Assembly: GCA_913060695.1 (NCBI GenBank)
Contig: CAJXUA010000018.1
Span: 1-64,000, forward strand
From: an uncultured Gammaproteobacteria bacterium
GTDB taxonomy: Bacteria > Pseudomonadota > Gammaproteobacteria > Pseudomonadales > Pseudohongiellaceae
DNA: 64,000 nt
Direction: 5' to 3'
Part shown: one piece after another, positions 1 through 64,000 of the stretch
Position numbering within the stretch: position 1 is the stretch's first letter
Layout: the number at the start of each line of letters is the position of its first letter
The notes under the pieces: model-generated
Seen by the model: the letters and a program-made list of their open reading frames with translations, nothing else
Databases searched by the model: none
Told to the model about the DNA's origin: nothing
Translations under genes and position numbers: made by a program

Positions 1-30
1 GTGTGCGGTGGGGGATGAGGAGAGTGTTAG

Positions 31-67
31 CGGCATGGATGCCGCGCGCCAAGCCCCCATGGATGGG
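31..67. repeat. Double palindrome downstream of the amidohydrolase gene
   Basis: Two short palindromes lie 11 bases apart: CGGCATGGATGCCG (31-44) and CCCATGGATGGG (56-67). Each is a 5-6 bp stem around a central GG, and TTCACGGCGTC follows. No convincing reading frame covers 1-204. The arrangement looks like the multi-copy double-hairpin repeats found in the intergenic DNA of many gammaproteobacteria. Only one copy is in the window, so the repeat status is an inference. Confidence 0.45.
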
Positions 68-130
68 TTCACGGCGTCTCTGCGCAGCCCCTACCGTGCA
101 GCGCGCTCCCTCACTAAACTAATACCACTG

Positions 131-172
131 AACCCAAACCACAAAACCCAAACCACAAAACCCAAACCACAA
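131..172. repeat. Three tandem copies of a 14-bp unit
   Basis: The unit AACCCAAACCACAA occurs three times without a mismatch at 131-144, 145-158 and 159-172, ending 32 bases from the stop codon of the amidohydrolase gene. The strand is C-rich and lacks G. There are no spacers, so it is not a CRISPR array. Slippage-generated minisatellite is the simplest reading. Confidence 0.85.
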
Positions 173-204
173 AAATGCTCCGGAGTACGAGTGTCACTCT
201 GGCT

Positions 205-1224
205 CTAAAGCCGGTAGATACGCTCCGCAGTACCATAGAACAAGGCATGTTTTTCTGCTTCGTTGAAATCCGCTGTCATCTTCTTGAACGCATTCCAAAT
301 TACGTGATAAGACACAGAAAGTCGGTCTACTGGGAAGTTGCTCTCGAACATGCAACGCTGCGGGCCGAACTGTTCGAGCACGTGCATATAGTAGCGTTTC
401 TGTGCCTGCACAATCTCGTCGGAGCTCGGCGGCATCGCCCGCTTATCCCATCCGAACCCATTGTCCGGCATCGCAAGGCCGCCTAATTTCATGATTACAT
501 TCGGGCACTTGGCAAGTTCAGTTATGTCCATGCGCCATTTCTGATAGATCTCATCGCGTCGACCGGCGTAGATGCCAACACCTAGCGGCGTGCCGAAATG
601 ATCCAGCACTATAGTTGCCTCTGGAACCGCCTGAGCCAGCTCGATGAAGTCTTCGTTCTGATGGTGAAAGTGCCATGTATCATAGCTTAAGCCTTGTTCA
701 GCTAGCTGACGCAATCCTGAGCGGAAATCTTCTCGACCATAGAGATAGGCTGGAGCACGTCCGGTGATAAGGAGGTCCTCCGGGCGCGGGTCCCGAGCGC
801 CAGCGTGGCGTATGCCGCGCAATAGCCCGTTACTGCAACGCAGCTGCTCTTGCAGTGTCTGGTCCAATAGCTCCGGTTGATCGCCAAGGCGTAGATCCGC
901 ATGTGCAACGATGCCAGCGATCTGCACCTGTTCTGGGTCGTCAGCCAATTGCTCCGCTATCTTGACGATGGCGCTGGTCTCCCCCGTAGGGCGCAAGTGC
1001 TCAGGGCCATCCTGCAGATAGAATGCCCGTGCCTCGATATAAACGGACTTGAGAATCTTATGTCCCGAAGCTGTATCTGCGAGGAACTCGTCCGCCATAT
1101 AGTCGAAGCCAAAACCGTTTCTCCACAGGTGATGATGTGGGTCGATGATGGCGCGTTCTGGCTCGATAATTTCCTCTTGCAGCAGCGCGTGCCAAGCGGC
1201 ACTGCCGGGGGCGGGAGTCTGCAT
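205..1224 (-). CDS. Amidohydrolase family 2 protein (metal-dependent TIM-barrel hydrolase)
   Basis: A 339-residue protein of the amidohydrolase-related family, which also holds 2-pyrone-4,6-dicarboxylate lactonase and gamma-resorcylate decarboxylase. An N-terminal DPHHHLW motif at residues 28-34 supplies the HxH metal ligands of strand 1. A later DHFGTPLG segment and a C-terminal ESNFPVD segment fit the strand-6 His and strand-8 Asp regions. No signal peptide is visible, so it is cytoplasmic. The ATG at 1224 is preceded by AGGAT. The symporter gene lies divergently upstream, so uptake and hydrolysis of the same ring or lactone compound is possible, but the substrate is unknown. Confidence 0.85.
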   Translation of the reverse strand: MQTPAPGSAAWHALLQEEIIEPERAIIDPHHHLWRNGFGFDYMADEFLADTASGHKILKSVYIEARAFYLQDGPEHLRPTGETSAIVKIAEQLADDPEQVQIAGIVAHADLRLGDQPELLDQTLQEQLRCSNGLLRGIRHAGARDPRPEDLLITGRAPAYLYGREDFRSGLRQLAEQGLSYDTWHFHHQNEDFIELAQAVPEATIVLDHFGTPLGVGIYAGRRDEIYQKWRMDITELAKCPNVIMKLGGLAMPDNGFGWDKRAMPPSSDEIVQAQKRYYMHVLEQFGPQRCMFESNFPVDRLSVSYHVIWNAFKKMTADFNEAEKHALFYGTAERIYRL

Positions 1225-1446
1225 TAAGTTCTATCCTATGCTGGAGAGTTAGCTTGGCCGAGTGGGACGGTGGAATGACAATATCAGCCCCTGAGTACTT
1301 TGTGAACGACTGCTCATTACACATCTATTGTGCGCGGTTAAGTTCGGATGGCTCGCTTGAAAAAATGCTGTAGTATGATCCACACTCGCGCGCCACGGAT
1401 CGGGGCAGGGTTCGAATTTAGATCAATAAAAATCTTGGGGGTATCA

Positions 1447-2985
1447 ATGTTGGTTTCCGTTATCGTAATTGTGGCTTATTTGGCCTTCTTCACCCTCGCG
1501 GGTGTGTACTTGAACCGCAGTAATAAGAGCGATAGCGATTGGGCCAACGGTGGTGGAACCATGGGGGTTTGGTTACTGGCCGCAGGTGTTGCCGGTACGC
1601 GCATCGGTGGGGCGGGCACCTACGGTGTTGCTGGCGATGTCATGCAAACCGGTCTGGGCAACCTCTGGTATGGTGTGAACTCCTTTACGGCCCTAGCCCT
1701 TGTAGGGCTGTTCTTCGCGATACCCTATCGCCGCCTCAGGCTCTCAAGTGTCGGGCAAGTTTTCGACCTTCGTTTCGGCTCGCGCCGCTGTCAGTCCCTC
1801 ACTAGTCTTTGTGTTCAAACAGAATATCTTGTCGTGAATATCATCGAACCGTTCGTGATCGGCTCCATAATCACTGGGGTTACAGGATTGCCTTTCGGCA
1901 TCTCTGTATTCATCGGTGGCTTTGTAATTCTGTTCTTCACAGCCACTGGCGGCCTCAAGGGCACAGCCATAACAAATCTCGTACACTGCGGTATCGTGAT
2001 CATCGGCTTGTCGATCGTGGCGCTGTTTGCGATGCAGGATATGGGCGGCTGGGCCGCTACAGTTGAGCGGGCGGACGTGGCATTGGATGCGGCGGGTATG
2101 GACAAAGCGACGTGGTGGAGTGTGACGGGAATCGGCTGGGTGACCATCATCGCGCTATCGCTTTCGGCGACACTGCACACCCCAGCGGCATCGGTCTATG
2201 CGAACTACGCAGCCTCTGCAAAATCCGAGAAGAGCCTCATTCCTGCCTTCCTTCTTGCTGGACTGTTGGCCGCCTTGATGCCTTTCATCGCTGGTGTGAT
2301 CGGTGTAGAAACCTTCGCGAAATACGGTGCAGAGAGCGGCATATCAAGCTATCGCAATATCACACAGCTGGCGATCGACACAGGGCCAATCATCGGCGGG
2401 ATAGCGCTAGCAGCAGTCTTAGCAGCCTTGATCTCATCGGGTGCGCCGATGCTACTTGGTAGCGCCACGATGTTCGTGAACGACTGGGTGCCGGGCTCTA
2501 AGCAGTTCTCGAAAGAGAAGCGGCTCAAGGCCTATAAGTTGACCGCCGTGATCTATGGTTTGGTCGCCACTACTATCGCCTGGCAGGCCAATATATCGTC
2601 GGTGCTGCAGTTATTGCTATTAGGCTTCGCGATGGTGGTGCCGCCGGCAATCGCTATTACCTTTATGTTCTACTGGCGTAAGACCAGTGAGAAGGCAGCG
2701 TTCTACGGCATCTTGCTAGGCTATGGTGGCGGGCTTCTGCACTGGACTTTGAATACCCTTTTCGATGGCAGTGAGTCTGCCGCTGCGGGTGGTTTCGCCG
2801 AGTATTGGTATGGCTTACTGCAGAGCCTAGGGGAGTGGGGCGACCCCACCTTCTCTGCAACCCTAATTCCACTGTTCGCGATTCCAATTCTGACCATGAT
2901 CTTTCCAGATGATCATGAGAATAGCGAGTATGCGAAGAGTTTCTACAAGGCTCTAAAGACACCTGACCGAACAGTTAACGTGTGA
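1447..2985 (+). CDS. Sodium:solute symporter family transporter
   Basis: A 512-residue multi-spanning inner-membrane protein of the SSS family (relatives of PutP, PanF and SglT), which couples sodium entry to solute uptake. About 13 hydrophobic segments are visible, with family-like glycine-rich loops near the start (GGTMGVWLLAAGVAGTRIGG). An in-frame extension to 1348 exists, but the ATG at 1447 starts directly at the first membrane segment and has GGGGG seven bases upstream, so I place the start there. It is divergent from the amidohydrolase gene. The substrate cannot be read from the sequence. Confidence 0.85.
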   Translation: MLVSVIVIVAYLAFFTLAGVYLNRSNKSDSDWANGGGTMGVWLLAAGVAGTRIGGAGTYGVAGDVMQTGLGNLWYGVNSFTALALVGLFFAIPYRRLRLSSVGQVFDLRFGSRRCQSLTSLCVQTEYLVVNIIEPFVIGSIITGVTGLPFGISVFIGGFVILFFTATGGLKGTAITNLVHCGIVIIGLSIVALFAMQDMGGWAATVERADVALDAAGMDKATWWSVTGIGWVTIIALSLSATLHTPAASVYANYAASAKSEKSLIPAFLLAGLLAALMPFIAGVIGVETFAKYGAESGISSYRNITQLAIDTGPIIGGIALAAVLAALISSGAPMLLGSATMFVNDWVPGSKQFSKEKRLKAYKLTAVIYGLVATTIAWQANISSVLQLLLLGFAMVVPPAIAITFMFYWRKTSEKAAFYGILLGYGGGLLHWTLNTLFDGSESAAAGGFAEYWYGLLQSLGEWGDPTFSATLIPLFAIPILTMIFPDDHENSEYAKSFYKALKTPDRTVNV

Positions 2986-3000
2986 CATCCAGGGTGTTGT

Positions 3001-3042
3001 GTAGGAGCGCCAGCCCTCGTAATGGGGGGCTGGCGCTCCTAC
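3001..3042. repeat. REP-like hairpin with GTAGGAGC head
   Basis: A perfect 15-bp inverted repeat, GTAGGAGCGCCAGCC at 3001-3015 and its complement at 3028-3042, with a 12-base loop. It lies between two convergent genes and has no T-run on either side, so it is not a classical intrinsic terminator. The head GTAGGAGC matches the REP elements at 27847 and 31068 in this window, so I group it with them as a diverged copy. Confidence 0.7.
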
Positions 3043-3046
3043 AGGT

Positions 3047-3319
3047 CTAATAGCGGAAGTGGCGACGTGGCTTGAGCGGAGCGAGTAAGAAGTAGAATAT
3101 CCACGCGAACCACGATAAGAATATAATGGCTAGAATCCAGGCGGCCTTCTCACCCCCGCTAGTAACGTCCGACCCCAAGATTAGCAGTATGGGGAGGAAC
3201 CACACGAAGAAGCACCCCGCGACGATCAGAATACCGATACCTGCAGATAGTACCGGGATCGCCATCAGGATCACGATGGCTACGATTAGGAATGTAAAAA
3301 GTGCGGAAAGTATTTTCAT
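3047..3319 (-). CDS. Small integral membrane protein
   Basis: A 90-residue hydrophobic protein with about three membrane segments: residues 2-20, a second near 25-45, and a third in the region AAWILAIIFLSWFAWIFYFL. It ends in a basic tail (PRRHFRY). The final segment, with Trp and Phe after a charged GGEKAA turn, resembles the Imm_superinfect/PLDc_N class of small membrane proteins, but this is only a similarity of pattern. A longer frame runs to 3373. I chose ATG 3319 because it starts the first helix and GGAGA lies upstream. Function unknown. Confidence 0.6.
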   Translation of the reverse strand: MKILSALFTFLIVAIVILMAIPVLSAGIGILIVAGCFFVWFLPILLILGSDVTSGGEKAAWILAIIFLSWFAWIFYFLLAPLKPRRHFRY

Positions 3320-3449
3320 GTCTGGCCTTTGTCTCCTAGTCCTCAGGGCTGCATTAGTGAGCAGCGTTCTCAAGGAAACTAGCGAGTTTCGTGCCAGAAT
3401 TAAATTTATTAAAAATCAATTGCTTATCTAGATGCTGTGCGTTGCGCAT

Positions 3450-3482
3450 GGGCAATTTCGCTATTGCGTAGCGAAACTGCCC
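3450..3482. repeat. Intergenic hairpin downstream of the ThDP enzyme gene
   Basis: GGGCAATTTCGCTA (3450-3463) pairs with TAGCGAAACTGCCC (3469-3482) with one mismatch and a 5-base loop (TTGCG). It sits between the stop of the ThDP enzyme gene (3502, minus strand) and the next minus-strand gene. No T-run follows on the minus strand. It may stop transcription in a Rho-assisted way or protect the mRNA 3' end. Confidence 0.5.
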
Positions 3483-3501
3483 ACTATCGAAACGCTCGCT
3501 T

Positions 3502-5070
3502 TTAGCACTGCGCCTGAATCAGGAATGGGCCGGGCTCGGCGTAACTGCGCTCCAATAAAATACATAGCTCTTCGGCCGTATTGGCCACAGCGCCAGGTAC
3601 CCCCATGCCGCGGGCGATCGCTACCCAGTCTAATTCGGGGTTGCCGATATCGAACAGGCTTGCCGCCACGGCACCCACGTCGGTGACCCCTAGGCGCGCA
3701 TATTCCACATTGAGAATATTGTATTTACGGTTCGCGTAGATCACCGTAGTCACATTGAGGTTCTCCCGCGCCTGAGTCCATAAGCACTGCAGGGTATAGC
3801 CCGCACCACCATCACCCAATAACGCGAGTACCGGACGGTCTGGGCAGGCCAGCGCCGCGCCTGTAGCGGCGGGACCACCCTGTCCTATGGAGCCGCCAGT
3901 GAGGCTTAACCAAGAGTTTGCTGCGGCCTGCTGACACAGTGGATAGGCGGCATTGCCGCCACCGGAGTCAGTAGCCACGATCGCGCCTTCGGGAAGTGTT
4001 GCCGCTACAGCCTGAGAAATGCTGCGCGTATTGAGTGGGCCGCTAGGCTTTGGCAGCGCTGCTTTTTCGAAACGACTTATCGGTGCGGTTGCGGCTTGCA
4101 GGCTCTGCGCAAGTTGTTCCAGGGCGGTAATGGCGTCTTCGTCTATTCTCGCCAAGGTATGAGTGCTACAGCCTTCCGGGATCGGCCTGCCGGACAAATT
4201 CTGATAAGCGAAGAAGCTAGCCGGCGCCTGCGCCCCTACTAGGATTAAGTTGCGCGTGCCTTCGAGGGTAGCGAGTATTTGCTCCGGAAAATACGGCATG
4301 CGCTCTACCTGCACCGCGCCGGGCCCTCCATCGATTCGAGCAGGGAAGGTGCCAGTAATAAGGCGAGCGCCAGTCTTGGCGCTGATGCGCGAGGCTGACT
4401 CAAGAGCTGCCGGGGTCAGTGCGTCGTGCTCTAGTAGTAGGACGGTCTTCTCACCGCTAGCGAAAAGTGCCGCGATGCTGTCGATGTGGGCGGCGCTTAC
4501 GGTAGCGCGCTGTGGAATCGGGTTGGCCTTAACTGGTCCGGGTGAAGCGTTCCACGCGGCATCGGCCCCCATGATGAGTGTGGCAATCTGCCCTGCGGAG
4601 CCGGGGTTGGCACGAAGCGTCGCTGTCACCGCATCAGCGCCATCCTGAGCGAGGGTCTCTGCCGTGCTACAGGACTTAATCCACGCGGAAAAATTGCGGG
4701 CTAAGGTGTCGATGTCGGAGGTAAGTGGAGCGTCATAGCCCATATGATACTGGGGATGGTTGCCCACTATATTGATCAGCGGTGTGCCTGCCTTGCGGGC
4801 GTTATGTAAGTTGGCAATGCCGTTAGCAAGGCCAGGTCCCAGGTGCAGTAGAGTTGCCGCTGGCTTGCCCGTCATACGTCCGTAGCCATCCGCCGCGCCA
4901 GTGCAGACTCCTTCGAAGAGGGTGAGCACCGAGCGCATCGCCGGCACTTGGTCTAATGCCTGCACTAGGTGCATCTCGGAGGTGCCAGGATTAGCGATGC
5001 ATAACTCAACACCACTTTGCACTAGGGTTTCGATCAGGGCTCTGGCGCCATTCATGCCGGGCTGGGTCAT
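3502..5070 (-). CDS. Thiamine diphosphate-dependent enzyme, acetolactate synthase-like
   Basis: A 522-residue ThDP enzyme with the three-domain layout of the acetolactate synthase/benzoylformate decarboxylase family. The N-terminal pyrimidine-binding domain carries the activating Glu at residue 53 (TLFEGVCTGAADGYGR). The C-terminal diphosphate-binding domain has GDGGAGYT at 419-426 and ends its ThDP motif at ANRKYN (446-451). It stands alone, without a regulatory small subunit (ilvN/ilvH), and lies far from other ilv genes. It is therefore more likely a catabolic 2-oxoacid decarboxylase or carboligase than the biosynthetic AHAS. ATG 5070 has AAGGAT upstream. Exact reaction unknown. Confidence 0.8.
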   Translation of the reverse strand: MTQPGMNGARALIETLVQSGVELCIANPGTSEMHLVQALDQVPAMRSVLTLFEGVCTGAADGYGRMTGKPAATLLHLGPGLANGIANLHNARKAGTPLINIVGNHPQYHMGYDAPLTSDIDTLARNFSAWIKSCSTAETLAQDGADAVTATLRANPGSAGQIATLIMGADAAWNASPGPVKANPIPQRATVSAAHIDSIAALFASGEKTVLLLEHDALTPAALESASRISAKTGARLITGTFPARIDGGPGAVQVERMPYFPEQILATLEGTRNLILVGAQAPASFFAYQNLSGRPIPEGCSTHTLARIDEDAITALEQLAQSLQAATAPISRFEKAALPKPSGPLNTRSISQAVAATLPEGAIVATDSGGGNAAYPLCQQAAANSWLSLTGGSIGQGGPAATGAALACPDRPVLALLGDGGAGYTLQCLWTQARENLNVTTVIYANRKYNILNVEYARLGVTDVGAVAASLFDIGNPELDWVAIARGMGVPGAVANTAEELCILLERSYAEPGPFLIQAQC

Positions 5071-5171
5071 TTTTTGGAATCCTTCATAAGGGGGAGGCGG
5101 CCCGAGTTTAGCACACCCATCTTTGGGCTCAATGCTCGCTGCGAGTCAGATTAAAAAGTCTAGCGCATCAG

Positions 5172-5207
5172 TTGTACTGTATAAATACATAGTGTATATA
5201 TATACAG
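5172..5207 (+). promoter_or_regulatory. Sigma-70 promoter overlapped by two LexA-like boxes
   Basis: TTGTAC (5172-5177) and TATATA (5195-5200) are separated by 17 bp and form a plausible promoter. Two 16-mers overlap it: CTGTATAAATACATAG (5177-5192) and GTGTATATATATACAG (5192-5207). Each differs by one base from the gammaproteobacterial LexA consensus CTGT-N8-ACAG, and they share base 5192. Two half-matched boxes exactly over -35 and -10 suggest SOS repression of the gene at 5262. The tract is AT-rich, so chance similarity must be kept in mind. Confidence 0.5.
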
Positions 5208-5261
5208 CTCGCAACGAATTAACGACGATAAAACTGACTAGTATTGAGAGTGGTGAACATC

Positions 5262-5510
5262 ATGACTGCAAAGAACGAAACATTTAATTCTGAATTTACA
5301 GAGACTTACAACGGTGTGCTGGATGCGGCGGTGCAGGAGCAGGAGATCTATCAGATTGCGACCATGCTTCCTCATACCACTGTACATGAGATCAAAGAGA
5401 AGCTGCTTAACCTAGCCCACGACCAACGTTTCGTAATGAATTATTGGCTAAAGGTGTGCAAGATTCGCGCACTGCGTGGTTTGCCTATGCCTTGGGATCA
5501 TATTCATTAG
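5262..5510 (+). CDS. Hypothetical 82-residue protein, possibly SOS-controlled
   Basis: A small soluble protein that I do not recognise. It is mostly predicted helical, acidic at the N-terminus, and has a basic, aromatic C-terminal half (RFVMNYWLKVCKIRALRGL, then PMPWDHIH). No signal peptide, membrane segment or known catalytic motif is visible. The frame opens at TTG 5244. I prefer ATG 5262, about ten bases after a GAGAG stretch. It stands alone between a minus-strand gene and the DUF4105 gene, and its promoter is overlapped by two LexA-like boxes. If that regulation is real, the protein would be made after DNA damage. What it does is not known. Confidence 0.6.
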   Translation: MTAKNETFNSEFTETYNGVLDAAVQEQEIYQIATMLPHTTVHEIKEKLLNLAHDQRFVMNYWLKVCKIRALRGLPMPWDHIH

Positions 5511-5574
5511 AAATTCTGCAAATGAATCTGAGGCTTACAAGAAAATGCTCATGTGCCGATTGAAAAAAGGCTGC

Positions 5575-5602
5575 TTGATCGAGACGGTTTCTTTGATATG
5601 AT
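5575..5602 (+). promoter_or_regulatory. Promoter of the DUF4105 gene
   Basis: TTGATC (5575-5580), a 16-bp spacer and TATGAT (5597-5602) form a good sigma-70 match 75 bp upstream of the TTG start at 5677. The rest of the 165-bp gap between the two genes shows nothing else I can name. Confidence 0.5.
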
Positions 5603-5676
5603 TGCCGCCACTTGGCTGTTTGAGCCATGTGCAGTGTCATTTCTTCAACCGAACCATTACGGCAGCCCGATAATCA

Positions 5677-7065
5677 TTGACTCCTATCGCCGCTAATAGC
5701 CTTTCGCTCACACACGCTCAGCGCATTTTCTTTGCCTTGCTGGTCGTTGTATCGAGCCTCTTCGTAAGCGCCCCAATAGTCAGCGCGCAAGTCGAACTTC
5801 CTGAAATAAGTGCAGCGGATACCATTCGCTTGCCTGCGAATTTCGAACTTGTAGACTTCTATCTTATTACTGTCGATGTCGGCGATCAGGTCTGGGATAA
5901 CTTCGGACACACTGCGCTGCGCGTAGTCGATCGCAATACCCGCTCCGACCTCGTCTTCAACTGGGGCCTGTTCGATGCTAGTGAGGGCAATGTCGTCTTC
6001 GCCAGCAACTTCCTACAAGGCATATTGAACTATCAGCTGGGCGTATCACCTCCTTCTTGGGAGTTCGGCCGCTATGAGCGCGAACAGCGCACGGTATGGC
6101 AAGACAAGATCAATCTCACCAACGCGCAGAAAGAGACTCTCTACAAGCGCTTGGCGTGGAACCTGAGGGAAGAGAATATTGTTTACTCGTATCAATATTT
6201 CTTCGACAACTGTACGACCCGCGTAAGGGATTATCTGAATGAGGCGTTGGGCGGGCGGCTTGCTAGCGAGAATCGCGCATTCGCACGGTCGACTTTTCGC
6301 GACGAAGTGCAGGATCATTATGCCTCGATTCCTCCGGTGGCAGTTTCCCTCGATATCCTCATGAACGGGAACATCGATCGTCCCATGACACAGTGGGAAG
6401 AGCTTTTCCTGCCAGCCCAGTTACGCCGCGAATTATTGAACTTCCCCTCCGATGTCCTGCGCAATGGGCAACGTGCGCCGATGCTGGAAGAGCCTACGGT
6501 CATCATGGAGTTTACTCCTCCAACAGCGAAGCCCAGTGGTTATTACTTCGTAGGGGCAGGCCTGCTTATCCCCATCGTTTTTCTATTCCTTATGCTCAAG
6601 CGCATCCCACTATCCTCCTTCTCAAGCCAGCCGGGCTTTACCCTGCGGGCTGCGCAGCTCAGTTTCCGGATGATGGGTTTGTTGACGCTGCTACTTAGTC
6701 TTGCCAGCGGTATCTATGGTTCGATCATGGGTTTCGGGTGGCTAGCCTCTGCGCATTTGGATCTGCATCATAATCTCAATCTCTTACTGTTCTGGCCTAC
6801 GGATATTCTTGGCGTCATCTTCGCGGTGCGCTGGTTGATTGCGGGGCGTAGCTATACCATGAGCTCCACGCTGCATAACGTGATCATCTTGTACTTCATC
6901 CTTCACATCCTAGCCGCCCTTGGCTATGTTTTCGTGTCGCTTACGGGTATGGCCGAACAGGACGTCGTGTCTCTGTTGATTTTTGTAGTGCCCGCACTCA
7001 TCGCCTTCGGAGTTCTGGTATGGAACGCAGGCTTTAGTCCCGTGCGCCGTATGCGCTTCTCCTAA
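5677..7065 (+). CDS. DUF4105 (Lnb N-terminal periplasmic domain-like) membrane protein
   Basis: A 462-residue protein. An N-terminal signal segment (FFALLVVVSSLFVSAP) precedes a periplasmic domain with the DUF4105 signatures: DNFGHTALRV near residue 75, FNWGLFD near 93, and FFDNCTTRVRD near 175. About four membrane helices follow in the C-terminal third. DUF4105 proteins are thought to have a papain-like/NlpC-type fold with the Cys and His of these motifs, but the biochemical role is unsettled. An in-frame stop at 5671 makes TTG 5677 the first possible start. The Shine-Dalgarno sequence is poor. Confident family, unknown substrate. Confidence 0.75.
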   Translation: MTPIAANSLSLTHAQRIFFALLVVVSSLFVSAPIVSAQVELPEISAADTIRLPANFELVDFYLITVDVGDQVWDNFGHTALRVVDRNTRSDLVFNWGLFDASEGNVVFASNFLQGILNYQLGVSPPSWEFGRYEREQRTVWQDKINLTNAQKETLYKRLAWNLREENIVYSYQYFFDNCTTRVRDYLNEALGGRLASENRAFARSTFRDEVQDHYASIPPVAVSLDILMNGNIDRPMTQWEELFLPAQLRRELLNFPSDVLRNGQRAPMLEEPTVIMEFTPPTAKPSGYYFVGAGLLIPIVFLFLMLKRIPLSSFSSQPGFTLRAAQLSFRMMGLLTLLLSLASGIYGSIMGFGWLASAHLDLHHNLNLLLFWPTDILGVIFAVRWLIAGRSYTMSSTLHNVIILYFILHILAALGYVFVSLTGMAEQDVVSLLIFVVPALIAFGVLVWNAGFSPVRRMRFS

Positions 7066-7246
7066 TTAGTCCTACATCTCAAGTGCCCTAGGTACAGCTG
7101 CAGGGTGCGGGTTTGCTGCATTTCGAGTGCTGCGCGGGTCTATCGAACATTTGCTCGATTTTTCATTTTCAAGTGTCTGCAAAAGTGCTAGAGTCGTTCT
7201 CCTAGTTTTCTGGCAAATCGTTTTATTAAGTTTAGGAGAGTCCCAC

Positions 7247-8446
7247 GTGAACGCCTCGTTTACCGCCGAAGAGCTGCAATTTCAAGAAGATGCCCGGCAA
7301 TTCCTCGAAGCCGAGTTCCCCAAGGACATCCGCGCCAAAGTGGAGCAACGTGTGCGTCTCGAGAAAGACGACTACGTGCGCTGGCAGAAGATTCTGTACA
7401 AGAAGGGTTGGGCAGCACCTAACTGGCCAGAGGAGTACGGCGGCACAGGTTGGACAGCCGTACAGAAGTATATCTTCGCGGAGCAGATGGCCCGTTTCGG
7501 TGCCCCCGAGCCCGTTGCCTTTGGCATGAAGATGGTGGCGCCCGTGATCTATAGCTATGGTAATGAGGAGCAGAAGAAACGCTTCCTGCCGGATATCTTG
7601 GCCAGCAATGTGTGGTGGTGTCAGGGCTATTCCGAGCCTAATTCCGGTTCTGATCTTGCCTCACTCAAGACCTCCGCCGTGCGCGAGGGCGATCACTATA
7701 TCGTCAATGGCACGAAGACTTGGAACACCTTGGGTCAATACGCCGACTGGATATTCTGTCTTGTGCGCACCGACAATTCGGTCAAGAAGCAGGAGGGCAT
7801 CAGTTTCCTCCTAATCGACATGAAGACCCCTGGCATCAAAGTCTCGCCAATCTATTTGATCGACGGCACACCAGAGGTCAACGAAGTGTATTTCGAGAAC
7901 GTCAAAGTTCCTGTTGAGAATTTGATTGGCGAAGAGAATAAGGGGTGGACCTATGCCAAGGTTCTGCTAACCCATGAGCGTACCAATATCGCAGGCGTGC
8001 CACGCTCCAAGGTGCGCCTAGAGAAGCTGCGCGCGCTAGCAGCGAAGACTGCCGATGGCAATGGCGGCAGCTTGAGTGATGATCCTATTTTCAAGAAGAA
8101 GATCGCAGAGGCAGAGATTCAAGTGCTAGCACTTGAGTACGCAGAGTTGCGCGCACTTGCGGCAGTGAGTGTTGGCAAGGCTCCAGGGCCTGAGTCATCA
8201 ATTCTGAAAGTGGTTGGCACAGAGGTGGCGCAGTTTATCGACGAGCTCTATATGGAGATGGCGGCTTGGCAATCATTGCCATTCGTCCCGGATCAATTCG
8301 TCGAGGGTTTCTCGGGCGAAGAGATCGGCGAGAACGGTGAGGCGGCCACGGCATTGAATTACTTCAATAATCGCAAGGCGTCTATCTACGGTGGGTCGAA
8401 CGAGATCCAGAAAAACATCATCTGCAAGGCCGTGCTAGGTCTATAA
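7247..8446 (+). CDS. Acyl-CoA dehydrogenase family protein, large subunit type (PimC-like)
   Basis: A 399-residue FAD-dependent acyl-CoA dehydrogenase-like protein. It has the usual N-terminal helices, the flavin/substrate strand region (WWCQGYSEPNSGSDLASL), and a C-terminal helical domain. The canonical Glu in the YEGT motif is replaced: the sequence reads YGGSNEIQ. A Glu in THERTNIAGV fits the alternative catalytic position used by isovaleryl-CoA dehydrogenase. GTG 7247 follows AGGAGAG. The frame extends to 7127, but that stretch is not family-like. The gene lies 29 bp before a second ACAD gene, which suggests a heteromeric enzyme, and it opens an operon with a phosphatase and a kinase. Confidence 0.85.
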   Translation: MNASFTAEELQFQEDARQFLEAEFPKDIRAKVEQRVRLEKDDYVRWQKILYKKGWAAPNWPEEYGGTGWTAVQKYIFAEQMARFGAPEPVAFGMKMVAPVIYSYGNEEQKKRFLPDILASNVWWCQGYSEPNSGSDLASLKTSAVREGDHYIVNGTKTWNTLGQYADWIFCLVRTDNSVKKQEGISFLLIDMKTPGIKVSPIYLIDGTPEVNEVYFENVKVPVENLIGEENKGWTYAKVLLTHERTNIAGVPRSKVRLEKLRALAAKTADGNGGSLSDDPIFKKKIAEAEIQVLALEYAELRALAAVSVGKAPGPESSILKVVGTEVAQFIDELYMEMAAWQSLPFVPDQFVEGFSGEEIGENGEAATALNYFNNRKASIYGGSNEIQKNIICKAVLGL

Positions 8447-8475
8447 AGGCTGCACGAGAATAATCGGGAAATAAC

Positions 8476-9609
8476 GTGGATTTTTCATACAGTGATGAGC
8501 AGCAAATGCTGCAAGACAGCGTGCAGAAGTTTGTGCACAGACATTATTCCTTCGACGATCGCAATGCGATCATCGATAGTGGCAGTGGCTACAGCGACGA
8601 GTGCTGGCAACTGTTTGCAGAGCTTGGCTGGCTGACCGTGCCTTTCAGCGAGGACGATGGCGGTTTCGGCGGCCTCGCTACTGACATGATGGTGTTGATG
8701 GAAGAATTCGGTAAGGCCATGGTCGTCGAGCCCTTTGTTCCAACCGCGGTACTCGGTGGTGGCCTTGTTGCCGCGCTGGGCAGCGAGCAACAGAAAGAGC
8801 AAAACCTTGGCCCGCTCATGGAGGGCAAGCTGCAGTTAGGTGCCGCGCTCTATGAGACCAACGGTCGCTATAATCTCGCCAGCGTAGGCACTACTGCCAA
8901 GCGCGATGGCGATCACTATGTGGTCAACGGCAGCAAGATCCTCGTACTCAATGGTGAGTCGGCGCAGCAATTACTGGTTAGTGTGCGCACGCAAGGCGCA
9001 GAGAGAGACGAGCAAGGCATCAGCGTAGTGCTGATCGATGCGGCAAGTTCGGGTGTTCATAAGAAAGCCTATACCACTGTCGATGGCCACCGTGCCGCGC
9101 AGATTAGTTTCACCGATGTTAGGGTGCCCGTCGCAAACTGTTTAGGCGCCGAGGGTGAGGCACTGAGCGCACTGCGCCGCGTTGTCGATCGCGCTACTTT
9201 ATGCGTAAGCGCCGAGGCCGTAGGCGCTTTGGATATGCTCCTGCAAAAGACTGTCGAATACAGCAAAACCCGTAAGCAATTCGGTACCGCTATCGGAACC
9301 TTCCAAGCGTTGCAGCATCGCATGGCCGACATGTTTATTGAGTGTCAGTTGGCACGCTCTATAGTGGTGATGGCGGCGATGAAGTTAGACAGCAATCTTC
9401 CTGACGCAGAGAAGGCGCGTGCCGTTTCTGCGGCGAAGAGCCGTGTGGGGCGAGCGATTCGCAAGGTTGGCCAAGAGGCGGTGCAATTGCACGGCGGCAT
9501 CGGCATCACCAACGAGCTAGATGTCGGCCATTTGTTCAAGCGCGTCACGGGTATCGAGACCTTGTTTGGCAATAGCGATTTCCATACAGCCCGTTTCGCT
9601 AGCCTGTAG
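8476..9609 (+). CDS. Acyl-CoA dehydrogenase family protein, small subunit type (PimD-like)
   Basis: A 377-residue ACAD-fold protein, more diverged than its upstream neighbour. The helical C-terminal core is clear (KTRKQFGTAIGTFQALQHR and QLHGGIGITNELDVGHLFKR). The terminal catalytic Glu motif is absent: the corresponding region reads GIETLFGNSDFH. Such proteins typically form alpha2-beta2 complexes with a partner that carries the catalytic base, as in the PimC/PimD pair and the actinobacterial steroid side-chain FadE pairs. Start is GTG 8476 with GGGA upstream. It is followed 11 bp later by the histidine phosphatase gene. Confidence 0.85.
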   Translation: MDFSYSDEQQMLQDSVQKFVHRHYSFDDRNAIIDSGSGYSDECWQLFAELGWLTVPFSEDDGGFGGLATDMMVLMEEFGKAMVVEPFVPTAVLGGGLVAALGSEQQKEQNLGPLMEGKLQLGAALYETNGRYNLASVGTTAKRDGDHYVVNGSKILVLNGESAQQLLVSVRTQGAERDEQGISVVLIDAASSGVHKKAYTTVDGHRAAQISFTDVRVPVANCLGAEGEALSALRRVVDRATLCVSAEAVGALDMLLQKTVEYSKTRKQFGTAIGTFQALQHRMADMFIECQLARSIVVMAAMKLDSNLPDAEKARAVSAAKSRVGRAIRKVGQEAVQLHGGIGITNELDVGHLFKRVTGIETLFGNSDFHTARFASL

Positions 9610-9620
9610 GATTATGCCGC

Positions 9621-10322
9621 GTGAGTGAATTAATTCTAGTACGCCATGGTCAGGCCTCATTCGGTGCCGAGTCTTACGATAAGTTGAGCCCGCTTGGCAT
9701 CGAGCAGGTGCAATTGCTGGCGCAGCATTGGCAGGGCAACGACGAGCAATTCGACCATGTCTACAGTGGTGACTTACTACGTCAGCGCGAGACCGCCGCA
9801 ATATTGCAGCCGCTAATGGTCGACTCCGCACAGACTCCCAATATCCACCCTGGCCTCAACGAGTACGATGGCACGCCCATTATCGACCTGTATCTGCGCG
9901 ACCATCACCAATCCGACACGCCAGTCCAGCTCCCCATTCTCGATCGTAAAGAATTCCAATTGATTTTCGAGGCGGCTACGTCCCGCTGGATCGAAGGTAG
10001 CCTGCAGCCTAGTGCCGACGATATCGATTTCGAGCCTTGGTTAGACTTCAAGGCGCGCGTACACAACACGATGGACGAATTGATGGCACGCCATGGCAAT
10101 GGCAGCCGCGTTCTTGTATCGACCTCTGGCGGCGTTATCGCTCTTGCGCTGCAAAGGGTATTAGGCCTGCCGGATGCGCAGGTCATTGCGGCCAATTGGA
10201 TGGTGAATAATAGCTCGGTAACGCGCATACGCTACGGCGGCGGGCGAGTGTCCTTATCTCTGTTTAATGGGCTCTCCCACTTGGAGAAACCGCAGCTGCG
10301 TGACAAGATTAGCTTTCGATAA
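9621..10322 (+). CDS. Histidine phosphatase family protein
   Basis: A 233-residue protein of the phosphoglycerate mutase-like superfamily. The phosphoacceptor motif LVRHGQASFG is at residues 6-15, a second Arg lies in SGDLLRQRETA, and the catalytic His is expected in STSGGVIALAL, where GG replaces the more usual GH. That substitution is notable and could lower classical mutase activity. GTG 9621 is 11 bp after the ACAD stop. In this operon a phosphatase next to a sugar-kinase-fold phosphotransferase hints at removal or recycling of a phosphoryl group, but the real substrate is unknown. Confidence 0.75.
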   Translation: MSELILVRHGQASFGAESYDKLSPLGIEQVQLLAQHWQGNDEQFDHVYSGDLLRQRETAAILQPLMVDSAQTPNIHPGLNEYDGTPIIDLYLRDHHQSDTPVQLPILDRKEFQLIFEAATSRWIEGSLQPSADDIDFEPWLDFKARVHNTMDELMARHGNGSRVLVSTSGGVIALALQRVLGLPDAQVIAANWMVNNSSVTRIRYGGGRVSLSLFNGLSHLEKPQLRDKISFR

Positions 10323-10340
10323 ACACGGGAAGATGTTTTG

Positions 10341-11417
10341 GTGAGTACACAGGCTCTATTAGATAAGGCGGGCGCGGTCCGCGCAGGCGAAGAGCTCGAC
10401 CTAGACGTGCTGCGAGATTACCTGCAACCGGTGCTCGGTGGCGACATATCGGCCTTGCAGGTGCAGCAGTTCCCCGGTGGCTTCTCCAATCTTACCTATC
10501 TTCTTAGCGTAGGCTCGCAAAAATGGGTGCTGCGGCGCCCACCCTTCGGCAGTAAAGTGAAGTCCGCCCACGACATGGGCCGCGAGTTCAAGATACTGAG
10601 TGCCTTGGGCGATGTCTTTCCCTACGCCCCAACTCCATTGCATTTCTGCCAGGACCACGATGTACTGGGCTGCGACTTCTATTTGATGTCCTGTATCGAA
10701 GGCGTGGTTATTCGTAAGGAATATCCTCCACAGATGGTGCTGACACCTGCGCAGGTGCGCGAGCAGTTCTTCACACTCTTCGATGTGTTGGGCGAGCTGC
10801 ATTCCGTTGATCTGAAAGCGGCCGGTTTAGAAAACTTCGGTAAGCCTGAGGGCTATGTTCGAAGGCAGGTAGAGGGCTGGAGCAAGCGTTATTATGATGC
10901 CCGCACACCCGATGCGCCGGACTTCGATAAGATTATTGAGTGGCTGCACGACAAGATGCCCGCCGAGAGTGGCATGGCACGCATCATCCACAATGATTAC
11001 AAGATGGACAATGTCATCTGGTCTGCCGACAACCCTTTGAAGATAATCGGGGTGTTGGATTGGGAGATGGCCACGGTAGGCGATCCGCTGATGGACCTCG
11101 GCTGCACACTGGGCTATTGGGCGGAAGCGGGCGACCCTGAGCATCACCGTCAGTTCAGAGCCATGCCTAGCGATGCGCCGGGCGCGCCAACGCGGGCCGA
11201 GATTGTGGAGCGCTTTGCGCAGCGCACCGGCCTGACCGTGGATCGCATCGACTTCTACTTCTGCTTCGGCATGTTCCGTTTGGCGGTCATCGGTCAGCAA
11301 ATTTACTATCGATATCACCAGGGCATTACCAAGGACCCGCGTTTCGCCGCCTTGATTCACAAGGCTCATAGTCTGCACAAGATGTGCGAGTCGGTGATCG
11401 AACGCTCTAGCCTTTAA
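10341..11417 (+). CDS. Phosphotransferase family protein, ACAD10/11 kinase-domain type
   Basis: A 358-residue APH-fold kinase. Family marks are the glycine-rich FPGGFSNLTYLL, the nucleotide Lys/Arg region WVLRRPPFGSKVKSAHDMGR, the catalytic loop IIHNDYKMDNVI and the metal-binding LDWEMATVGDP. The LRRPPFG...DMGRE segment is typical of the kinase domain found at the N-terminus of human ACAD10/11 and of bacterial LvaA-like proteins, which phosphorylate 4-hydroxyacyl-CoA so that the hydroxyl can be eliminated. Start: GTG 10341, with GGGAAGA about eight bases upstream; TTG 10338 is the alternative. It overlaps the convergent MATE gene by 11 bp. Confidence 0.8.
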   Translation: MSTQALLDKAGAVRAGEELDLDVLRDYLQPVLGGDISALQVQQFPGGFSNLTYLLSVGSQKWVLRRPPFGSKVKSAHDMGREFKILSALGDVFPYAPTPLHFCQDHDVLGCDFYLMSCIEGVVIRKEYPPQMVLTPAQVREQFFTLFDVLGELHSVDLKAAGLENFGKPEGYVRRQVEGWSKRYYDARTPDAPDFDKIIEWLHDKMPAESGMARIIHNDYKMDNVIWSADNPLKIIGVLDWEMATVGDPLMDLGCTLGYWAEAGDPEHHRQFRAMPSDAPGAPTRAEIVERFAQRTGLTVDRIDFYFCFGMFRLAVIGQQIYYRYHQGITKDPRFAALIHKAHSLHKMCESVIERSSL

Positions 11418-12813
11418 GCTTTTTCAACTGTCTCTTATGCTGCTTACGAGCACTGCGCTCGAAGGCACGCTTCCATTTTCCTTTCCTGAAGATATGCAGA
11501 TACATGCTGGACTTAATGATGTAGTCCGCGATCAACGCTGCATAAATCCAATAAACGCCCAGGCCCGCAAAATAGAATATAGCCGTCAATATGACCCGCC
11601 CGAAAATGATGCCCGAGAACATGATCTTGGCAGGGGAGCGTGTGTCGCCGGCGCCGCGCAGTGCGCCGCCCAGAGTGAACTCGATCGACATCATCGGCTG
11701 CACGATCGCCACCATAATGGTCAGCGCGACTAGGTGGTCGAGGATCACATCGCCGCTTATGAAGAAGCTGCCGATGGTGCGGGCATTGCTGCCGAGAATG
11801 ATGCCGATGGTGAGCATGATGCCGAAGGCGATACGCAGGTTGCGCCAAGTGGCGCGCTCGGCCTCCTCTGGCTGCTTAGCGCCGAGGTGCTGCCCCACCA
11901 TGGTGGCGGTGGCGATAGAGAAGCCCATGCCGATTACGATGGAGAGCGAGAGGATATTAACGCCGATGCCATAGGCAGTGAACGCCTCCGTGCCGAATAG
12001 CGATACCACCCACATGAAACTAATAATGGAGGTGTTGAATAGCGCCTGCTCGACACCCGCCGGGATGGCGATGCGCACAAGGTGTGAGAAGCGTTCGTGA
12101 CTAAAGAAGGGCTGGGAGCGCGGCTTGAGGATTAGGTGCTGACGTTGCCACATGAATAGGAATAGGGCGGCGGTGAGCAGATAGGAGATACCGGTAGCGA
12201 AGGCGGCGCCCTGCACTCCGAACTTTGGCAGCCCGAAGGCGCCGTACACTAGGGAATAGGCCAGTGCAACGTTGACCACATTGCCTAAAGCCACAACCCA
12301 CACCGGTGTTAAGGCGTCTCCGGCAGCACGAAGGCCAGCCCCGAGCACTGCGAGGAAGGCGAAGAAGACGTTGAAGTAGATCAGTATCTTCAAATATTGG
12401 CCGGCCTCGACGAGTAGTTCGCCCTCGAGGCCGAAGATGCCGACGAGAGGTTCGGCGACAAATTGGATGACGACACACAATAATAATGAGGCTATCACAG
12501 CGATCATCATGGATAGCTTCACCACGCGATCGGCTTCCTCGTGATTCTTAGCGCCCCAGGCGTAGGCGACCATCGCCGTAGTGCCCACGGTGATGGAGAA
12601 GAGGATAAGTTGAATCGCCATATAGATGCGGTCGGCGGCCAATACTGCTGCAACCGCGCCGTCACCTAGGCTCGCGACTATTTTGATCGCGGCTAGATGC
12701 ACCATCGAGAGCAGCAGATTGCCCACGATCGTCGGCGCGGCAAGGCGCATCAGGCTAAGGCGCAGTGGGGCAGTCGGCTCTGCAGCTAGTTCTGTAGGGC
12801 GGTCATCGGACAT
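11407..12813 (-). CDS. MATE family efflux transporter
   Basis: A 468-residue inner-membrane exporter with 12 hydrophobic segments in two similar halves, the layout of the multidrug and toxic compound extrusion family (NorM/DinF-like). The first helix carries PTIVGNLLLSMVHLAAI and a basic C-terminal tail (KRAFERSARKQHKRQLKKLKG) ends the protein. A frame starting with TTG 12816 adds one residue. I take ATG 12813, with GGAAG seven bases upstream. The gene is single and convergent with the kinase gene. The exported compound is unknown. Confidence 0.88.
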   Translation of the reverse strand: MSDDRPTELAAEPTAPLRLSLMRLAAPTIVGNLLLSMVHLAAIKIVASLGDGAVAAVLAADRIYMAIQLILFSITVGTTAMVAYAWGAKNHEEADRVVKLSMMIAVIASLLLCVVIQFVAEPLVGIFGLEGELLVEAGQYLKILIYFNVFFAFLAVLGAGLRAAGDALTPVWVVALGNVVNVALAYSLVYGAFGLPKFGVQGAAFATGISYLLTAALFLFMWQRQHLILKPRSQPFFSHERFSHLVRIAIPAGVEQALFNTSIISFMWVVSLFGTEAFTAYGIGVNILSLSIVIGMGFSIATATMVGQHLGAKQPEEAERATWRNLRIAFGIMLTIGIILGSNARTIGSFFISGDVILDHLVALTIMVAIVQPMMSIEFTLGGALRGAGDTRSPAKIMFSGIIFGRVILTAIFYFAGLGVYWIYAALIADYIIKSSMYLHIFRKGKWKRAFERSARKQHKRQLKKLKG

Positions 12814-12840
12814 CAATTGCTTCCGATCCGAGGCGGATCA

Positions 12841-13089
12841 ATGAATGGAATTGCCATAAAAAAGGTTCTGCTGTTTAGCGAACGAGGGTTTGTTCGCTCG
12901 CCGCGCGAAAAGCGCCGCAAGAATACGCCTGTGACGGCACGCTGGCAATTCATGATCACCGACCTGTTAGCGCAGCACTACCTTGACCCACCGTGGGAGA
13001 TAACGTATTTTCAGGCACCTGAACGCAGCCCTCCGGCAGTGATTATGCCTCGAAACGATCGGGCATCTCCCGTTTACCTGACACTATAA
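12841..13089 (+). CDS. Possible small protein of 82 residues
   Basis: An open frame starting at ATG 12841 behind GAGGCGG and ending 12 bp before the next gene. The predicted protein is basic in its first third (SPREKRRK), Pro-rich at the end, and has no recognised domain. It also contains a small inverted repeat in the DNA (AGCGAAC at 12877-12883, GTTCGCT at 12892-12898). The position suits a first gene of the operon with 13102 and 13742, but the stretch could equally be that operon's promoter and 5' leader. Coding status is uncertain. Confidence 0.3.
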   Translation: MNGIAIKKVLLFSERGFVRSPREKRRKNTPVTARWQFMITDLLAQHYLDPPWEITYFQAPERSPPAVIMPRNDRASPVYLTL

Positions 13090-13101
13090 GAAGAACTCAA
13101 C

Positions 13102-13752
13102 GTGACCGAATCTAGCAAGAATAGCTTAATGCAAAACGTGATTGTCTGTGCCGCTTTCCTCAACGGCTTCGTCATCATGACAATCGAACTGCTAGGTGGC
13201 CGCGTGCTGTCTCCCTATTTCGGCACCAGCGTGTATGTATGGGGCAGCATCATTACGATCTTCATGCTCTCCCTATCCCTAGGCTATCTGTGGGGCGGGC
13301 GCCTTTCCTCGCGTAATCCAAGCCATGGTATGTTCGCTGCTTTCTTCGGACTTTCGGCGCTACTTTCCTTGCCGATCATCTTCTTCGCGGAATGGACGAT
13401 GACACAAGTGTTCTTGCTAGTAGAGGATCCTCGCTATGGCTCCTTGATTGCTGCGACTCTATTGTATTTCCTTCCTATCTGCTTCATGGGCATGGTGTCG
13501 CCTTATTCGATCCGTTTGCTGGTCAGCTCCGAGGAGCACAGCGGACGCATGGCGGGCTTGCTGTATTTCGTCTCGACCCTCGGCAGTGCCCTTGGTACTC
13601 TACTGACATCGTTCTATTTCGTCCTTTGGTTTGAAATCGACACTATTATGTGGGGCTCTGTCGCTGTCCTATTGCTGTGCGGCGCGGCCATCTTGATCAT
13701 TCATAAGCTACCGGTTCGGGAAGCGACGGGAGTTCATCGTTATGAAAACTGA
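13102..13752 (+). CDS. Membrane half of a fused-type spermidine-synthase-like protein
   Basis: A 216-residue protein with about six membrane helices. It matches the N-terminal membrane region of the large 'fused MFS/spermidine synthase' proteins: the first helix region has TIELLGGRVLSPYFGTSVYVWGS split over residues 27-49, followed by SLSLGYLWGG. Here the membrane part ends and the catalytic part is a separate gene whose ATG (13742) lies 11 bp before this stop, so the two are translationally coupled. GTG 13102 starts the gene after AAGAA. The split arrangement suggests that the two proteins act together at the membrane. Confidence 0.75.
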   Translation: MTESSKNSLMQNVIVCAAFLNGFVIMTIELLGGRVLSPYFGTSVYVWGSIITIFMLSLSLGYLWGGRLSSRNPSHGMFAAFFGLSALLSLPIIFFAEWTMTQVFLLVEDPRYGSLIAATLLYFLPICFMGMVSPYSIRLLVSSEEHSGRMAGLLYFVSTLGSALGTLLTSFYFVLWFEIDTIMWGSVAVLLLCGAAILIIHKLPVREATGVHRYEN

Positions 13753-14668
13753 AAAGACTTTGCATCGTAATATCAATCCTTGGCGCCAGGGTTTGCTGTT
13801 TAGCTTATTGGCTCTAGCCTCCCTGTTCACTGGCTTGGTCACTGCCGAGACACTCCATGAGGAGCGCTCTGTATACCGCAATATTTTCGTGACAGAGGTG
13901 GACGGGCGTCGCTGCCTGCTCTTCAACGCGGTGCGTGGAGAGCGCAATCAAACCTGCATGAATATGCGTAACCCGAAGGAGTTTGTCTTTCATTATGCGC
14001 GCATGACCATGGCGGGGCTGTTGGTTAATCCTGACCCTAAGAACATCCTCATCGCGGGGCTCGGCGGCGGCACGCTGCCTTCGGCGCTGCACGAGCTCTA
14101 CCCCAATGCCAAGATCGAGATTATCGAGATCGACCAAGCCGTGGTCAATGTGGCGAAGAATTTCTTCAATTTCCAAGAGAGTGCGAATGTTGAGACCCAT
14201 GTAGTAGATGCGAGGGTTTTCATCAAACGGGCAGGCCTTACGGGGCGCAAATTCGACTTCATCGTATTGGATGCCTTCACTGGCGAGTATATCCCCGAGC
14301 ACATGCTGACGCAGGAGTTCCTCGAGGAAGTTAAGCAAGTACTGACTCCCGATGGAGTGCTGATCTCTAACACGTTCTCAACCAGTCAGCTATACGCCCA
14401 CGAGTCGGAGACCTATAGGGCAGTGTTCGGTGACTTCTTCAACTTGAAGATGAGTGGCTCGGGTAATCGGGTGATCATCGCGCAGCAGAAGGAATTGCCA
14501 AGCCTCGGTACGCTCAAGGCTAATGCGCAGCCATTGCATGAAACCCTTAAGCCTTACGGGGTCGAGATACTCGAGTTTCCGGGTCGAATGGGCACGCGCC
14601 CGGATTGGGATCAGACCAAGCGTGTGCTTACCGATCAGTTCTCGCCTGCTAATCTATTGGGCCGTTAG
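13742..14668 (+). CDS. Spermidine-synthase-like protein (aminopropyltransferase/methyltransferase fold)
   Basis: A 308-residue Rossmann-fold protein with one hydrophobic N-terminal segment (GLLFSLLALASLFTGLVTA). The nucleotide-site motif ILIAGLGGGTLPSAL, the acidic IIEIDQAVV at the end of strand 2, VVDARVFI, and FIVLDAFTGEYIPEHM correspond to the SpeE core. The D-x-F-x-G-E-x-I-P version is typical of the membrane-linked family rather than of true polyamine synthases. The gene overlaps the preceding membrane gene by 11 bp. Substrate unknown; polyamine synthesis should not be assumed. Confidence 0.8.
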   Translation: MKTEKTLHRNINPWRQGLLFSLLALASLFTGLVTAETLHEERSVYRNIFVTEVDGRRCLLFNAVRGERNQTCMNMRNPKEFVFHYARMTMAGLLVNPDPKNILIAGLGGGTLPSALHELYPNAKIEIIEIDQAVVNVAKNFFNFQESANVETHVVDARVFIKRAGLTGRKFDFIVLDAFTGEYIPEHMLTQEFLEEVKQVLTPDGVLISNTFSTSQLYAHESETYRAVFGDFFNLKMSGSGNRVIIAQQKELPSLGTLKANAQPLHETLKPYGVEILEFPGRMGTRPDWDQTKRVLTDQFSPANLLGR

Positions 14669-15372
14669 TGCATGGGCTCCATGCGGAACAGATAGAAATA
14701 GCACAGACATGCCGACATCCAACTAATGTAGAGCGTCCATAAGTCATGGGAGATGAAATGGGCGCCGCGCAGCTGTTGAGCCACGCCGAAGATAAGGCCT
14801 AGCGTTAACACTCCTCCTAGTACTTTGAAGCGCCATTGCGGCCTAAAGTGCCGCGCAAGAAAGAATAAACCCAGCCAGCAGTAAGCGCCACTGGCATGGC
14901 CAGCGGGGAAGCAAGCCCCCGGGCTCTGCCCCTCGAGGCGTGGATCGAACAAGCTTATAAAGGTCTTCTCTCCTCCATAACGCGCCAAGTCCCAAGGGCA
15001 ATCTAGCGCGCTGTACTCCTTCATCAGGTTCACTATCGCCACCGTAATCAGGGCAGACACCAGTACGTAGTAAAGACCCTTGCGATAGGGGCGCACGGAT
15101 TGCTTAAAGTGACTCAGAGCGATGGCGCTGAGCAGTGCCAGTAGTAGGGCGGCCACAAGATTGCGGCCTTGGTCATGTATAAGCTGGTTCGTGAGCCAGG
15201 CATCCCGCATTTGCCATTGACTGCCTTGTAGGCGAAACACTAAGTCGCCGAGCAGAAGGTCGCCCCCGCCTACAATTAAAACAACATTGCCTAACAGGAA
15301 TGCGGCAGTAGGAAGAAGAATGAAGAGTCGAAAATCACGTGTCATGCAGATAGGGCTCGCGTTCGGGTGCAT
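14665..15372 (-). CDS. PAP2-family membrane phosphatase
   Basis: A 235-residue inner-membrane protein with about six helices. The phosphatase signatures are present in diverged form: a Lys-rich first motif (VNLMKEYSALDCPWDL), the central PAGHASGAY, and a last motif RGAHFISHDLW with the catalytic His and Asp. Relatives act on undecaprenyl, lipid A or phosphatidyl phosphates from the periplasmic side. It is divergent from eptA, and a PmrA box lies in the 108-bp space between them, so a role in lipid A or phosphoethanolamine-related lipid remodelling is likely. The start is ATG 15372; ATG 15345 is possible. Confidence 0.8.
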   Translation of the reverse strand: MHPNASPICMTRDFRLFILLPTAAFLLGNVVLIVGGGDLLLGDLVFRLQGSQWQMRDAWLTNQLIHDQGRNLVAALLLALLSAIALSHFKQSVRPYRKGLYYVLVSALITVAIVNLMKEYSALDCPWDLARYGGEKTFISLFDPRLEGQSPGACFPAGHASGAYCWLGLFFLARHFRPQWRFKVLGGVLTLGLIFGVAQQLRGAHFISHDLWTLYISWMSACLCYFYLFRMEPMH

Positions 15373-15404
15373 TGCTAAATAAAGGTGGAGAGTAAAGCCT
15401 GTAG

Positions 15405-15421
15405 CTTAAGTCTGTCTTAAG
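15405..15421 (+). promoter_or_regulatory. PmrA/BasR box between PAP2 and eptA genes
   Basis: CTTAAG (15405-15410) is repeated as CTTAAG (15416-15421) after exactly five bases, a perfect fit to the enterobacterial PmrA consensus YTTAAK-N5-YTTAAK. The box ends 59 bp before the eptA ATG and is 33 bp from the start of the divergent phosphatase gene, so a PmrA-like response regulator could control both. PmrA orthologues are not in the window, so the regulator itself is inferred. Confidence 0.75.
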
Positions 15422-15480
15422 ACTTGCTGGGCAAACTAGGTAGCGTAATTCCTATTGGTGACTATTAAGAGAGATTACCC

Positions 15481-19557
<4,077 letters not shown>

Positions 19558-19632
19558 GATTTACTCCTTTGATTAATTCGGTTACATCTCCAGTGTATCA
19601 CTATGACGAGCCAGGATTGTGATTAAACGTGC

Positions 19633-21051
19633 TTATAAATAGGGCGAAAAAAGCCACGCAAAAGAGTCACGTAAGCGCTCCGGAAGCGAGCGGTTGGCGA
19701 TCTCCTCCTTGGTGACCTGCGTGGCGTTGGCGCGCCTGCTTAGGAAATATTCACTCAATTGCTGGTTGGTCTCTCGGCTGAATAACTCCACCCCCAGCTC
19801 GTAGTTCAGGCGTAGACTGCGGGGGTCCATGTTGGCCGAGCCAATCAGGCTGTACTGCTCGTCTATCAATAGAATTTTCGAATGAATGAAGGGGGATTTC
19901 TGGTAAGCGACATACAAATCAGTTTCGAGAATTATGCGCAAGATATTGCGCGAGGCCCAGTGCGCCGGCTTGATGTTGTTCTCCCCCGGTAGAAGGATTT
20001 GCACATCTACTCCACGCAGGTGCGCGGCGATCAGGGCGCCAATAAGGTCTTGGGTGGGGAGGAAATAAGGCGTCATGATCCAGACACGCTTGCGTGCGGA
20101 GCTGATAACGCCAAGCATCAAATCATTAAGCCTGTCTAAGGACTTATTGGGGCCATCTAGCACGAGCCTAGTCCACACCGGAGACTCGCGTTTGTTGGGA
20201 TTGCGGTGCTTGTATGGATGCAGATTGCGGGTGCCTTTGCAGTAGTGCCAGTCGCGACGGAAAGCCCATTCCAGTTCGTCCACTACGCGGCCACGTAGGC
20301 GGAAGTGTATATCCATAACGCGGTGTGCATTGTCCTGCCGCAACGCTAAATGCCGGTCTCCAATATTGGCGCCACCGGTGAAGGCGTAGCGGTTATCGAC
20401 GATCAACATCTTGCGGTGACTACGTAGGTTCAGGTTTAAAGAAGGCGGCAGTAGGGTGATGGGGTTGAAGCGAGTGAACTCGATCTGATGCTGTCTTAAT
20501 AGTGTGCCGATGCGGCGCAGGCTCATCCACTCGCCCATGCCATCAACGATGACTTTGACTTCTAGTCCGCGGTTCTTGGCAGCCACCAGGGCTTCAATGA
20601 ATTGCTGGCCAGTCTCGTCGCGATCGAAGATATAGGTGCAAAGCAGCACATGGTGTTCGGCATTCGCGATTGCCTCCAGCATTGTGGGGTAGATCTCCTC
20701 GCCATTTTGCAGCACCAGCACCTCGTCACAGGAGCTTAAGCCTTTTTTAACGACGTTCTCGCCGACCATTGATAGTGGGCGGAAATCCGTACCTGCTGGC
20801 TCTGTTATCGTGTCGGTCGAGTCTTTGCCCAACTTGGTGATGTAGTGCCGGCGCGCCGCAGAGTTTACTCGGTTGATGCCGAAGATAAGATACAAAATTG
20901 GCCCGGCTAGGGGCAGGATAATACACAGAGCGATCCAACCAAACGCTCCGCGGGAGTCGGCCTTATTGAGCAGGGCGTGACCTGAGGCGAGCACCGCCAT
21001 CATGATGTGGATGGGTGGAATAAACCACAGTAGGTTCTGTTCCCAGTTCAT
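19633..21051 (-). CDS. cls: Cardiolipin synthase (phospholipase D family)
   Basis: A 472-residue membrane enzyme that joins two phosphatidylglycerols into cardiolipin. Two N-terminal membrane helices form the PLDc_N region (AFGWIALCIILPLAGPILYL). Two HKD motifs follow: HRKMLIVDNRYAFTGGANIG and HSKILLIDEQYSLIGSANMD. Length and topology fit ClsA rather than the soluble ClsB. The frame runs on to 21120, but ATG 21051 overlaps the stop of the upstream exonuclease-fold gene as ATGA, so translation is coupled and the start is set there. Confidence 0.9.
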   Translation of the reverse strand: MNWEQNLLWFIPPIHIMMAVLASGHALLNKADSRGAFGWIALCIILPLAGPILYLIFGINRVNSAARRHYITKLGKDSTDTITEPAGTDFRPLSMVGENVVKKGLSSCDEVLVLQNGEEIYPTMLEAIANAEHHVLLCTYIFDRDETGQQFIEALVAAKNRGLEVKVIVDGMGEWMSLRRIGTLLRQHQIEFTRFNPITLLPPSLNLNLRSHRKMLIVDNRYAFTGGANIGDRHLALRQDNAHRVMDIHFRLRGRVVDELEWAFRRDWHYCKGTRNLHPYKHRNPNKRESPVWTRLVLDGPNKSLDRLNDLMLGVISSARKRVWIMTPYFLPTQDLIGALIAAHLRGVDVQILLPGENNIKPAHWASRNILRIILETDLYVAYQKSPFIHSKILLIDEQYSLIGSANMDPRSLRLNYELGVELFSRETNQQLSEYFLSRRANATQVTKEEIANRSLPERLRDSFAWLFSPYL

Positions 21052-21806
21052 GCGCTGTCCTTTGGTTCGATAAGCGAGACATCGGCGATTAAGGCCTTGT
21101 GATCCGAGAAGTCGCGCCAATGGCTGCCCGCAGTACTTTCACAGTGTTCGATCTCTAAGCCGCGCACGTAGATTCGATCCATCTGCAGCATCGGAAGAAA
21201 CGCGGGGAAGGTGCGCGCGAGGCGGCCATTGGAGCATTCATGAACTTCGCGTAGGCCTAACATTTGCGTGAGCCGTTTGTGCGAGCTCAGTCGCCAGTCA
21301 TTGAAATCCCCAGCGAGAATTAGCGGTTCGTCTGCCGGCACTGTGCGGTGAATATAGTCGATCAAGTGTGCAACTTGTAGGGCGCGTTCGCGTTCGAATA
21401 GACCGAGGTGTACGCAAATCAGATGCAAGTTGCCCGTGATAGTGCCATGTAGAAAACCGCGCTGAGAGAAGCTTAGGATCGACGCATCGATGTTGTCCCA
21501 GCGCTCGAAGGGCAGTGCGCTAAGAATGGCATTGCCATGGTGACCATGTTGGTAGATCGCATTCTTGCCATAGGCGTGGTGGTGCCAGACCGTATCGGCG
21601 AGGAATTCTAGCTGCGATTCGGTCGGCCACGCTGCTAAGTTTTTCTGGTGTTTGTCGTTAGCTCCCACCACCTCCTGAAGAAACACGATGCTTGCGCCGC
21701 TTTCACGCAGGCATTCGCGAATCTTGTGAAGCACCAGCCGCTTCGGACCAAGCGCAAAGCCTTTGTGGATGTTGAGGCTGAGTATCCGAAAGGCATTTTT
21801 TTGCAT
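21048..21806 (-). CDS. Endonuclease/exonuclease/phosphatase family protein (YbhP-like)
   Basis: A 252-residue protein of the EEP fold. Motifs are LSLNIHKGF at the start (metal-site Asn), VFLQEVVG (metal Glu), LILAGDFNDWR (catalytic Asp/Asn) and a final SDHKALIADV with the general-base His. In E. coli ybhP precedes the cardiolipin synthase gene clsB, and here the gene is translationally coupled to cls through ATGA, so the pairing is conserved in kind. The substrate may be a phospholipid or phosphodiester rather than DNA. That is inferred from the neighbour only. Confidence 0.82.
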   Translation of the reverse strand: MQKNAFRILSLNIHKGFALGPKRLVLHKIRECLRESGASIVFLQEVVGANDKHQKNLAAWPTESQLEFLADTVWHHHAYGKNAIYQHGHHGNAILSALPFERWDNIDASILSFSQRGFLHGTITGNLHLICVHLGLFERERALQVAHLIDYIHRTVPADEPLILAGDFNDWRLSSHKRLTQMLGLREVHECSNGRLARTFPAFLPMLQMDRIYVRGLEIEHCESTAGSHWRDFSDHKALIADVSLIEPKDSA

Positions 21807-21874
21807 ATTGTCGTGATATTTCCTAGAAACGGCTGGTGGACATCGATGTCCTGCAAAACAGGCGGTGTAAGTCC

Positions 21875-23023
21875 TTAGCTAGCAGCCTTGATCATATTAC
21901 GGGCAATAATCAGTTGTTGAATCTGACTGGTACCCTCGTAGAGGCGGAATAGGCGCACGTCTCGGTAGAAGCGTTCAACAGCATACTCCGAAATATAGCC
22001 AGCACCCCCATGGATTTGCACGGCGCGATCCGCAACACGGCCGACCATCTCCGTCGCAAACAGTTTGCAGGCAGCGGACTCGGTGCTCACATTCTCTCCT
22101 GCATCGCGTTTTCTTGCGGTCTCTATGACCATGCAGCGCGCCGCGTAGGACTCGGTCTTGGAGTCCGCCAGCATTGCCTGAATGAGTTGGTGATCTGATA
22201 TTGGCACGCCAAACTGTTTACGGCTCATAGCGAATTCCAACGCATCCTCGATGAGTCGCTCGGATACGCCGACGCTGACGCCCGAGATGTGCAGGCGGCC
22301 ACGATCGAGGACCTTCATAGCTGTAATGAAGCCTTGGCCCTCTGCGCCGATTAGGTTCTGCGCAGGCACTTTACAGTCTTCAAAAATGACGTCACAGGTC
22401 AAAGAGCCTGCCTGTCCCATTTTACGGTCCACCGCGCCAAGGGAGATGCCTGGGGTGCCTTTCTCGACGATAAATGCCGAGATGCCGCGTGCGCCTTTTA
22501 TTGACGGGTCGGTGCGCGCCATGACGTTAAATGTGTCCGCCACGGGGCCATTAGTGATGTAGCGCTTGGTGCCATTGATGATGTAGAAATCGCCTTCGCG
22601 CCGCGCAGTAGTCTTCACAGAGCCCGCATCGGAACCCACGTCGGGTTCGGTAAGGCAGAAGCAGCCCACCCACTCGCCACTGGCGTATTTTGGCAAGAAA
22701 CGTTGCTTCTGCTCCTCGGTGCCGTCGAATACGACTGCGGCGGAGCCGATGCCATTGTTAGTGCCGAGGATGGAGCGAAATGCGGGGCTGGTGCGTCCTA
22801 GCGCCATGGCCACATAGATCTCCTCTTCCATCGTCAGCCCAAGGCCGCCGTATTCTTCGGGGATGGTCATCCCGAACAATCCTAAGTCTTTCATTTCTTG
22901 GACTATTTCGTCCGGAATTTGGTAGTTTTCTGCCACTTCCTGCTCGGCAGGAACTAGGCGCTCTTTAACGAATCGATCCACCATGTTGACAAGTTGATCG
23001 AGTAGTTCTTGGTCACGAATCAT
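21875..23023 (-). CDS. Acyl-CoA dehydrogenase, canonical type
   Basis: A 382-residue flavoenzyme catalysing the first step of beta-oxidation or a branched-chain equivalent. Signatures are GCFCLTEPDVGSDAGSVKT, SRKQFGVPISDHQLIQAMLA, QIHGGAGYISEYAVERFYRD and the C-terminal LYEGTSQIQQLIIAR with the catalytic Glu in the YEGT position. Unlike the four other ACAD-like genes in the window it is complete by itself. ATG 23023 follows GAGGAAAT; the frame to 23059 is not family-like. It diverges from the thiolase/FadB-like/alcohol dehydrogenase genes, which suggests joint use in acyl-CoA breakdown. Confidence 0.9.
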   Translation of the reverse strand: MIRDQELLDQLVNMVDRFVKERLVPAEQEVAENYQIPDEIVQEMKDLGLFGMTIPEEYGGLGLTMEEEIYVAMALGRTSPAFRSILGTNNGIGSAAVVFDGTEEQKQRFLPKYASGEWVGCFCLTEPDVGSDAGSVKTTARREGDFYIINGTKRYITNGPVADTFNVMARTDPSIKGARGISAFIVEKGTPGISLGAVDRKMGQAGSLTCDVIFEDCKVPAQNLIGAEGQGFITAMKVLDRGRLHISGVSVGVSERLIEDALEFAMSRKQFGVPISDHQLIQAMLADSKTESYAARCMVIETARKRDAGENVSTESAACKLFATEMVGRVADRAVQIHGGAGYISEYAVERFYRDVRLFRLYEGTSQIQQLIIARNMIKAAS

Positions 23024-23125
23024 GCGATTTCCTCTAAATAAATTCCCCGAAACATACACATACCAGATAGAGCTTAAAGTCTGCTCGAAGCGAATTCCAC
23101 CTCTTTATACCCTGTGCTACCATGA

Positions 23126-23178
23126 CTGCCCCACAGCGAGCTTGGCACTGACCAGCTGGGCTGAGGGGCAGCTTTTTT
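23126..23178 (+). ncRNA. Long hairpin with T-run: candidate small RNA end or attenuator
   Basis: Nested complementary arms lie on the plus strand: CTGCCCC (23126-23132) with GGGGCAG (23165-23171), CAGC (23134-23137) with GCTG (23160-23163), and AGCTTGG (23139-23145) with CCAGCT (23152-23157, one bulged T). The loop is CACTGA. Six T residues follow (23173-23178). This is an intrinsic terminator by structure, yet no plus-strand gene ends before it. It must end a short transcript or interrupt the leader of the thiolase operon 187 bp downstream. A weak -10-like TTTATA is at 23104. The remainder of 23024-23258 shows nothing I can name. Confidence 0.5.
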
Positions 23179-23258
23179 GAAGGCGCCGCAAACTCGATGG
23201 GATGTCGAGTCTGTGTTACTTCGAGACGTTGTTACCAACTAGTCGCTGAGGGGAGACT

Positions 23259-23351
23259 ATGAAGGTTTGTCTAGCTTTGCCGAGTTGCTGCCGCCGTGCG
23301 CAGCTTGCGTTCGCATTTCCCCTCCTACGCAAATTATTTGTTATGCATTAG
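23259..23351 (+). CDS. Possible 30-codon leader ORF before the thiolase gene
   Basis: ATG 23259 lies five bases after a strong GAGGGGAG ribosome binding site, and the frame stops at TAG 23349-23351, 13 bp before the thiolase ATG. The peptide begins MKVCLALPSCCRRAQ, is cationic and hydrophobic, and resembles no known family. It may serve to couple translation to the thiolase gene, or may be fortuitous. Together with the hairpin upstream it makes an unusually complex leader for a fad-type operon. Confidence 0.3.
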   Translation: MKVCLALPSCCRRAQLAFAFPLLRKLFVMH

Positions 23352-23364
23352 AGAGAGCGAGTAT

Positions 23365-24579
23365 ATGACGGATTCGGAACAAGCATTTATCTACGATGGT
23401 GGCAGGAGTGCATTTGGGCGACAGGGCGGAGTTCTGGCTCCAGTACGTCCCGATGATCTGTTAGCGCACATCATTAAATCTGTCGTAGGTCGCAATAAGT
23501 TTCCATTGGAGGCCTATGAAGATGTCATCATGGGCAACACTAATCAAGCAGGCGAGGACTGCCGCAATGTAGGCCGTTTCGCTGCACTGTTGGCGGGCAT
23601 GCCCCATGCCGTAGGCGGGCTTACGGTCAATCGCCTGTGTGGGTCTGGCCTCGCGGCAGTGCTAGACGCTGCCCGTGGCGTAAAGAGCAGCGAGGGACAA
23701 CTTTTCGTGGCAGGCGGTGTCGAGTCCATGAGTCGCGCGCCTCTCATCCTCTCTAAAGCGACCTCGGCCTATGATCGTGGCCAACAAATCGCCGACAGCA
23801 CGCTTGGCGCGCGCTTCACCAATCCGCGGTTCGCCGCAGCCTTCGGCAATGACACTATGCCGCAGACCGCTGACAATATCGCGAAAGACCTCGGTATTAG
23901 CCGCGCAGAGAGCGATGTGTTTGCAGCTGCCTCGCAGGCTAAATACGAAGCGGCACGTGTTGCCGGTTTCTTCCAAGACGAGATCATTCCAATCGATGTT
24001 CCCCAAGGGCGCAAGAAGCCTGCATTGACGGTGGATGCGGATGAGCATCCTAGAGCGAACTCAACGGTGCAGGCGCTAGAAGGTTTGCGTCCTCTGTTTG
24101 AGGGCGGCGTAGTCACCGCTGGCAATGCCTCGGGCATCAACGATGGTGCTGCAGCCCTAATTGTCGGCGATAGCAGTATTGGGGAAAAATATGGCATACG
24201 ACCACGCGCACGCATTGTCGCGGGCGCCATTGCCGGGGTGGAGCCTCGAGTAATGGGGCTTGGGCCGGTATTCGCAGGACGTAAGGCCCTAGCGCGAGCA
24301 GGGCTTAGCCTGGCGGACATGGATATCATCGAGATTAACGAGGCCTTCGCAACTCAGGTGCTTGGCTGCCTGAAGATGCTCGACATTGCCTTCGACGACC
24401 CGCGAGTTAACCCGAATGGCGGCGCCATTGCCGTGGGGCATCCCTTGGGCGCGTCCGGTACGCGAATCGCCATCACAACCCTGCGCCAATTGGAGCGCAC
24501 CGGTGGCCGTTACGCACTGATTAGTTTGTGTATCGGCTTAGGCCAAGGCATCGCCGCCGTTATAGAACGACTAGATTAA
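23365..24579 (+). CDS. Thiolase (acetyl-CoA C-acyltransferase)
   Basis: A 404-residue thiolase that cleaves 3-oxoacyl-CoA. The acylated Cys lies in NRLCGSGLAAVLDAA, the active-site His in GAIAVGHPLGASGTRI, and the second catalytic Cys in LISLCIGLGQGIAAV, all at usual positions. ATG 23365 is preceded by GAGAGAGCGAG. The frame opens at 23296, but that extension is not thiolase-like. It leads a plus-strand set with the FadB/J-like gene (74 bp gap) and an alcohol dehydrogenase. Whether its preference is for long-chain, aromatic or short-chain substrates cannot be told. Confidence 0.9.
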   Translation: MTDSEQAFIYDGGRSAFGRQGGVLAPVRPDDLLAHIIKSVVGRNKFPLEAYEDVIMGNTNQAGEDCRNVGRFAALLAGMPHAVGGLTVNRLCGSGLAAVLDAARGVKSSEGQLFVAGGVESMSRAPLILSKATSAYDRGQQIADSTLGARFTNPRFAAAFGNDTMPQTADNIAKDLGISRAESDVFAAASQAKYEAARVAGFFQDEIIPIDVPQGRKKPALTVDADEHPRANSTVQALEGLRPLFEGGVVTAGNASGINDGAAALIVGDSSIGEKYGIRPRARIVAGAIAGVEPRVMGLGPVFAGRKALARAGLSLADMDIIEINEAFATQVLGCLKMLDIAFDDPRVNPNGGAIAVGHPLGASGTRIAITTLRQLERTGGRYALISLCIGLGQGIAAVIERLD

Positions 24580-24653
24580 AAGTTGGTGCCTTATCTGTTA
24601 GTGCCTTCCTAAGGTGCTTCAATTATTCGTAATAATCAATTGGGAGATCCCGA

Positions 24654-26765
24654 ATGTCTAATGTAGTCAGCTATGAACTCATCGATAATATTGGCGTAAT
24701 CACCATCGACAATCCGCCGGTCAATGCTTTGTCCCATGCGCTTCGCAAGGGGCTGCAAGACGCGATCACTGCGGGCCAGACCGACGCCAGCGAGGCCTTG
24801 GTCGTGATCTGTGCCGGCCGCACCTTCATTGCCGGGGCAGATATCACCGAGTTCGGCAAGCCACCGCAGTCACCCTCACTTCCAGATCTCCTTACAACTA
24901 TCGAGAGCTCCCGCAAGTTGGTAGTTGCAGCTATCCACGGCACTGCCTTAGGTGGTGGTTTCGAGACTGCTCTCGCATGCAATTATCGTTGCGCAGTGAG
25001 CGACGCAAAGGTGGGTCTTCCCGAGGTGAAGCTCGGCATCCTTCCCGGTGCAGGCGGCACTCAGCGCGTGCCTCGTATCGCCGGCGTCAAGGCTGCGCTA
25101 GAGATGATCACTAGTGGCAACCCTATTGGGGCAGTGCAGGCTAGTGCTATGAATCTAATCGACGAAGTAGTCGTGGGTAATGACTTGAAATCCAGCGCCA
25201 TTACCTATGCGAAAGACCTGGTGGCATCGGGCGCCCCACTCAAGCGAGTGCGCGATATCACCATAGACCCTAGCACCATCGAGCCTGGCTTTTTTGAGGG
25301 CTATCGCAAGAAGCTGGCGGCTCGCGCCCGTGGTCAGATCGCGCCAGATCGCATCGTGAGTTGTGTTGAGGGAGCGGTGAACCTGCCTATGGACAAAGGG
25401 CTGGAGTTAGAGCGTGCCCTGTTCGCAGAGTGCGTGCAGTCGCCACAGTCACAAGCCATGCGTCACGTGTTCTTCGCAGAGCGCGAAGCGACTAAAATCA
25501 AGGGGCTGCCAGCGGATACGCCAGTGCGCGATATCAAACACGTGGCTATCATCGGCGGCGGCACCATGGGTGGCGGTATCGCGATGTGCTTCGCCAATGT
25601 TGGTATTCCGGTCACGATGCTGGAGATCAGCGACGAGGCCTTAGAGCGCGGCATGAATATCATCCGCAAGAATTACTCCATCACCGTTAAGAAGGGCAAG
25701 ATGGACGAGGCCGAGATGGTGCAGCGTCTCAATCTGATAGACGGCACTACCTCTTATGAAGATCTTAGCAATGTCGATCTCGTTATCGAGGCCGTGTTCG
25801 AGAACCCCGATATCAAGAAGGAAGTTTTCGCGAAGTTAGATGCTGTGTGTAAGCCCGGCGCAATTCTCGCATCGAATACTTCCTATCAGAATGTCGACGA
25901 CATCGCGAGTGCCACAAAGCGACCACAAGATGTACTCGGCATGCACTTCTTTAGCCCTGCTAATGTGATGAAGTTATTGGAAGTAGTGCGCGGCGAGAAG
26001 ACGGCGGACGACGTATTAGCGACTGCTATGAAGATCGGCAAGAAGATTGGCAAGGTCTGTGCGTTATCACGTGTGTGCTATGGTTTTATCGGCAATAGAA
26101 TGTTGGGTGGTTATGGTCGTCAGGCGCATATGTTGTTGCTCGATGGCGCGACGCCTGCGCAAGTGGATGCCGCGGCTGAAGAGTTCGGCATGGCCATGGG
26201 GCCACTTGCAATGAGTGACTTGGCAGGCTTGGACGTAGGCTACAAAGCCCGGCAGGCCCGTGAGGCCCAAGGCGAAGTCATGGATCCTGTGACTCATTGT
26301 ATCGGTTCGGCCTTAGTCGAAGGCGGTCGTCTTGGTCAGAAGTCCGGTGCGGGCTATTACAAATACGATCCGCAAACGCGCGCGCGTATCTCCGACCCAG
26401 AGGTGGAAGCACTCATTCGCGAGCAAGCCGAGAAACTCGGCGTCAAGCAGCGCGAGATTAGCAATGAAGAGATCGTGGCAAGATTGTTCTATCCGCTTAT
26501 CAACGAGGGCGCCCTAATACTCGAAGAGGGAATTGCGCAGCGTCCTAGCGATATCGATGTCGTGTATGTCTATGGCTATGCCTTCCCGAGTGCGAAGGGC
26601 GGCCCCATGTACTTCGCCGATCAAGTGGGCCTGAAGGAAGTGTACGACACCATCCTGCGTTTCCAGAAGGAGTTGGGTCCAGACTATTGGCAGCCAGCGC
26701 CTCTGCTCGAGAAGTTAGCGAAAGAGGGTAGTAGTTTCGCTGCGTGGGCCAAGTCGCAAGGCTGA
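24654..26765 (+). CDS. Bifunctional enoyl-CoA hydratase/3-hydroxyacyl-CoA dehydrogenase
   Basis: A 703-residue multifunctional beta-oxidation enzyme in the FadB/FadJ order. Residues 1 to about 190 form the crotonase domain, with AGRTFIAGADITEF and the oxyanion/catalytic stretch GTALGGGFETALACNYR and GLPEVKLGILPGAGGTQR. From about 295 the NAD-binding domain opens with IIGGGTMGGGIAM. The dehydrogenase catalytic His is in LGMHFFSPANVMKLLEVV. Two C-terminal HCDH domains complete it. Length and the lack of FadB-like N-terminal features make it closest to FadJ or peroxisomal-type enzymes. It works between the ACADs and the thiolase encoded nearby. Confidence 0.9.
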   Translation: MSNVVSYELIDNIGVITIDNPPVNALSHALRKGLQDAITAGQTDASEALVVICAGRTFIAGADITEFGKPPQSPSLPDLLTTIESSRKLVVAAIHGTALGGGFETALACNYRCAVSDAKVGLPEVKLGILPGAGGTQRVPRIAGVKAALEMITSGNPIGAVQASAMNLIDEVVVGNDLKSSAITYAKDLVASGAPLKRVRDITIDPSTIEPGFFEGYRKKLAARARGQIAPDRIVSCVEGAVNLPMDKGLELERALFAECVQSPQSQAMRHVFFAEREATKIKGLPADTPVRDIKHVAIIGGGTMGGGIAMCFANVGIPVTMLEISDEALERGMNIIRKNYSITVKKGKMDEAEMVQRLNLIDGTTSYEDLSNVDLVIEAVFENPDIKKEVFAKLDAVCKPGAILASNTSYQNVDDIASATKRPQDVLGMHFFSPANVMKLLEVVRGEKTADDVLATAMKIGKKIGKVCALSRVCYGFIGNRMLGGYGRQAHMLLLDGATPAQVDAAAEEFGMAMGPLAMSDLAGLDVGYKARQAREAQGEVMDPVTHCIGSALVEGGRLGQKSGAGYYKYDPQTRARISDPEVEALIREQAEKLGVKQREISNEEIVARLFYPLINEGALILEEGIAQRPSDIDVVYVYGYAFPSAKGGPMYFADQVGLKEVYDTILRFQKELGPDYWQPAPLLEKLAKEGSSFAAWAKSQG

Positions 26766-26803
26766 TCCACTGTACTTAATGCAAGGGGACTGGAGGTTTA
26801 CGC

Positions 26804-27841
26804 ATGATCGCTTATGAAACTACTACGCCAGGTGCTCCTCTTGCATCTGTGGAGTCGGCAACCCCGACTCCGCAGGGCAGTGAGGTTCTGGTGAAGATGG
26901 TGGCCTGTGGCGTTTGTCATTCGGACATTCACCTGCATGAGGGCGTTTTCAACCTAGGCAACGATAAACAACTCGAAGTCGGTCGCCCCGGTCAAGTGCT
27001 CGGCCATGAGATTTTCGGTGAAGTAGTGGCACTTGGCCCCGCTGCCAGCGGTGTCGCCATCGGCGATCGACGCGTTGTGTTTCCTTGGATCGGCTGTGGC
27101 GAGTGTGCCTCCTGCCGCCGTGGAGACGAGCATCTGTGCACTCCTGGCAAGGGGATTGGCACGATGGCGAAGGGTGGTTTTGCCGATTATGTCTTAGTAC
27201 CACACAGTCGTTATTTGTTCGACAAGGGCGACGTTGACGACGCACTTGCCTCTACCTATGCCTGCTCTGGATTGACCGCCTATAGCGCCCTGAAGAAAAT
27301 CGCTGATCGCCAGGCGGGCGACGAGGTGCTCATCATCGGTGCTGGTGGCGTGGGCATGATGGCGGTGCAGATAGCCCTGTCCATGGGCATCGATCCTATC
27401 GTTGCCGATATCGACCCGGCCAAGCTCGCGGCGGCGCAGGCCTTCGGAGTTAGCCGTGTGTTCAACAGCGCAGAGCGCGAGAATATCAAGGCGATCAAGA
27501 AGCTCAGTGATGGCGGTGTATTTGCCGCGTTGGATTTCGTAGGCGCAGAGGCCTCAACTGCCTTCGGACTGTCTACCCTGCGCAAGGGCGGCAAATTAGT
27601 GATCGTTGGCCTCTATGGTGGCGCTCTGAATATCCCGCTACCCTTTATACCGATGAATGCCCGCATCATTCAGGGCAGCTATGTCGGCAGCCTGCAGGAA
27701 ATGGGGGAGCTCATGGCCTTGGTGCGCGCTGGCAAGATTGCGCCGATAAACATCGAGGAGAGGCCTTTAGCACAGGTATCTAATGCGTTGGCGGATTTGA
27801 AGGCGGGTAAGGTCAGTGGGCGTTTGGTGTTGAGGGGATGA
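26804..27841 (+). CDS. Zinc-dependent alcohol dehydrogenase (MDR family)
   Basis: A 345-residue medium-chain dehydrogenase/reductase. The catalytic zinc ligands are in ACGVCHSDIHLHEG and LGHEIFGEV, and the four structural-zinc Cys in WIGCGECASCRRGDEHLC. The cofactor-binding turn is LIIGAGGVGMMAVQ, followed by an acidic residue (VADID), which favours NAD over NADP. GGGGACTGGAGG precedes ATG 26804. Its place 38 bp after the beta-oxidation enzyme suggests oxidation of an alcohol to the aldehyde or ketone that feeds the pathway. Confidence 0.87.
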   Translation: MIAYETTTPGAPLASVESATPTPQGSEVLVKMVACGVCHSDIHLHEGVFNLGNDKQLEVGRPGQVLGHEIFGEVVALGPAASGVAIGDRRVVFPWIGCGECASCRRGDEHLCTPGKGIGTMAKGGFADYVLVPHSRYLFDKGDVDDALASTYACSGLTAYSALKKIADRQAGDEVLIIGAGGVGMMAVQIALSMGIDPIVADIDPAKLAAAQAFGVSRVFNSAERENIKAIKKLSDGGVFAALDFVGAEASTAFGLSTLRKGGKLVIVGLYGGALNIPLPFIPMNARIIQGSYVGSLQEMGELMALVRAGKIAPINIEERPLAQVSNALADLKAGKVSGRLVLRG

Positions 27842-27846
27842 GCTCA

Positions 27847-27870
27847 ATCGCCTGCAGGGCAGGCTCCTAC
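27847..27870 (-). repeat. REP element (GTAGGAGCCTGCCCTGCAGG type)
   Basis: The minus strand reads GTAGGAGCCTGCCCTGCAGG followed by CGAT, with an internal GCCTG/CAGGC hairpin. It is identical over 24 bases to the two copies at 31068 and 31128. It lies in the 62-bp space between the convergent alcohol dehydrogenase and methyltransferase genes. The sequence style matches Pseudomonas-type REPs. Confidence 0.85.
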
Positions 27871-27903
27871 CCAATTGTCGGGTGATATGGAGCCCACAAA
27901 TAT

Positions 27904-28611
27904 CTAAACCTCCAACACAAAAATCACCGATGCTGGCAAACCGGTTTCGGGATGTAGTGGTTCAATCTGCTGGGTGAGCTGAAGCCCACTCTCGGCGAAT
28001 AGTTGCCGCCAGTTGCGCATCGTGCGGTAGTACCAAGGGGCTTGACCTCGGAAATCGTCGCCGATGCCTTGCCAGGACTCACTGCGCCAGCCATCGCTAC
28101 GGGTTTGCGCTGTGCCTACATAGTCGGGGTGCAGCGTTTGAATGAGGAGTGTGCCATTAGGCGCAAGCAGTGTAGATATCGCTCGCATCAGTTTGGCTAC
28201 GCCAGCTTGGTCGAGTAATGAAAAATTGCACACGATGAGATCGAAGCGCTCGCCAACTAAGGCAAGTGGCACCTTGTCGTAGTCGAGTTGGCGAAATTGC
28301 GGTGTCGGCTCCGCGTCGCTAGGGCTACTCTTAGCGGCATCGACCAAAGCCTCAATCGCATCTACGCCTAATACGCGTATGCCTTTGGCGGCGAGACTCC
28401 AGCTTAGCCAGCCTTCGCCACAACCTAGGTCGAGAACTCGACTAGGCGCGCGTGCGAGTATGGCATCGACGACCGCTTTGTTCGTGACGAGTGTGCGACT
28501 GCGTATTTTCGCCTCGCGCACTGCAGCGGTCCAAGGAGCGGCGTTGTCTTGCCAGCAGCGCAAGACCGCGGCGCTCTCGGCGTCTGAATTTGGGTCATTA
28601 GACTGAGTCAT
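27904..28611 (-). CDS. Class I SAM-dependent methyltransferase
   Basis: A 235-residue Rossmann-fold methyltransferase. Motif I reads VLDLGCGEGWLSWSLA, the acidic end of strand 2 is LGVDAIEALVDAA, and motif IV is FDLIVCNFSLL. An N-terminal helix (AVLRCWQDNAAPWTAAVR) resembles UbiE/BioC-like small-molecule methyltransferases. The frame extends to 28647, overlapping the divergent ACAD gene. I prefer ATG 28611, which leaves 30 bp for the two starts. The substrate is not known, and no partner gene points to one. Confidence 0.8.
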   Translation of the reverse strand: MTQSNDPNSDAESAAVLRCWQDNAAPWTAAVREAKIRSRTLVTNKAVVDAILARAPSRVLDLGCGEGWLSWSLAAKGIRVLGVDAIEALVDAAKSSPSDAEPTPQFRQLDYDKVPLALVGERFDLIVCNFSLLDQAGVAKLMRAISTLLAPNGTLLIQTLHPDYVGTAQTRSDGWRSESWQGIGDDFRGQAPWYYRTMRNWRQLFAESGLQLTQQIEPLHPETGLPASVIFVLEV

Positions 28612-28641
28612 GACCGGGAATAAACCAGAAGGGGGAAACAA

Positions 28642-29880
28642 ATGCAATCGATCGAAGAGTTCCGCGCGAGCACGCGTGCCTGGTTGGAGGAGAACTGTCC
28701 CGCCTCCATGCGTACGCCCATGCAGGAGGACGAAGTAGTCTGGGGTGGGCGCAATGCCAGCTTCAAGAACGCCGACAGTAAGCTGTGGTTAGAGCGCATG
28801 GCCGGCAAGGGCTGGACGACGCCTACCTGGCCGAAAGAATACGGCGGTGGCGGCCTAAACAAGGAAGAGAATATAGTCTTGCTGCAGGAGTTGCAGCGCA
28901 TCGGTGCGCGGCAGGCGCTCAATAGCTTCGGGATTAGCATGCTCGGCCCAGTCCTGCTCGAGTACGGCACGCACGAGCAGAAGGCAGAACACATACCCAA
29001 GATCGTAAAGGGCGAGATTCGTTGGTGTCAGGGCTATAGCGAGCCGGGCTCAGGCTCGGATCTAGCATCCCTGAGCACCAAGGCCGTGCTCGATGGCGAC
29101 CACTACGTACTCAATGGCGCCAAGGTTTGGACCTCTTATGCCGATAAGGCTGACTGGATTTTCTGTCTGGTGCGCACGGATTTCGAGGCCGCCAAACACA
29201 GCGGCATTAGTTTTATCCTCTTCGACATGCAGACTCAAGGCGTGAGCACTCGGCCCATCCGCCTGATCAGTGGATCCTCGCCTTTCTGCGAGACGTTCTT
29301 TGACGATGTCCGCGTGCCCGCTCGCAATCTGGTGGGAACACTTAACGATGGCTGGACCATCGCCAAACGTCTACTGCAACACGAGCGCACGATGATTTCC
29401 GGTTTCGGGCTGAGCGATAAGGCCAGTAGTCGAACGCTTGATGCCCGCTCGGTCGAAGGTAAAGCGATGCAGGCGCGCGGCGATACCGACAGGTTGTCAG
29501 ACCCAGTGCTGCGCGATGATATCGCGCGCTATAAGATCGACGCAGAGGCCTTTGCGTTTACCTCCCAGCGCTCAATGGAAGAGGCGAAACTTAACAAGGG
29601 GCCAAATGCCACCTCTTCTATGCTCAAGAACTATGGCTGCGAGTTAAATAAGCGGCGCTACGAATTACTCCTGCAAGCCCTCGGTACCCAGAGCTTGGGT
29701 TGGGTTAGCGCGGATCACGAGGACTTTAGTGCGGATGAGCTCAAGGTCACGCGGGAATGGCTGCGCTCTAAGGGCAATTCCATCGAGGGTGGCACGGCGG
29801 AGATACAGCTCAACGTCATTGCCAAACGAGTGCTCGGGCTACCCGATATGCCCATGCTGACAACGAAGAAGGGGGGCTGA
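28642..29880 (+). CDS. Acyl-CoA dehydrogenase family protein, large subunit type
   Basis: A 412-residue ACAD-like protein, close in style to the one at 7247: GEIRWCQGYSEPGSGSDLAS, ADWIFCLVRTD and LQHERTMISGFG. Again the YEGT Glu is lost (SIEGGTAEIQLN aligns Gly with it) while a Glu in the HER segment could act as base. ATG 28642 has a strong AGGGGG ribosome site. The second subunit begins two bases after its stop, so the pair is almost certainly co-translated as a heteromer. Candidate substrates include ring-containing or branched acyl-CoA. Confidence 0.87.
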   Translation: MQSIEEFRASTRAWLEENCPASMRTPMQEDEVVWGGRNASFKNADSKLWLERMAGKGWTTPTWPKEYGGGGLNKEENIVLLQELQRIGARQALNSFGISMLGPVLLEYGTHEQKAEHIPKIVKGEIRWCQGYSEPGSGSDLASLSTKAVLDGDHYVLNGAKVWTSYADKADWIFCLVRTDFEAAKHSGISFILFDMQTQGVSTRPIRLISGSSPFCETFFDDVRVPARNLVGTLNDGWTIAKRLLQHERTMISGFGLSDKASSRTLDARSVEGKAMQARGDTDRLSDPVLRDDIARYKIDAEAFAFTSQRSMEEAKLNKGPNATSSMLKNYGCELNKRRYELLLQALGTQSLGWVSADHEDFSADELKVTREWLRSKGNSIEGGTAEIQLNVIAKRVLGLPDMPMLTTKKGG

Positions 29881-29882
29881 AC

Positions 29883-31022
29883 ATGAGCATGGTATTAAAT
29901 GAAGATCAGTTGATGCTCAAGCAATCGGCACAGGATTTTTGTCAGGCTAATGCGCCAGTAAGTGAGCTGCGCCGCGTACGCGACAATCGAGACCCCGATG
30001 GTTTCTCTCGGGAGCTGTGGCAGCAGATGGTCGCGCTTGGGTGGGCTGGCATGGCTATTCCGGAAGAGTATGGCGGCTTCGGCTTCGGCTATGGTGGACT
30101 AGAGGTGGTCTTGGAAGAGACCGGACGCAATCTAGTGCCTAGCCCCCTAGTCGCAACGGTGCTGTTGTGTGCAACCGCGATCAATCTAGGCGGCAGTCAG
30201 GCGCAAAAGTCTGCGCTCCTACCGAGCATTGCGGCGGGCGAGTTGCTCATGGCCCTAGCGCTGGAAGAGACGGCCTTCCATAATCCTTCTAGAATCCAGT
30301 GCAGTGCCCAGAGCAATGGCACGGGCTTCGTGCTCAACGGCCATAAGACCTTTGTGTTGGATGGCCATGTTGCAGACCAGCTAATAGTCGTGGCACGCAC
30401 CAGTGGTGCACGCGACGATACTAGCGGTATCAGTCTGTTCCTAGTGGACCGCGACACACAAGGCCTTAGCATAACGCGCTCGGAGATGGTGGACAGCCGT
30501 AACAGCGCGAATATTCAGTTACAAAATATACAGCTTGCCGAGGACGCCTTGCTAGGCGAGCTCGGCAAGGGCTATGAAATATTGGAGAAGACACTCGACG
30601 TCGCGCGCATCGGCGTGGCTGCAGAGATGCTGGGCAATGCCCAGGAAGTCTTCGATCGCATCATCGACTACCTAAAGCAGCGCGAACAGTTCGGTGTGTT
30701 GATAGGCGCGTTCCAAGGCCTGCAGCATCGCGCGGCAACCATGTATAGCGAGTTAGAGTTGTGTCGCTCTGCGGTGCGACGTGCCTTCGCTGAATTGGAT
30801 GGTGCACAGGAAGATGTGCCTGCCCTAGCTAGCGTAGCGAAGGCGAAACTTTCGGAGATACTTGGGCTGATCAGCAATGAGGGTGTGCAAATGCACGGAG
30901 GCATTGGCATGACGGACGAGTTCGATATCGGCTTCTATCTCAAACGAGCACGGGTAGTGCAGGCGCTGTTAGGCGACGCTGCGTTTCACCGAGATCGCTA
31001 TGCGAGCCTGAATGGGTTTTGA
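29883..31022 (+). CDS. Acyl-CoA dehydrogenase family protein, small subunit type
   Basis: A 379-residue ACAD-fold partner of the preceding gene. The helical core is evident (KQREQFGVLIGAFQGLQHRA, QMHGGIGMTDEFDIGFYLKR), and the C-terminal catalytic motif is absent (VQALLGDAAFHRDRYASL). It matches the small subunit at 8476 in layout and end sequence, so the window holds two paralogous large/small ACAD pairs. Start ATG 29883 lies behind AAGGGGGGC, inside the end of the previous gene. A pair of inverted REP copies follows. Confidence 0.87.
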   Translation: MSMVLNEDQLMLKQSAQDFCQANAPVSELRRVRDNRDPDGFSRELWQQMVALGWAGMAIPEEYGGFGFGYGGLEVVLEETGRNLVPSPLVATVLLCATAINLGGSQAQKSALLPSIAAGELLMALALEETAFHNPSRIQCSAQSNGTGFVLNGHKTFVLDGHVADQLIVVARTSGARDDTSGISLFLVDRDTQGLSITRSEMVDSRNSANIQLQNIQLAEDALLGELGKGYEILEKTLDVARIGVAAEMLGNAQEVFDRIIDYLKQREQFGVLIGAFQGLQHRAATMYSELELCRSAVRRAFAELDGAQEDVPALASVAKAKLSEILGLISNEGVQMHGGIGMTDEFDIGFYLKRARVVQALLGDAAFHRDRYASLNGF

Positions 31023-31067
31023 AATGACTGTGGCGTTTTCCAGCTGGACTTGAATAATACTCTGACG

Positions 31068-31154
31068 GTAGGAGCCTGCCCTGCAGGCGATCGGTCAAAA
31101 TCTTCCACAGATATTCATCAATCAGACCCGATCGCCTGCAGGGCAGGCTCCTAC
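31068..31154. repeat. Inverted pair of REP elements (BIME-like)
   Basis: Two 27-bp arms are perfect reverse complements: 31068-31094, starting GTAGGAGCCTGCCCTGCAGG, and 31128-31154. A 33-bp AT-rich centre separates them. Each arm also forms its own small hairpin. The pair fills the space between two convergent genes, like the other two REP copies in the window, as expected for REPs mobilised by a RAYT transposase encoded elsewhere. Confidence 0.92.
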
Positions 31155-31196
31155 AGTCAGTGGATTCTATCTAGGCATTAGCTAATGCAATCCACC

Positions 31197-32474
31197 CTAT
31201 TTATGCGACATCTCCACCGCATCGTATAACAGCTCTTTGCTCTTGAGCTGCAGTCCACGCGCATAGCCTAGATTGCGGTTCTGAATCATGCCCACGAACA
31301 CCAGGTCTTCCACTGGGTCTATCCAGAACCAGGAACCAGCGATGCCCCACCACCAGTAGCTGCCCTCAGACATGCCGCCGTTCTTGCTAGGGTCCATCAC
31401 TACCGCGAAGTCCAAGCCGAAGGCGTTGCCTGGGTAGCCAGGAATCTCGGTCTGCCCTGCTGGCAGTTGGTTCATGCGCATGAGGTCGACACTTTCGGGG
31501 GAGAGGATGCGCACGCCATCAAGCGTGCCACCATTGGCGACCATTTGAGCGAAGCGCAGATAGTCTCCTGCTGTGGAGGTCAGGCCGCCGCCACCGGATA
31601 GGAAGGGCACAGGTTCGATGAAGTCAGCATTTTCTGGGCTAGTAATGCCATTCGCGCTGGAGGTGTATTCCCGCGAGAAACGCGCGGCCTTCTCTGCCCC
31701 TAAATAGAAGCGAGTGTCTACCATTCCTAGTGGCGCGAAGAGGCGCTCCTGGAGGAACTCGTCGAAGCCCATGCCGGAGAGTTTCTCGACTAGATAGCCC
31801 TGTACATCCACCGATACGCTGTAATGCCACACACTGCCAGGTTGCTGCCGCAGCGGAATCTGCGCGAGCTTATCGATCATGTCTTGCAACGTAGAGTTGC
31901 GATCCAATACATTAGCTTCGTTATAGAGTGTGTCGACACGCGAGCGCGAGAAGGGCCCGTAAGTAAGGCCGCCGGTGTGGCTCATGAGCTCGCGCATGGT
32001 CATCTTATGGCTTAGCTCCTCCGCCATCGGGATGCCGTTGGGTGCGTCGTCTTTGGCGACGACAAGATTGCTGAACTCGGGGATGTACTTCTCGACTGGG
32101 TCATCGAGAGTGAACTTCCCTTCCTCGTAAAGCATCATCATGGCTACGCCAGTAATGGGCTTGGTCATGGAGAAGATGCGGAAGATTGTGTCCTGCGCTA
32201 TGGGGACCTGATTCTCGAGGTCTTGGTAGCCGTAGGCGTCGCGCTGGACGATCTTGCCATGGCGGGCCACTAGCGTGACGATGCCGGCGAGTTGGCCCTT
32301 GTCGACCTCCTCGTGCATGCCTGCGGTGAAGGCGTTGAGCGCGCTGCTGCTCATGCCCACGTCCTCAGGTGCTACCTGTGCGAGATCGCGCTCTGCGGCG
32401 TGTCCCACAATGGTCGCCAAACTGAAAATCAACGCAAATCCTATGCGTGTTAAACCATTCGTTATTGTTCTCAT
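31197..32474 (-). CDS. Serine hydrolase, class C beta-lactamase family (EstB-like)
   Basis: A 425-residue exported protein: signal sequence residues 1-26 (FALIFSLATIVGHA), then a beta-lactamase/transpeptidase fold. The nucleophile motif is S102-M-T-K105 (RIFSMTKPITG) and the second motif is Y218-S-V (VWHYSVSVDV). The WWGIAGSWFWIDP region near the end takes the place of the KTG strand. This variant is typical of esterases and amidases of family VIII rather than of antibiotic-hydrolysing enzymes. ATG 32474 follows AGGGGGAAGC; the frame beyond, to 32669, lacks coding character. It lies 216 bp after the haem locus and may have its own promoter. Confidence 0.85.
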   Translation of the reverse strand: MRTITNGLTRIGFALIFSLATIVGHAAERDLAQVAPEDVGMSSSALNAFTAGMHEEVDKGQLAGIVTLVARHGKIVQRDAYGYQDLENQVPIAQDTIFRIFSMTKPITGVAMMMLYEEGKFTLDDPVEKYIPEFSNLVVAKDDAPNGIPMAEELSHKMTMRELMSHTGGLTYGPFSRSRVDTLYNEANVLDRNSTLQDMIDKLAQIPLRQQPGSVWHYSVSVDVQGYLVEKLSGMGFDEFLQERLFAPLGMVDTRFYLGAEKAARFSREYTSSANGITSPENADFIEPVPFLSGGGGLTSTAGDYLRFAQMVANGGTLDGVRILSPESVDLMRMNQLPAGQTEIPGYPGNAFGLDFAVVMDPSKNGGMSEGSYWWWGIAGSWFWIDPVEDLVFVGMIQNRNLGYARGLQLKSKELLYDAVEMSHK

Positions 32475-32690
32475 GCTTCCCCCTAAAGTCGATTCTGGAT
32501 TGCTCGTAGCTGAGCGAAAATCAAGACGGATATAAGCATACTCATGGCCTAATCTCAATCGCACAGGCAGCGTTTGAGACAGCAGGCCGGTGCGAGGTAG
32601 GAGGGTCTCAAAAGGATGTGTTAGGAAGGTGGGCTTGAGCGAGGAGTTGTTGAGCTTGTCCGGCCACAAGCTCTGGGTGGGATAATTTTC

Positions 32691-33617
32691 TTACGAACCA
32701 GTGTTTAGTTGATTCTCTAGCAGCACGACTTGCGCCTCGATCCACGCCGTAACGCTAGGATGGGGAATCAGTCCTTGCTCATCGGCACGATACTCGAGGC
32801 CTTCGAGAACGTTGGCATAGGGGCCAAAGCCGTGCACTCGATAGGGAATCACTAAGGCGGTGCCCCCCGAGGCGCTCGCATTGCTTACGAACTCACGAAC
32901 ACTCTCTTCTGCGCCTACGCGCTTCTCTTCCCAGTCCTCGCGCAGCGTAGCAACCTTCACAGAGCGGAAGGGATGCTGCTCGCGTAGCGCTGCGGTGCGT
33001 GCTTCTATCTGCGCTATCCAGCGCTGGTCTTCAGCGTCTGTCTCGGGGCCGTGGGCTAGGATCAGCACGTCCTCATGGCTTGGGTCTACGCTTAGGCCCA
33101 GCGCGCGGCTAAGGAGCACATGGGCCATCTGTGGAGCTTGGGCGAGGCCATCCTTGCTTAGTGCGAACTCGGAGACGCTATCGATGCGCCAGAATGCCAT
33201 GCTGTGCCCCATCCCTGGGGCGCCATGATCGCCATGGCCGGCATCCGTATGTGCGTGTTCGATCACGCGTTCGGGCGCACCTTCTTCTAGGCCCAGTATT
33301 TGCGCGGTGCGCTCATACCAGCTCTCGCCGCTAATGAAGAGGCGTACCACGCCAATGCGCTTAACGCCACGCTGCTCTAAGCGTGCTACGGCCTCTTGTA
33401 TTGAGACCGCATCGGCCATGCCGAAGGCGAGCTCGATGTCGTAGTCCTCGCTCAATGGGGCGACTGTATCTAGCACGCCTTGGTTCCACTCGTCGCTGCC
33501 TCCGTGGGCCATCACTAAGACCCCGAAGTGCCCCTCGGTGTGGGTGTCATTCTGTGCTAATACGCTTAGTGGACTGACAATGACTAGTACTAGCCACGCG
33601 CTCAATATTGCTTTCAT
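32691..33617 (-). CDS. Exported CbiX/SirB chelatase-like protein with His-rich loop
   Basis: A 308-residue protein with a clear signal peptide (LVLVIVSPLSVLA, cut near residue 21). Two lobes each open with a chelatase-type strand and His: LVMAHGGSDEWN (His38) and LILAHGPETDAED (His189). This is the two-domain CbiX/SirB pattern that inserts cobalt or iron into tetrapyrroles, normally in the cytoplasm. Between the lobes is a loop with five His in 18 residues (121, 123, 128, 131, 138). A third conserved-looking His is in YRVHGFGPY (262). It lies 37 bp after the haem receptor gene, so binding haem or moving its metal in the periplasm is a reasonable guess. Confidence 0.75.
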   Translation of the reverse strand: MKAILSAWLVLVIVSPLSVLAQNDTHTEGHFGVLVMAHGGSDEWNQGVLDTVAPLSEDYDIELAFGMADAVSIQEAVARLEQRGVKRIGVVRLFISGESWYERTAQILGLEEGAPERVIEHAHTDAGHGDHGAPGMGHSMAFWRIDSVSEFALSKDGLAQAPQMAHVLLSRALGLSVDPSHEDVLILAHGPETDAEDQRWIAQIEARTAALREQHPFRSVKVATLREDWEEKRVGAEESVREFVSNASASGGTALVIPYRVHGFGPYANVLEGLEYRADEQGLIPHPSVTAWIEAQVVLLENQLNTGS

Positions 33618-33654
33618 TGTGTACTCCTGAATTTCTGCATATGGAATGAGATGT

Positions 33655-35898
33655 TTAGAATTCGTAGTTGAGGCTTAACCTGAAATTTGTGCCGGGGGCT
33701 TGGGCCTTGGCGATGTTGTCACTATCAACTGCGGCTAGGCCTTTGATGCTGTTCCAGGCGGCATAGTCCGTGTTGAATAGATTAAACACGCCTGCTCGCA
33801 GCTTCGCGTGGGTACCTAGGTCGAGGTAGGCCACTAAGTCGACTAGTGCATAGGCCTCGCCGGTCACCCTATCGGGTGCGGACACGCGATCCTGATCTGA
33901 AGCAAGGGTGAGCAGAGTCTCCGCACCCCAGCGACCGCTATCGGCATCGAAACGCGTGCTGATCACGGCAGTAAGTGGCGACACGCTGTCTAAGGGGCGA
34001 CCACTGATCTTGTCCTCGCCTCGGGACCACGCGATGGCGCTGCGCAGTTGCCATGAGCGGTTGACTCTCCATGAGCCATTGAGCTCGGCGCCATAGATCT
34101 CTACTTCGCCGATATTGCTGTCCTGAAATAGGCTGATCCCGTTGACCTGACCTACCATCTGACTCTCTATGAAGTTGTCGTAGGCGTTGTGATAGATAGC
34201 GATGCCGACATTGCCGCGCGCGAACTCGCTGCGCAGTCCCGTCTCAATACCGAGGCTCGATTCCGCTTCTAGGTCCGGGTTGGGTACGGTGGCATAGCCA
34301 TGGCCAAGATTAACGAAGGCCTGATTGCTCTCGTCGAAGTTAGGGGGGCGGTACCCCTCAGCTACTTGTACAAACGCGGTGGTGCTTGGCGTAATGTCAT
34401 ATAGGGCGCCGAAGTTGAAGCTGGCGTGATTCTCCTCTACGGCCACGATCTGATAGCCGCCGAAGTTACTGATGTCCCCGCCACCATTGACGAGTGCATC
34501 GGTATGCGGATCCATCTCATAGGAGTCGTAGCGTACTCCCGGTATTAGGCGCAGTGCCCCGTCACCCACACTAATCTCATCCTGCCAGAAAATACCTGCG
34601 CGTGTTGTGGCGGTATCAGGGAAAGTCTTATTGGGGAAAACTTCCGGAGACGCGAAGGGATAGCTAGGAATTGCGCAGGCTAGGTCCCCCGTGCTGACCT
34701 GAATATCGCAGCGTTGGCGAGGGCGTGCGGTATCGGTGCGCTCGGCTGAGAATCCGTAGACCATGGCGTGCTGCAGCCCTTCGTTGCCAAACTGCTTCGT
34801 CAGAGTGATGCCGGCACCTGCGGTCTCTTGATTGAACTCGAAGTCCGAATAGCGCTGTGCCTGTGTGCCGCCGTAGGTCTGAGGATTGCGAGGGTTGATG
34901 AAGGAATAGCTCGTCCTGAGTTGCTGCGTCCTCTGCTCTCCGTCGGTGCGCTGCCAATGTAACTGGGTCTCAACTTGGTCGGCAAATGCAAGATCCGCCG
35001 CCCAAGAATGGTTCAGGCTAAGGCGCAAGCGGTCCGTGCTATCCATGCCATTGGATTCGAGCACAGAGCCACTGAGTTCGGAGTCGATGCGAGTGGCGAT
35101 CTCCTCTTCGGAGGAGTCGATGGTGAGGCGCAGGATATGAGCTTCGCTTGGCTGCCAAACACTCTTCCACAGCCACGCATTGGACTGGCCGTCCTGAGGG
35201 TTAAGCTTTAGCTCGTTAGGGCTCTCCATCTCCTCGAAGTTGCGCTTGGTAAATTGAACGACGGAGCCGATGTCGCCATTTTGGAACGCATAGCTTACTC
35301 CCGTCTTGAGCAGATCGTTGACGCTGCTCGCGCTGCTGCGCACGCTCAAGGCTGAACTCTTACCGTTTTTTAGGTAGTCGCGCGGGTCCTTGCTGCGCAG
35401 AATGACGGCACCACCCATCGCGTCGGCGCCATAGAGCACCGATGCTGGGCCCCGGATGATCTCTACAGCGCGTAGATCGTCCATCTCGAAGGCGTCTTTG
35501 CCATAGGATGAGGGGCCGGCCGCATAGATATCGCTACTGCGCACTCCATCGATAACGGTGAGTACGCGATTGCCGCCGATGCCGCGAATGGCAAAACCTT
35601 GGTTGCCGCCTCGTGAGGCGACGTCCATCGTGACGCCGGGCTGTAAGCGCGTCACTTCACTAAGGTCTTCGATGAGTTGTCGCTCGATCTCGTCGAGGCC
35701 AACGACCGACACAGTGCCGGCGATCTCGTCGACACTACGGGGCAGGAGTGTGGCCGTGACCATCACCTCCTCGACGCGCTCGGGAGTCCCCTGTGCGGCG
35801 ATAGTAGGGGCAATCAAACTACACGCGAGGGCGAGACTGAGTTTGCGTAATTGGGCTGGGGGTGTGGCAGGTGATTTTATGTTGCTTGTGCTTAACAT
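33655..35898 (-). CDS. TonB-dependent outer-membrane receptor, haem type
   Basis: A 747-residue outer-membrane receptor: signal peptide (ALACSLIAPTIAAQ), TonB box-like EEVMVTA, plug domain with GNQGFAIRGIGGNRVLTVIDG, then a 22-strand barrel ending in Phe (RLSLNYEF). The extracellular region carries the haem-receptor signature in diverged form, YRPP...GHGY...NPDL, near residues 515-540. It has a His near 530, where FRAP/NPNL receptors have their haem ligand. ATG 35898 follows AGGAGAG. With hemP upstream and a Fur box, it should import haem or a haem protein-derived ligand. Confidence 0.87.
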   Translation of the reverse strand: MLSTSNIKSPATPPAQLRKLSLALACSLIAPTIAAQGTPERVEEVMVTATLLPRSVDEIAGTVSVVGLDEIERQLIEDLSEVTRLQPGVTMDVASRGGNQGFAIRGIGGNRVLTVIDGVRSSDIYAAGPSSYGKDAFEMDDLRAVEIIRGPASVLYGADAMGGAVILRSKDPRDYLKNGKSSALSVRSSASSVNDLLKTGVSYAFQNGDIGSVVQFTKRNFEEMESPNELKLNPQDGQSNAWLWKSVWQPSEAHILRLTIDSSEEEIATRIDSELSGSVLESNGMDSTDRLRLSLNHSWAADLAFADQVETQLHWQRTDGEQRTQQLRTSYSFINPRNPQTYGGTQAQRYSDFEFNQETAGAGITLTKQFGNEGLQHAMVYGFSAERTDTARPRQRCDIQVSTGDLACAIPSYPFASPEVFPNKTFPDTATTRAGIFWQDEISVGDGALRLIPGVRYDSYEMDPHTDALVNGGGDISNFGGYQIVAVEENHASFNFGALYDITPSTTAFVQVAEGYRPPNFDESNQAFVNLGHGYATVPNPDLEAESSLGIETGLRSEFARGNVGIAIYHNAYDNFIESQMVGQVNGISLFQDSNIGEVEIYGAELNGSWRVNRSWQLRSAIAWSRGEDKISGRPLDSVSPLTAVISTRFDADSGRWGAETLLTLASDQDRVSAPDRVTGEAYALVDLVAYLDLGTHAKLRAGVFNLFNTDYAAWNSIKGLAAVDSDNIAKAQAPGTNFRLSLNYEF

Positions 35899-36004
35899 GG
35901 CATACTCTCCTAATGTTTCGGGAGAGTCGGGCTTGCTGCCTACGCTAAGACCGCGGTGCGCTTATGAGTACGCTACGGGGGAAAGCTTGAGTGGCTGGCT
36001 GGAC

Positions 36005-36166
36005 TCACTTGGTCAATATTAATTTTCGGTTTGCGGTAATGCGCAGGGTGTAACGCTCCTCATTGTGAATGATGATGAGCTCGCCCCTAGGCCCTAGCAG
36101 TTGTGCACTACTGATCTCCTGCACACTCGCTTTTTGGCGTTGTGGATCGGGTCGGTCTCCAGACAT
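36005..36166 (-). CDS. hemP: Haemin uptake protein HemP
   Basis: A 53-residue protein of the HemP/HmuP family. The whole C-terminal part carries the family pattern: EISSAQLLGPRGELIIIHN followed by YTLRITANRKLILTK. In other proteobacteria HmuP/HemP is needed for haem receptor expression or haem uptake, and it is usually the first gene before the receptor, as here. The frame continues to GTG 36190, but ATG 36166 with AGGAG upstream is the better start. The gene follows a Fur-boxed promoter and precedes the receptor by 106 bp. Confidence 0.92.
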   Translation of the reverse strand: MSGDRPDPQRQKASVQEISSAQLLGPRGELIIIHNEERYTLRITANRKLILTK

Positions 36167-36216
36167 GCTGAGCTTGGCTCCTGTAAACACGAAGTGGGAT
36201 TCAATTCGTTGCAGCG

Positions 36217-36264
36217 ATCATAGCAAGATTTTCTTAAGATGCAAATGAGAAGTGTTATCATTTG
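36217..36264 (-). promoter_or_regulatory. Fur box and sigma-70 promoter of the haem locus
   Basis: On the minus strand TTGCAT (36244-36239) and TATGAT (36222-36217) are 16 bp apart, a strong promoter about 50 bp before hemP. Immediately upstream and touching the -35 region is the palindrome with arms CAAATGA (36242-36248) and TCATTTG (36258-36264). Its core TGAGAAGTGTTATCA (36246-36260) matches 11 of 14 defined bases of the Fur 7-1-7 motif. Iron-dependent repression is the expected outcome. Confidence 0.8.
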
Positions 36265-36312
36265 AAGAATATATTCTATGGCGCTCCTATGGCAGGATAA
36301 AGCGCAGCTCGC

Positions 36313-36341
36313 TTGACAAAACGGCTCTAGCACACGATTAT
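36313..36341 (+). promoter_or_regulatory. Promoter of the trp leader
   Basis: A consensus TTGACA (36313-36318) is followed after 17 bp by GATTAT (36336-36341). The expected start of transcription, 6-9 bases further, falls at or within a few bases of the leader-peptide ATG at 36351, and no ribosome binding site is seen there. The transcript would therefore be leaderless or nearly so. The promoter is divergent from the haem locus. Confidence 0.65.
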
Positions 36342-36350
36342 CCCGTCCCT

Positions 36351-36434
36351 ATGAACACTTTGATTCTCAACATTTCCAGTCAAACCTATTTTTGGTGGCC
36401 CGTTTCGATGGGTTGCCACAAGGTTTATTGTTAA
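36351..36434 (+). CDS. trpL: trp operon leader peptide
   Basis: A 27-codon ORF, MNTLILNISSQTYFWWPVSM followed by GCHKVYC, with two adjacent Trp codons at 36393-36398. It ends just before a run of A and a terminator-like hairpin and precedes trpE(G), the classical layout of transcription attenuation: ribosomes stall at the Trp codons when charged tRNA-Trp is scarce. The length, the tandem Trp near the middle and the position are all as expected. The start lies almost at the predicted transcription start, as reported for the leaderless trpL of Sinorhizobium. Confidence 0.85.
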   Translation: MNTLILNISSQTYFWWPVSMGCHKVYC

Positions 36435-36470
36435 AAAAACCCCAAGGCCGCTCACGAATCAGGCGGCCTT
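36393..36470 (+). terminator. trp attenuator: pause hairpin and terminator
   Basis: The Trp-codon region TGGTGGCCC (36393-36401) can pair with GGGTTGCCA (36410-36418), including three G-U pairs, as the early 1:2 hairpin. AAGGCCGC (36444-36451) pairs perfectly with GCGGCCTT (36463-36470) over an 11-base loop and is followed by TCTCG, the putative terminator. A competing 2:3 antiterminator is not obvious by eye: GGGTT/AACCC at 36410 and 36438 is the best I see. The rest of the leader, to 36556, holds no other structure I can support. Confidence 0.65.
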
Positions 36471-36556
36471 TCTCGTAAGCTCTACCCCCCGTAATCCCTA
36501 CAGAAAAAGCGTCCTCCAGATCTCTGAATGCCTTGGCATAACTCGAGGGCTTGCGC

Positions 36557-38842
36557 ATGCATTCCATACAGGGAAATTCACAATCACAACAGGACCCACA
36601 GGCCTTAGGCCATAGTCACTATCTCAGCGCCGGCGGCGTTAGGGTGCAGCGCAGCACGATGGCGTTGACATACGGCAGTGCCATCGCCCAGCTGCGCGAT
36701 CGCCTCGATAAAGAGCGCGGTGTGCTGCTTAGCTCGTCCTTCGAGTTTCCTGGGCGTTATAACCGTTGGGATGTCGGCTTTGTGAACCCGCCCATTGCGA
36801 TCACCGCGAGGGGGCGGACAATGGAGATCGAGGCGCTCAATGCGCGAGGACGGATATTATTGCCAGAGCTGGCGCGAGCGATTGTTGCGGAGCCCTCTAT
36901 TGCAAAGAGAGAGCTAGGGGAGCACTGCCTGTCCCTCGAGCTATACGCTGACCGTGCCGATCTAGAGGAAGAGCAGCGCAGTCGCCAACCGAGTGTGTTC
37001 TCGGTACTGCGTGCCATCACCCAGCATTTCTTCAGCGACAAAGACGTTCACCTTGGGCTCTACGGCGCCTTCGCCTATGACCTGACTTTCCAGTTCGAGG
37101 CGGTGCAGCAGCGCCAGCAGCGCGATCCGACAACACGAGACCTCGTGCTCTATCTCCCCGATGAAATCATCAAGGTGGATCATCATGCCGGAGTGGCCAG
37201 GTGTCATAGTTACGAGTTCGTCTGTCGCCGCAGCGATCAGGCCGATAGCGAAACCCCAGGTGAGACTACCGGTGGCTTGCGGCGTCGCGGCAGTTCCAAT
37301 CCGTTCGTGCGCGGGGCTTTGACCGCAGCTCACTGTGATCACGGCAGTGGTGAGTACGCCGCCATAGTGCGCAAGGCGAAGGAGTATTTTCGGCGCGGGG
37401 ATCTGTTCGAGGTGGTGCCCGGACAGGTTTTTCATGAGCCCTGCAAGGACAGCCCAGCACAGATATTCACGCGCTTACAGCAGCGCAATCCTGCTCCTTA
37501 CGGCACCCTGATGAACTTAGGCGAGCAGGAGTATTTGCTAGCCGCATCGCCGGAGATGTATGTGCGTGTGCAGGGGCGCCGCGTCGAGACCTGTCCTATC
37601 TCTGGCACCATTGCCAGGGGCGAGGATGCGATAGCAGACGCGCGGCAGATCAAGGAGCTGCTCAATTCCCAGAAGGACGAGGCAGAGCTGTCGATGTGCA
37701 CGGATGTGGATCGCAACGACAAGAGTCGTGTCTGTGTGCCCGGCTCTGTGCGTGTCATTGGGCGGCGCCAAATAGAGATGTACGCGAGGCTGATTCACAC
37801 CGTAGATCATGTAGAGGGAGAACTGTCACCCGGGTACGATGCATTGGATGCCTTCCTAACTCATACATGGGCGGTGACGGTAACGGGTGCGCCCAAGCAG
37901 TCGGCGATCCAGTTCATCGAGGATCACGAGAAGTCGCCGCGCCTGTGGTACGGCGGCGCCATCGGCTGCATCGGTTTCAATGGCGATCTCAACACCGGGC
38001 TGACACTGCGCGCGGCAAGAATCAAAGACGGCATGGCACAGGTGCGTGTGGGGGCTACGCTATTGATGGATTCTGACCCGGAGGCTGAGGAGGCCGAGAC
38101 GCGCCTCAAGGCTAGTGCCATGCTGTCGGCTATACGTGCGGAGCCTCTGCCCGAGAAGCGAGCATTAAGTCCCATCGTTAGTGTTAGCGGGGCTCCACTG
38201 CGGGTGCTCATGGTCGACCACCATGACTCCTTCGTACACAATCTCGGCAGCTATTTTCGCGAGCATGGCCTTCAATTACAAACACTGAGGCCAGAGTTAG
38301 CGCGGGCTAGGCTGCAGCGCGGCGAAGTCTACGACTTGGTGGTTCTCTCGCCCGGGCCGGGGCGGCCGCAGGATGTGGCTATGGCGCAGACACTGGCACT
38401 GTGTGCAGCGCGTGAGATACCCGTGTTCGGGGTCTGCCTCGGCTTGCAGGGCATCGTCGAGTTCTGTGGCGGTAGTCTGGCGATGCTAGCCGAGCCTATG
38501 CACGGTAAACCCTCTAGCATTACGAACGATGGCGGCGTGTTGTTCAAGGGCTTGCCCCAGAGGATCATTGTGGGGCGCTATCATTCGCTGCACGTCGATT
38601 CCCTACCGGATTGCCTGCGAGCAACTGCCCGGACAGACGATGGAGTGGTGATGGCGATCGAGCATCGCAGCTTGCCCCTTCTGGCCGTCCAGTTTCATCC
38701 CGAGTCGATCATGAGCTTGGAGGAAAATAGCGGACGGGCCTTGGTGGCCAATGTTGTACAATACGCTCTCGAGATCGCGCAGCAACGCGCGTCAACTGCA
38801 CAGGAAACTCAAGACAATGTCCCAAACTACGCACAATCCTGA
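36557..38842 (+). CDS. trpE(G): Anthranilate synthase, fused TrpE-TrpG
   Basis: A 761-residue fusion of both anthranilate synthase subunits, which makes anthranilate from chorismate and glutamine. The TrpE part (about 1-525) contains the chorismate-site segments LFEVVPGQVF, YLLAASPEMYVRV, CPISGTIARG, LSMCTDVDRNDKSRVC, TVTGAPKQSAIQFIE and RLWYGGAIGCIGF. The TrpG amidotransferase part (about 555-750) has the Cys nucleophile in VFGVCLGLQG and the His/Glu pair in VQFHPESIMSL. This fusion is best known from alphaproteobacteria such as Rhizobium and Azospirillum. ATG 36557 follows GAGGG. The 3' end overlaps hslO by 26 bp. Confidence 0.93.
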   Translation: MHSIQGNSQSQQDPQALGHSHYLSAGGVRVQRSTMALTYGSAIAQLRDRLDKERGVLLSSSFEFPGRYNRWDVGFVNPPIAITARGRTMEIEALNARGRILLPELARAIVAEPSIAKRELGEHCLSLELYADRADLEEEQRSRQPSVFSVLRAITQHFFSDKDVHLGLYGAFAYDLTFQFEAVQQRQQRDPTTRDLVLYLPDEIIKVDHHAGVARCHSYEFVCRRSDQADSETPGETTGGLRRRGSSNPFVRGALTAAHCDHGSGEYAAIVRKAKEYFRRGDLFEVVPGQVFHEPCKDSPAQIFTRLQQRNPAPYGTLMNLGEQEYLLAASPEMYVRVQGRRVETCPISGTIARGEDAIADARQIKELLNSQKDEAELSMCTDVDRNDKSRVCVPGSVRVIGRRQIEMYARLIHTVDHVEGELSPGYDALDAFLTHTWAVTVTGAPKQSAIQFIEDHEKSPRLWYGGAIGCIGFNGDLNTGLTLRAARIKDGMAQVRVGATLLMDSDPEAEEAETRLKASAMLSAIRAEPLPEKRALSPIVSVSGAPLRVLMVDHHDSFVHNLGSYFREHGLQLQTLRPELARARLQRGEVYDLVVLSPGPGRPQDVAMAQTLALCAAREIPVFGVCLGLQGIVEFCGGSLAMLAEPMHGKPSSITNDGGVLFKGLPQRIIVGRYHSLHVDSLPDCLRATARTDDGVVMAIEHRSLPLLAVQFHPESIMSLEENSGRALVANVVQYALEIAQQRASTAQETQDNVPNYAQS

Positions 38843-39701
38843 CGCTAGCCAGCGTTTCATCTTCGAGAATGCCGATATTCGCGGCGAGATCGTGCGCCTG
38901 AATAAGACCTATCTGGATACCGTACGGGGAAAGCAGTACCCCGAGCCAGTTGGGGCACTGCTTGGGCAGTTTCTCGCCGCGAGTGCCTTGCTCTCCACCA
39001 CTATCAAGTTCGATGGGCGTCTTGTGATTCAGGCGCGCAGCGAGGGTGAGGTTAAGGTGATGATGGCCGAGTGCACCAGCGCTGGTGAGCTACGCGGCAT
39101 CGCGCGTTATGCGCAAGCTCCGACTAGTGAGCAGTTCTCCGAGTTGCTGCGCGGCGGTAATCTCGTGATTACGATCGATACGCGTAAAGGCGAGCCCTAT
39201 CAGGGCATCGTAGAGCTCGAAGGCACTAATCTTGCCGAGTGTTTGCAGGCCTATTTTTATCAGTCCGAGCAGTTGGCCAGTACCTTCTATTTTGCGGCGG
39301 ACAAGGACCACGTAGCGGGCCTGATGTTGCAGCAACTGCCGGGGCAGTTGCACAAAGACGAGGACGAGCGCAAACGTCATTGGGAGCACTTCTCAACGCT
39401 GGCGCGCACCATCACTGACGAGGAATTACTGAGCCTGCCCAACGCAGACATATTGCATCGCCTCTATCACCAGGAAGAGTTACGCGTCTTTGCGCCACGG
39501 GACTTGAAGTTCGCCTGTAGTTGCAGCCGCGAGCGCACAGCGCGCGCAATAGCCGCTCTAGGAAAAGTGGAGGTGGACGAGATTATTGCCGAGCAGGGCG
39601 GGGTGGAGATCAGCTGCGAGTTCTGTGGCACCGAGTACAACTTCGGGCCCGGTGAACTCGCGCTATTGTTTGAAGGCGCCGAGGAAGGCACCTCCCACTA
39701 A
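38817..39701 (+). CDS. hslO: Redox-regulated chaperone Hsp33
   Basis: A 294-residue Hsp33. The N-terminal substrate-binding domain (FIFENADIRGEIVRLNKTY, GQFLAASALLSTTIKFDGR) and the C-terminal zinc switch are complete: CSCS near residue 240 and CEFC near 270, the C-x-C plus C-x-x-C pattern that releases zinc on oxidation and activates the holdase. ATG 38817 has AGGAAA upstream and lies 26 bp inside the end of trpE(G), so it is probably co-transcribed with it, an unusual partnership. Confidence 0.95.
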   Translation: MSQTTHNPDASQRFIFENADIRGEIVRLNKTYLDTVRGKQYPEPVGALLGQFLAASALLSTTIKFDGRLVIQARSEGEVKVMMAECTSAGELRGIARYAQAPTSEQFSELLRGGNLVITIDTRKGEPYQGIVELEGTNLAECLQAYFYQSEQLASTFYFAADKDHVAGLMLQQLPGQLHKDEDERKRHWEHFSTLARTITDEELLSLPNADILHRLYHQEELRVFAPRDLKFACSCSRERTARAIAALGKVEVDEIIAEQGGVEISCEFCGTEYNFGPGELALLFEGAEEGTSH

Positions 39702-39704
39702 GCC

Positions 39705-40718
39705 TCAGGCGAGGCTCGTTTGATCTAGTTCTTGCGCAGACCGGGCGTGACGGTAGCTCATCCAGATTAGGAATTGCAGGCCGAATAGCAGTGATGCCCC
39801 CACTAGGTGCATGGGCTGCACGAACGCTGGCATGCCTAAGTGCCCAAGGGTAGCGCCAGAGACTATTGCAAGGCCAATCACCAATATCATGGCCACCGTG
39901 AAGCGAGTTAGCGTGTGGCCCCAGCCTACGGAGCGCACCAGCAGCGCCACTAGCCAGAGATTGGCGAACAAGACCACGGCCGAGAAACTGCGGTGCACAT
40001 AGAAGAACCAAGGCAGCGCCTCGACCCAAGAGGAGCGCTCTGCGCCTTGGGTATGGTTCAGGTAGTCCACCATCTCACGCACCTGGGTGCCCATCGTCAC
40101 CTGAATCACAGTCAGGGCCATGACGATATAAAGCCATTTCTCGAAGCGCGGGTCGATGCCAGCAATAGATTCCGCCATCATGATGCCGCGCCGGGCCCGG
40201 GCTACCGCGAATAATAATGTTCCTACAATCGCCAGTGCCATCAGCATATGCAGGGTAATCATGCCTGGCTGGAGATTAGAGGAAACTACTTTGGAGCCTA
40301 GCCAGCCCTGAAAGCCCACCATTAAGAAGGCCGCCACAGAGGCCGTAGCGATGGCCTTATCATGGCGGCGCACCGACCAGGAATAGATTGCGGTCAGCAG
40401 AATTAAGAAGCCGATGGTCACGCCAGTTAAGCGATTGAGGTATTCGATCCAGGTCTTCACTACATTGAATTCGGTCTCGGCATAGCCCAGATCTGCATAG
40501 ATTTCCTGATAGTTGGCGGGCAGTTGCGCCTCGCTTGTAGGCGGAATCCAGCTGCCGAAGCAAGTAGGCCAATCTGGGCAACCCATGCCGGCACCAGAGG
40601 CGCGCACGCTGGCTCCAACAAGAATCAGGAAGTACACCGCAAACAGGGTAATCCACGCCATGCGCCGGTAACGGGCAAGGGCGGGCGTGTCTTCGTGTGG
40701 AGTGATCATGGTGCTCAT
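39705..40718 (-). CDS. ctaA: Haem A synthase (COX15/CtaA family)
   Basis: A 337-residue inner-membrane protein with eight helices, making haem A from haem O for aa3-type cytochrome oxidase. The first periplasmic loop has GAGMGCPDWPTCFGSWIPPT, with the conserved Cys pair; other family marks are a His in ITLHMLMALAIV and a His pair in helices of the second half (YVHRSFSAVV, MHLVGASLLFG). The common EYxHR motif reads IEYLNRLTG here, with Asn for His. No other cta or cox genes are near. ATG 40718 is chosen; ATG 40709 and an extension to 40745 are alternatives. Confidence 0.87.
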   Translation of the reverse strand: MSTMITPHEDTPALARYRRMAWITLFAVYFLILVGASVRASGAGMGCPDWPTCFGSWIPPTSEAQLPANYQEIYADLGYAETEFNVVKTWIEYLNRLTGVTIGFLILLTAIYSWSVRRHDKAIATASVAAFLMVGFQGWLGSKVVSSNLQPGMITLHMLMALAIVGTLLFAVARARRGIMMAESIAGIDPRFEKWLYIVMALTVIQVTMGTQVREMVDYLNHTQGAERSSWVEALPWFFYVHRSFSAVVLFANLWLVALLVRSVGWGHTLTRFTVAMILVIGLAIVSGATLGHLGMPAFVQPMHLVGASLLFGLQFLIWMSYRHARSAQELDQTSLA

Positions 40719-40822
40719 AGAGGGGATACCTGCGCGGTGGCGCACTGTCTATTCGTTTCGCAAAGTGAGCCTGTATTGTCAGCCAATTTGCCTTTTTCTA
40801 CAACTTTAGACCGGGCTAGGAA

Positions 40823-41818
40823 CTAGTGCTTTAGAACCTGGCGCAGGCTTAGAAACAGGCGAGTAGCCGCTAGTGTCAGGCGATCCTCTGAGTAGGCCTG
40901 CATATTACCAATATAGTCGTCGTCCAGCGCGATAGTGGGCATTGGCGTGCCGCGTCGCTCGCTGCGCAGTACCTCCACTTTGATCTCGTCTGGGTAGACA
41001 AATAGGTTGAGGAGTTCGCGGCTCTCCTGCAGCCAGATGTCGACGTCGAGGCTAATCTCGTTAGGCCGAGTGCTCCGCACGGTAGAGTTCATGCGGCGCA
41101 GCGTATCGTCGAAGGGCTGATTGCGAAGCGCTCCATCCCATGTACCGTGGAGATTATCGCCGCCGCGGGTGTGGATGCCGTTGCCGCCGCGATCCCCGGT
41201 CTTAAAGAGGGTGGAAGACACCAAAGCACCGGAGTGCAGGGGCTGGTGGATATCGCCTATCAGGTGCAGTAGCCAGCATAGCGCTACGGCTTTCTCCGCA
41301 GGGGAGCTGAGTCTGTCTTGCAGTAGCTTTTGGTTGTACTCGATGGCGAGCACAATGTTGCTCACGTCGCCGGGACCCTCGACCGGCCCTTGCGCCTCAC
41401 CGTGAATGCTAGGGAAGGGCTCGGCACCAACGTAGACATTGCCCTGCTCAGCGTTGCCGCGTATCCATGCGCCGTCTATCCAATGCCAATCGGGGCGGTT
41501 ATAGCGAATCTGCGCTTCCTCATCTAGGCCTCTTGTGAGGTCTGGCCATACTCCCGCCTGGCCTAGTAGCCAGCGTGCTTTAGTCTCCTCGCTTCCTACC
41601 ATGACATTGGCAGGCATTACGTCGAGGAAGTCCTGGGTATAGCGCGGGTGCTTCTCGAGAATCTTGATGAGAGAGTCGCGCTCAGTGGGAGTCAGAGCTT
41701 CCCAGGCAACATAGACACTTAGGCGATGGGAGGTTGCGTCCCAAGCCAGCGCGGAGCTGTTGAGGCAGAGCTGCAACAGCAAGCATGTGAGAAGTGTACT
41801 TAATCTACGTAAGGTCAT
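40823..41818 (-). CDS. S1/P1 nuclease family protein, exported
   Basis: A 331-residue zinc-dependent nuclease of the S1/P1 family. The signal peptide ends in SSALA, leaving Trp as the mature N-terminus (WDATSHRLSVYVAWEAL), which is needed because this residue's amino group binds zinc. Further metal ligands are in WHWIDGAW, LLHLIGDIHQPLHSG and DNLHGTWDGA. It would degrade single-stranded RNA and DNA, or remove 3'-phosphates, in the periplasm or outside, perhaps to gain phosphate. The gene stands alone. Confidence 0.9.
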   Translation of the reverse strand: MTLRRLSTLLTCLLLQLCLNSSALAWDATSHRLSVYVAWEALTPTERDSLIKILEKHPRYTQDFLDVMPANVMVGSEETKARWLLGQAGVWPDLTRGLDEEAQIRYNRPDWHWIDGAWIRGNAEQGNVYVGAEPFPSIHGEAQGPVEGPGDVSNIVLAIEYNQKLLQDRLSSPAEKAVALCWLLHLIGDIHQPLHSGALVSSTLFKTGDRGGNGIHTRGGDNLHGTWDGALRNQPFDDTLRRMNSTVRSTRPNEISLDVDIWLQESRELLNLFVYPDEIKVEVLRSERRGTPMPTIALDDDYIGNMQAYSEDRLTLAATRLFLSLRQVLKH

Positions 41819-42122
41819 TCGTCTGGTTTATCCTGCAACATTAAGGCGCTAGACAGGGTTCGTTTAGTCCTGCGCTCATGGGATGACAACTATAGTGTGC
41901 CATCGCGATCATGAATGAATGATGAACAATTCCTCGGCATTACGAAGCGACCCCGCGACTTGGCGTGCGGTGGCGAACTCATTCCGTATTATTGTTATAG
42001 GATATATTGGCGGGCTGAGGCTTAAGTGAGCCGTACTTTAACCCGTTTGCGCTTGAGGCACTAGCCGTTCGGGGGCGCTTTCGAGGTCGTTTTGAGATGC
42101 GAGTCGCAGCGTAAGCCCTTAC
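41819..42122. other. 304-bp gap without a recognised gene
   Basis: The region between the nuclease start and the livF stop. A TATAGT/ACTATA palindrome at 41889-41896 could serve as a -10 for the nuclease gene, but no matching -35 is clear. GGCTTAAGTGAGCC (around 42022-42035) can form a 4-bp hairpin after the liv operon. I see no ORF with coding character, RNA gene or repeat. Confidence 0.4.
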
Positions 42123-42818
42123 TTACACCTCAAGCCACTCACGGCGTACGTCGTCTGCCTTGAGCAGGCTGTCCGGCGTGCCTTCGTAGACGATCTGCCC
42201 GTGGCCCATGACGTAGAGTCGATGGGAAATACGCAGCGCGATAGTCAACTTCTGTTCGACCAAAAGGATGGCGACACCGCGGCTGGCGATCTCCTGCAAT
42301 AGCTCCCCGACCTGCTCGACTACCTTCGGGGCAAGGCCCTCGGTGGGCTCGTCGATCATGATGAGTTCCGGGTCGCCCATCAGGGTGCGGCACATGCACA
42401 GCATCTGCTGTTCGCCGCCGCTGAGCACGCCCCCCGCAACGTCGGCGCGCTCGCCTAGGTTCGGGAACATGCGGAACATCTCCTCGATGCTCCAGCGCGC
42501 GCTACCTTTTCTACTCTTCATGCCTAGCAGAAGGTTCTGGCGCACCGTTAGGCCTGGGAAGATGTCGCGATTCTCTGGCACACAACCGATGCCGAGCTTG
42601 GCGATCTCGTAGCTCTTTTTGCCCGCAATCTGCTGGCCCTTGAATGTGATGGAGCCTGAGGGTTCCACCTCGCCCATTATGGTCTTCACCGTCGTTGAAC
42701 GGCCCACGCCATTACGCCCGAGTAGGCTGACGATCTCGCCTTCCCCGACTTCGAAATTGACGCCGCGCAGGATATGGCTCTTGCCATACCAGGCGTTTAG
42801 GTCTTTGACTTCAAGCAT
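42123..42818 (-). CDS. livF: Branched-chain amino acid-type ABC transporter ATPase
   Basis: A 231-residue ABC ATPase of the LivF class. Walker A reads SLLGRNGVGRSTTVKTIM, with Arg where Lys normally binds the phosphates (G-x4-GRS instead of GKS). The signature is LSGGEQQML and Walker B is PELIMIDEPTEGLAP. The Walker A Lys-to-Arg change is striking and could reduce ATP hydrolysis at this site. Sequence quality aside, the partner ATPase has a normal Lys. It overlaps livG by 8 bp as the last gene of the five-gene operon. Confidence 0.88.
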   Translation of the reverse strand: MLEVKDLNAWYGKSHILRGVNFEVGEGEIVSLLGRNGVGRSTTVKTIMGEVEPSGSITFKGQQIAGKKSYEIAKLGIGCVPENRDIFPGLTVRQNLLLGMKSRKGSARWSIEEMFRMFPNLGERADVAGGVLSGGEQQMLCMCRTLMGDPELIMIDEPTEGLAPKVVEQVGELLQEIASRGVAILLVEQKLTIALRISHRLYVMGHGQIVYEGTPDSLLKADDVRREWLEV

Positions 42819-43572
42819 CGCTGCCTCCCGGAACTACTTCGCCCAGATAGGCTTCCTGTACACGCGGGTTGCCACGGATCTTGCTAGGTATGTCCGAGGC
42901 GATGATCTCGCCATACACTAATACGGAGATACGGTCGGCCATATCGAACACGATATTCATGTCGTGCTCTACCATGATAAGGGTCTTCCCAGCGGTCACC
43001 TTGCGGATGAGGGCAACGGCATTGGTTGCCTCTGTGTGACTCATGCCTGCTACTGGCTCGTCGAGCAGAATCATCTCGGCGCCACTGGCGATCGCGATGC
43101 CTAATTCCAAAGCGCGTTGTTCGGCATAGGCGAGTTCGCCGGCGGGAAGATTGCGTCGCGCGTGCAGGCCGATCTCGTCCAATAGCGCCTCAGTCCGGTC
43201 ATTCAAAGCCTGGGCCTTGCCCAGTAGCTGCCAGAAAGAATAGCGATATCCCATGGACCATAGCAGGGCGCAGCGTACGTTCTCGAACACGCTCAACAGG
43301 GGGAATATGTTGGTTACCTGAAAGCTACGGGCAAGCCCGAGCCGAGTGATCTCAAAGGGGCTGCGGTTATGGATAGGCGTGCCCTTGAATAAGATGCTGC
43401 CGGAGCTTACGTGATAGCGCCCACTGATCAAGTGGAACAGCGTGGATTTACCTGCGCCGTTGGGGCCGATAATGGCGTGCTTCTCGCCCGGCTGAATCTC
43501 GAGATTCACATCCCTAATGATCTTGGTGTCGCCGAATTGCTTACTGAGGCCTTGTAGCTGCAGGAGACTCAT
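42811..43572 (-). CDS. livG: Branched-chain amino acid-type ABC transporter ATPase
   Basis: A 253-residue ABC ATPase of the LivG class: Walker A IIGPNGAGKSTLFHLIS, Walker B GAEMILLDEPVAGMSHTE, and the switch His in IMVEHDMNIVF. The signature motif is weakened to LAYAEQRALELG instead of LSYGEQR. The start is ATG 43572, which overlaps the livM stop as ATGA; the longer frame to 43611 lies inside livM. It should pair with LivF at the inner membrane to power LivHM. Confidence 0.9.
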   Translation of the reverse strand: MSLLQLQGLSKQFGDTKIIRDVNLEIQPGEKHAIIGPNGAGKSTLFHLISGRYHVSSGSILFKGTPIHNRSPFEITRLGLARSFQVTNIFPLLSVFENVRCALLWSMGYRYSFWQLLGKAQALNDRTEALLDEIGLHARRNLPAGELAYAEQRALELGIAIASGAEMILLDEPVAGMSHTEATNAVALIRKVTAGKTLIMVEHDMNIVFDMADRISVLVYGEIIASDIPSKIRGNPRVQEAYLGEVVPGGSDA

Positions 43573-44792
43573 TTCTGCTCTCCCGAATCGATGGCATTGG
43601 CCTGCGCCCATGCCTCGCGAAGCGCAGGCAGGGAGCGGCGCAGCGCGATGAAAGAGCCTAGGGCGATGGCGATCAACACACCCCAGCTCACTATGCCGCT
43701 GGAGTTAAAGCTAGCGCCAAGGAATACGAATTCCGCCTCGCTGCTATGGGCCATCTCCACCATCGCCACTAGACTGAGCGCAAACACCGCGCCGGGGATA
43801 GACGTCACGATATAGGGTTTGATCAATAGTCGGATCTTGCCCAAGTGCCAAGGGGTGCGATGCATCATCAGAAAGCCGGTAAGCCCATTGGGCAGGAACA
43901 TCACCGTCAGCACGAACATAATACCGAGGTAGAGCATCCACAGGGTGGTGTAATGGCTTAGGACCGAGTTCATCAAGGTGAGGACCACTGCTCCTATGAT
44001 CGGTCCGATGAAGAAGCCGAGGCCACCGATATAGGCCATCAATAAGACGTTGCCGGAGGTCACTGCGTTAAGGTTCTGCTCCGTCAGTATTTCGTAGTTC
44101 ACTGCGAACAGGCCGCCGGCGATGCCCGCGAAGAAGCCGGACATGACGAAGGAGATCAGGCGCACGCGACGCGCGCTATAGCCTATGAACTCCGCGCGTT
44201 CGGGATTGTCACGCACCGCATTGGCCATGCGCCCAGCAGGGGTCTGGGTGAATAGATACATGGCCAGTGTGGCGATAAACATCCATGCGGCAGCCAAGTA
44301 ATAGACTTGAATGTCCTGCGCAAAGTCGTAGCCGAAGAAAGTGGGACCATAGGTACGGTCGCCACTGACACCCGCCTCGCCACCAAAGAAAGACACTAGG
44401 ATCAACGACGAAGCAGCGATGAGTTCGCCGACCCCGAGCGAGATCATCGCGAACACGGTGCCTGCCTTGTGGGTGGAGAAACTGCCGATAAAAAGCGCCG
44501 CGAGTAGGCCGAACAACCCGCCGACTAAGGGAATCAGCGTGACGGAGAAGAAGTAATCGCCATCCTCTATGCCCAATAGTGCATGCACTGCCATGAACCC
44601 ACCCAGACCGAAGTAGACGGCATGGCCGAAGGAGAGCATGCCGCCTTGACCAAGAAGCATGTTGTAGCTCAGGGCGAAGACGATGGCGATGGCCATCTGA
44701 TTGAGTATCGACACTGAAAGTAGAGAGGTGAAAAACTGCGGAAGCAGCACTATCACGATCGCAAAAATAATCCACACGGCAAACTTAAACAC
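43569..44792 (-). CDS. livM: Branched-chain amino acid-type ABC transporter permease
   Basis: A 407-residue permease with the LivM core (ALSYNMLLGQGGMLSFGHAV, VRDNPERAEFIGY) and eight or more helices. Its C-terminus has an extra region of two further helices (around residues 325-395) beyond the usual end. It starts with GTG 44792, one base after the livH stop, and ends in the ATGA overlap with livG. Substrate identity rests on the binding protein and is open. Confidence 0.9.
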   Translation of the reverse strand: MFKFAVWIIFAIVIVLLPQFFTSLLSVSILNQMAIAIVFALSYNMLLGQGGMLSFGHAVYFGLGGFMAVHALLGIEDGDYFFSVTLIPLVGGLFGLLAALFIGSFSTHKAGTVFAMISLGVGELIAASSLILVSFFGGEAGVSGDRTYGPTFFGYDFAQDIQVYYLAAAWMFIATLAMYLFTQTPAGRMANAVRDNPERAEFIGYSARRVRLISFVMSGFFAGIAGGLFAVNYEILTEQNLNAVTSGNVLLMAYIGGLGFFIGPIIGAVVLTLMNSVLSHYTTLWMLYLGIMFVLTVMFLPNGLTGFLMMHRTPWHLGKIRLLIKPYIVTSIPGAVFALSLVAMVEMAHSSEAEFVFLGASFNSSGIVSWGVLIAIALGSFIALRRSLPALREAWAQANAIDSGEQK

Positions 44793-44793
44793 G

Positions 44794-45744
44794 TCAGCTC
44801 TCCCGCTTACCGAAGAGGCCTGAGGGGCGGAATATAAGCACTAGCACTAATAACAAATAGGGCAGTATAGGTGCGATCTGAGGCAGGGTAAGGCGCCAGA
44901 TGTCATTTAGAGGGTGGTCGCGTTCGAAGCTTACGCCTAGCCAATTGAGCAGGTCGGGCATGCCGAGGTCCGATGCGATGGCATAGGATTGCAGAAGCCC
45001 GATCAACAAGGAGGCCACGAGGGCGCCCGCCAGTGAGCCTAGCCCACCGATTACTACGATCACAAACACGATGCTGCCGAGCACCATCGCCATGCCCGGG
45101 AAAGTGGTGAGCACAGGGCCTGCGATTACTCCGGCCAGGCCAGCGAGACCGGTGCCGACGCCGAATACCGCCATAAAGATCAAGGGCACGTTGTGGCCGA
45201 GATTGCCTACGGTATGAGGATGCGTGATCGCCGCCTGAATGATGATGCCGATGCGAGTGCGAGTAAGCACGAAGTACAGGGCGATGAAGATGGCGATGGA
45301 GATGAAGATCATGAAGGCTTTGTATGCAGGGAAATTCTGGCCGAACAGGGTAAACAGCGGGAAGTCCAGAATGTCCGGCGAGCGATAATCCTTAGTCGCT
45401 CGGCCCCAGAAGAACTGCACCGCTTCCTCGATGAGGAAGGCGAGGCCGAAGGTGAAGATCAGCTCCGCCACGTGTCCGGATTTGTGTACGCGGCGCAGTC
45501 CATATCGCTCTACTAAAGCGCCCAACACCCCAACGAGCACGGGAGCTAGGATCAGCGCAGGCCAGAAACCGGTGTATAGGCTGATGGAATAGGCAAAATA
45601 CGCCCCCAGCATATAGAAACTGGCATGGGCGAAGTTGAGCACGCCCATCATGCTGAAGATGAGGGTGAGGCCGCTGGCAAGCATGAACAGCAGCAGGCCG
45701 GTAACGAGTCCATTGAGAGTCGCGAAAATCAGTACTTCGAACAT
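44794..45744 (-). CDS. livH: Branched-chain amino acid-type ABC transporter permease
   Basis: A 316-residue permease of the LivH class with eight hydrophobic segments. Family features include NGLVTGLLLFMLASGLTLIF, LNFAHASFYMLGAY at the start, and GGLGSLAGALVASLLIGLLQ near residue 240. It forms the channel together with LivM. The ATG at 45744 is 21 bp after the binding-protein stop. Confidence 0.9.
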   Translation of the reverse strand: MFEVLIFATLNGLVTGLLLFMLASGLTLIFSMMGVLNFAHASFYMLGAYFAYSISLYTGFWPALILAPVLVGVLGALVERYGLRRVHKSGHVAELIFTFGLAFLIEEAVQFFWGRATKDYRSPDILDFPLFTLFGQNFPAYKAFMIFISIAIFIALYFVLTRTRIGIIIQAAITHPHTVGNLGHNVPLIFMAVFGVGTGLAGLAGVIAGPVLTTFPGMAMVLGSIVFVIVVIGGLGSLAGALVASLLIGLLQSYAIASDLGMPDLLNWLGVSFERDHPLNDIWRLTLPQIAPILPYLLLVLVLIFRPSGLFGKRES

Positions 45745-45765
45745 TGTGTGGGCAGAACTCGCTGG

Positions 45766-47037
45766 CTACTGTTGTGGACGATTCATGTTGCAGCTGCTCG
45801 GAGATATGGTATCCGCCGCTGGCACGCTGAACTCGGTGACCAGGCCGAAGCCTGAGTTGTCCGCATCGAACACTACGTTCTCGTCGGTGTGCACAGATAT
45901 ATACAAGGGCTGGAAGGCCTGATGGTCTTCGCCGCGCATCCATACTTCCTCGCCAGTAATATTGGTCACCCGCATGTCTTCCATCGCCGTGGCGATCGCG
46001 AAGGGGTCTGTGCTGCCAGTTTCTTCCATCGCTAGCGTTAGCATCTGCAATAAGGTGGCTAGGCGCGGCTGGGTGATGTCTTTATGGGGAAACTTAGCCT
46101 TGAATGCCTCTGTGTAAGCCCTGCGCACATCGTTGGTAACAGGGTTGGCGTAGTCGTTGTGAACGAGTCGAATCTTATTCTTGCCGGCCTCGCCAAGCGT
46201 GGCGGTGATGCCATCGTAGGCAGCATAGAATGTGTAAATAGGCACATCGAGGCCAGCATCGATGATGCTGCGCCCTAGAGCGACCATGTCGCCGCCCCAG
46301 TTACCGGTAATGATCGCATCGGCGCCAGAGGAGACAATCTTCGTCACATAGGGGGTGAAGTCTTTTACCTGACCAATGGGGTGTAACTCGTTGCCTACAA
46401 TCTCGATATCGGGGCGTTTTGCCGCCAACATGCTGATAGCGGCATCACCCACGGCCTTACCGAAGGAGTAGTCTTGCCCAATGACATAGACCTTATGAAT
46501 ATCCGGGTTGGAGGCGATGTGGCTGGTCATGACGTCCATCTTCATGTCCGAGTGAGCATCGAAGCGAAAATGCCAGAAGCTGCAATCGGCGCCAGTGAGG
46601 ATCGGGTCCACGGCCGCATAGTTCAGGAATAACACGCGCTGGTCCGGGTTGCGACGATTGTGGCGTTCAATCGCTGTACTCAGTGCGCTCGCGACTGCGG
46701 AGCCATTGCCCGAGACGACGTATTGTATGCCTTCGCTGATGGCGCGGCGCAGCTGCTGCTGTGAGTCGGCAGCGCTGCCCTTATTGTCTAGAGCGATGAC
46801 TTCGATCTTACGGCCACCAAGCACGCCGCCTTTGTCGTTATAAAAATAGTCCGCGGCGAATTGCAGCTGCAAATAACCGCTCTCGCCCGTGGCCGCGAAG
46901 GTGCCCGACTGTGGGTCGATAAACGCAATACGAATAGGGTCTTGGGCGAACGCTTGCCCCCCGCAAAACACTGCTAATGTTACGCAAAACTGAGGAATAT
47001 AGCGCAGAAGCCACACGGTACTCTTGAGTATGTTCAT
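45766..47037 (-). CDS. ABC transporter substrate-binding protein (LivK-like, Peripla_BP_6)
   Basis: A 423-residue periplasmic binding protein with signal peptide (FCVTLAVFCGGQAFAQ). The type I fold is recognisable: IRIAFIDPQSGTFAATGESG, KIEVIALDNKGSAADSQQQL, VVSGNGSAVASALSTAIERH, KVYVIGQDYSFGKAVGDAAI and ADAIITGNWGGDMVALGRS. It is longer than LivJ/LivK and the binding-site residues differ, so the ligand may be an aromatic acid, urea-like compound or amide rather than leucine. First gene of the liv-type operon. Confidence 0.87.
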   Translation of the reverse strand: MNILKSTVWLLRYIPQFCVTLAVFCGGQAFAQDPIRIAFIDPQSGTFAATGESGYLQLQFAADYFYNDKGGVLGGRKIEVIALDNKGSAADSQQQLRRAISEGIQYVVSGNGSAVASALSTAIERHNRRNPDQRVLFLNYAAVDPILTGADCSFWHFRFDAHSDMKMDVMTSHIASNPDIHKVYVIGQDYSFGKAVGDAAISMLAAKRPDIEIVGNELHPIGQVKDFTPYVTKIVSSGADAIITGNWGGDMVALGRSIIDAGLDVPIYTFYAAYDGITATLGEAGKNKIRLVHNDYANPVTNDVRRAYTEAFKAKFPHKDITQPRLATLLQMLTLAMEETGSTDPFAIATAMEDMRVTNITGEEVWMRGEDHQAFQPLYISVHTDENVVFDADNSGFGLVTEFSVPAADTISPSSCNMNRPQQ

Positions 47038-47219
47038 AGCGTAAATTCTTATGATAATTATTGAAGTGAAGTGGACTATCAGTCTTCGTGATGGACTGAA
47101 TTAGTACTGCGAATAAGGCATCCTGCCGACAACGCATTGTGACCACATTGGCATGGACATTAACTCACTAAACTTGTCGAATCAAGCTAGCCCGGGTTTT
47201 GTAATGCTCCTATCTATAG

Positions 47220-47696
47220 TCAGATCAAACCACTGGTAAGTGCCACCAATCCTGCCAATGCGATGGCCCATAACGCACAGGCGATGCTGTCGAGTAGGCT
47301 GTAGCGCGCTCGCGCGAACCCGCTAATACCAAGCATGGCGGGCAATAAGCTACGGATGGCGGGGATGAAGCGGCCAATGAAGATCGTGCTTGGGCCGTAA
47401 CGTAAGATTAGGCGTTCGCCGCGTTCCAAGTGTTTGCGATAGCGTTGTGCGAGACGAAACTGGTGCAGGCGCGGACCGACATGCCAGCCGATATAGAAGC
47501 CAGCGTGATCCCCTAGCAAGGCGCCGAAGAAGGCCAGCGGCGTAATCTGCCAAAGGGTCAAAATCTGCGTCTCCACCATTACAGTGGCTACGCCGAATAG
47601 AATCAAGCCCGATACGAATAGCCCCACTCCAAGGCATGCCTCGGCGAACGCTAACAGGGGGATAAGCCATGCCGCGTAATCGCGATTCGCGTCCAA
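47220..47696 (-). CDS. DedA family membrane protein
   Basis: A 158-residue DedA/VTT-domain protein with four to five hydrophobic stretches. The characteristic segment is GPSTIFIGRFIPAIRSLLPA (F-x-x-R-F-x-P-x-x-R) after the re-entrant loop GALLGDHAGFYIGWHVG. Members act in undecaprenyl phosphate or phospholipid flipping and in membrane stress tolerance. It is shorter than the usual 190-220 residues and starts with TTG 47696 without an evident ribosome site, so the N-terminus may be misplaced. The divergent exporter gene begins 250 bp away. Confidence 0.8.
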   Translation of the reverse strand: MDANRDYAAWLIPLLAFAEACLGVGLFVSGLILFGVATVMVETQILTLWQITPLAFFGALLGDHAGFYIGWHVGPRLHQFRLAQRYRKHLERGERLILRYGPSTIFIGRFIPAIRSLLPAMLGISGFARARYSLLDSIACALWAIALAGLVALTSGLI

Positions 47697-47946
47697 CCAA
47701 TCTATTATGAGAGTGTCGATAGAGCATGCTCCGTATGGCGTTTGCAGTCTTGCTTAGGTAATACGTTGCCTCCATCCACCTAGACTTGTTGGCGCTTAAT
47801 CGTATTGCGTGGATTGTTGATTGTCACACTACTATTGCAGGCGTAGCATATCGCCGCTCGTAAACATGGATGCTTACGCGATTGCCCTGTGGCCTCGGTA
47901 TGAGAAGGCTAGTGTATTTTTTCCCTGCATTAAGAAGGTATTCATT

Positions 47947-49788
47947 TTGACCGAACTCGCCTCTAGCGTCGCCATATCCGACAAGGATAAACGCACTACG
48001 CTCATCGCCCTGCTGATTGTATTCCTCCTCGCCGCTCTCGATATGACCATTCTCTCTACCGCGATGCCGCGCATTGTCTCCGAGCTCAATGGCCTAGAGC
48101 TTTACGCATGGGTTACCACCTCCTATATGTTGGCCTCTACCGTGTTGGTGCCGATCTACGGCAAGCTCGGCGACCTGTACGGGCGCAAGTTAATACTGGT
48201 GATCGGCATTAGCATCTTCCTGATAGGCTCTATGCTTTGTGGCATCAGTGGTGAGTTCGGCACCTTGCCCCTGCTGGGCGATGGCATGCATCAGCTCATT
48301 ATCTTCAGAGCCGTGAAGGGGATTGGCGGGGCAGCACTATTCACGAGCGCCATCGGCATAATCGCGGACATCTATCCGCCGATGCAGCGCGCCAAATTTA
48401 TGGGACTGTTCGGCGCCATCTTTGGCATAGCAAGCATCGTCGGCCCAGCATTGGGTGGATTCTTAACCGACTTTGCGACAGTCACTATCAATGGTCACGA
48501 GATCGCTGGCTGGCGCTGGGTGTTCTATGCCAACGTGCCACTGGGCATTCTAGCGCTGTGTATGATCGCGTTTAAAACACCGCGGCTTAACCATGGCAAC
48601 CGTGGTCAGATCGATTTCTTGGGTGCCTTCCTACTTCTGGTGGTATTCATTCCCTTCCTGCTCGCCCTCACCTGGGGTGGTCAGCAGTACGCGTGGACCT
48701 CGCCAACTCTGTTGAGCATGTTCGCACTTAGCTTCGTGTCGCTGGTGCTCTTCGTCTTTGTGGAATCGCGTGCGAAGGAGGCGATCATGCCTCTGAATCT
48801 GTTTAGCAATCGCGTATTCGTGATTACCAACCTCTCCTCCTTCGTGATCGGCATGGCCTTCCTCGGGGTCATCATGTTTATGCCTCTGTTCATGCAGGTG
48901 GTCTTGGGCGTGAATGCAACCAATAGTGGCTTCTCGATGTTCCCGCTTATGCTTGGTCTGATGAGCGGCAGTATCGTAAGTGGCCGTATGGTTTCACGCA
49001 CCGGTCACTACAAGCCTTATCTGGTCGGTGGCGCCTTCGTGCTGCTTCTAGGAGTATTCTTGCTCAGCGGCATAGGCCCAGAAACGAGCCTACTCGACCT
49101 GGCCCTGCGCATGGTGGTGGTAGGCATAGGCCTCGGCCCATCGCAGAGCCTTGTCAATCTCGTGGTGCAGAGCGCCTTCCCGCCCTCGCAGATCGGCGTA
49201 GCCACCAGTTCGACGCAATTCTTCCGCCAGATTGGTAACACGGTTGGCATGGCATTGTTCGGCACCTTGCTGACCCTAAACCTTACTGCCGAGCTGCCAA
49301 AGCAGCTGCCAATGATGACTTCGGCAACGGGGCAAAGCTTCGACATGAGTCAGGCGCAAAACTCAGTGATGAACCCAGGTGCATTGCGTGCGCGTATTGA
49401 AGGCTCCTTCGATGGGATGGTCTCTACCTTAGAGCAAGCTTATAGGGGCGACGAGGCGGCTATCGCACAACTCCAGCAAAGTGCTCTAGTGCCGGATCAA
49501 ATAAAGGAACAACTGCCCCGTTCTGCGGCAGACGCCTTGCCTGCCTCGCAGGTCCAGCAACGAGTTGGGGTAATCAGAGGCTTGTTCGCTAGTCGTGTCG
49601 ATGAGACAGTGGCCAGCGTAGAAACGGGCGTCAAGCTTGCCTTCTCCAATGCGATCACCTCGATGTTCAGTACCAGCTTGTGGATTCTCGTTCTAGGTTT
49701 CCTGTTTAGCCTAGCGATTCCAGTGATCTCGTTGAGTCGCGAGGTCGAAACCACTAAGCCTGAGCTTGAAGCCGAAGTTAGTGCATAA
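47947..49788 (+). CDS. MFS drug exporter, DHA2 (EmrB/QacA) family
   Basis: A 613-residue exporter with 14 predicted helices. Family marks are LDMTILSTAMPRIVSELNG, YGKLGDLYGRKLILVIG (motif A), GWRWVFYANVPLGILAL, and an AVKGIGGAAL-like stretch (RAVKGIGGAALF). A soluble region of about 120 residues between the last two helices (around 460-580) is unusual for the family. The frame opens at 47821. I take TTG 47947 (AAGAAGGT upstream) because the conserved part starts there, but ATG 47866 is possible. Exports drugs or other amphiphiles; no membrane fusion partner is adjacent. Confidence 0.82.
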   Translation: MTELASSVAISDKDKRTTLIALLIVFLLAALDMTILSTAMPRIVSELNGLELYAWVTTSYMLASTVLVPIYGKLGDLYGRKLILVIGISIFLIGSMLCGISGEFGTLPLLGDGMHQLIIFRAVKGIGGAALFTSAIGIIADIYPPMQRAKFMGLFGAIFGIASIVGPALGGFLTDFATVTINGHEIAGWRWVFYANVPLGILALCMIAFKTPRLNHGNRGQIDFLGAFLLLVVFIPFLLALTWGGQQYAWTSPTLLSMFALSFVSLVLFVFVESRAKEAIMPLNLFSNRVFVITNLSSFVIGMAFLGVIMFMPLFMQVVLGVNATNSGFSMFPLMLGLMSGSIVSGRMVSRTGHYKPYLVGGAFVLLLGVFLLSGIGPETSLLDLALRMVVVGIGLGPSQSLVNLVVQSAFPPSQIGVATSSTQFFRQIGNTVGMALFGTLLTLNLTAELPKQLPMMTSATGQSFDMSQAQNSVMNPGALRARIEGSFDGMVSTLEQAYRGDEAAIAQLQQSALVPDQIKEQLPRSAADALPASQVQQRVGVIRGLFASRVDETVASVETGVKLAFSNAITSMFSTSLWILVLGFLFSLAIPVISLSREVETTKPELEAEVSA

Positions 49789-49792
49789 AAAA

Positions 49793-49825
49793 TCGGGCCT
49801 AGGGTTATAGATACTCTAGGCCCGA
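49793..49825 (-). terminator. Intrinsic terminator between MFS and coiled-coil genes
   Basis: TCGGGCCTAG (49793-49802) and CTAGGCCCGA (49816-49825) form a perfect 10-bp stem with a 13-base loop. On the minus strand the hairpin is followed by six T (complement of 49787-49792), so it is a proper terminator for the gene at 49848. In the plus direction it can also protect the MFS transcript. Confidence 0.9.
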
Positions 49826-49847
49826 CAGTTCTAGTAATGCAGTAGGT

Positions 49848-50132
49848 CTAGATGCGCCCATCGTAGGCCTTCAGCTCGGCGCCTAGACTATCCCAATATT
49901 GCTCCAGACTCTCGCTCAACTCTTCCCATTTATCCTCGCTGGATTCTTTGAAACTATGCAGTTCGGTCTGCGCTTTGCTGCGCATGGCGATGAGATTGAG
50001 TACGGCCTTACTCTCTAACTCGCTAGCCCGATCTTGATTTTGTTTCATCTTGGCCTCGAGCTTGTCGATCTGCTTGCTTAGAGAATCCAATTGTTCTTCG
50101 AGTTTCTTTTCGATCTCTTTTTTAGTCTTCAT
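49848..50132 (-). CDS. Small coiled-coil protein
   Basis: A 94-residue highly charged protein without signal or membrane segment. Heptad-like Leu and Ile spacing from residue 5 to about 50 (KKLEEQLDSLSKQIDKLEAK) and again in the second half indicates a long coiled coil. Gel-like or stress-related proteins of this type occur in many bacteria, but I do not recognise a family. It has its own terminator. GGAGAAAATATG provides the start. Function unknown. Confidence 0.75.
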   Translation of the reverse strand: MKTKKEIEKKLEEQLDSLSKQIDKLEAKMKQNQDRASELESKAVLNLIAMRSKAQTELHSFKESSEDKWEELSESLEQYWDSLGAELKAYDGRI

Positions 50133-50339
50133 ATTTTCTCCAGTTTTCAGCGTTGGCTAATTGGGGTCTTGATCGAGGGGGTGCCTTGCAGCACGAGTGT
50201 GCAGAGGACTCCCGCAGCTCAAATACACGATATATTCTTATTATTTTTTATTCTTAGATCGACAAGACACAGGGGATTAGAGTGCTGCTTTTGGGGGGCA
50301 GCGGGCCATTCTGTTAAGGCGAAAGCGTGCCTGACGTTT

Positions 50340-50385
50340 TTTGACATGTGTCTCGAGGGTCGCATCTGACCTCGCTCATGTCAAA
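50340..50385. promoter_or_regulatory. Long imperfect palindrome upstream of the RND gene
   Basis: TTTGACATG (50340-50348) is inverted as CATGTCAAA (50377-50385), with an inner CGAGG/CCTCG pair (50354-50358 and 50370-50374). A further small palindrome GCGCATTTTGCGC lies at 50408-50420. The 394-bp gap 50133-50526 otherwise has no gene. The dyad could be an operator for a regulator of the RND gene 142 bp downstream, or an RNA hairpin. Confidence 0.4.
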
Positions 50386-50526
50386 TTGACGCCCGTCAGC
50401 AACTAGGGCGCATTTTGCGCAATGAACATTCCATATGCTTGAAGTAGGCGCAATAGCGCTTTCAATCTAGGCGAGTAAATTCTATGCTTCAAGCCGCTTC
50501 AACCCAATGTGTGAGTGCGCGATACA

Positions 50527-52833
50527 ATGAAGTCAGTAGTGTCATTCCTGATCCACAAGCGCGGCGCCCTTTTGGCCCTTAGCCTAATCGTCACCGTTCT
50601 ACTGGGTTTGGGTATTCCGCGGGCAGGCTTCGATACCTCCCTAGGAGTGCTCCTCACCAAGAGCGATCCCTATCTGCAAGAGCGCGACCAAATGGCGCAG
50701 ACGTTCCCGGCGCCCGTCGAGATCAGCTTCGCCATAGTGCCTGCTTCCGGAATAGTTTTCGAGCGAGAGACCCTGTTGGCGCTAGCCGATCTGAACCGAG
50801 AGTTTCGCAGCATCCCCTTGGCATTTTCGATGAACTCGATATTGGAGTGGCAGTCGCCCTTCGGAGATCAGAGTCTGTTTCCCCGCACCGTAACTCAGCA
50901 GACTCAATTCACGGAGCAGGAACTGCTCGATGCCAAGCAGCGCGTAGTCGACGACCCATTCCTGAATAACAGCTATATCGCCCCGGGTTTCGATCTCACA
51001 CTGGCCAGCGTGCGTCTGCGCCAGACGAGTATAAGTTCGCAGGAGAGCAAAGAGATCGTGCAGGCCAGCGCTGCGCTCATCCAGAGCCTACAGCAGCGGC
51101 ACCCTAGTGTGAGTTTCTATGTCAGCAGCGAGGCTCATTATGAGCAGTCTAATCGCGACGCCATGATCAGTGACTTGAGCTTTCTGCTGCCTCTAGTCTT
51201 ACTGCTGTGTACCGCCATCATCTGCCTTAGTTTCCGCTCGATAGCGCTAGGCTGTTGCATACTCGGTGTTGCGCTCGTCACCGTGCTCATGACGATTGGT
51301 GCCCTCACCTGGGCAGGGCAGTCCTTCAACACCATCTCGGTGATGGCGCCTCTAGTGGTGGTCACCATTGCCGTGGCCGATAGCGTGCACATCATCTCGA
51401 TCTTTCGGCAATCATTGCTGCAGGGGCTATCACCTGTTGCCGCCATGAGTCAGAGCCTGAAGTTCAATCTGCGGCCGATTAGCCTCGCGACCATTACGAC
51501 TTTTATAGGCTTCGCCAGTCTCAACCTCGCGTCATCGCCCGCCATTAGTTCCTTCGGCACCGTCGTGGCGATTGGTGTCGCATTCGCCTATCTACTCACG
51601 CTTGGAGTGCTGCCAGCCCTCGTGCTGCTGTTGCCCGAAGCGCGCCTCGGCAGCCGCGAAGCGAGCGGCGGTGTCGCCATCATAAATGCCAGCATCCGTG
51701 GCGCACAGGGTCTAGTCGCCAAGCATGGCAGGGCGCTACTAGTGCTGGTGGCCTCGCTAGCCACAGTGTCTCTCGGGCTGAGTTTTCTTAATGACACCGA
51801 TTTCGATCGCGCCTCCTTCATCAGCGAGGACTCTCCGCTGCATGATTACTACAGCGTAGTAAGTGAGCGCATGGATCGAGGCACACCCCTGAGCTATGGC
51901 ATCGAGGTCGCAAACCCCTACGGCACCATCGAGCCCGATTTTCTGCGCCGCTTAGATGAATTTACGACATGGATTGGCGAGCAAGACCAGGTGATCGGCG
52001 TGGCCAGTCTTGTGGAGGTGGTGAAGACCGTTAATCAAGGCATGAATGAGAATGATGCTCGCTATTACAGTATTCCCGACACCCTCGCAGAGGTGGAGGA
52101 TGCCCTGTTCAATTACAGCGTGGCACAGGCGAGTGACTTCACGCTCGATACGCTTGCGAATGAGGACTTTAGTCTAGTGCGGGTTTTCGTCTCGACCAGC
52201 ACACAGAGTAATCAAGGCATTCTAGAGCTAAGCGCGAAGATCAATGAGGAATTCACGCGGCAACTGCCCGCAGCGAAACTCCTGCATGGCAGCAGCACGC
52301 TGTTGTTTGCGCGCATGGATAAGGCCGTGACGGTGGAGTTATTGCAAGGCTATGCGTTCAGCTTAATCATGATTACGCTGACCCTGATTATCGGGATGCG
52401 CAGTGTCTATTACGGCCTACTCAGCATGCTGCCGAATCTTCTGCCTGCCGTATTGGTATTCGGCGCTTGGGGGCTTTTGGTAGGGCGCATAGACCCCTTC
52501 GTGATGATGCTGTTCAGCATCAGTATTGGGCTGGTAGTGGATGACACGGTGCATGTGCTTAGCACTTATCAGAGCAGCCGTCATGAGGGCTTAATGCCCA
52601 CTGCTGCGATCAACCGCGCCTTGGAGAAGGCGGGGCCTGCCCTGATAATTACAACTGCGGTGCTCGCCCTGGGCACCTGCGTGCTAATCGGCGCAAGTAC
52701 CCTGTACTTTCAACAGGCGGCTACGCTGCTGGTGCCGATCGTGGTGCTCGCCCTCTTGCTCGATCTTACCTTCTTTCCCGCCTTACTTATGCTGTTTGAC
52801 CGGAAGCCTTTGGCCCCCAGCGCAGCAGAATAG
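50527..52833 (+). CDS. RND/MMPL family transporter
   Basis: A 768-residue RND-superfamily protein (COG1033, MMPL type) with 12 helices and two large periplasmic loops. The conserved helix-4 and helix-10 acidic motifs appear as TIAVADSVHIISIF and GLVVDDTVHVLSTYQSS. It lacks the size and partners of AcrB-type drug pumps and resembles lipid exporters such as HpnN. ATG 50527 is preceded by nothing strong; an extension to 50515 exists. Its 3' end overlaps a second RND gene, on the opposite strand, by 47 bp. Probable role in moving lipids or hydrophobic compounds from the inner membrane. Confidence 0.85.
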   Translation: MKSVVSFLIHKRGALLALSLIVTVLLGLGIPRAGFDTSLGVLLTKSDPYLQERDQMAQTFPAPVEISFAIVPASGIVFERETLLALADLNREFRSIPLAFSMNSILEWQSPFGDQSLFPRTVTQQTQFTEQELLDAKQRVVDDPFLNNSYIAPGFDLTLASVRLRQTSISSQESKEIVQASAALIQSLQQRHPSVSFYVSSEAHYEQSNRDAMISDLSFLLPLVLLLCTAIICLSFRSIALGCCILGVALVTVLMTIGALTWAGQSFNTISVMAPLVVVTIAVADSVHIISIFRQSLLQGLSPVAAMSQSLKFNLRPISLATITTFIGFASLNLASSPAISSFGTVVAIGVAFAYLLTLGVLPALVLLLPEARLGSREASGGVAIINASIRGAQGLVAKHGRALLVLVASLATVSLGLSFLNDTDFDRASFISEDSPLHDYYSVVSERMDRGTPLSYGIEVANPYGTIEPDFLRRLDEFTTWIGEQDQVIGVASLVEVVKTVNQGMNENDARYYSIPDTLAEVEDALFNYSVAQASDFTLDTLANEDFSLVRVFVSTSTQSNQGILELSAKINEEFTRQLPAAKLLHGSSTLLFARMDKAVTVELLQGYAFSLIMITLTLIIGMRSVYYGLLSMLPNLLPAVLVFGAWGLLVGRIDPFVMMLFSISIGLVVDDTVHVLSTYQSSRHEGLMPTAAINRALEKAGPALIITTAVLALGTCVLIGASTLYFQQAATLLVPIVVLALLLDLTFFPALLMLFDRKPLAPSAAE

Positions 52834-55189
52834 GCAGTAGGCAAAGGTCTACGAGGAAGGCCAAGGCCATCGCCATCGACGTGAGCAGGCCAAACAGAAT
52901 GCTAGGCACGAAATCCGAGAACGCCAGCATCGAGAAGCCCGCCATGATCAACAAGGAGGTGTAGAGTATCGCCAGGCCCACACTGGAGTGGGTGCGCTGT
53001 ACCGCCTCTTCATAGCCGTGCTCGGCGCGCTCCTCTTGGAAGCGGTGCATATAGTGAATAGTGTCATCCACGGCGATGCCCATTGCGATCGCCGCAATAG
53101 TGATCGTCATCAAGTCCAAGGGGATATTCAGCCAGCCCATCACGCCTAGCACGGCTAGTGTCGGTAGGAAATTTGGCACTAGGGCGATCAGCGCAAGGCG
53201 TGGCGAGCGGAAGATCAAGAGGAACACGACGAACAGCGCCGCATACACTAGCCCGAGGGTTAGGATCTGCGAGCTAAACAGGCGCTGCAGAATATCCTGA
53301 TAGAGCACAAACATATTGGTCAGTTGATAGTCGGACTCCGGCACTCCCATCTCATTCATCTGGGCACGGATATCCTCGAGTAATTGCGCACGGTTCAGAT
53401 CCTCGGTGAGGTCTTGAATCCAGATGTTGATGCGCGCCTGGCCCGACTCAGGGTCATAAAACGCGCCCAATAGGTCCTCGCGGAAGTTCTCGTCCATTAG
53501 CCAGTAGGCGGTAGTCAACTCGTACTCGGTTAAGGGGCCGCCATTGAGCTCCCGCGCTAGGTCCGTGAGATTCACCGCGGAGAGCACTCGACCAACGGCC
53601 TCGTGTTCTTTCATGCGATGCTGAATTAATTGCAGCATCTGCACGGAGCGGGCAGACATTACGATATCGGGATTATCGGGACGCTCATTGATGGTGTAGA
53701 TCAAATCTAGAGGGGTTGAGCCACCAAACTCCTGATCGATATAGGCGAGTTCCCGGTGAATCTGCGTGCTGTCTTTGAAGTAATTGATGAAGCTGTTTTC
53801 CACGTCTAAGCGCAGAATTCCCACGGTGCTGAACAGCGCGATGCCGACACTGACGATGCCGATCAATGCCCTGCGGTTCAGTGCGGCATTGGCCAAACCC
53901 TTCACCGTGGCACCGAACACCGCGAGCTCGTCGCGCTGCTTGTGCTTAGGTAGCAGTTCTAGAATCACAGGGAATAGTGTCAGGCTCACGGCGATGGAAA
54001 AACCCATGGCGATGATCATCATCCAGCCGAAGGCGATCACGGGGGCAATGCCACTGAAAATTAGGGAGCCGAAGCCTACCGAAGTCGTTAAGCCAGCGAA
54101 GAAACAGGGCCCAATCTTCTCACGCAATGTTTCTCTGATGAGGTCGCGTTGCGAGGCATCGGGCTTGGCGGCGGAACTCTCGCGAAACTGCACGATCAGG
54201 TGGATCACGATGGCGAGCGTCAATATCAATTGCAGTGCAATAAAGTTCGACGAAATAACCGTAGCTTTAATATTTAATAATGAGAACAAGCCCATGGTGG
54301 ACAGGATGCTGCTCAGGCAACACAGGATGGGGATGCACACCCAACGCAGTGCGCGGAACAGCACGAGAAGCATAAGACAGATGCCTATCGCGATCGCCAT
54401 GCCGAACACTACTAAGTCATTACTAATGATCTCGATCAGCTGATCCGCCAGTACGTGTACGCCGCCCATGTGGATAGTAGCGTCGCTTTCATACTGCGTA
54501 ATAAAACCGCGAATCTGTTCGATCTCTTCGCCACGGGTCCGGTTAAGTTCTTGTCGCAGTGGGTCCACTTGAATCTGGAGACGCTCCAATTCATCTTCTT
54601 GGTCGGCGCTCAGGCCTTGCGCCTGATACTGTCCATTAAGGTCGTTGATCTGGGCCTCGAGGGCCTGCAGTTCTTCGTTGCTGCGGAACAATACCTGCAG
54701 CGCCGTAGCCGTAAGTGCCTCGTTGACCAGCAGATTGGTATAGATTGGGTGGTCGGTAAACTGCTCGCGCAGCGCCTCCATCGAATAGTCGTTGGCCTCA
54801 ACAGTAAGGCTCGAAAGATCGAGGTCGGCACGCAGCATGCTAGTGCCTTCAGGGAACACTGGCACATTGAGGATTGAGCGCACGGAATCCACGCGCTCCA
54901 AACTCATAAGGTCATCACTGAGCTTAGCAATGCTCTCGAAGGTTTCGGTAGAGAACAGCGCATGGGTCTCTGGCTGATAGGTTACCAGCAGGAATTCCTG
55001 CGGAGCGAAGCGCTCGTTCACTTTCTGAGTTTGTGTGAAAAGCGCATTGTCTTTGGTGAGCAGAGTGTCTGGGGAGGCATCGATGTCGAAGTTAGGCGCT
55101 TGAGAGCCAAGTGCCACTGTTACGACAATGAAGATTCCTAGAACGGTCTTCGGCCATTGCACTAGCGTATCGATGAAACGAGAAAGCAT
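52787..55189 (-). CDS. RND/MMPL family transporter, MlaA-linked
   Basis: An 800-residue RND-superfamily protein of the same type as its convergent neighbour, with motifs in helix 4 (ISSNFIALQLILTLAIVIHL) and helix 10 (GIAVDDTIHYMHRFQEE). The first periplasmic loop contains a coiled-coil stretch of about 40 residues (LERLQIQVDPLRQELNR), which could reach towards an envelope partner. ATG 55189 begins one base after the mlaA stop, so the two are co-translated; the frame to 55234 lies inside mlaA. An MlaA plus RND pair suggests lipid traffic across the envelope without the Mla ABC system. Confidence 0.86.
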   Translation of the reverse strand: MLSRFIDTLVQWPKTVLGIFIVVTVALGSQAPNFDIDASPDTLLTKDNALFTQTQKVNERFAPQEFLLVTYQPETHALFSTETFESIAKLSDDLMSLERVDSVRSILNVPVFPEGTSMLRADLDLSSLTVEANDYSMEALREQFTDHPIYTNLLVNEALTATALQVLFRSNEELQALEAQINDLNGQYQAQGLSADQEDELERLQIQVDPLRQELNRTRGEEIEQIRGFITQYESDATIHMGGVHVLADQLIEIISNDLVVFGMAIAIGICLMLLVLFRALRWVCIPILCCLSSILSTMGLFSLLNIKATVISSNFIALQLILTLAIVIHLIVQFRESSAAKPDASQRDLIRETLREKIGPCFFAGLTTSVGFGSLIFSGIAPVIAFGWMMIIAMGFSIAVSLTLFPVILELLPKHKQRDELAVFGATVKGLANAALNRRALIGIVSVGIALFSTVGILRLDVENSFINYFKDSTQIHRELAYIDQEFGGSTPLDLIYTINERPDNPDIVMSARSVQMLQLIQHRMKEHEAVGRVLSAVNLTDLARELNGGPLTEYELTTAYWLMDENFREDLLGAFYDPESGQARINIWIQDLTEDLNRAQLLEDIRAQMNEMGVPESDYQLTNMFVLYQDILQRLFSSQILTLGLVYAALFVVFLLIFRSPRLALIALVPNFLPTLAVLGVMGWLNIPLDLMTITIAAIAMGIAVDDTIHYMHRFQEERAEHGYEEAVQRTHSSVGLAILYTSLLIMAGFSMLAFSDFVPSILFGLLTSMAMALAFLVDLCLLPILLRWGPKASGQTA

Positions 55190-55190
55190 A

Positions 55191-55940
55191 CTATTTGAAC
55201 TCGGCATCGCGCTGGATATCCTGCAGGTGCGCATTGCGCATGAAGATGTAGAGGTCGCTGCTGTTCTTGCGCAGTTCTAAGTAGGCAGGTGCGTTGGGAG
55301 AGTATTCCTGCAGATTGTCGAAGACTCTCGTGATAGTCCCATCTGGTTGCTCGAGAATATAGGCGAGTGGATTAAGCATAGAGTCCACCATAGTGCCACT
55401 GCCGCCGCGTATAGTGCTCGGGCCGGCGAAGGGCATTACGAGATAGGGGCCATGGCCAACATTATATTGAGTGAGAGTCTCGCCGAAGCCTGTGTTGACA
55501 CGCTCTAGTTCGAACCACTTCGTCGCTGGGTCGAAGAAGCCTAATAGGCCAACCGTTGTGTTAATCCCAAAACGTAAGAAGTCTACTCCGGCCTGACGCC
55601 CTTTGCCTTGCAGCAAATGATTCGTGAATGGAATTGGGCTCTTGATATTGTCGAAGAAATTGCCAATGCCGCTTCGTACGGGGGTGGGCACCTCGTTGTA
55701 GACGCGCGCGAAGGGAATCAAAACATAGCGGTAAGAGACATCGTTGAAGGCGAAGATAGCGCGGTTGAGGCGAATCAGCGGATCATCGACCTCCTCAACG
55801 ATCGTGTAGCTCACGACATTGGGCTCTATTCCGGTGCCCGCTAAGGGTGAGGGCTCATCGGCTGCGCCGGCAAGAACGGCATTGCTACAGCACAGCGTGC
55901 TGACTAAAACGGCGCGAGTAAGTAATTTTGTCATATCCAT
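55191..55940 (-). CDS. mlaA: MlaA/VacJ family protein
   Basis: A 249-residue MlaA-type protein, the outer-membrane component that removes phospholipid from the outer leaflet. Family segments include DPLIRLNRAIFAFND, VRSGIGNFFDNIKSPIPFTN, FGINTTVGLLGFFDPA, TLTQYNVGHGPYLVMPFAGP and STIRGG. MlaA is normally a lipoprotein, but here the signal region (STLCCSNAVLAGAAD) has no clean lipobox; the Cys pair at 17-18 is a poor match and cleavage after AVLA is also plausible. It pairs with the downstream RND gene. Confidence 0.88.
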   Translation of the reverse strand: MDMTKLLTRAVLVSTLCCSNAVLAGAADEPSPLAGTGIEPNVVSYTIVEEVDDPLIRLNRAIFAFNDVSYRYVLIPFARVYNEVPTPVRSGIGNFFDNIKSPIPFTNHLLQGKGRQAGVDFLRFGINTTVGLLGFFDPATKWFELERVNTGFGETLTQYNVGHGPYLVMPFAGPSTIRGGSGTMVDSMLNPLAYILEQPDGTITRVFDNLQEYSPNAPAYLELRKNSSDLYIFMRNAHLQDIQRDAEFK

Positions 55941-56051
55941 TGAATCGGGTCCTGTGGAGCGATTGTAAATACCGTAAAAAAGGTTATCAGAAGACTAGCT
56001 TGCTTGCAGCCCGAACACTGTGGTGCAGCGCACAAAGCCTATGGTTTTGCG

Positions 56052-56927
56052 CTAAAAATAGGGCGTTACCATGTCCATGCTGACCTGCCACAGCTTCTGA
56101 GCCGACTCATCGGTAGCGAAGCTAGCGGGCGTGGTGCGGGTGCGTTTGATGAAGTATTCGCCATTGGCCTGCACGCTGGCCTGGTCCTGTGAGCTAGCCA
56201 GCCAGATCATGGTGTCAGCCCCTTTCTCGATGCTCACCATAAAGGGGTAGAGCACAACGCCAAGTATGCGAGCAACAGGCCCGCCTTTGCCCCAGATAGG
56301 CGTGCGCACGGCCCCTGGATGGAAGGAGCTGGCCACGATGTTTTGAGCGCTATAGCGCTTCTGCACTTCCCTTGCGGTGAGTAGGTTCATGAGCTTGGAG
56401 CGTCCGTAGGCCTTTAGCGACTTGTAGTCTTTCTCTAAACCTAGGTCATCGAAATTCAGGGGGCTGTGGGTATGGCCATAGGAGCTAGTAAACACGATGC
56501 GGGCTAAGCCTTGCTCGCCACCCTTGCTTAGTGCAGGTAGGAGCTTTTGCGTAAGCAGAAAACCGCTTAGGTGATTGGTGACAAGCGTTGTCTCGAAACC
56601 CTCTGCGCTAACACTGCGCGTGCCGTTGGAGCCGCCGGCGTTATTGCACAGGACGTTGATAGCGGGGAAGTCACTGACGATCTTGTCTGCTACTGCGCTG
56701 ACACTGGCAAGTAGGCCGAAGTCGGCGATATAGAGGTGAATACCCTGATTGCCAGTTTCTTGCTTTATGCGCTCCATGGCTTCTTGGCCGCGCACCTGAC
56801 TACGACAGACTAAGATCGTCGTTGCGCCACGGTTAGCGAAATCCTTCGCGGCCTCAAAGCCAATACCACTGTTAGCGCCAGTAACTACATAGGTCTTCCC
56901 GACTAGATCTTGTGTGCTCGCAGGCAT
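56052..56927 (-). CDS. Short-chain dehydrogenase/reductase (retinol dehydrogenase-like)
   Basis: A 291-residue SDR with the cofactor motif TGANSGIG (residues 17-24), CNNAGG, and catalytic Ser...YGRSK (Tyr in SLKAYGRSKLMN). The basic residue after strand 2 (VCRSQVRG) indicates NADP. The long substrate loop is like that of retinol/WW-domain oxidoreductases. AAGGAG precedes ATG 56927. A single gene; substrate likely a hydrophobic alcohol or ketone, not known. Confidence 0.87.
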   Translation of the reverse strand: MPASTQDLVGKTYVVTGANSGIGFEAAKDFANRGATTILVCRSQVRGQEAMERIKQETGNQGIHLYIADFGLLASVSAVADKIVSDFPAINVLCNNAGGSNGTRSVSAEGFETTLVTNHLSGFLLTQKLLPALSKGGEQGLARIVFTSSYGHTHSPLNFDDLGLEKDYKSLKAYGRSKLMNLLTAREVQKRYSAQNIVASSFHPGAVRTPIWGKGGPVARILGVVLYPFMVSIEKGADTMIWLASSQDQASVQANGEYFIKRTRTTPASFATDESAQKLWQVSMDMVTPYF

Positions 56928-57075
56928 AAAGCGCTCCTTTATTGTTGCATGTATACGGCAACTAGGCCGCGTGTGGATGACTATTAGAACACCTTTGCCT
57001 ACTGTTCGACATTGGGTTGAGTATGCAGGGTGAGATAGAGTTTAATAGGGACCACCAAAACTCAGAGACAGGCAC

Positions 57076-57852
57076 ATGGAACGATTCCTTGCTTGCTTGC
57101 TGGCGCTAAGCATCGGCAGCAGTGCAGCTGTAGCACAGAACACTATCATGGATATTGAGTACGACCCTGCGGGCGAGTTCAATTTCGTAAGGGTTCAATT
57201 CGATACTTACGGTGCGCGAGGCGGCTTCGGTGGCTTCTTTGGGGACGGTGGCCCGCCGTGGTCGATCGATTTTCCCGGCGCCGACCAGAATTTCCTTCGA
57301 GGTGTTGCGCGCCTGACCAATGTGCGAGTGATGCAAGACCCAATCGTACTGCGCTTCGACGATTCTCGCATCTTCGACTACCCTTTCCTCTATATGCTGG
57401 AAGTAGGGCAGCAGGGCGGTATAAGCCTTAGTCCGCTCGAAATCACTAACTTGCGAGAATATTTGCTGCGTGGTGGCTTCCTCCTGATCGATGACTTCTG
57501 GGGCACGCGCCAGTGGGATGCATTCGAGTCGTCTTTCTCACAGGTATTCCCTGACCGAGAGATCGTAGAGCTGCGCCCCGACCACGAGATCTTCCGCACC
57601 TACTACGACCTAGACGGCCCCAAGATGATCCCTGCGCTGAGCCGCGACGATTCGCGCGGGGAGCAGGATATCGATGTGGCGAGCAACCATGCGATCCTGG
57701 ATGACAATGGCAGGATCATGGTGCTGATCAACTGGAACTCCGACATGGGGGATGGCTGGGAACACACCTATCACCCCTATTACCCCACCCGCTATGCCAA
57801 TTCGGCTTATCAGCTGGGTATCAATTATCTTATCTATGCGATGACCCATTAG
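57076..57852 (+). CDS. DUF4159 domain protein, exported
   Basis: A 258-residue protein with signal peptide (CLLALSIGSSAAVAQ) followed by a DUF4159 domain. The family is recognised by the region SPLEITNLREYLLRGGFLLI and DDFWG with an aspartate pair, PDHEIFRTYYDL, and the final YANSAYQLGINYLIYAM. DUF4159 proteins often accompany MoxR/von Willebrand clusters, but here the gene is isolated. The fold may be glutamine amidotransferase-like. Function unknown. ATG 57076 follows ACAGGCAC. Confidence 0.8.
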   Translation: MERFLACLLALSIGSSAAVAQNTIMDIEYDPAGEFNFVRVQFDTYGARGGFGGFFGDGGPPWSIDFPGADQNFLRGVARLTNVRVMQDPIVLRFDDSRIFDYPFLYMLEVGQQGGISLSPLEITNLREYLLRGGFLLIDDFWGTRQWDAFESSFSQVFPDREIVELRPDHEIFRTYYDLDGPKMIPALSRDDSRGEQDIDVASNHAILDDNGRIMVLINWNSDMGDGWEHTYHPYYPTRYANSAYQLGINYLIYAMTH

Positions 57853-57855
57853 GTC

Positions 57856-59415
57856 TCAGCGCTGCTCCAATTGCAGCGCGTTGGTCATGATGTGGAAGAT
57901 CACATTCTGTTCCATAAGGCCCGATACTAATTCCGCGCCCGGTCCCGAGGCATAGACCGCAACGTCTTCTCCGCCGTGGGTCTCGTTGCCTATCGCTACT
58001 AGTGTTTCCGGATGGAAGCCGGGCGCGGTGGTGTCGACATTCGTTAGGTCCGCGCGGCCGCTCTTGTTGAGTGGTTTGGTGAGGATTGCATCGGCGCTCT
58101 CGAAGTCCTCCAATACCCGATGGCCTGGCCCGTTGATATAGCCAAGAGTCGTGTAGGGTAGGCCATCGCCTGCTAGCTCGGGTTTGTGTTTAGGCGCGCC
58201 GTGGGCGTCGTTGCCGATCACCTTACCTAGAATGGGATTGCCACGAGTGGGGTAACCCGCAACAGTCATTACATGGCTATGGTCGGCGGTTACGATGATG
58301 AGTGTCTCATTCGGGTCGGTCATCTCGTAGGCAGTTTTAACGGCCTTAGCGAGTTCGATGGTGTCTAGCAGGGCACGCTGTGGATTGGTGGCATGATGGG
58401 CGTGATCGATGCGCCCGGCCTCTACGTTCAGGTAATAGCCCTTCGGGTTCTTCTCGAGTAAGCGTATCGCCGCGACGGTCATCTCGCTGAGAGAGGGCTC
58501 GCCGCCGGTGTCCCGGGGGCGGTCCAGTTCGTATTCCATATGGGAGCCGTCGAACAGACCAAGTAGGTGTTCGGTCTTGCCGATGTCGACGGCGTCGAAC
58601 TGGGCCTTGTTCCACACATAGGCCGCATGGGGATAGCGCTTCAGCCACTCTGCGCTCAGGTCGCGTCCGTCTAGGCGCTCGCCGGGCACGCCTTCCTCTG
58701 GGTCTGCGCCCTCGGCCTTGGGCAAAAAGTTCAAGCGTCCACCGCCAAGTGCCACTTCTAATCCATCGCTGTCTGGGTTGTGTACGCTGAACTCCACTAG
58801 CTGGCGGGCAATGTCGATGCAGTTGCCGGGGTCGCTCATGGCGGCAGTGTCGCCGTCGTCCTCGAAATTACGATGCATGCTGTGGGCGTAGTTGGCGGCG
58901 GGGGTCGCATGGGTGATGCGCGCAGTCGTAACAATGCCAGTGGACATGCCCTTGTTCTCGGCCATCTCCAACAAAGTGGGCAAACTGTTCCCTTGCATGC
59001 TGCTGCAGTCCCCTAGGCTGACATATTGATTGACGCTGATCAGTGCCGCGTTGGTCTTCACACCTGTGGCCATAGCGGTCATGGTGCCGGCGGAGTCCGG
59101 TGTTTGTTGGTTCACATTATAGGTTTTCGAGAAGGCGACATTGGGGAAGTTCTCGAAGTAGAGTTCGTTCTCCTCGCCGGTATTGCCCGCCAGTTGACCG
59201 GCGAGAATGCGCGCCGCCGTCACCGTGGAGACACCCATGCCATCGCCAATGAAGAGGATGACATTCTTGGCTCGCTTGGGAGTCTCACTAAGGTGAGCTA
59301 GGCGTTTCTGAACTGCGTCGTGGCCCTCGTCGAACCACTTCTGTGGCGTTTCCTGAGCGATTAGTGGCAAGGCAATAAGAGTGCTGGCGATGGCGAGGCT
59401 GAGACGAGAGAACAC
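57856..59415 (-). CDS. phoA: Alkaline phosphatase (PhoA family), exported
   Basis: A 519-residue periplasmic phosphomonoesterase. Signal peptide (IASTLIALPLIAQ), then metal site NVILFIGDGMGVSTVTAAR, nucleophile Ser in QTPDSAGTMTAMATGVKT, and the zinc ligands in VEAGRIDHAHH, TADHSHVMTVAGYP and NETHGGEDVAVYA. GTG 59415 is preceded by AAGGAG seven bases upstream, and that ribosome site is one arm of a 7-bp hairpin. A Pho box is not convincing. Downstream of nasA on the same strand, with 92 bp between. Confidence 0.92.
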   Translation of the reverse strand: MFSRLSLAIASTLIALPLIAQETPQKWFDEGHDAVQKRLAHLSETPKRAKNVILFIGDGMGVSTVTAARILAGQLAGNTGEENELYFENFPNVAFSKTYNVNQQTPDSAGTMTAMATGVKTNAALISVNQYVSLGDCSSMQGNSLPTLLEMAENKGMSTGIVTTARITHATPAANYAHSMHRNFEDDGDTAAMSDPGNCIDIARQLVEFSVHNPDSDGLEVALGGGRLNFLPKAEGADPEEGVPGERLDGRDLSAEWLKRYPHAAYVWNKAQFDAVDIGKTEHLLGLFDGSHMEYELDRPRDTGGEPSLSEMTVAAIRLLEKNPKGYYLNVEAGRIDHAHHATNPQRALLDTIELAKAVKTAYEMTDPNETLIIVTADHSHVMTVAGYPTRGNPILGKVIGNDAHGAPKHKPELAGDGLPYTTLGYINGPGHRVLEDFESADAILTKPLNKSGRADLTNVDTTAPGFHPETLVAIGNETHGGEDVAVYASGPGAELVSGLMEQNVIFHIMTNALQLEQR

Positions 59416-59420
59416 GGTAA

Positions 59421-59444
59421 GGCTCCTTATGGACTAGAGGAGCC
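59421..59444 (-). promoter_or_regulatory. Hairpin covering the alkaline phosphatase ribosome binding site
   Basis: On the minus-strand mRNA GGCTCCT (59444-59438) is followed after ten bases by AGGAGCC (59427-59421), a perfect 7-bp stem. The 3' arm is the Shine-Dalgarno sequence of the gene starting at GTG 59415. Folding would hide the site, so translation could depend on temperature, a bound factor or a ribosome coming from nasA. Confidence 0.55.
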
Positions 59445-59507
59445 GCTAATACTGCCGTGCAATCGTGACAGGACGATGAAAGCCAAAAATAAAGCGCAGA
59501 CGTGGCG

Positions 59508-62162
59508 CTATGGACGCGCCGCGAGCAATTGCTTGAGCTCGGGAATGCAGGAGCCGCAGTTAGTGCCGCAGCGCAGCTCCTTGCCCAGAGACTCGACACT
59601 ATTTGCGCCACCGGCTATGGCGCCGCGTATGCGCTCCTCGCTGACGCGGAAGCAGCTACAGATGATGCGCTGGGCGTTCACGGAGCTTGCCTCCTGGCGC
59701 GCAAGAAGGCGCCAAGATTGGGGATTCACTTGATGGTCGAGTAGTGTCTGCAGCCAAGTAGCATCGGGAACTCCGCTGCGCTGTGGGCTTGCGAACAGCG
59801 CATACTCGATGAGCGCGTCCTTGCACAGCAGGGCGCGATAGTCGCCGCTGACGGTGTTGGACAATTCGATCTTCTCTAGATCCATTGCGAGCGCCTCTAG
59901 CCAGTCTTGCCAAGGCTGTTCGTCACCCTCGCCGGTCTGGGCTAGTAGATAGAGCTGCCCCTCATTAAGGGGCGTGCGCACCCAATAGGAGAATGGACTG
60001 GTGTCGATCGGTGCGCGACTTAGCAGGGCTACCCAACGCTTGGCCTTGACCGGCTTGATGCCCACTTGGGCGAACTTGCTCTCGGGCTGTCCGGAGACTG
60101 GGTCGGTGATCGACGCGATGAGTTTAGAGACGCGGCCATCGGAGGCGAACTGGTCGTTCCAATGAATGGGCACGAAGACGTCGCCGTCGCCCATGCCGGC
60201 GTCGACGGTTGCCTGCAACACTAGCGCCTCGGTGCCGCCGTTAATGTACGTGTAGACCTGCACGAGGTCCCCCTCGCGAATGCCCTTGCTCTGGGCATCG
60301 CGCGGGTTCATCGCCACGTACGGGGCGCTGGTATGGGCTAGCAGGCGTGGCGAGCGGCCCGTGCGCGTCATGGTATGCCACTGGTCGCGTATGCGGCCGG
60401 TATTGAGCTGGAAGGGCGTGTCGAAATGGACCTCGCGCACGGGCAAGCTAGGCGTGCAGGGTATGAAGTGAGCGCGTCCACTCTTCGTGAAGAAACGCCC
60501 GTCGCCGAACATGCGGGCACTGCCCTGCGGGTTGTCATCGTTGACCGGCCACTGGATCGGCTCGAGCGCATCGTAGGCCAGAGTATCCAAATTGCTTAGG
60601 CCGCTGATATCGAAGTCGCGGCTGCCATCGTTCTGAAAGCCCGAAAGTGCCGCGTGTTCCGCAAAGATCTGCGCGGGATTCTCAAATGGGAAAGCATCGG
60701 CGTAGCCGAGGCGTTTTGCCACTTCGCAAATTATCCACCAGTCGTGTTTAGACTCGCCCATGGCTGGTAGCAGCGCACGTTGCCGCGAGATGCGCCGCTC
60801 CGAGTTGGTGACGCTGCCGTCTTTCTCGCTCCATCCCGTTGCCGGCAATAACACGTCGGCATAGGCGTTGGTGTCGGTGTCCGCGACGCAGTCGGAGACA
60901 ATAACGAGCTCGCATTTCTCAAGGGCCGCGCGCACGCGCTCGGAGTCGGGAAGGCTCACGACGGGGTTCGTCGCCATGATCCATACCGCCTTAATCTTGC
61001 CCTGCGCGATGGCATCGAAAAGATCCACCGCTTTCAAGCCGGGCTGCTTGGCGATATTGGGCGCCTGCCAAAACTCTTCCACACAGGCCACGTGCTCGGC
61101 GCTGAAGTCCATGTGGGCGGCGAGCTGATTCGCCAAGCCGCCTACCTCGCGCCCGCCCATAGCATTAGGTTGACCCGTGATCGAGAAGGGGCCCATGCCT
61201 TCCTGGCCGATGCGTCCGGTGGCAAGGTGGCAGTTGATGATGGCGTTGCATTTATCGGTGCCGGTGGCGGACTGATTGATGCCCTGAGAGTAGAAGGTGA
61301 CGGTCTTTTGCGTGCGCGCGAATAATTTATAGAACTGCTCGAGCACGCCGATATCTAGGCCGGTGCGCTCGGCACTGGTCTCCAGGTCGAACTGCGCGCA
61401 TGCCTCGATCGCCGCGTCGAAGCCTTGTGTGTGGGCCTCGATGTATTCGTGATTCAAGGCGCGTTTGTCTTGCAGATAATTCAGTAGGCCGATGAACAAG
61501 AAGGCGTCGGCGCCGGGCTTGAGTGCGAGATGTATATCCGCGATCTCACAACTGGCGGTGCGGCGCGGATCGATGACCACGACACGCATCTGGGGATTAG
61601 CAAGTTTCGCGGCGACTATGCGTTGATACAGGATGGGGTGCGTCCACGCCGCATTGGAGCCCACCATCACCAATAGGTCGCAGGTCTCTAGATCTTCATA
61701 ATTGCAGGGCACGGTGTCGCTGCCGAAGGCGCGCTTATAACTGGCCACTGCGGAGGACATGCACAGGCGAGAGTTGGTATCGACGTTGCCGGAGCCGATG
61801 AAACCCTTCATCAGTTTATTGGCGACGTAATAGTCTTCAGTGAGCAATTGGCCAGAGAGGTAGAAGGCGACCGAGTCCGGCCCGTGCTCCTGGATTATTT
61901 GTTTCAAGCCGCCGGCAACATGGTCTAAGGCCGTGTCCCAAGTGGTGCGTACACCGGCAATGCGAGGGTGCAGAAGGCGACCTCGATCCCCTAGGGTCTC
62001 GTGCAAGGCAGAGCCCTTGACGCACAGGCGCCCCTTGTTGGCGGGGTGTGCAGCGCTGCCAGCAACGGCGGTAACGACCCCAGCGTTCATAGTGGCTTCT
62101 ACGCCACAGCCTACGCCGCAATAGGGGCAGGTGGTGTGGGCGCTAGTGACGAGTGCATTCAT
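59508..62162 (-). CDS. nasA: Assimilatory nitrate reductase, catalytic subunit
   Basis: An 884-residue cytoplasmic molybdenum enzyme reducing nitrate to nitrite. N-terminal 4Fe-4S motif CPYCGVGCGVEA with GRLCVKG, molybdopterin domains with SRLCMSSAVASYKRAFGSD and QGINQSATGTDK, and the cofactor-binding C-terminal domain (RIRDQWHTMTRTGRSPRL). A BFD-like 2Fe-2S domain is fused at the very end (CSCFRVSEERIRGAI and CGTNCGSCIPELK), as in enzymes that take electrons from NADH:flavoprotein or ferredoxin. Follows nirD by 22 bp; an operon with nirB-nirD. Confidence 0.93.
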   Translation of the reverse strand: MNALVTSAHTTCPYCGVGCGVEATMNAGVVTAVAGSAAHPANKGRLCVKGSALHETLGDRGRLLHPRIAGVRTTWDTALDHVAGGLKQIIQEHGPDSVAFYLSGQLLTEDYYVANKLMKGFIGSGNVDTNSRLCMSSAVASYKRAFGSDTVPCNYEDLETCDLLVMVGSNAAWTHPILYQRIVAAKLANPQMRVVVIDPRRTASCEIADIHLALKPGADAFLFIGLLNYLQDKRALNHEYIEAHTQGFDAAIEACAQFDLETSAERTGLDIGVLEQFYKLFARTQKTVTFYSQGINQSATGTDKCNAIINCHLATGRIGQEGMGPFSITGQPNAMGGREVGGLANQLAAHMDFSAEHVACVEEFWQAPNIAKQPGLKAVDLFDAIAQGKIKAVWIMATNPVVSLPDSERVRAALEKCELVIVSDCVADTDTNAYADVLLPATGWSEKDGSVTNSERRISRQRALLPAMGESKHDWWIICEVAKRLGYADAFPFENPAQIFAEHAALSGFQNDGSRDFDISGLSNLDTLAYDALEPIQWPVNDDNPQGSARMFGDGRFFTKSGRAHFIPCTPSLPVREVHFDTPFQLNTGRIRDQWHTMTRTGRSPRLLAHTSAPYVAMNPRDAQSKGIREGDLVQVYTYINGGTEALVLQATVDAGMGDGDVFVPIHWNDQFASDGRVSKLIASITDPVSGQPESKFAQVGIKPVKAKRWVALLSRAPIDTSPFSYWVRTPLNEGQLYLLAQTGEGDEQPWQDWLEALAMDLEKIELSNTVSGDYRALLCKDALIEYALFASPQRSGVPDATWLQTLLDHQVNPQSWRLLARQEASSVNAQRIICSCFRVSEERIRGAIAGGANSVESLGKELRCGTNCGSCIPELKQLLAARP

Positions 62163-62184
62163 TCGGGCTTTGTTGTCTCGCGAT

Positions 62185-62562
62185 TCAGGCGGCGTGGCGA
62201 CGCGGGTTGAGAGTGACGATTACCGAGTCGCCTTCTAGGCTAATCTCATAGGTCGGCACACGGGTGGCTTCGTCTTCAAGGCAGCGTCCGGTGCCTAGGC
62301 TATAGTGCTGTTTATACAAGGGCGAGGCCACCACCAGTTCGCCATTAATGTCTCCGACTATACCACGGTAGAGTACATTGGCTTTACCCAAGGGGTCCCA
62401 ATTATGCAGGGCATACAGAGGCGGCGTCTCCTTGGGTAGATAGAAAACGGCGATCTGGACATCATTGATGAGAACGCAGGCGCCACTGTCCTCCTGCAGT
62501 TCGCTGAGGCTGAATATGGCGATCGGGTCCGAGCTCGAGCGAGGTCTTGGCGCGCTGTTCAT
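62185..62562 (-). CDS. nirD: Nitrite reductase small subunit
   Basis: A 125-residue Rieske-fold protein of the NirD type. It lacks the Rieske Cys/His ligands, which is normal for NirD; AVFYLPKETPPLYALHNWDP and SPLYKQHYSLGTGRCLEDE are the matching segments. It is the small partner of NADH-dependent nitrite reductase. The frame is open much further (to 63063), but that part lies inside nirB in another frame. ATG 62562 with AGGATG upstream is the real start, 17 bp after nirB. Confidence 0.92.
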   Translation of the reverse strand: MNSAPRPRSSSDPIAIFSLSELQEDSGACVLINDVQIAVFYLPKETPPLYALHNWDPLGKANVLYRGIVGDINGELVVASPLYKQHYSLGTGRCLEDEATRVPTYEISLEGDSVIVTLNPRRHAA

Positions 62563-62579
62563 GTTGGCATCCTGTGGGC

Positions 62580-64000
62580 TTAAGATATTGTGAGAAGCGC
62601 CTCGCGCTCCGTCTCTTTTGCTGGTCTGACTTGTCCGCGCTCTTGCACGAACACGACGTTTGTATCTTCTTTGTCGCTGTTCACAAACTGGCGGAAGCGT
62701 TTCAGTTTTTCCGGGTCTTCGATGGTGGTTTTCCACTCGCACTGATAGGTGTTTAGCAATAGCGCCATTTGTGATTCTAAGTCCTCGGCGATGCCCAGCT
62801 TGTCCTCGATGACCACCTCGCGCAGATAGTCGAGCCCGCCCTCTAGGTTGTTCATCCACACCGAGGTGCGCTGCAGGCGATCGGCGGTGCGGATGTAGAA
62901 CATCAGGAAGCGATCGATATAGCGAATCAGCGTCTCGTCGTCGAGGTCGGTCGCGAATAGATCGGCGTGGCGCGGCTTCATGCCGCCATTGCCGCAGACA
63001 TAGAGATTCCAGCCGTTCTCCGTGGCGATCACCCCGAAGTCTTTGGACTGCGCCTCCGCACATTCCCGGGTACAGCCGGAGACCGCGGACTTGAGCTTGT
63101 GGGGCGAGCGGATGCCTTTGTAGCGGTTCTCAATCAGGATCGCCATCGAGACGCTATCCTGTACACCGTAGCGACACCAGGAATTGCCCACGCAAGATTT
63201 AACAGTGCGTAGCGCCTTGCCATAGGCGTGGCCAGTTTCGAAACCCGCCGCCACCAACTCGCTCCAGATGTCGGGTAGCTGGTTCACGCGCGCGCCGAAT
63301 AAGTCGATGCGTTGCCCTCCGGTAATCTTGGTATAGAGTTGGTATTTCTTCGCGACCTCGCCGATGACGATGAGTTTCTCTGCAGTGATCTCTCCACCGG
63401 GAATGCGGGGGACTATGGAATAGGTGCCGTCCTTCTGCATATTGGCGAGGAAGTTATCGTTAGTATCCTGCAGGCCCACGTGTTCCTTCTTGAGGACGTA
63501 GTCGTTCCACAGCGAGGCGAGGATCGATGCCACGGTAGGTTTGCACACCTCGCATCCCCGGCCCTTGCCGTGTTTGTCGAGGATGTCGACGAAGGACTTC
63601 AGCGAGCCCACTTTGACGAGGTAGAATAGCTCCTGCCGCGAATAGGCGAAGTGTTCGCACAGATGATTATTGATCTCGACGCCTCGTGCCGCGAGTTCGG
63701 TGTCGACGGTGGACTTGAGTAAAGCAGCGCAGCCTCCGCAGCCCGTGCTCGCCTTGGTCACACTCTTCACATCCGCAACGCTGCAGCAGCCGCCCTCGAT
63801 TGCGCCGACAATTGCGCCCTTGGTGACATTGAGGCAGGAGCAGATGGTGGCGCTCATTGGCAATGTCATGCCCGAGAGCAGGGGCTCTGCGCCGCTATCG
63901 GCGGGCAGGATGATGCTCTCGGGATTGCCCGGCAGGTCCATGTCGTTGAGGAAGAATTGCAGGAGCGTGTCGTAGTCGCTGCAATCGCCTACTAACACCG
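62580..64000 (-). CDS. nirB: Nitrite reductase [NAD(P)H] large subunit, N-terminus outside window
   Basis: The C-terminal 473 residues or so of an enzyme of about 850. The frame stays open to the window edge, so the gene is cut, not broken. Visible parts are a BFD-like 2Fe-2S domain (ICSCLNVTKGAIVGAI, STGCGGCAALL), a second Cys pair (GKGRGCEVCKP), and the sirohaem/4Fe-4S domain with SCVGNSWCRYG and SGCTRECAEAQ in C-x5-C and C-x3-C order. It reduces nitrite to ammonium with NADH electrons. The missing half should hold FAD and NADH sites. Confidence 0.93.
   Translation of the reverse strand, partial: VLVGDCSDYDTLLQFFLNDMDLPGNPESIILPADSGAEPLLSGMTLPMSATICSCLNVTKGAIVGAIEGGCCSVADVKSVTKASTGCGGCAALLKSTVDTELAARGVEINNHLCEHFAYSRQELFYLVKVGSLKSFVDILDKHGKGRGCEVCKPTVASILASLWNDYVLKKEHVGLQDTNDNFLANMQKDGTYSIVPRIPGGEITAEKLIVIGEVAKKYQLYTKITGGQRIDLFGARVNQLPDIWSELVAAGFETGHAYGKALRTVKSCVGNSWCRYGVQDSVSMAILIENRYKGIRSPHKLKSAVSGCTRECAEAQSKDFGVIATENGWNLYVCGNGGMKPRHADLFATDLDDETLIRYIDRFLMFYIRTADRLQRTSVWMNNLEGGLDYLREVVIEDKLGIAEDLESQMALLLNTYQCEWKTTIEDPEKLKRFRQFVNSDKEDTNVVFVQERGQVRPAKETEREALLTIS

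Follow-up and report, generated by a model that had tools for sequence, protein, structure and literature searches.

A CbiX-like chelatase-fold protein with an export signal and an altered active site, encoded beside a haem receptor: a candidate periplasmic haem partner

The window, a stretch of 64,000 nucleotides of gammaproteobacterial DNA, encodes on its minus strand (32691..33617) a 308-residue protein assigned to the CbiX/SirB fold from its sequence, Pfam, an AlphaFold2 model and structural alignment. We conclude that this apparently exported protein, whose active site is altered, probably receives haem, or the iron of haem, in the periplasm. At a probability of about 0.45, we read it as the periplasmic partner of the TonB-dependent receptor encoded just before it, binding haem between its two lobes and transferring it rather than inserting a metal. 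This reading is based on the observed linkage of the genes and the observed conservation of residues, together with a predicted fold and an export signal read from the sequence.

Results

The frame lies on the minus strand (33617..32691), and the plus strand across the same span contains many stops. Residues 1–21 (33555..33617, minus strand), MKAILSAWLVLVIVSPLSVLA|Q, have by eye the appearance of a Sec signal peptide ending in VLA|Q. The N-termini of the orthologues, which are signal-like or carry a lipobox, back the predicted export of the window protein, as the first-pass annotation had supposed. The lipobox pattern matched in 25 of the 43 family sequences and was recognised by eye in four more (L059, L060, L075, L077), and 14 of the 43, the window protein among them, are without one. 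Most orthologues look like lipoproteins.

The ATG of the gene lies 37 bp after the stop codon of a 747-residue TonB-dependent receptor of the haem/haemoglobin type (33655..35898, minus strand), assigned by Pfam and by curated receptor models, whose cut-offs it exceeds (TIGR01786, 381.5 against 323.75; TIGR01785, 351.1 against 316.85). The locus is headed by hemP, for the haemin uptake protein (36005..36190, minus strand; PF10636, 57.9 bits against a cut-off of 25). The spacing, the type of receptor and the position of hemP all agree with the earlier description of the locus. That description also included a Fur box. Consensus scoring does place a Fur-box-like site upstream of hemP (36241..36259), but in the window it is weak, scoring 13/19 where letter shuffles gave a mean of 11.1 and a maximum of 14. 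In 29 other upstream regions, three of them from loci without the CbiX-like gene, the best score was 13–16 in 24 and 11–12 in five. The mean best score over 30 regions was 13.8, against the shuffled 11.1, and clearer sites, up to 16/19, are found in orthologous loci. A weak sigma-70-like promoter match (36217..36245, minus strand) overlaps the Fur-like site; the five promoter-like matches in the region, against a mean of 2.0 (sd 1.8) in shuffles, are weak evidence. With hemP and a haem-type receptor on one strand and a Fur-box-like site, weak as it is in the window, the genes would form a hemP-type haem uptake operon. The gene for a putatively exported protein next to one for a TonB receptor is the arrangement of the IhtB/FetB type.

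A point against the haem reading is that the receptor's His533, which stands between its FRPP and NPDL boxes, is replaced by Phe or Tyr in six of the 11 receptors compared; Tyr535 is kept in all 37 of 37. Elsewhere in the window, a fused anthranilate synthase TrpE-TrpG is encoded in one 763-residue frame (36551-38842, plus strand), divergent from hemP. A serine hydrolase of the beta-lactamase family follows the CbiX-like gene (31197-32669, minus strand); its N-terminus is signal-like, with a likely start at about 32474 by eye, and it recurs in one of 39 orthologous loci (L079). A 23-bp sequence is present in three exact copies (31069-31153, 27847-27869), two of which form a REP/REPIN-like inverted pair 39 bp apart; the mean in 100 shuffles was 0.00.

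Across 137 genomes of the window's bacterial family, a homologue of the protein was found in 40 and an orthologue of the receptor (threshold E 1e-100) in 41, and 36 genomes have both. In the 39 orthologous loci (window excluded), a receptor of at least 40% identity lies beside the gene in 36, on the same strand in all 36, and hemP is present in 26. Because the fetched loci differ in length, the counts were repeated for loci with enough flanking sequence, giving 34 of 37 for the receptor and 26 of 37 for hemP. Receptors are fragmentary at contig ends in L058 and L068 and split in L081 and L084. The six other genes that flank the window trio are present in one or two of the 39 loci, and in none to two of the 22–34 loci with room for them: the hydrolase in 1/34, the trpEG fusion in 2/30 and, with names given by eye, two acyl-CoA dehydrogenase-like genes in 1/29 and 0/26, an HslO-like gene in 1/29 and a COX15-like gene in 1/22. 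Since the receptor and hemP recur in most loci and the flanking genes in one or two, it is the trio that is conserved and not the region. The linkage to haem loci, for which the first-pass annotation had proposed such a neighbourhood survey, is thus observed within the family.

The gene is present without an orthologous receptor in L053 (genome G380), L057 and L070, and in G380 hemP stands directly before it. Five genomes have the receptor and no homologue (G494, G680, G681, G726, G407); the contig of G726 ends within the receptor gene, and the receptor of G407 is merely 37% identical. G494, G680 and G681 lack the CbiX-like gene but retain hemP and the receptor gene, which shows that the receptor can dispense with the CbiX-like protein. 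Homologues outside the family are rare. They were found in five of 274 genomes of the class (own included) and in seven of 390 genomes of the order, all seven from the same family, and among 249 genomes searched under the label phylum the window's own was the single match. One homologue record, L014, is labelled Acidobacteriota. Two stretches of viral contigs matched the search pattern, and neither encodes a relative. Matches on plasmids came from three records, all of Candidatus Manganitrophus (Nitrospirota), and the two examined encode the four-lobed type described below. Genome G768 has a second copy, 27% identical, on another contig (L085, 6335-7366, minus strand) near an ORF that resembles methionine synthase by eye; this copy has no Pfam match at E <= 0.01.

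The AlphaFold2 model of the window protein, built from nine sequences, has a mean pLDDT of 82.8 and two alpha/beta lobes, with values below 50 at residues 1–27 and in the His-rich loop, 121–137. Structural alignment of this predicted model with SirB covers 232 residues, with Z = 18.5 and an rmsd of 3.3. The other Z scores are 16.9 for periplasmic CbiK, 16.0 for CbiX (4ccs), 15.9 for P. gingivalis FetB (9b86), 15.7 for Salmonella CbiK and about 15 for ferrochelatases, and Foldseek ranks DR2241, CbiK and SirB on top. The predicted model thus has the two-lobed class II chelatase fold, which fits the CbiX/SirB-like assignment made beforehand from the sequence. In Pfam, PF01903 (CbiX) is the one family reported, at 24.1 bits against a cut-off of 22 and confined to lobe 1, with no match to CbiK (PF06180) at E <= 1. 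The NCBIfam CfbA model scores 25.1 against a cut-off of 120, and the 308-residue protein matches no CobN family of Pfam or NCBIfam at E <= 1. A family profile of 16 members matches the sirohydrochlorin chelatase 6m25 with E = 2.4e-8 over profile positions 34–166, that is, lobe 1 and the linker.

Residue conservation was counted over 43 sequences, namely the window protein, those of the 39 loci, L009, L013 and L014. The two histidines noted earlier as lobe-initial, H38 (codon 33504..33506, minus strand) and H189 (codon 33051..33053, minus strand), do end the first strand of lobes 1 and 2, respectively, and both are conserved, H189 being His in 42 of the 43 sequences, with the remaining one truncated. 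M36, H38, M67 and R92 are invariant in 43/43, and all 42 sequences that extend far enough share H189, D194, R226, E227, D228, W229, R233, R260, F264 and H286. By the secondary structure of the model, H38, M67, R92, H189, E227, D228 and R260 would lie at most three residues from a C-terminal strand end, on the cleft side. These seven residues and H286 are all kept in a set of 16 sequences that includes the four-lobed relatives.

Five canonical short CbiX proteins have His9, Glu43 and His76 as invariant residues, and we take these three to be catalytic in canonical CbiX. In hhalign, H38 falls on the invariant His9 and M67 on Glu43, and alignment with long CbiX proteins agrees. The position of canonical His76 is occupied by Trp100 (hhalign, extended ungapped) or Gly109 (long-CbiX alignment, gapped), with His in neither. 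The window protein therefore does not have the canonical His-Glu-His set, Met67 (43/43) replacing Glu43. In lobe 2, H189 aligns with an Arg of four long CbiX proteins (CbiX-L). The identity of a sirohydrochlorin chelatase is ruled out by Met67 at the place of Glu43 and the absence of the second His. The signal peptide or lipobox, recognised from sequence, and the haem-uptake neighbourhood also place the family outside cytoplasmic tetrapyrrole synthesis, and no B12, sirohaem or F430 genes were seen beside the window gene.

The His-rich loop between the lobes (residues 121–138; 33204..33257, minus strand) does contain the five histidines previously counted, H121, H123, H128, H131 and H138. The importance for function that had been attached to it finds no support in the family, where the loop is not conserved: it has four to seven His in 12 of the 43 sequences, one to three in nine and none in 22. 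The loop is modelled with low confidence, and a His-rich stretch is present at the equivalent place in the canonical chelatase 6m25. The loop was rejected as a haem or metal site typical of the family because 22 of the 43 loops are without His. As a separate observation, the 12 sequences with at least four loop histidines are all without a lipobox and all come from two genera. The loop seems to accompany the presumably soluble form, the putatively lipid-anchored form being mostly without it.

The four-lobed relatives (L086, L087, L089, L090 and L091, the frame of L091 being the same as that of L090) are encoded by open frames of 553–690 codons, about twice the length of the window protein. Their C-terminal halves are 33–36% identical to the window protein, and by eye a further, degenerate lobe pair without the two His seems to make up the N-terminal halves. 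In L086, the genes for a receptor, a PepSY protein and the four-lobed protein are consecutive; in L090 and L091, a receptor gene, a PepSY gene and a gene annotated as ferritin-like lie downstream within 8 kb. PepSY proteins include periplasmic iron reductases, and PepSY-like matches occur in three of the 39 family loci (L054, L062, L080). Overall, the neighbours of the four-lobed relatives comprise TonB receptors, PepSY membrane proteins, Fur, and SCO1/NnrS or ferritin-like genes. The receptors of L086 and L090 have their best scores on siderophore models, below the cut-offs, while L089 carries hemP next to a receptor whose scores are mixed. Because the L086 and L090 receptors look siderophore-type, the haem reading is limited to the window's bacterial family and perhaps L089.

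Discussion

We propose that the receptor would bring haem, or a close relative of it, across the outer membrane and that it would then enter the cleft that separates the two lobes of the CbiX type. In this cleft, the facing H38 and H189 are expected to hold the haem iron; the invariant R92 and R260 would be close to the propionates, and M67, E227-D228 and H286 would form the lining. The protein would subsequently hand the haem to its carrier or degrader. In this proposal, we infer the ligand, the ligating residues and the direction of transfer. Binding and transfer are favoured over metal insertion because the lobe-1 Glu and the second His of the CbiX/SirB chelatases are absent, and they are ranked ahead of iron removal, which comes second, because lobe 1 keeps the first canonical residue alone.

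A haem role would not be new for the fold, contrary to what had been suggested, since exported chelatase-fold proteins of haem handling are known in IhtB/FetB and CbiK-P. IhtB of P. gingivalis, which we take to be the same protein as FetB and to belong to PF06180 (CbiK), is like the window protein in its chelatase fold (9b86, Z 15.9), its export, predicted for the window protein, and the association of its gene with a TonB receptor. It differs in being CbiK-like in the literature, whereas the window protein has a CbiX match only, and in its phylum; the neighbours of the window gene are hemP and the receptor. According to excerpts of PMC10913741, IhtB is a lipoprotein that putatively binds haem and belongs to a TonB-receptor (IhtA) system; it is thought to strip iron from haem in view of its CbiK homology and reported not to be Fur-regulated. 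FetB, according to parts of a review (PMC13402209, citing Phonok 2026), exchanges porphyrin metals, and insertion of Mn yields MnPPIX in P. gingivalis. The periplasmic CbiK-P of Desulfovibrio (2xvx, 2xvz), already cited as a precedent in the first-pass annotation, stands as one through its location and its fold match (Z 16.9); the title of Lobo 2017 presents CbiK-P of Desulfovibrio vulgaris as a haem-binding protein, under the name of cobaltochelatase. That name sets it apart from the window protein, as does the B12 context of a Desulfovibrio cbiK, which copy being unstated, that shares a B12 element with btuCDF in an excerpt of PMC545781.

SirB, CbiX-L and CfbA (PF01903) share with the window protein the two-lobed fold, homology over residues 34–166 and the lobe-1 His. 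The window protein differs from them in its predicted export, in Met67 for Glu43, in the missing second His and in its lobe-2 His, which is Arg in four CbiX-L proteins. HmuS of Bacteroides is likewise on the periplasmic side and in a haem receptor operon, and excerpts of PMC12583661 and PMC10100974 have haem held by Met79 and His254 in its head and neck lobes, which are distantly ferrochelatase-like. HmuS is a CobN-type de-chelatase, however, while the window protein has no CobN family match. Periplasmic haem-binding proteins of the HmuT type have the same proposed job as the window protein, that of a periplasmic haem carrier, but belong to a different family (PF01497), and in G720 both types are encoded in one locus.

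The reading ranked second is that of a periplasmic haem de-chelatase, in which haem would be bound between the lobes, its iron reduced and extracted, and the Fe(II) taken in via FeoB. We consider this possible but rather unlikely. It fits the proposals for HmuS and, for iron removal, IhtB, and the predicted fold is shared with enzymes that insert metals into tetrapyrroles; the four-lobed L086, L090 and L091 stand near TonB receptors and PepSY, and PepSY-like genes occur in the three family loci. The window's genome has FeoB and no match to the haem-degrading families PF01126, PF05171 and PF10615, and 34 of the 40 genomes with the protein, some of them incomplete, have none of the three. However, these families are equally rare without the protein, 91 of 97 genomes having none, so there is no specific replacement. 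Matches occur in 6/40 genomes with it (G685, G690, G710, G716, G720, G767) and 6/97 without it (G553, below the cut-off, G675, G680, G681, G407, G757), which leaves replacement of haem oxygenase by the CbiX-like protein statistically unsupported. The PF01126 gene of G680, G681, G685 and G690 adjoins an apparent bacteriophytochrome, as judged by eye. Cytoplasmic haem enzymes also coexist with the CbiX-like protein, as HemS in G710, G716 and G720 and as DUF2470, which we take to be HugZ-type, beside an ABC system in G767. In G720 the gene belongs to a haem locus, which speaks for the main reading; the order is hemP, receptor, CbiX-like gene, two small ORFs, HemS (PF05171, 253 bits), periplasmic binding protein, FecCD permease and, last, an ATPase that scores highest with the haem ABC model, yet below its cut-off (250.1 against 261). 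G710 has the same gene set on one contig (HemS by profile, the others by likeness), and the window's genome has one strong FecCD permease with an adjacent ATPase, plus two weak matches. De-chelation is further opposed by lobe 1, which keeps the first alone of the three invariant canonical CbiX residues. A periplasmic de-chelatase derived from CbiX, as an evolutionary solution distinct from those of HmuS (CobN-type) and IhtB/FetB (CbiK-type), would let gammaproteobacteria that have no recognisable haem oxygenase, HemS or HugZ take iron from haem outside the cytoplasm, by a rebuilt site of His38/Met67 facing His189/Glu227; this seems to us unlikely.

It is improbable that the protein handles iron or ferric chelates of TonB systems generally in the periplasm, with haem as just one case. 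The four-lobed relatives near siderophore-like receptors, PepSY, a ferritin-like protein (by annotation) and Fur genes would suit such a role, as would the second copy in G768, but the four-lobed proteins are only 33–39% identical and about twice as long, and within the window's bacterial family it is a haem-type receptor that adjoins the gene in 36 of 39 loci. We give even less credence to an extracytoplasmic porphyrin chelatase that exchanges or inserts a metal in the manner of FetB, giving MnPPIX, or that acts on a non-haem tetrapyrrole. The fold match to FetB and its reported insertion of Mn (PMC13402209, in part) are in keeping with this, but the sequence of the window protein is on the CbiX side, without a CbiK Pfam match at E <= 1, and the canonical residues are replaced.

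Among the matches listed from the open-licence literature, judged by titles and the beginnings of abstracts, none dealt with a hemP operon that encodes an exported CbiX. What is new lies on the side of a CbiX-type, gammaproteobacterial protein tied to hemP and the receptor and having a rebuilt cleft, exported chelatase-fold haem proteins as such being already known. How haem passes through the periplasm, and whether it can lose its iron there, is open in many bacteria. A single small, conserved partner of a receptor, with a chelatase fold and a changed active site and in a genome that matches none of the three haem-degrading families, makes this question testable. As a partner that binds and transfers haem, the protein would widen the kind whose best-known case found is FetB/IhtB of P. 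gingivalis.
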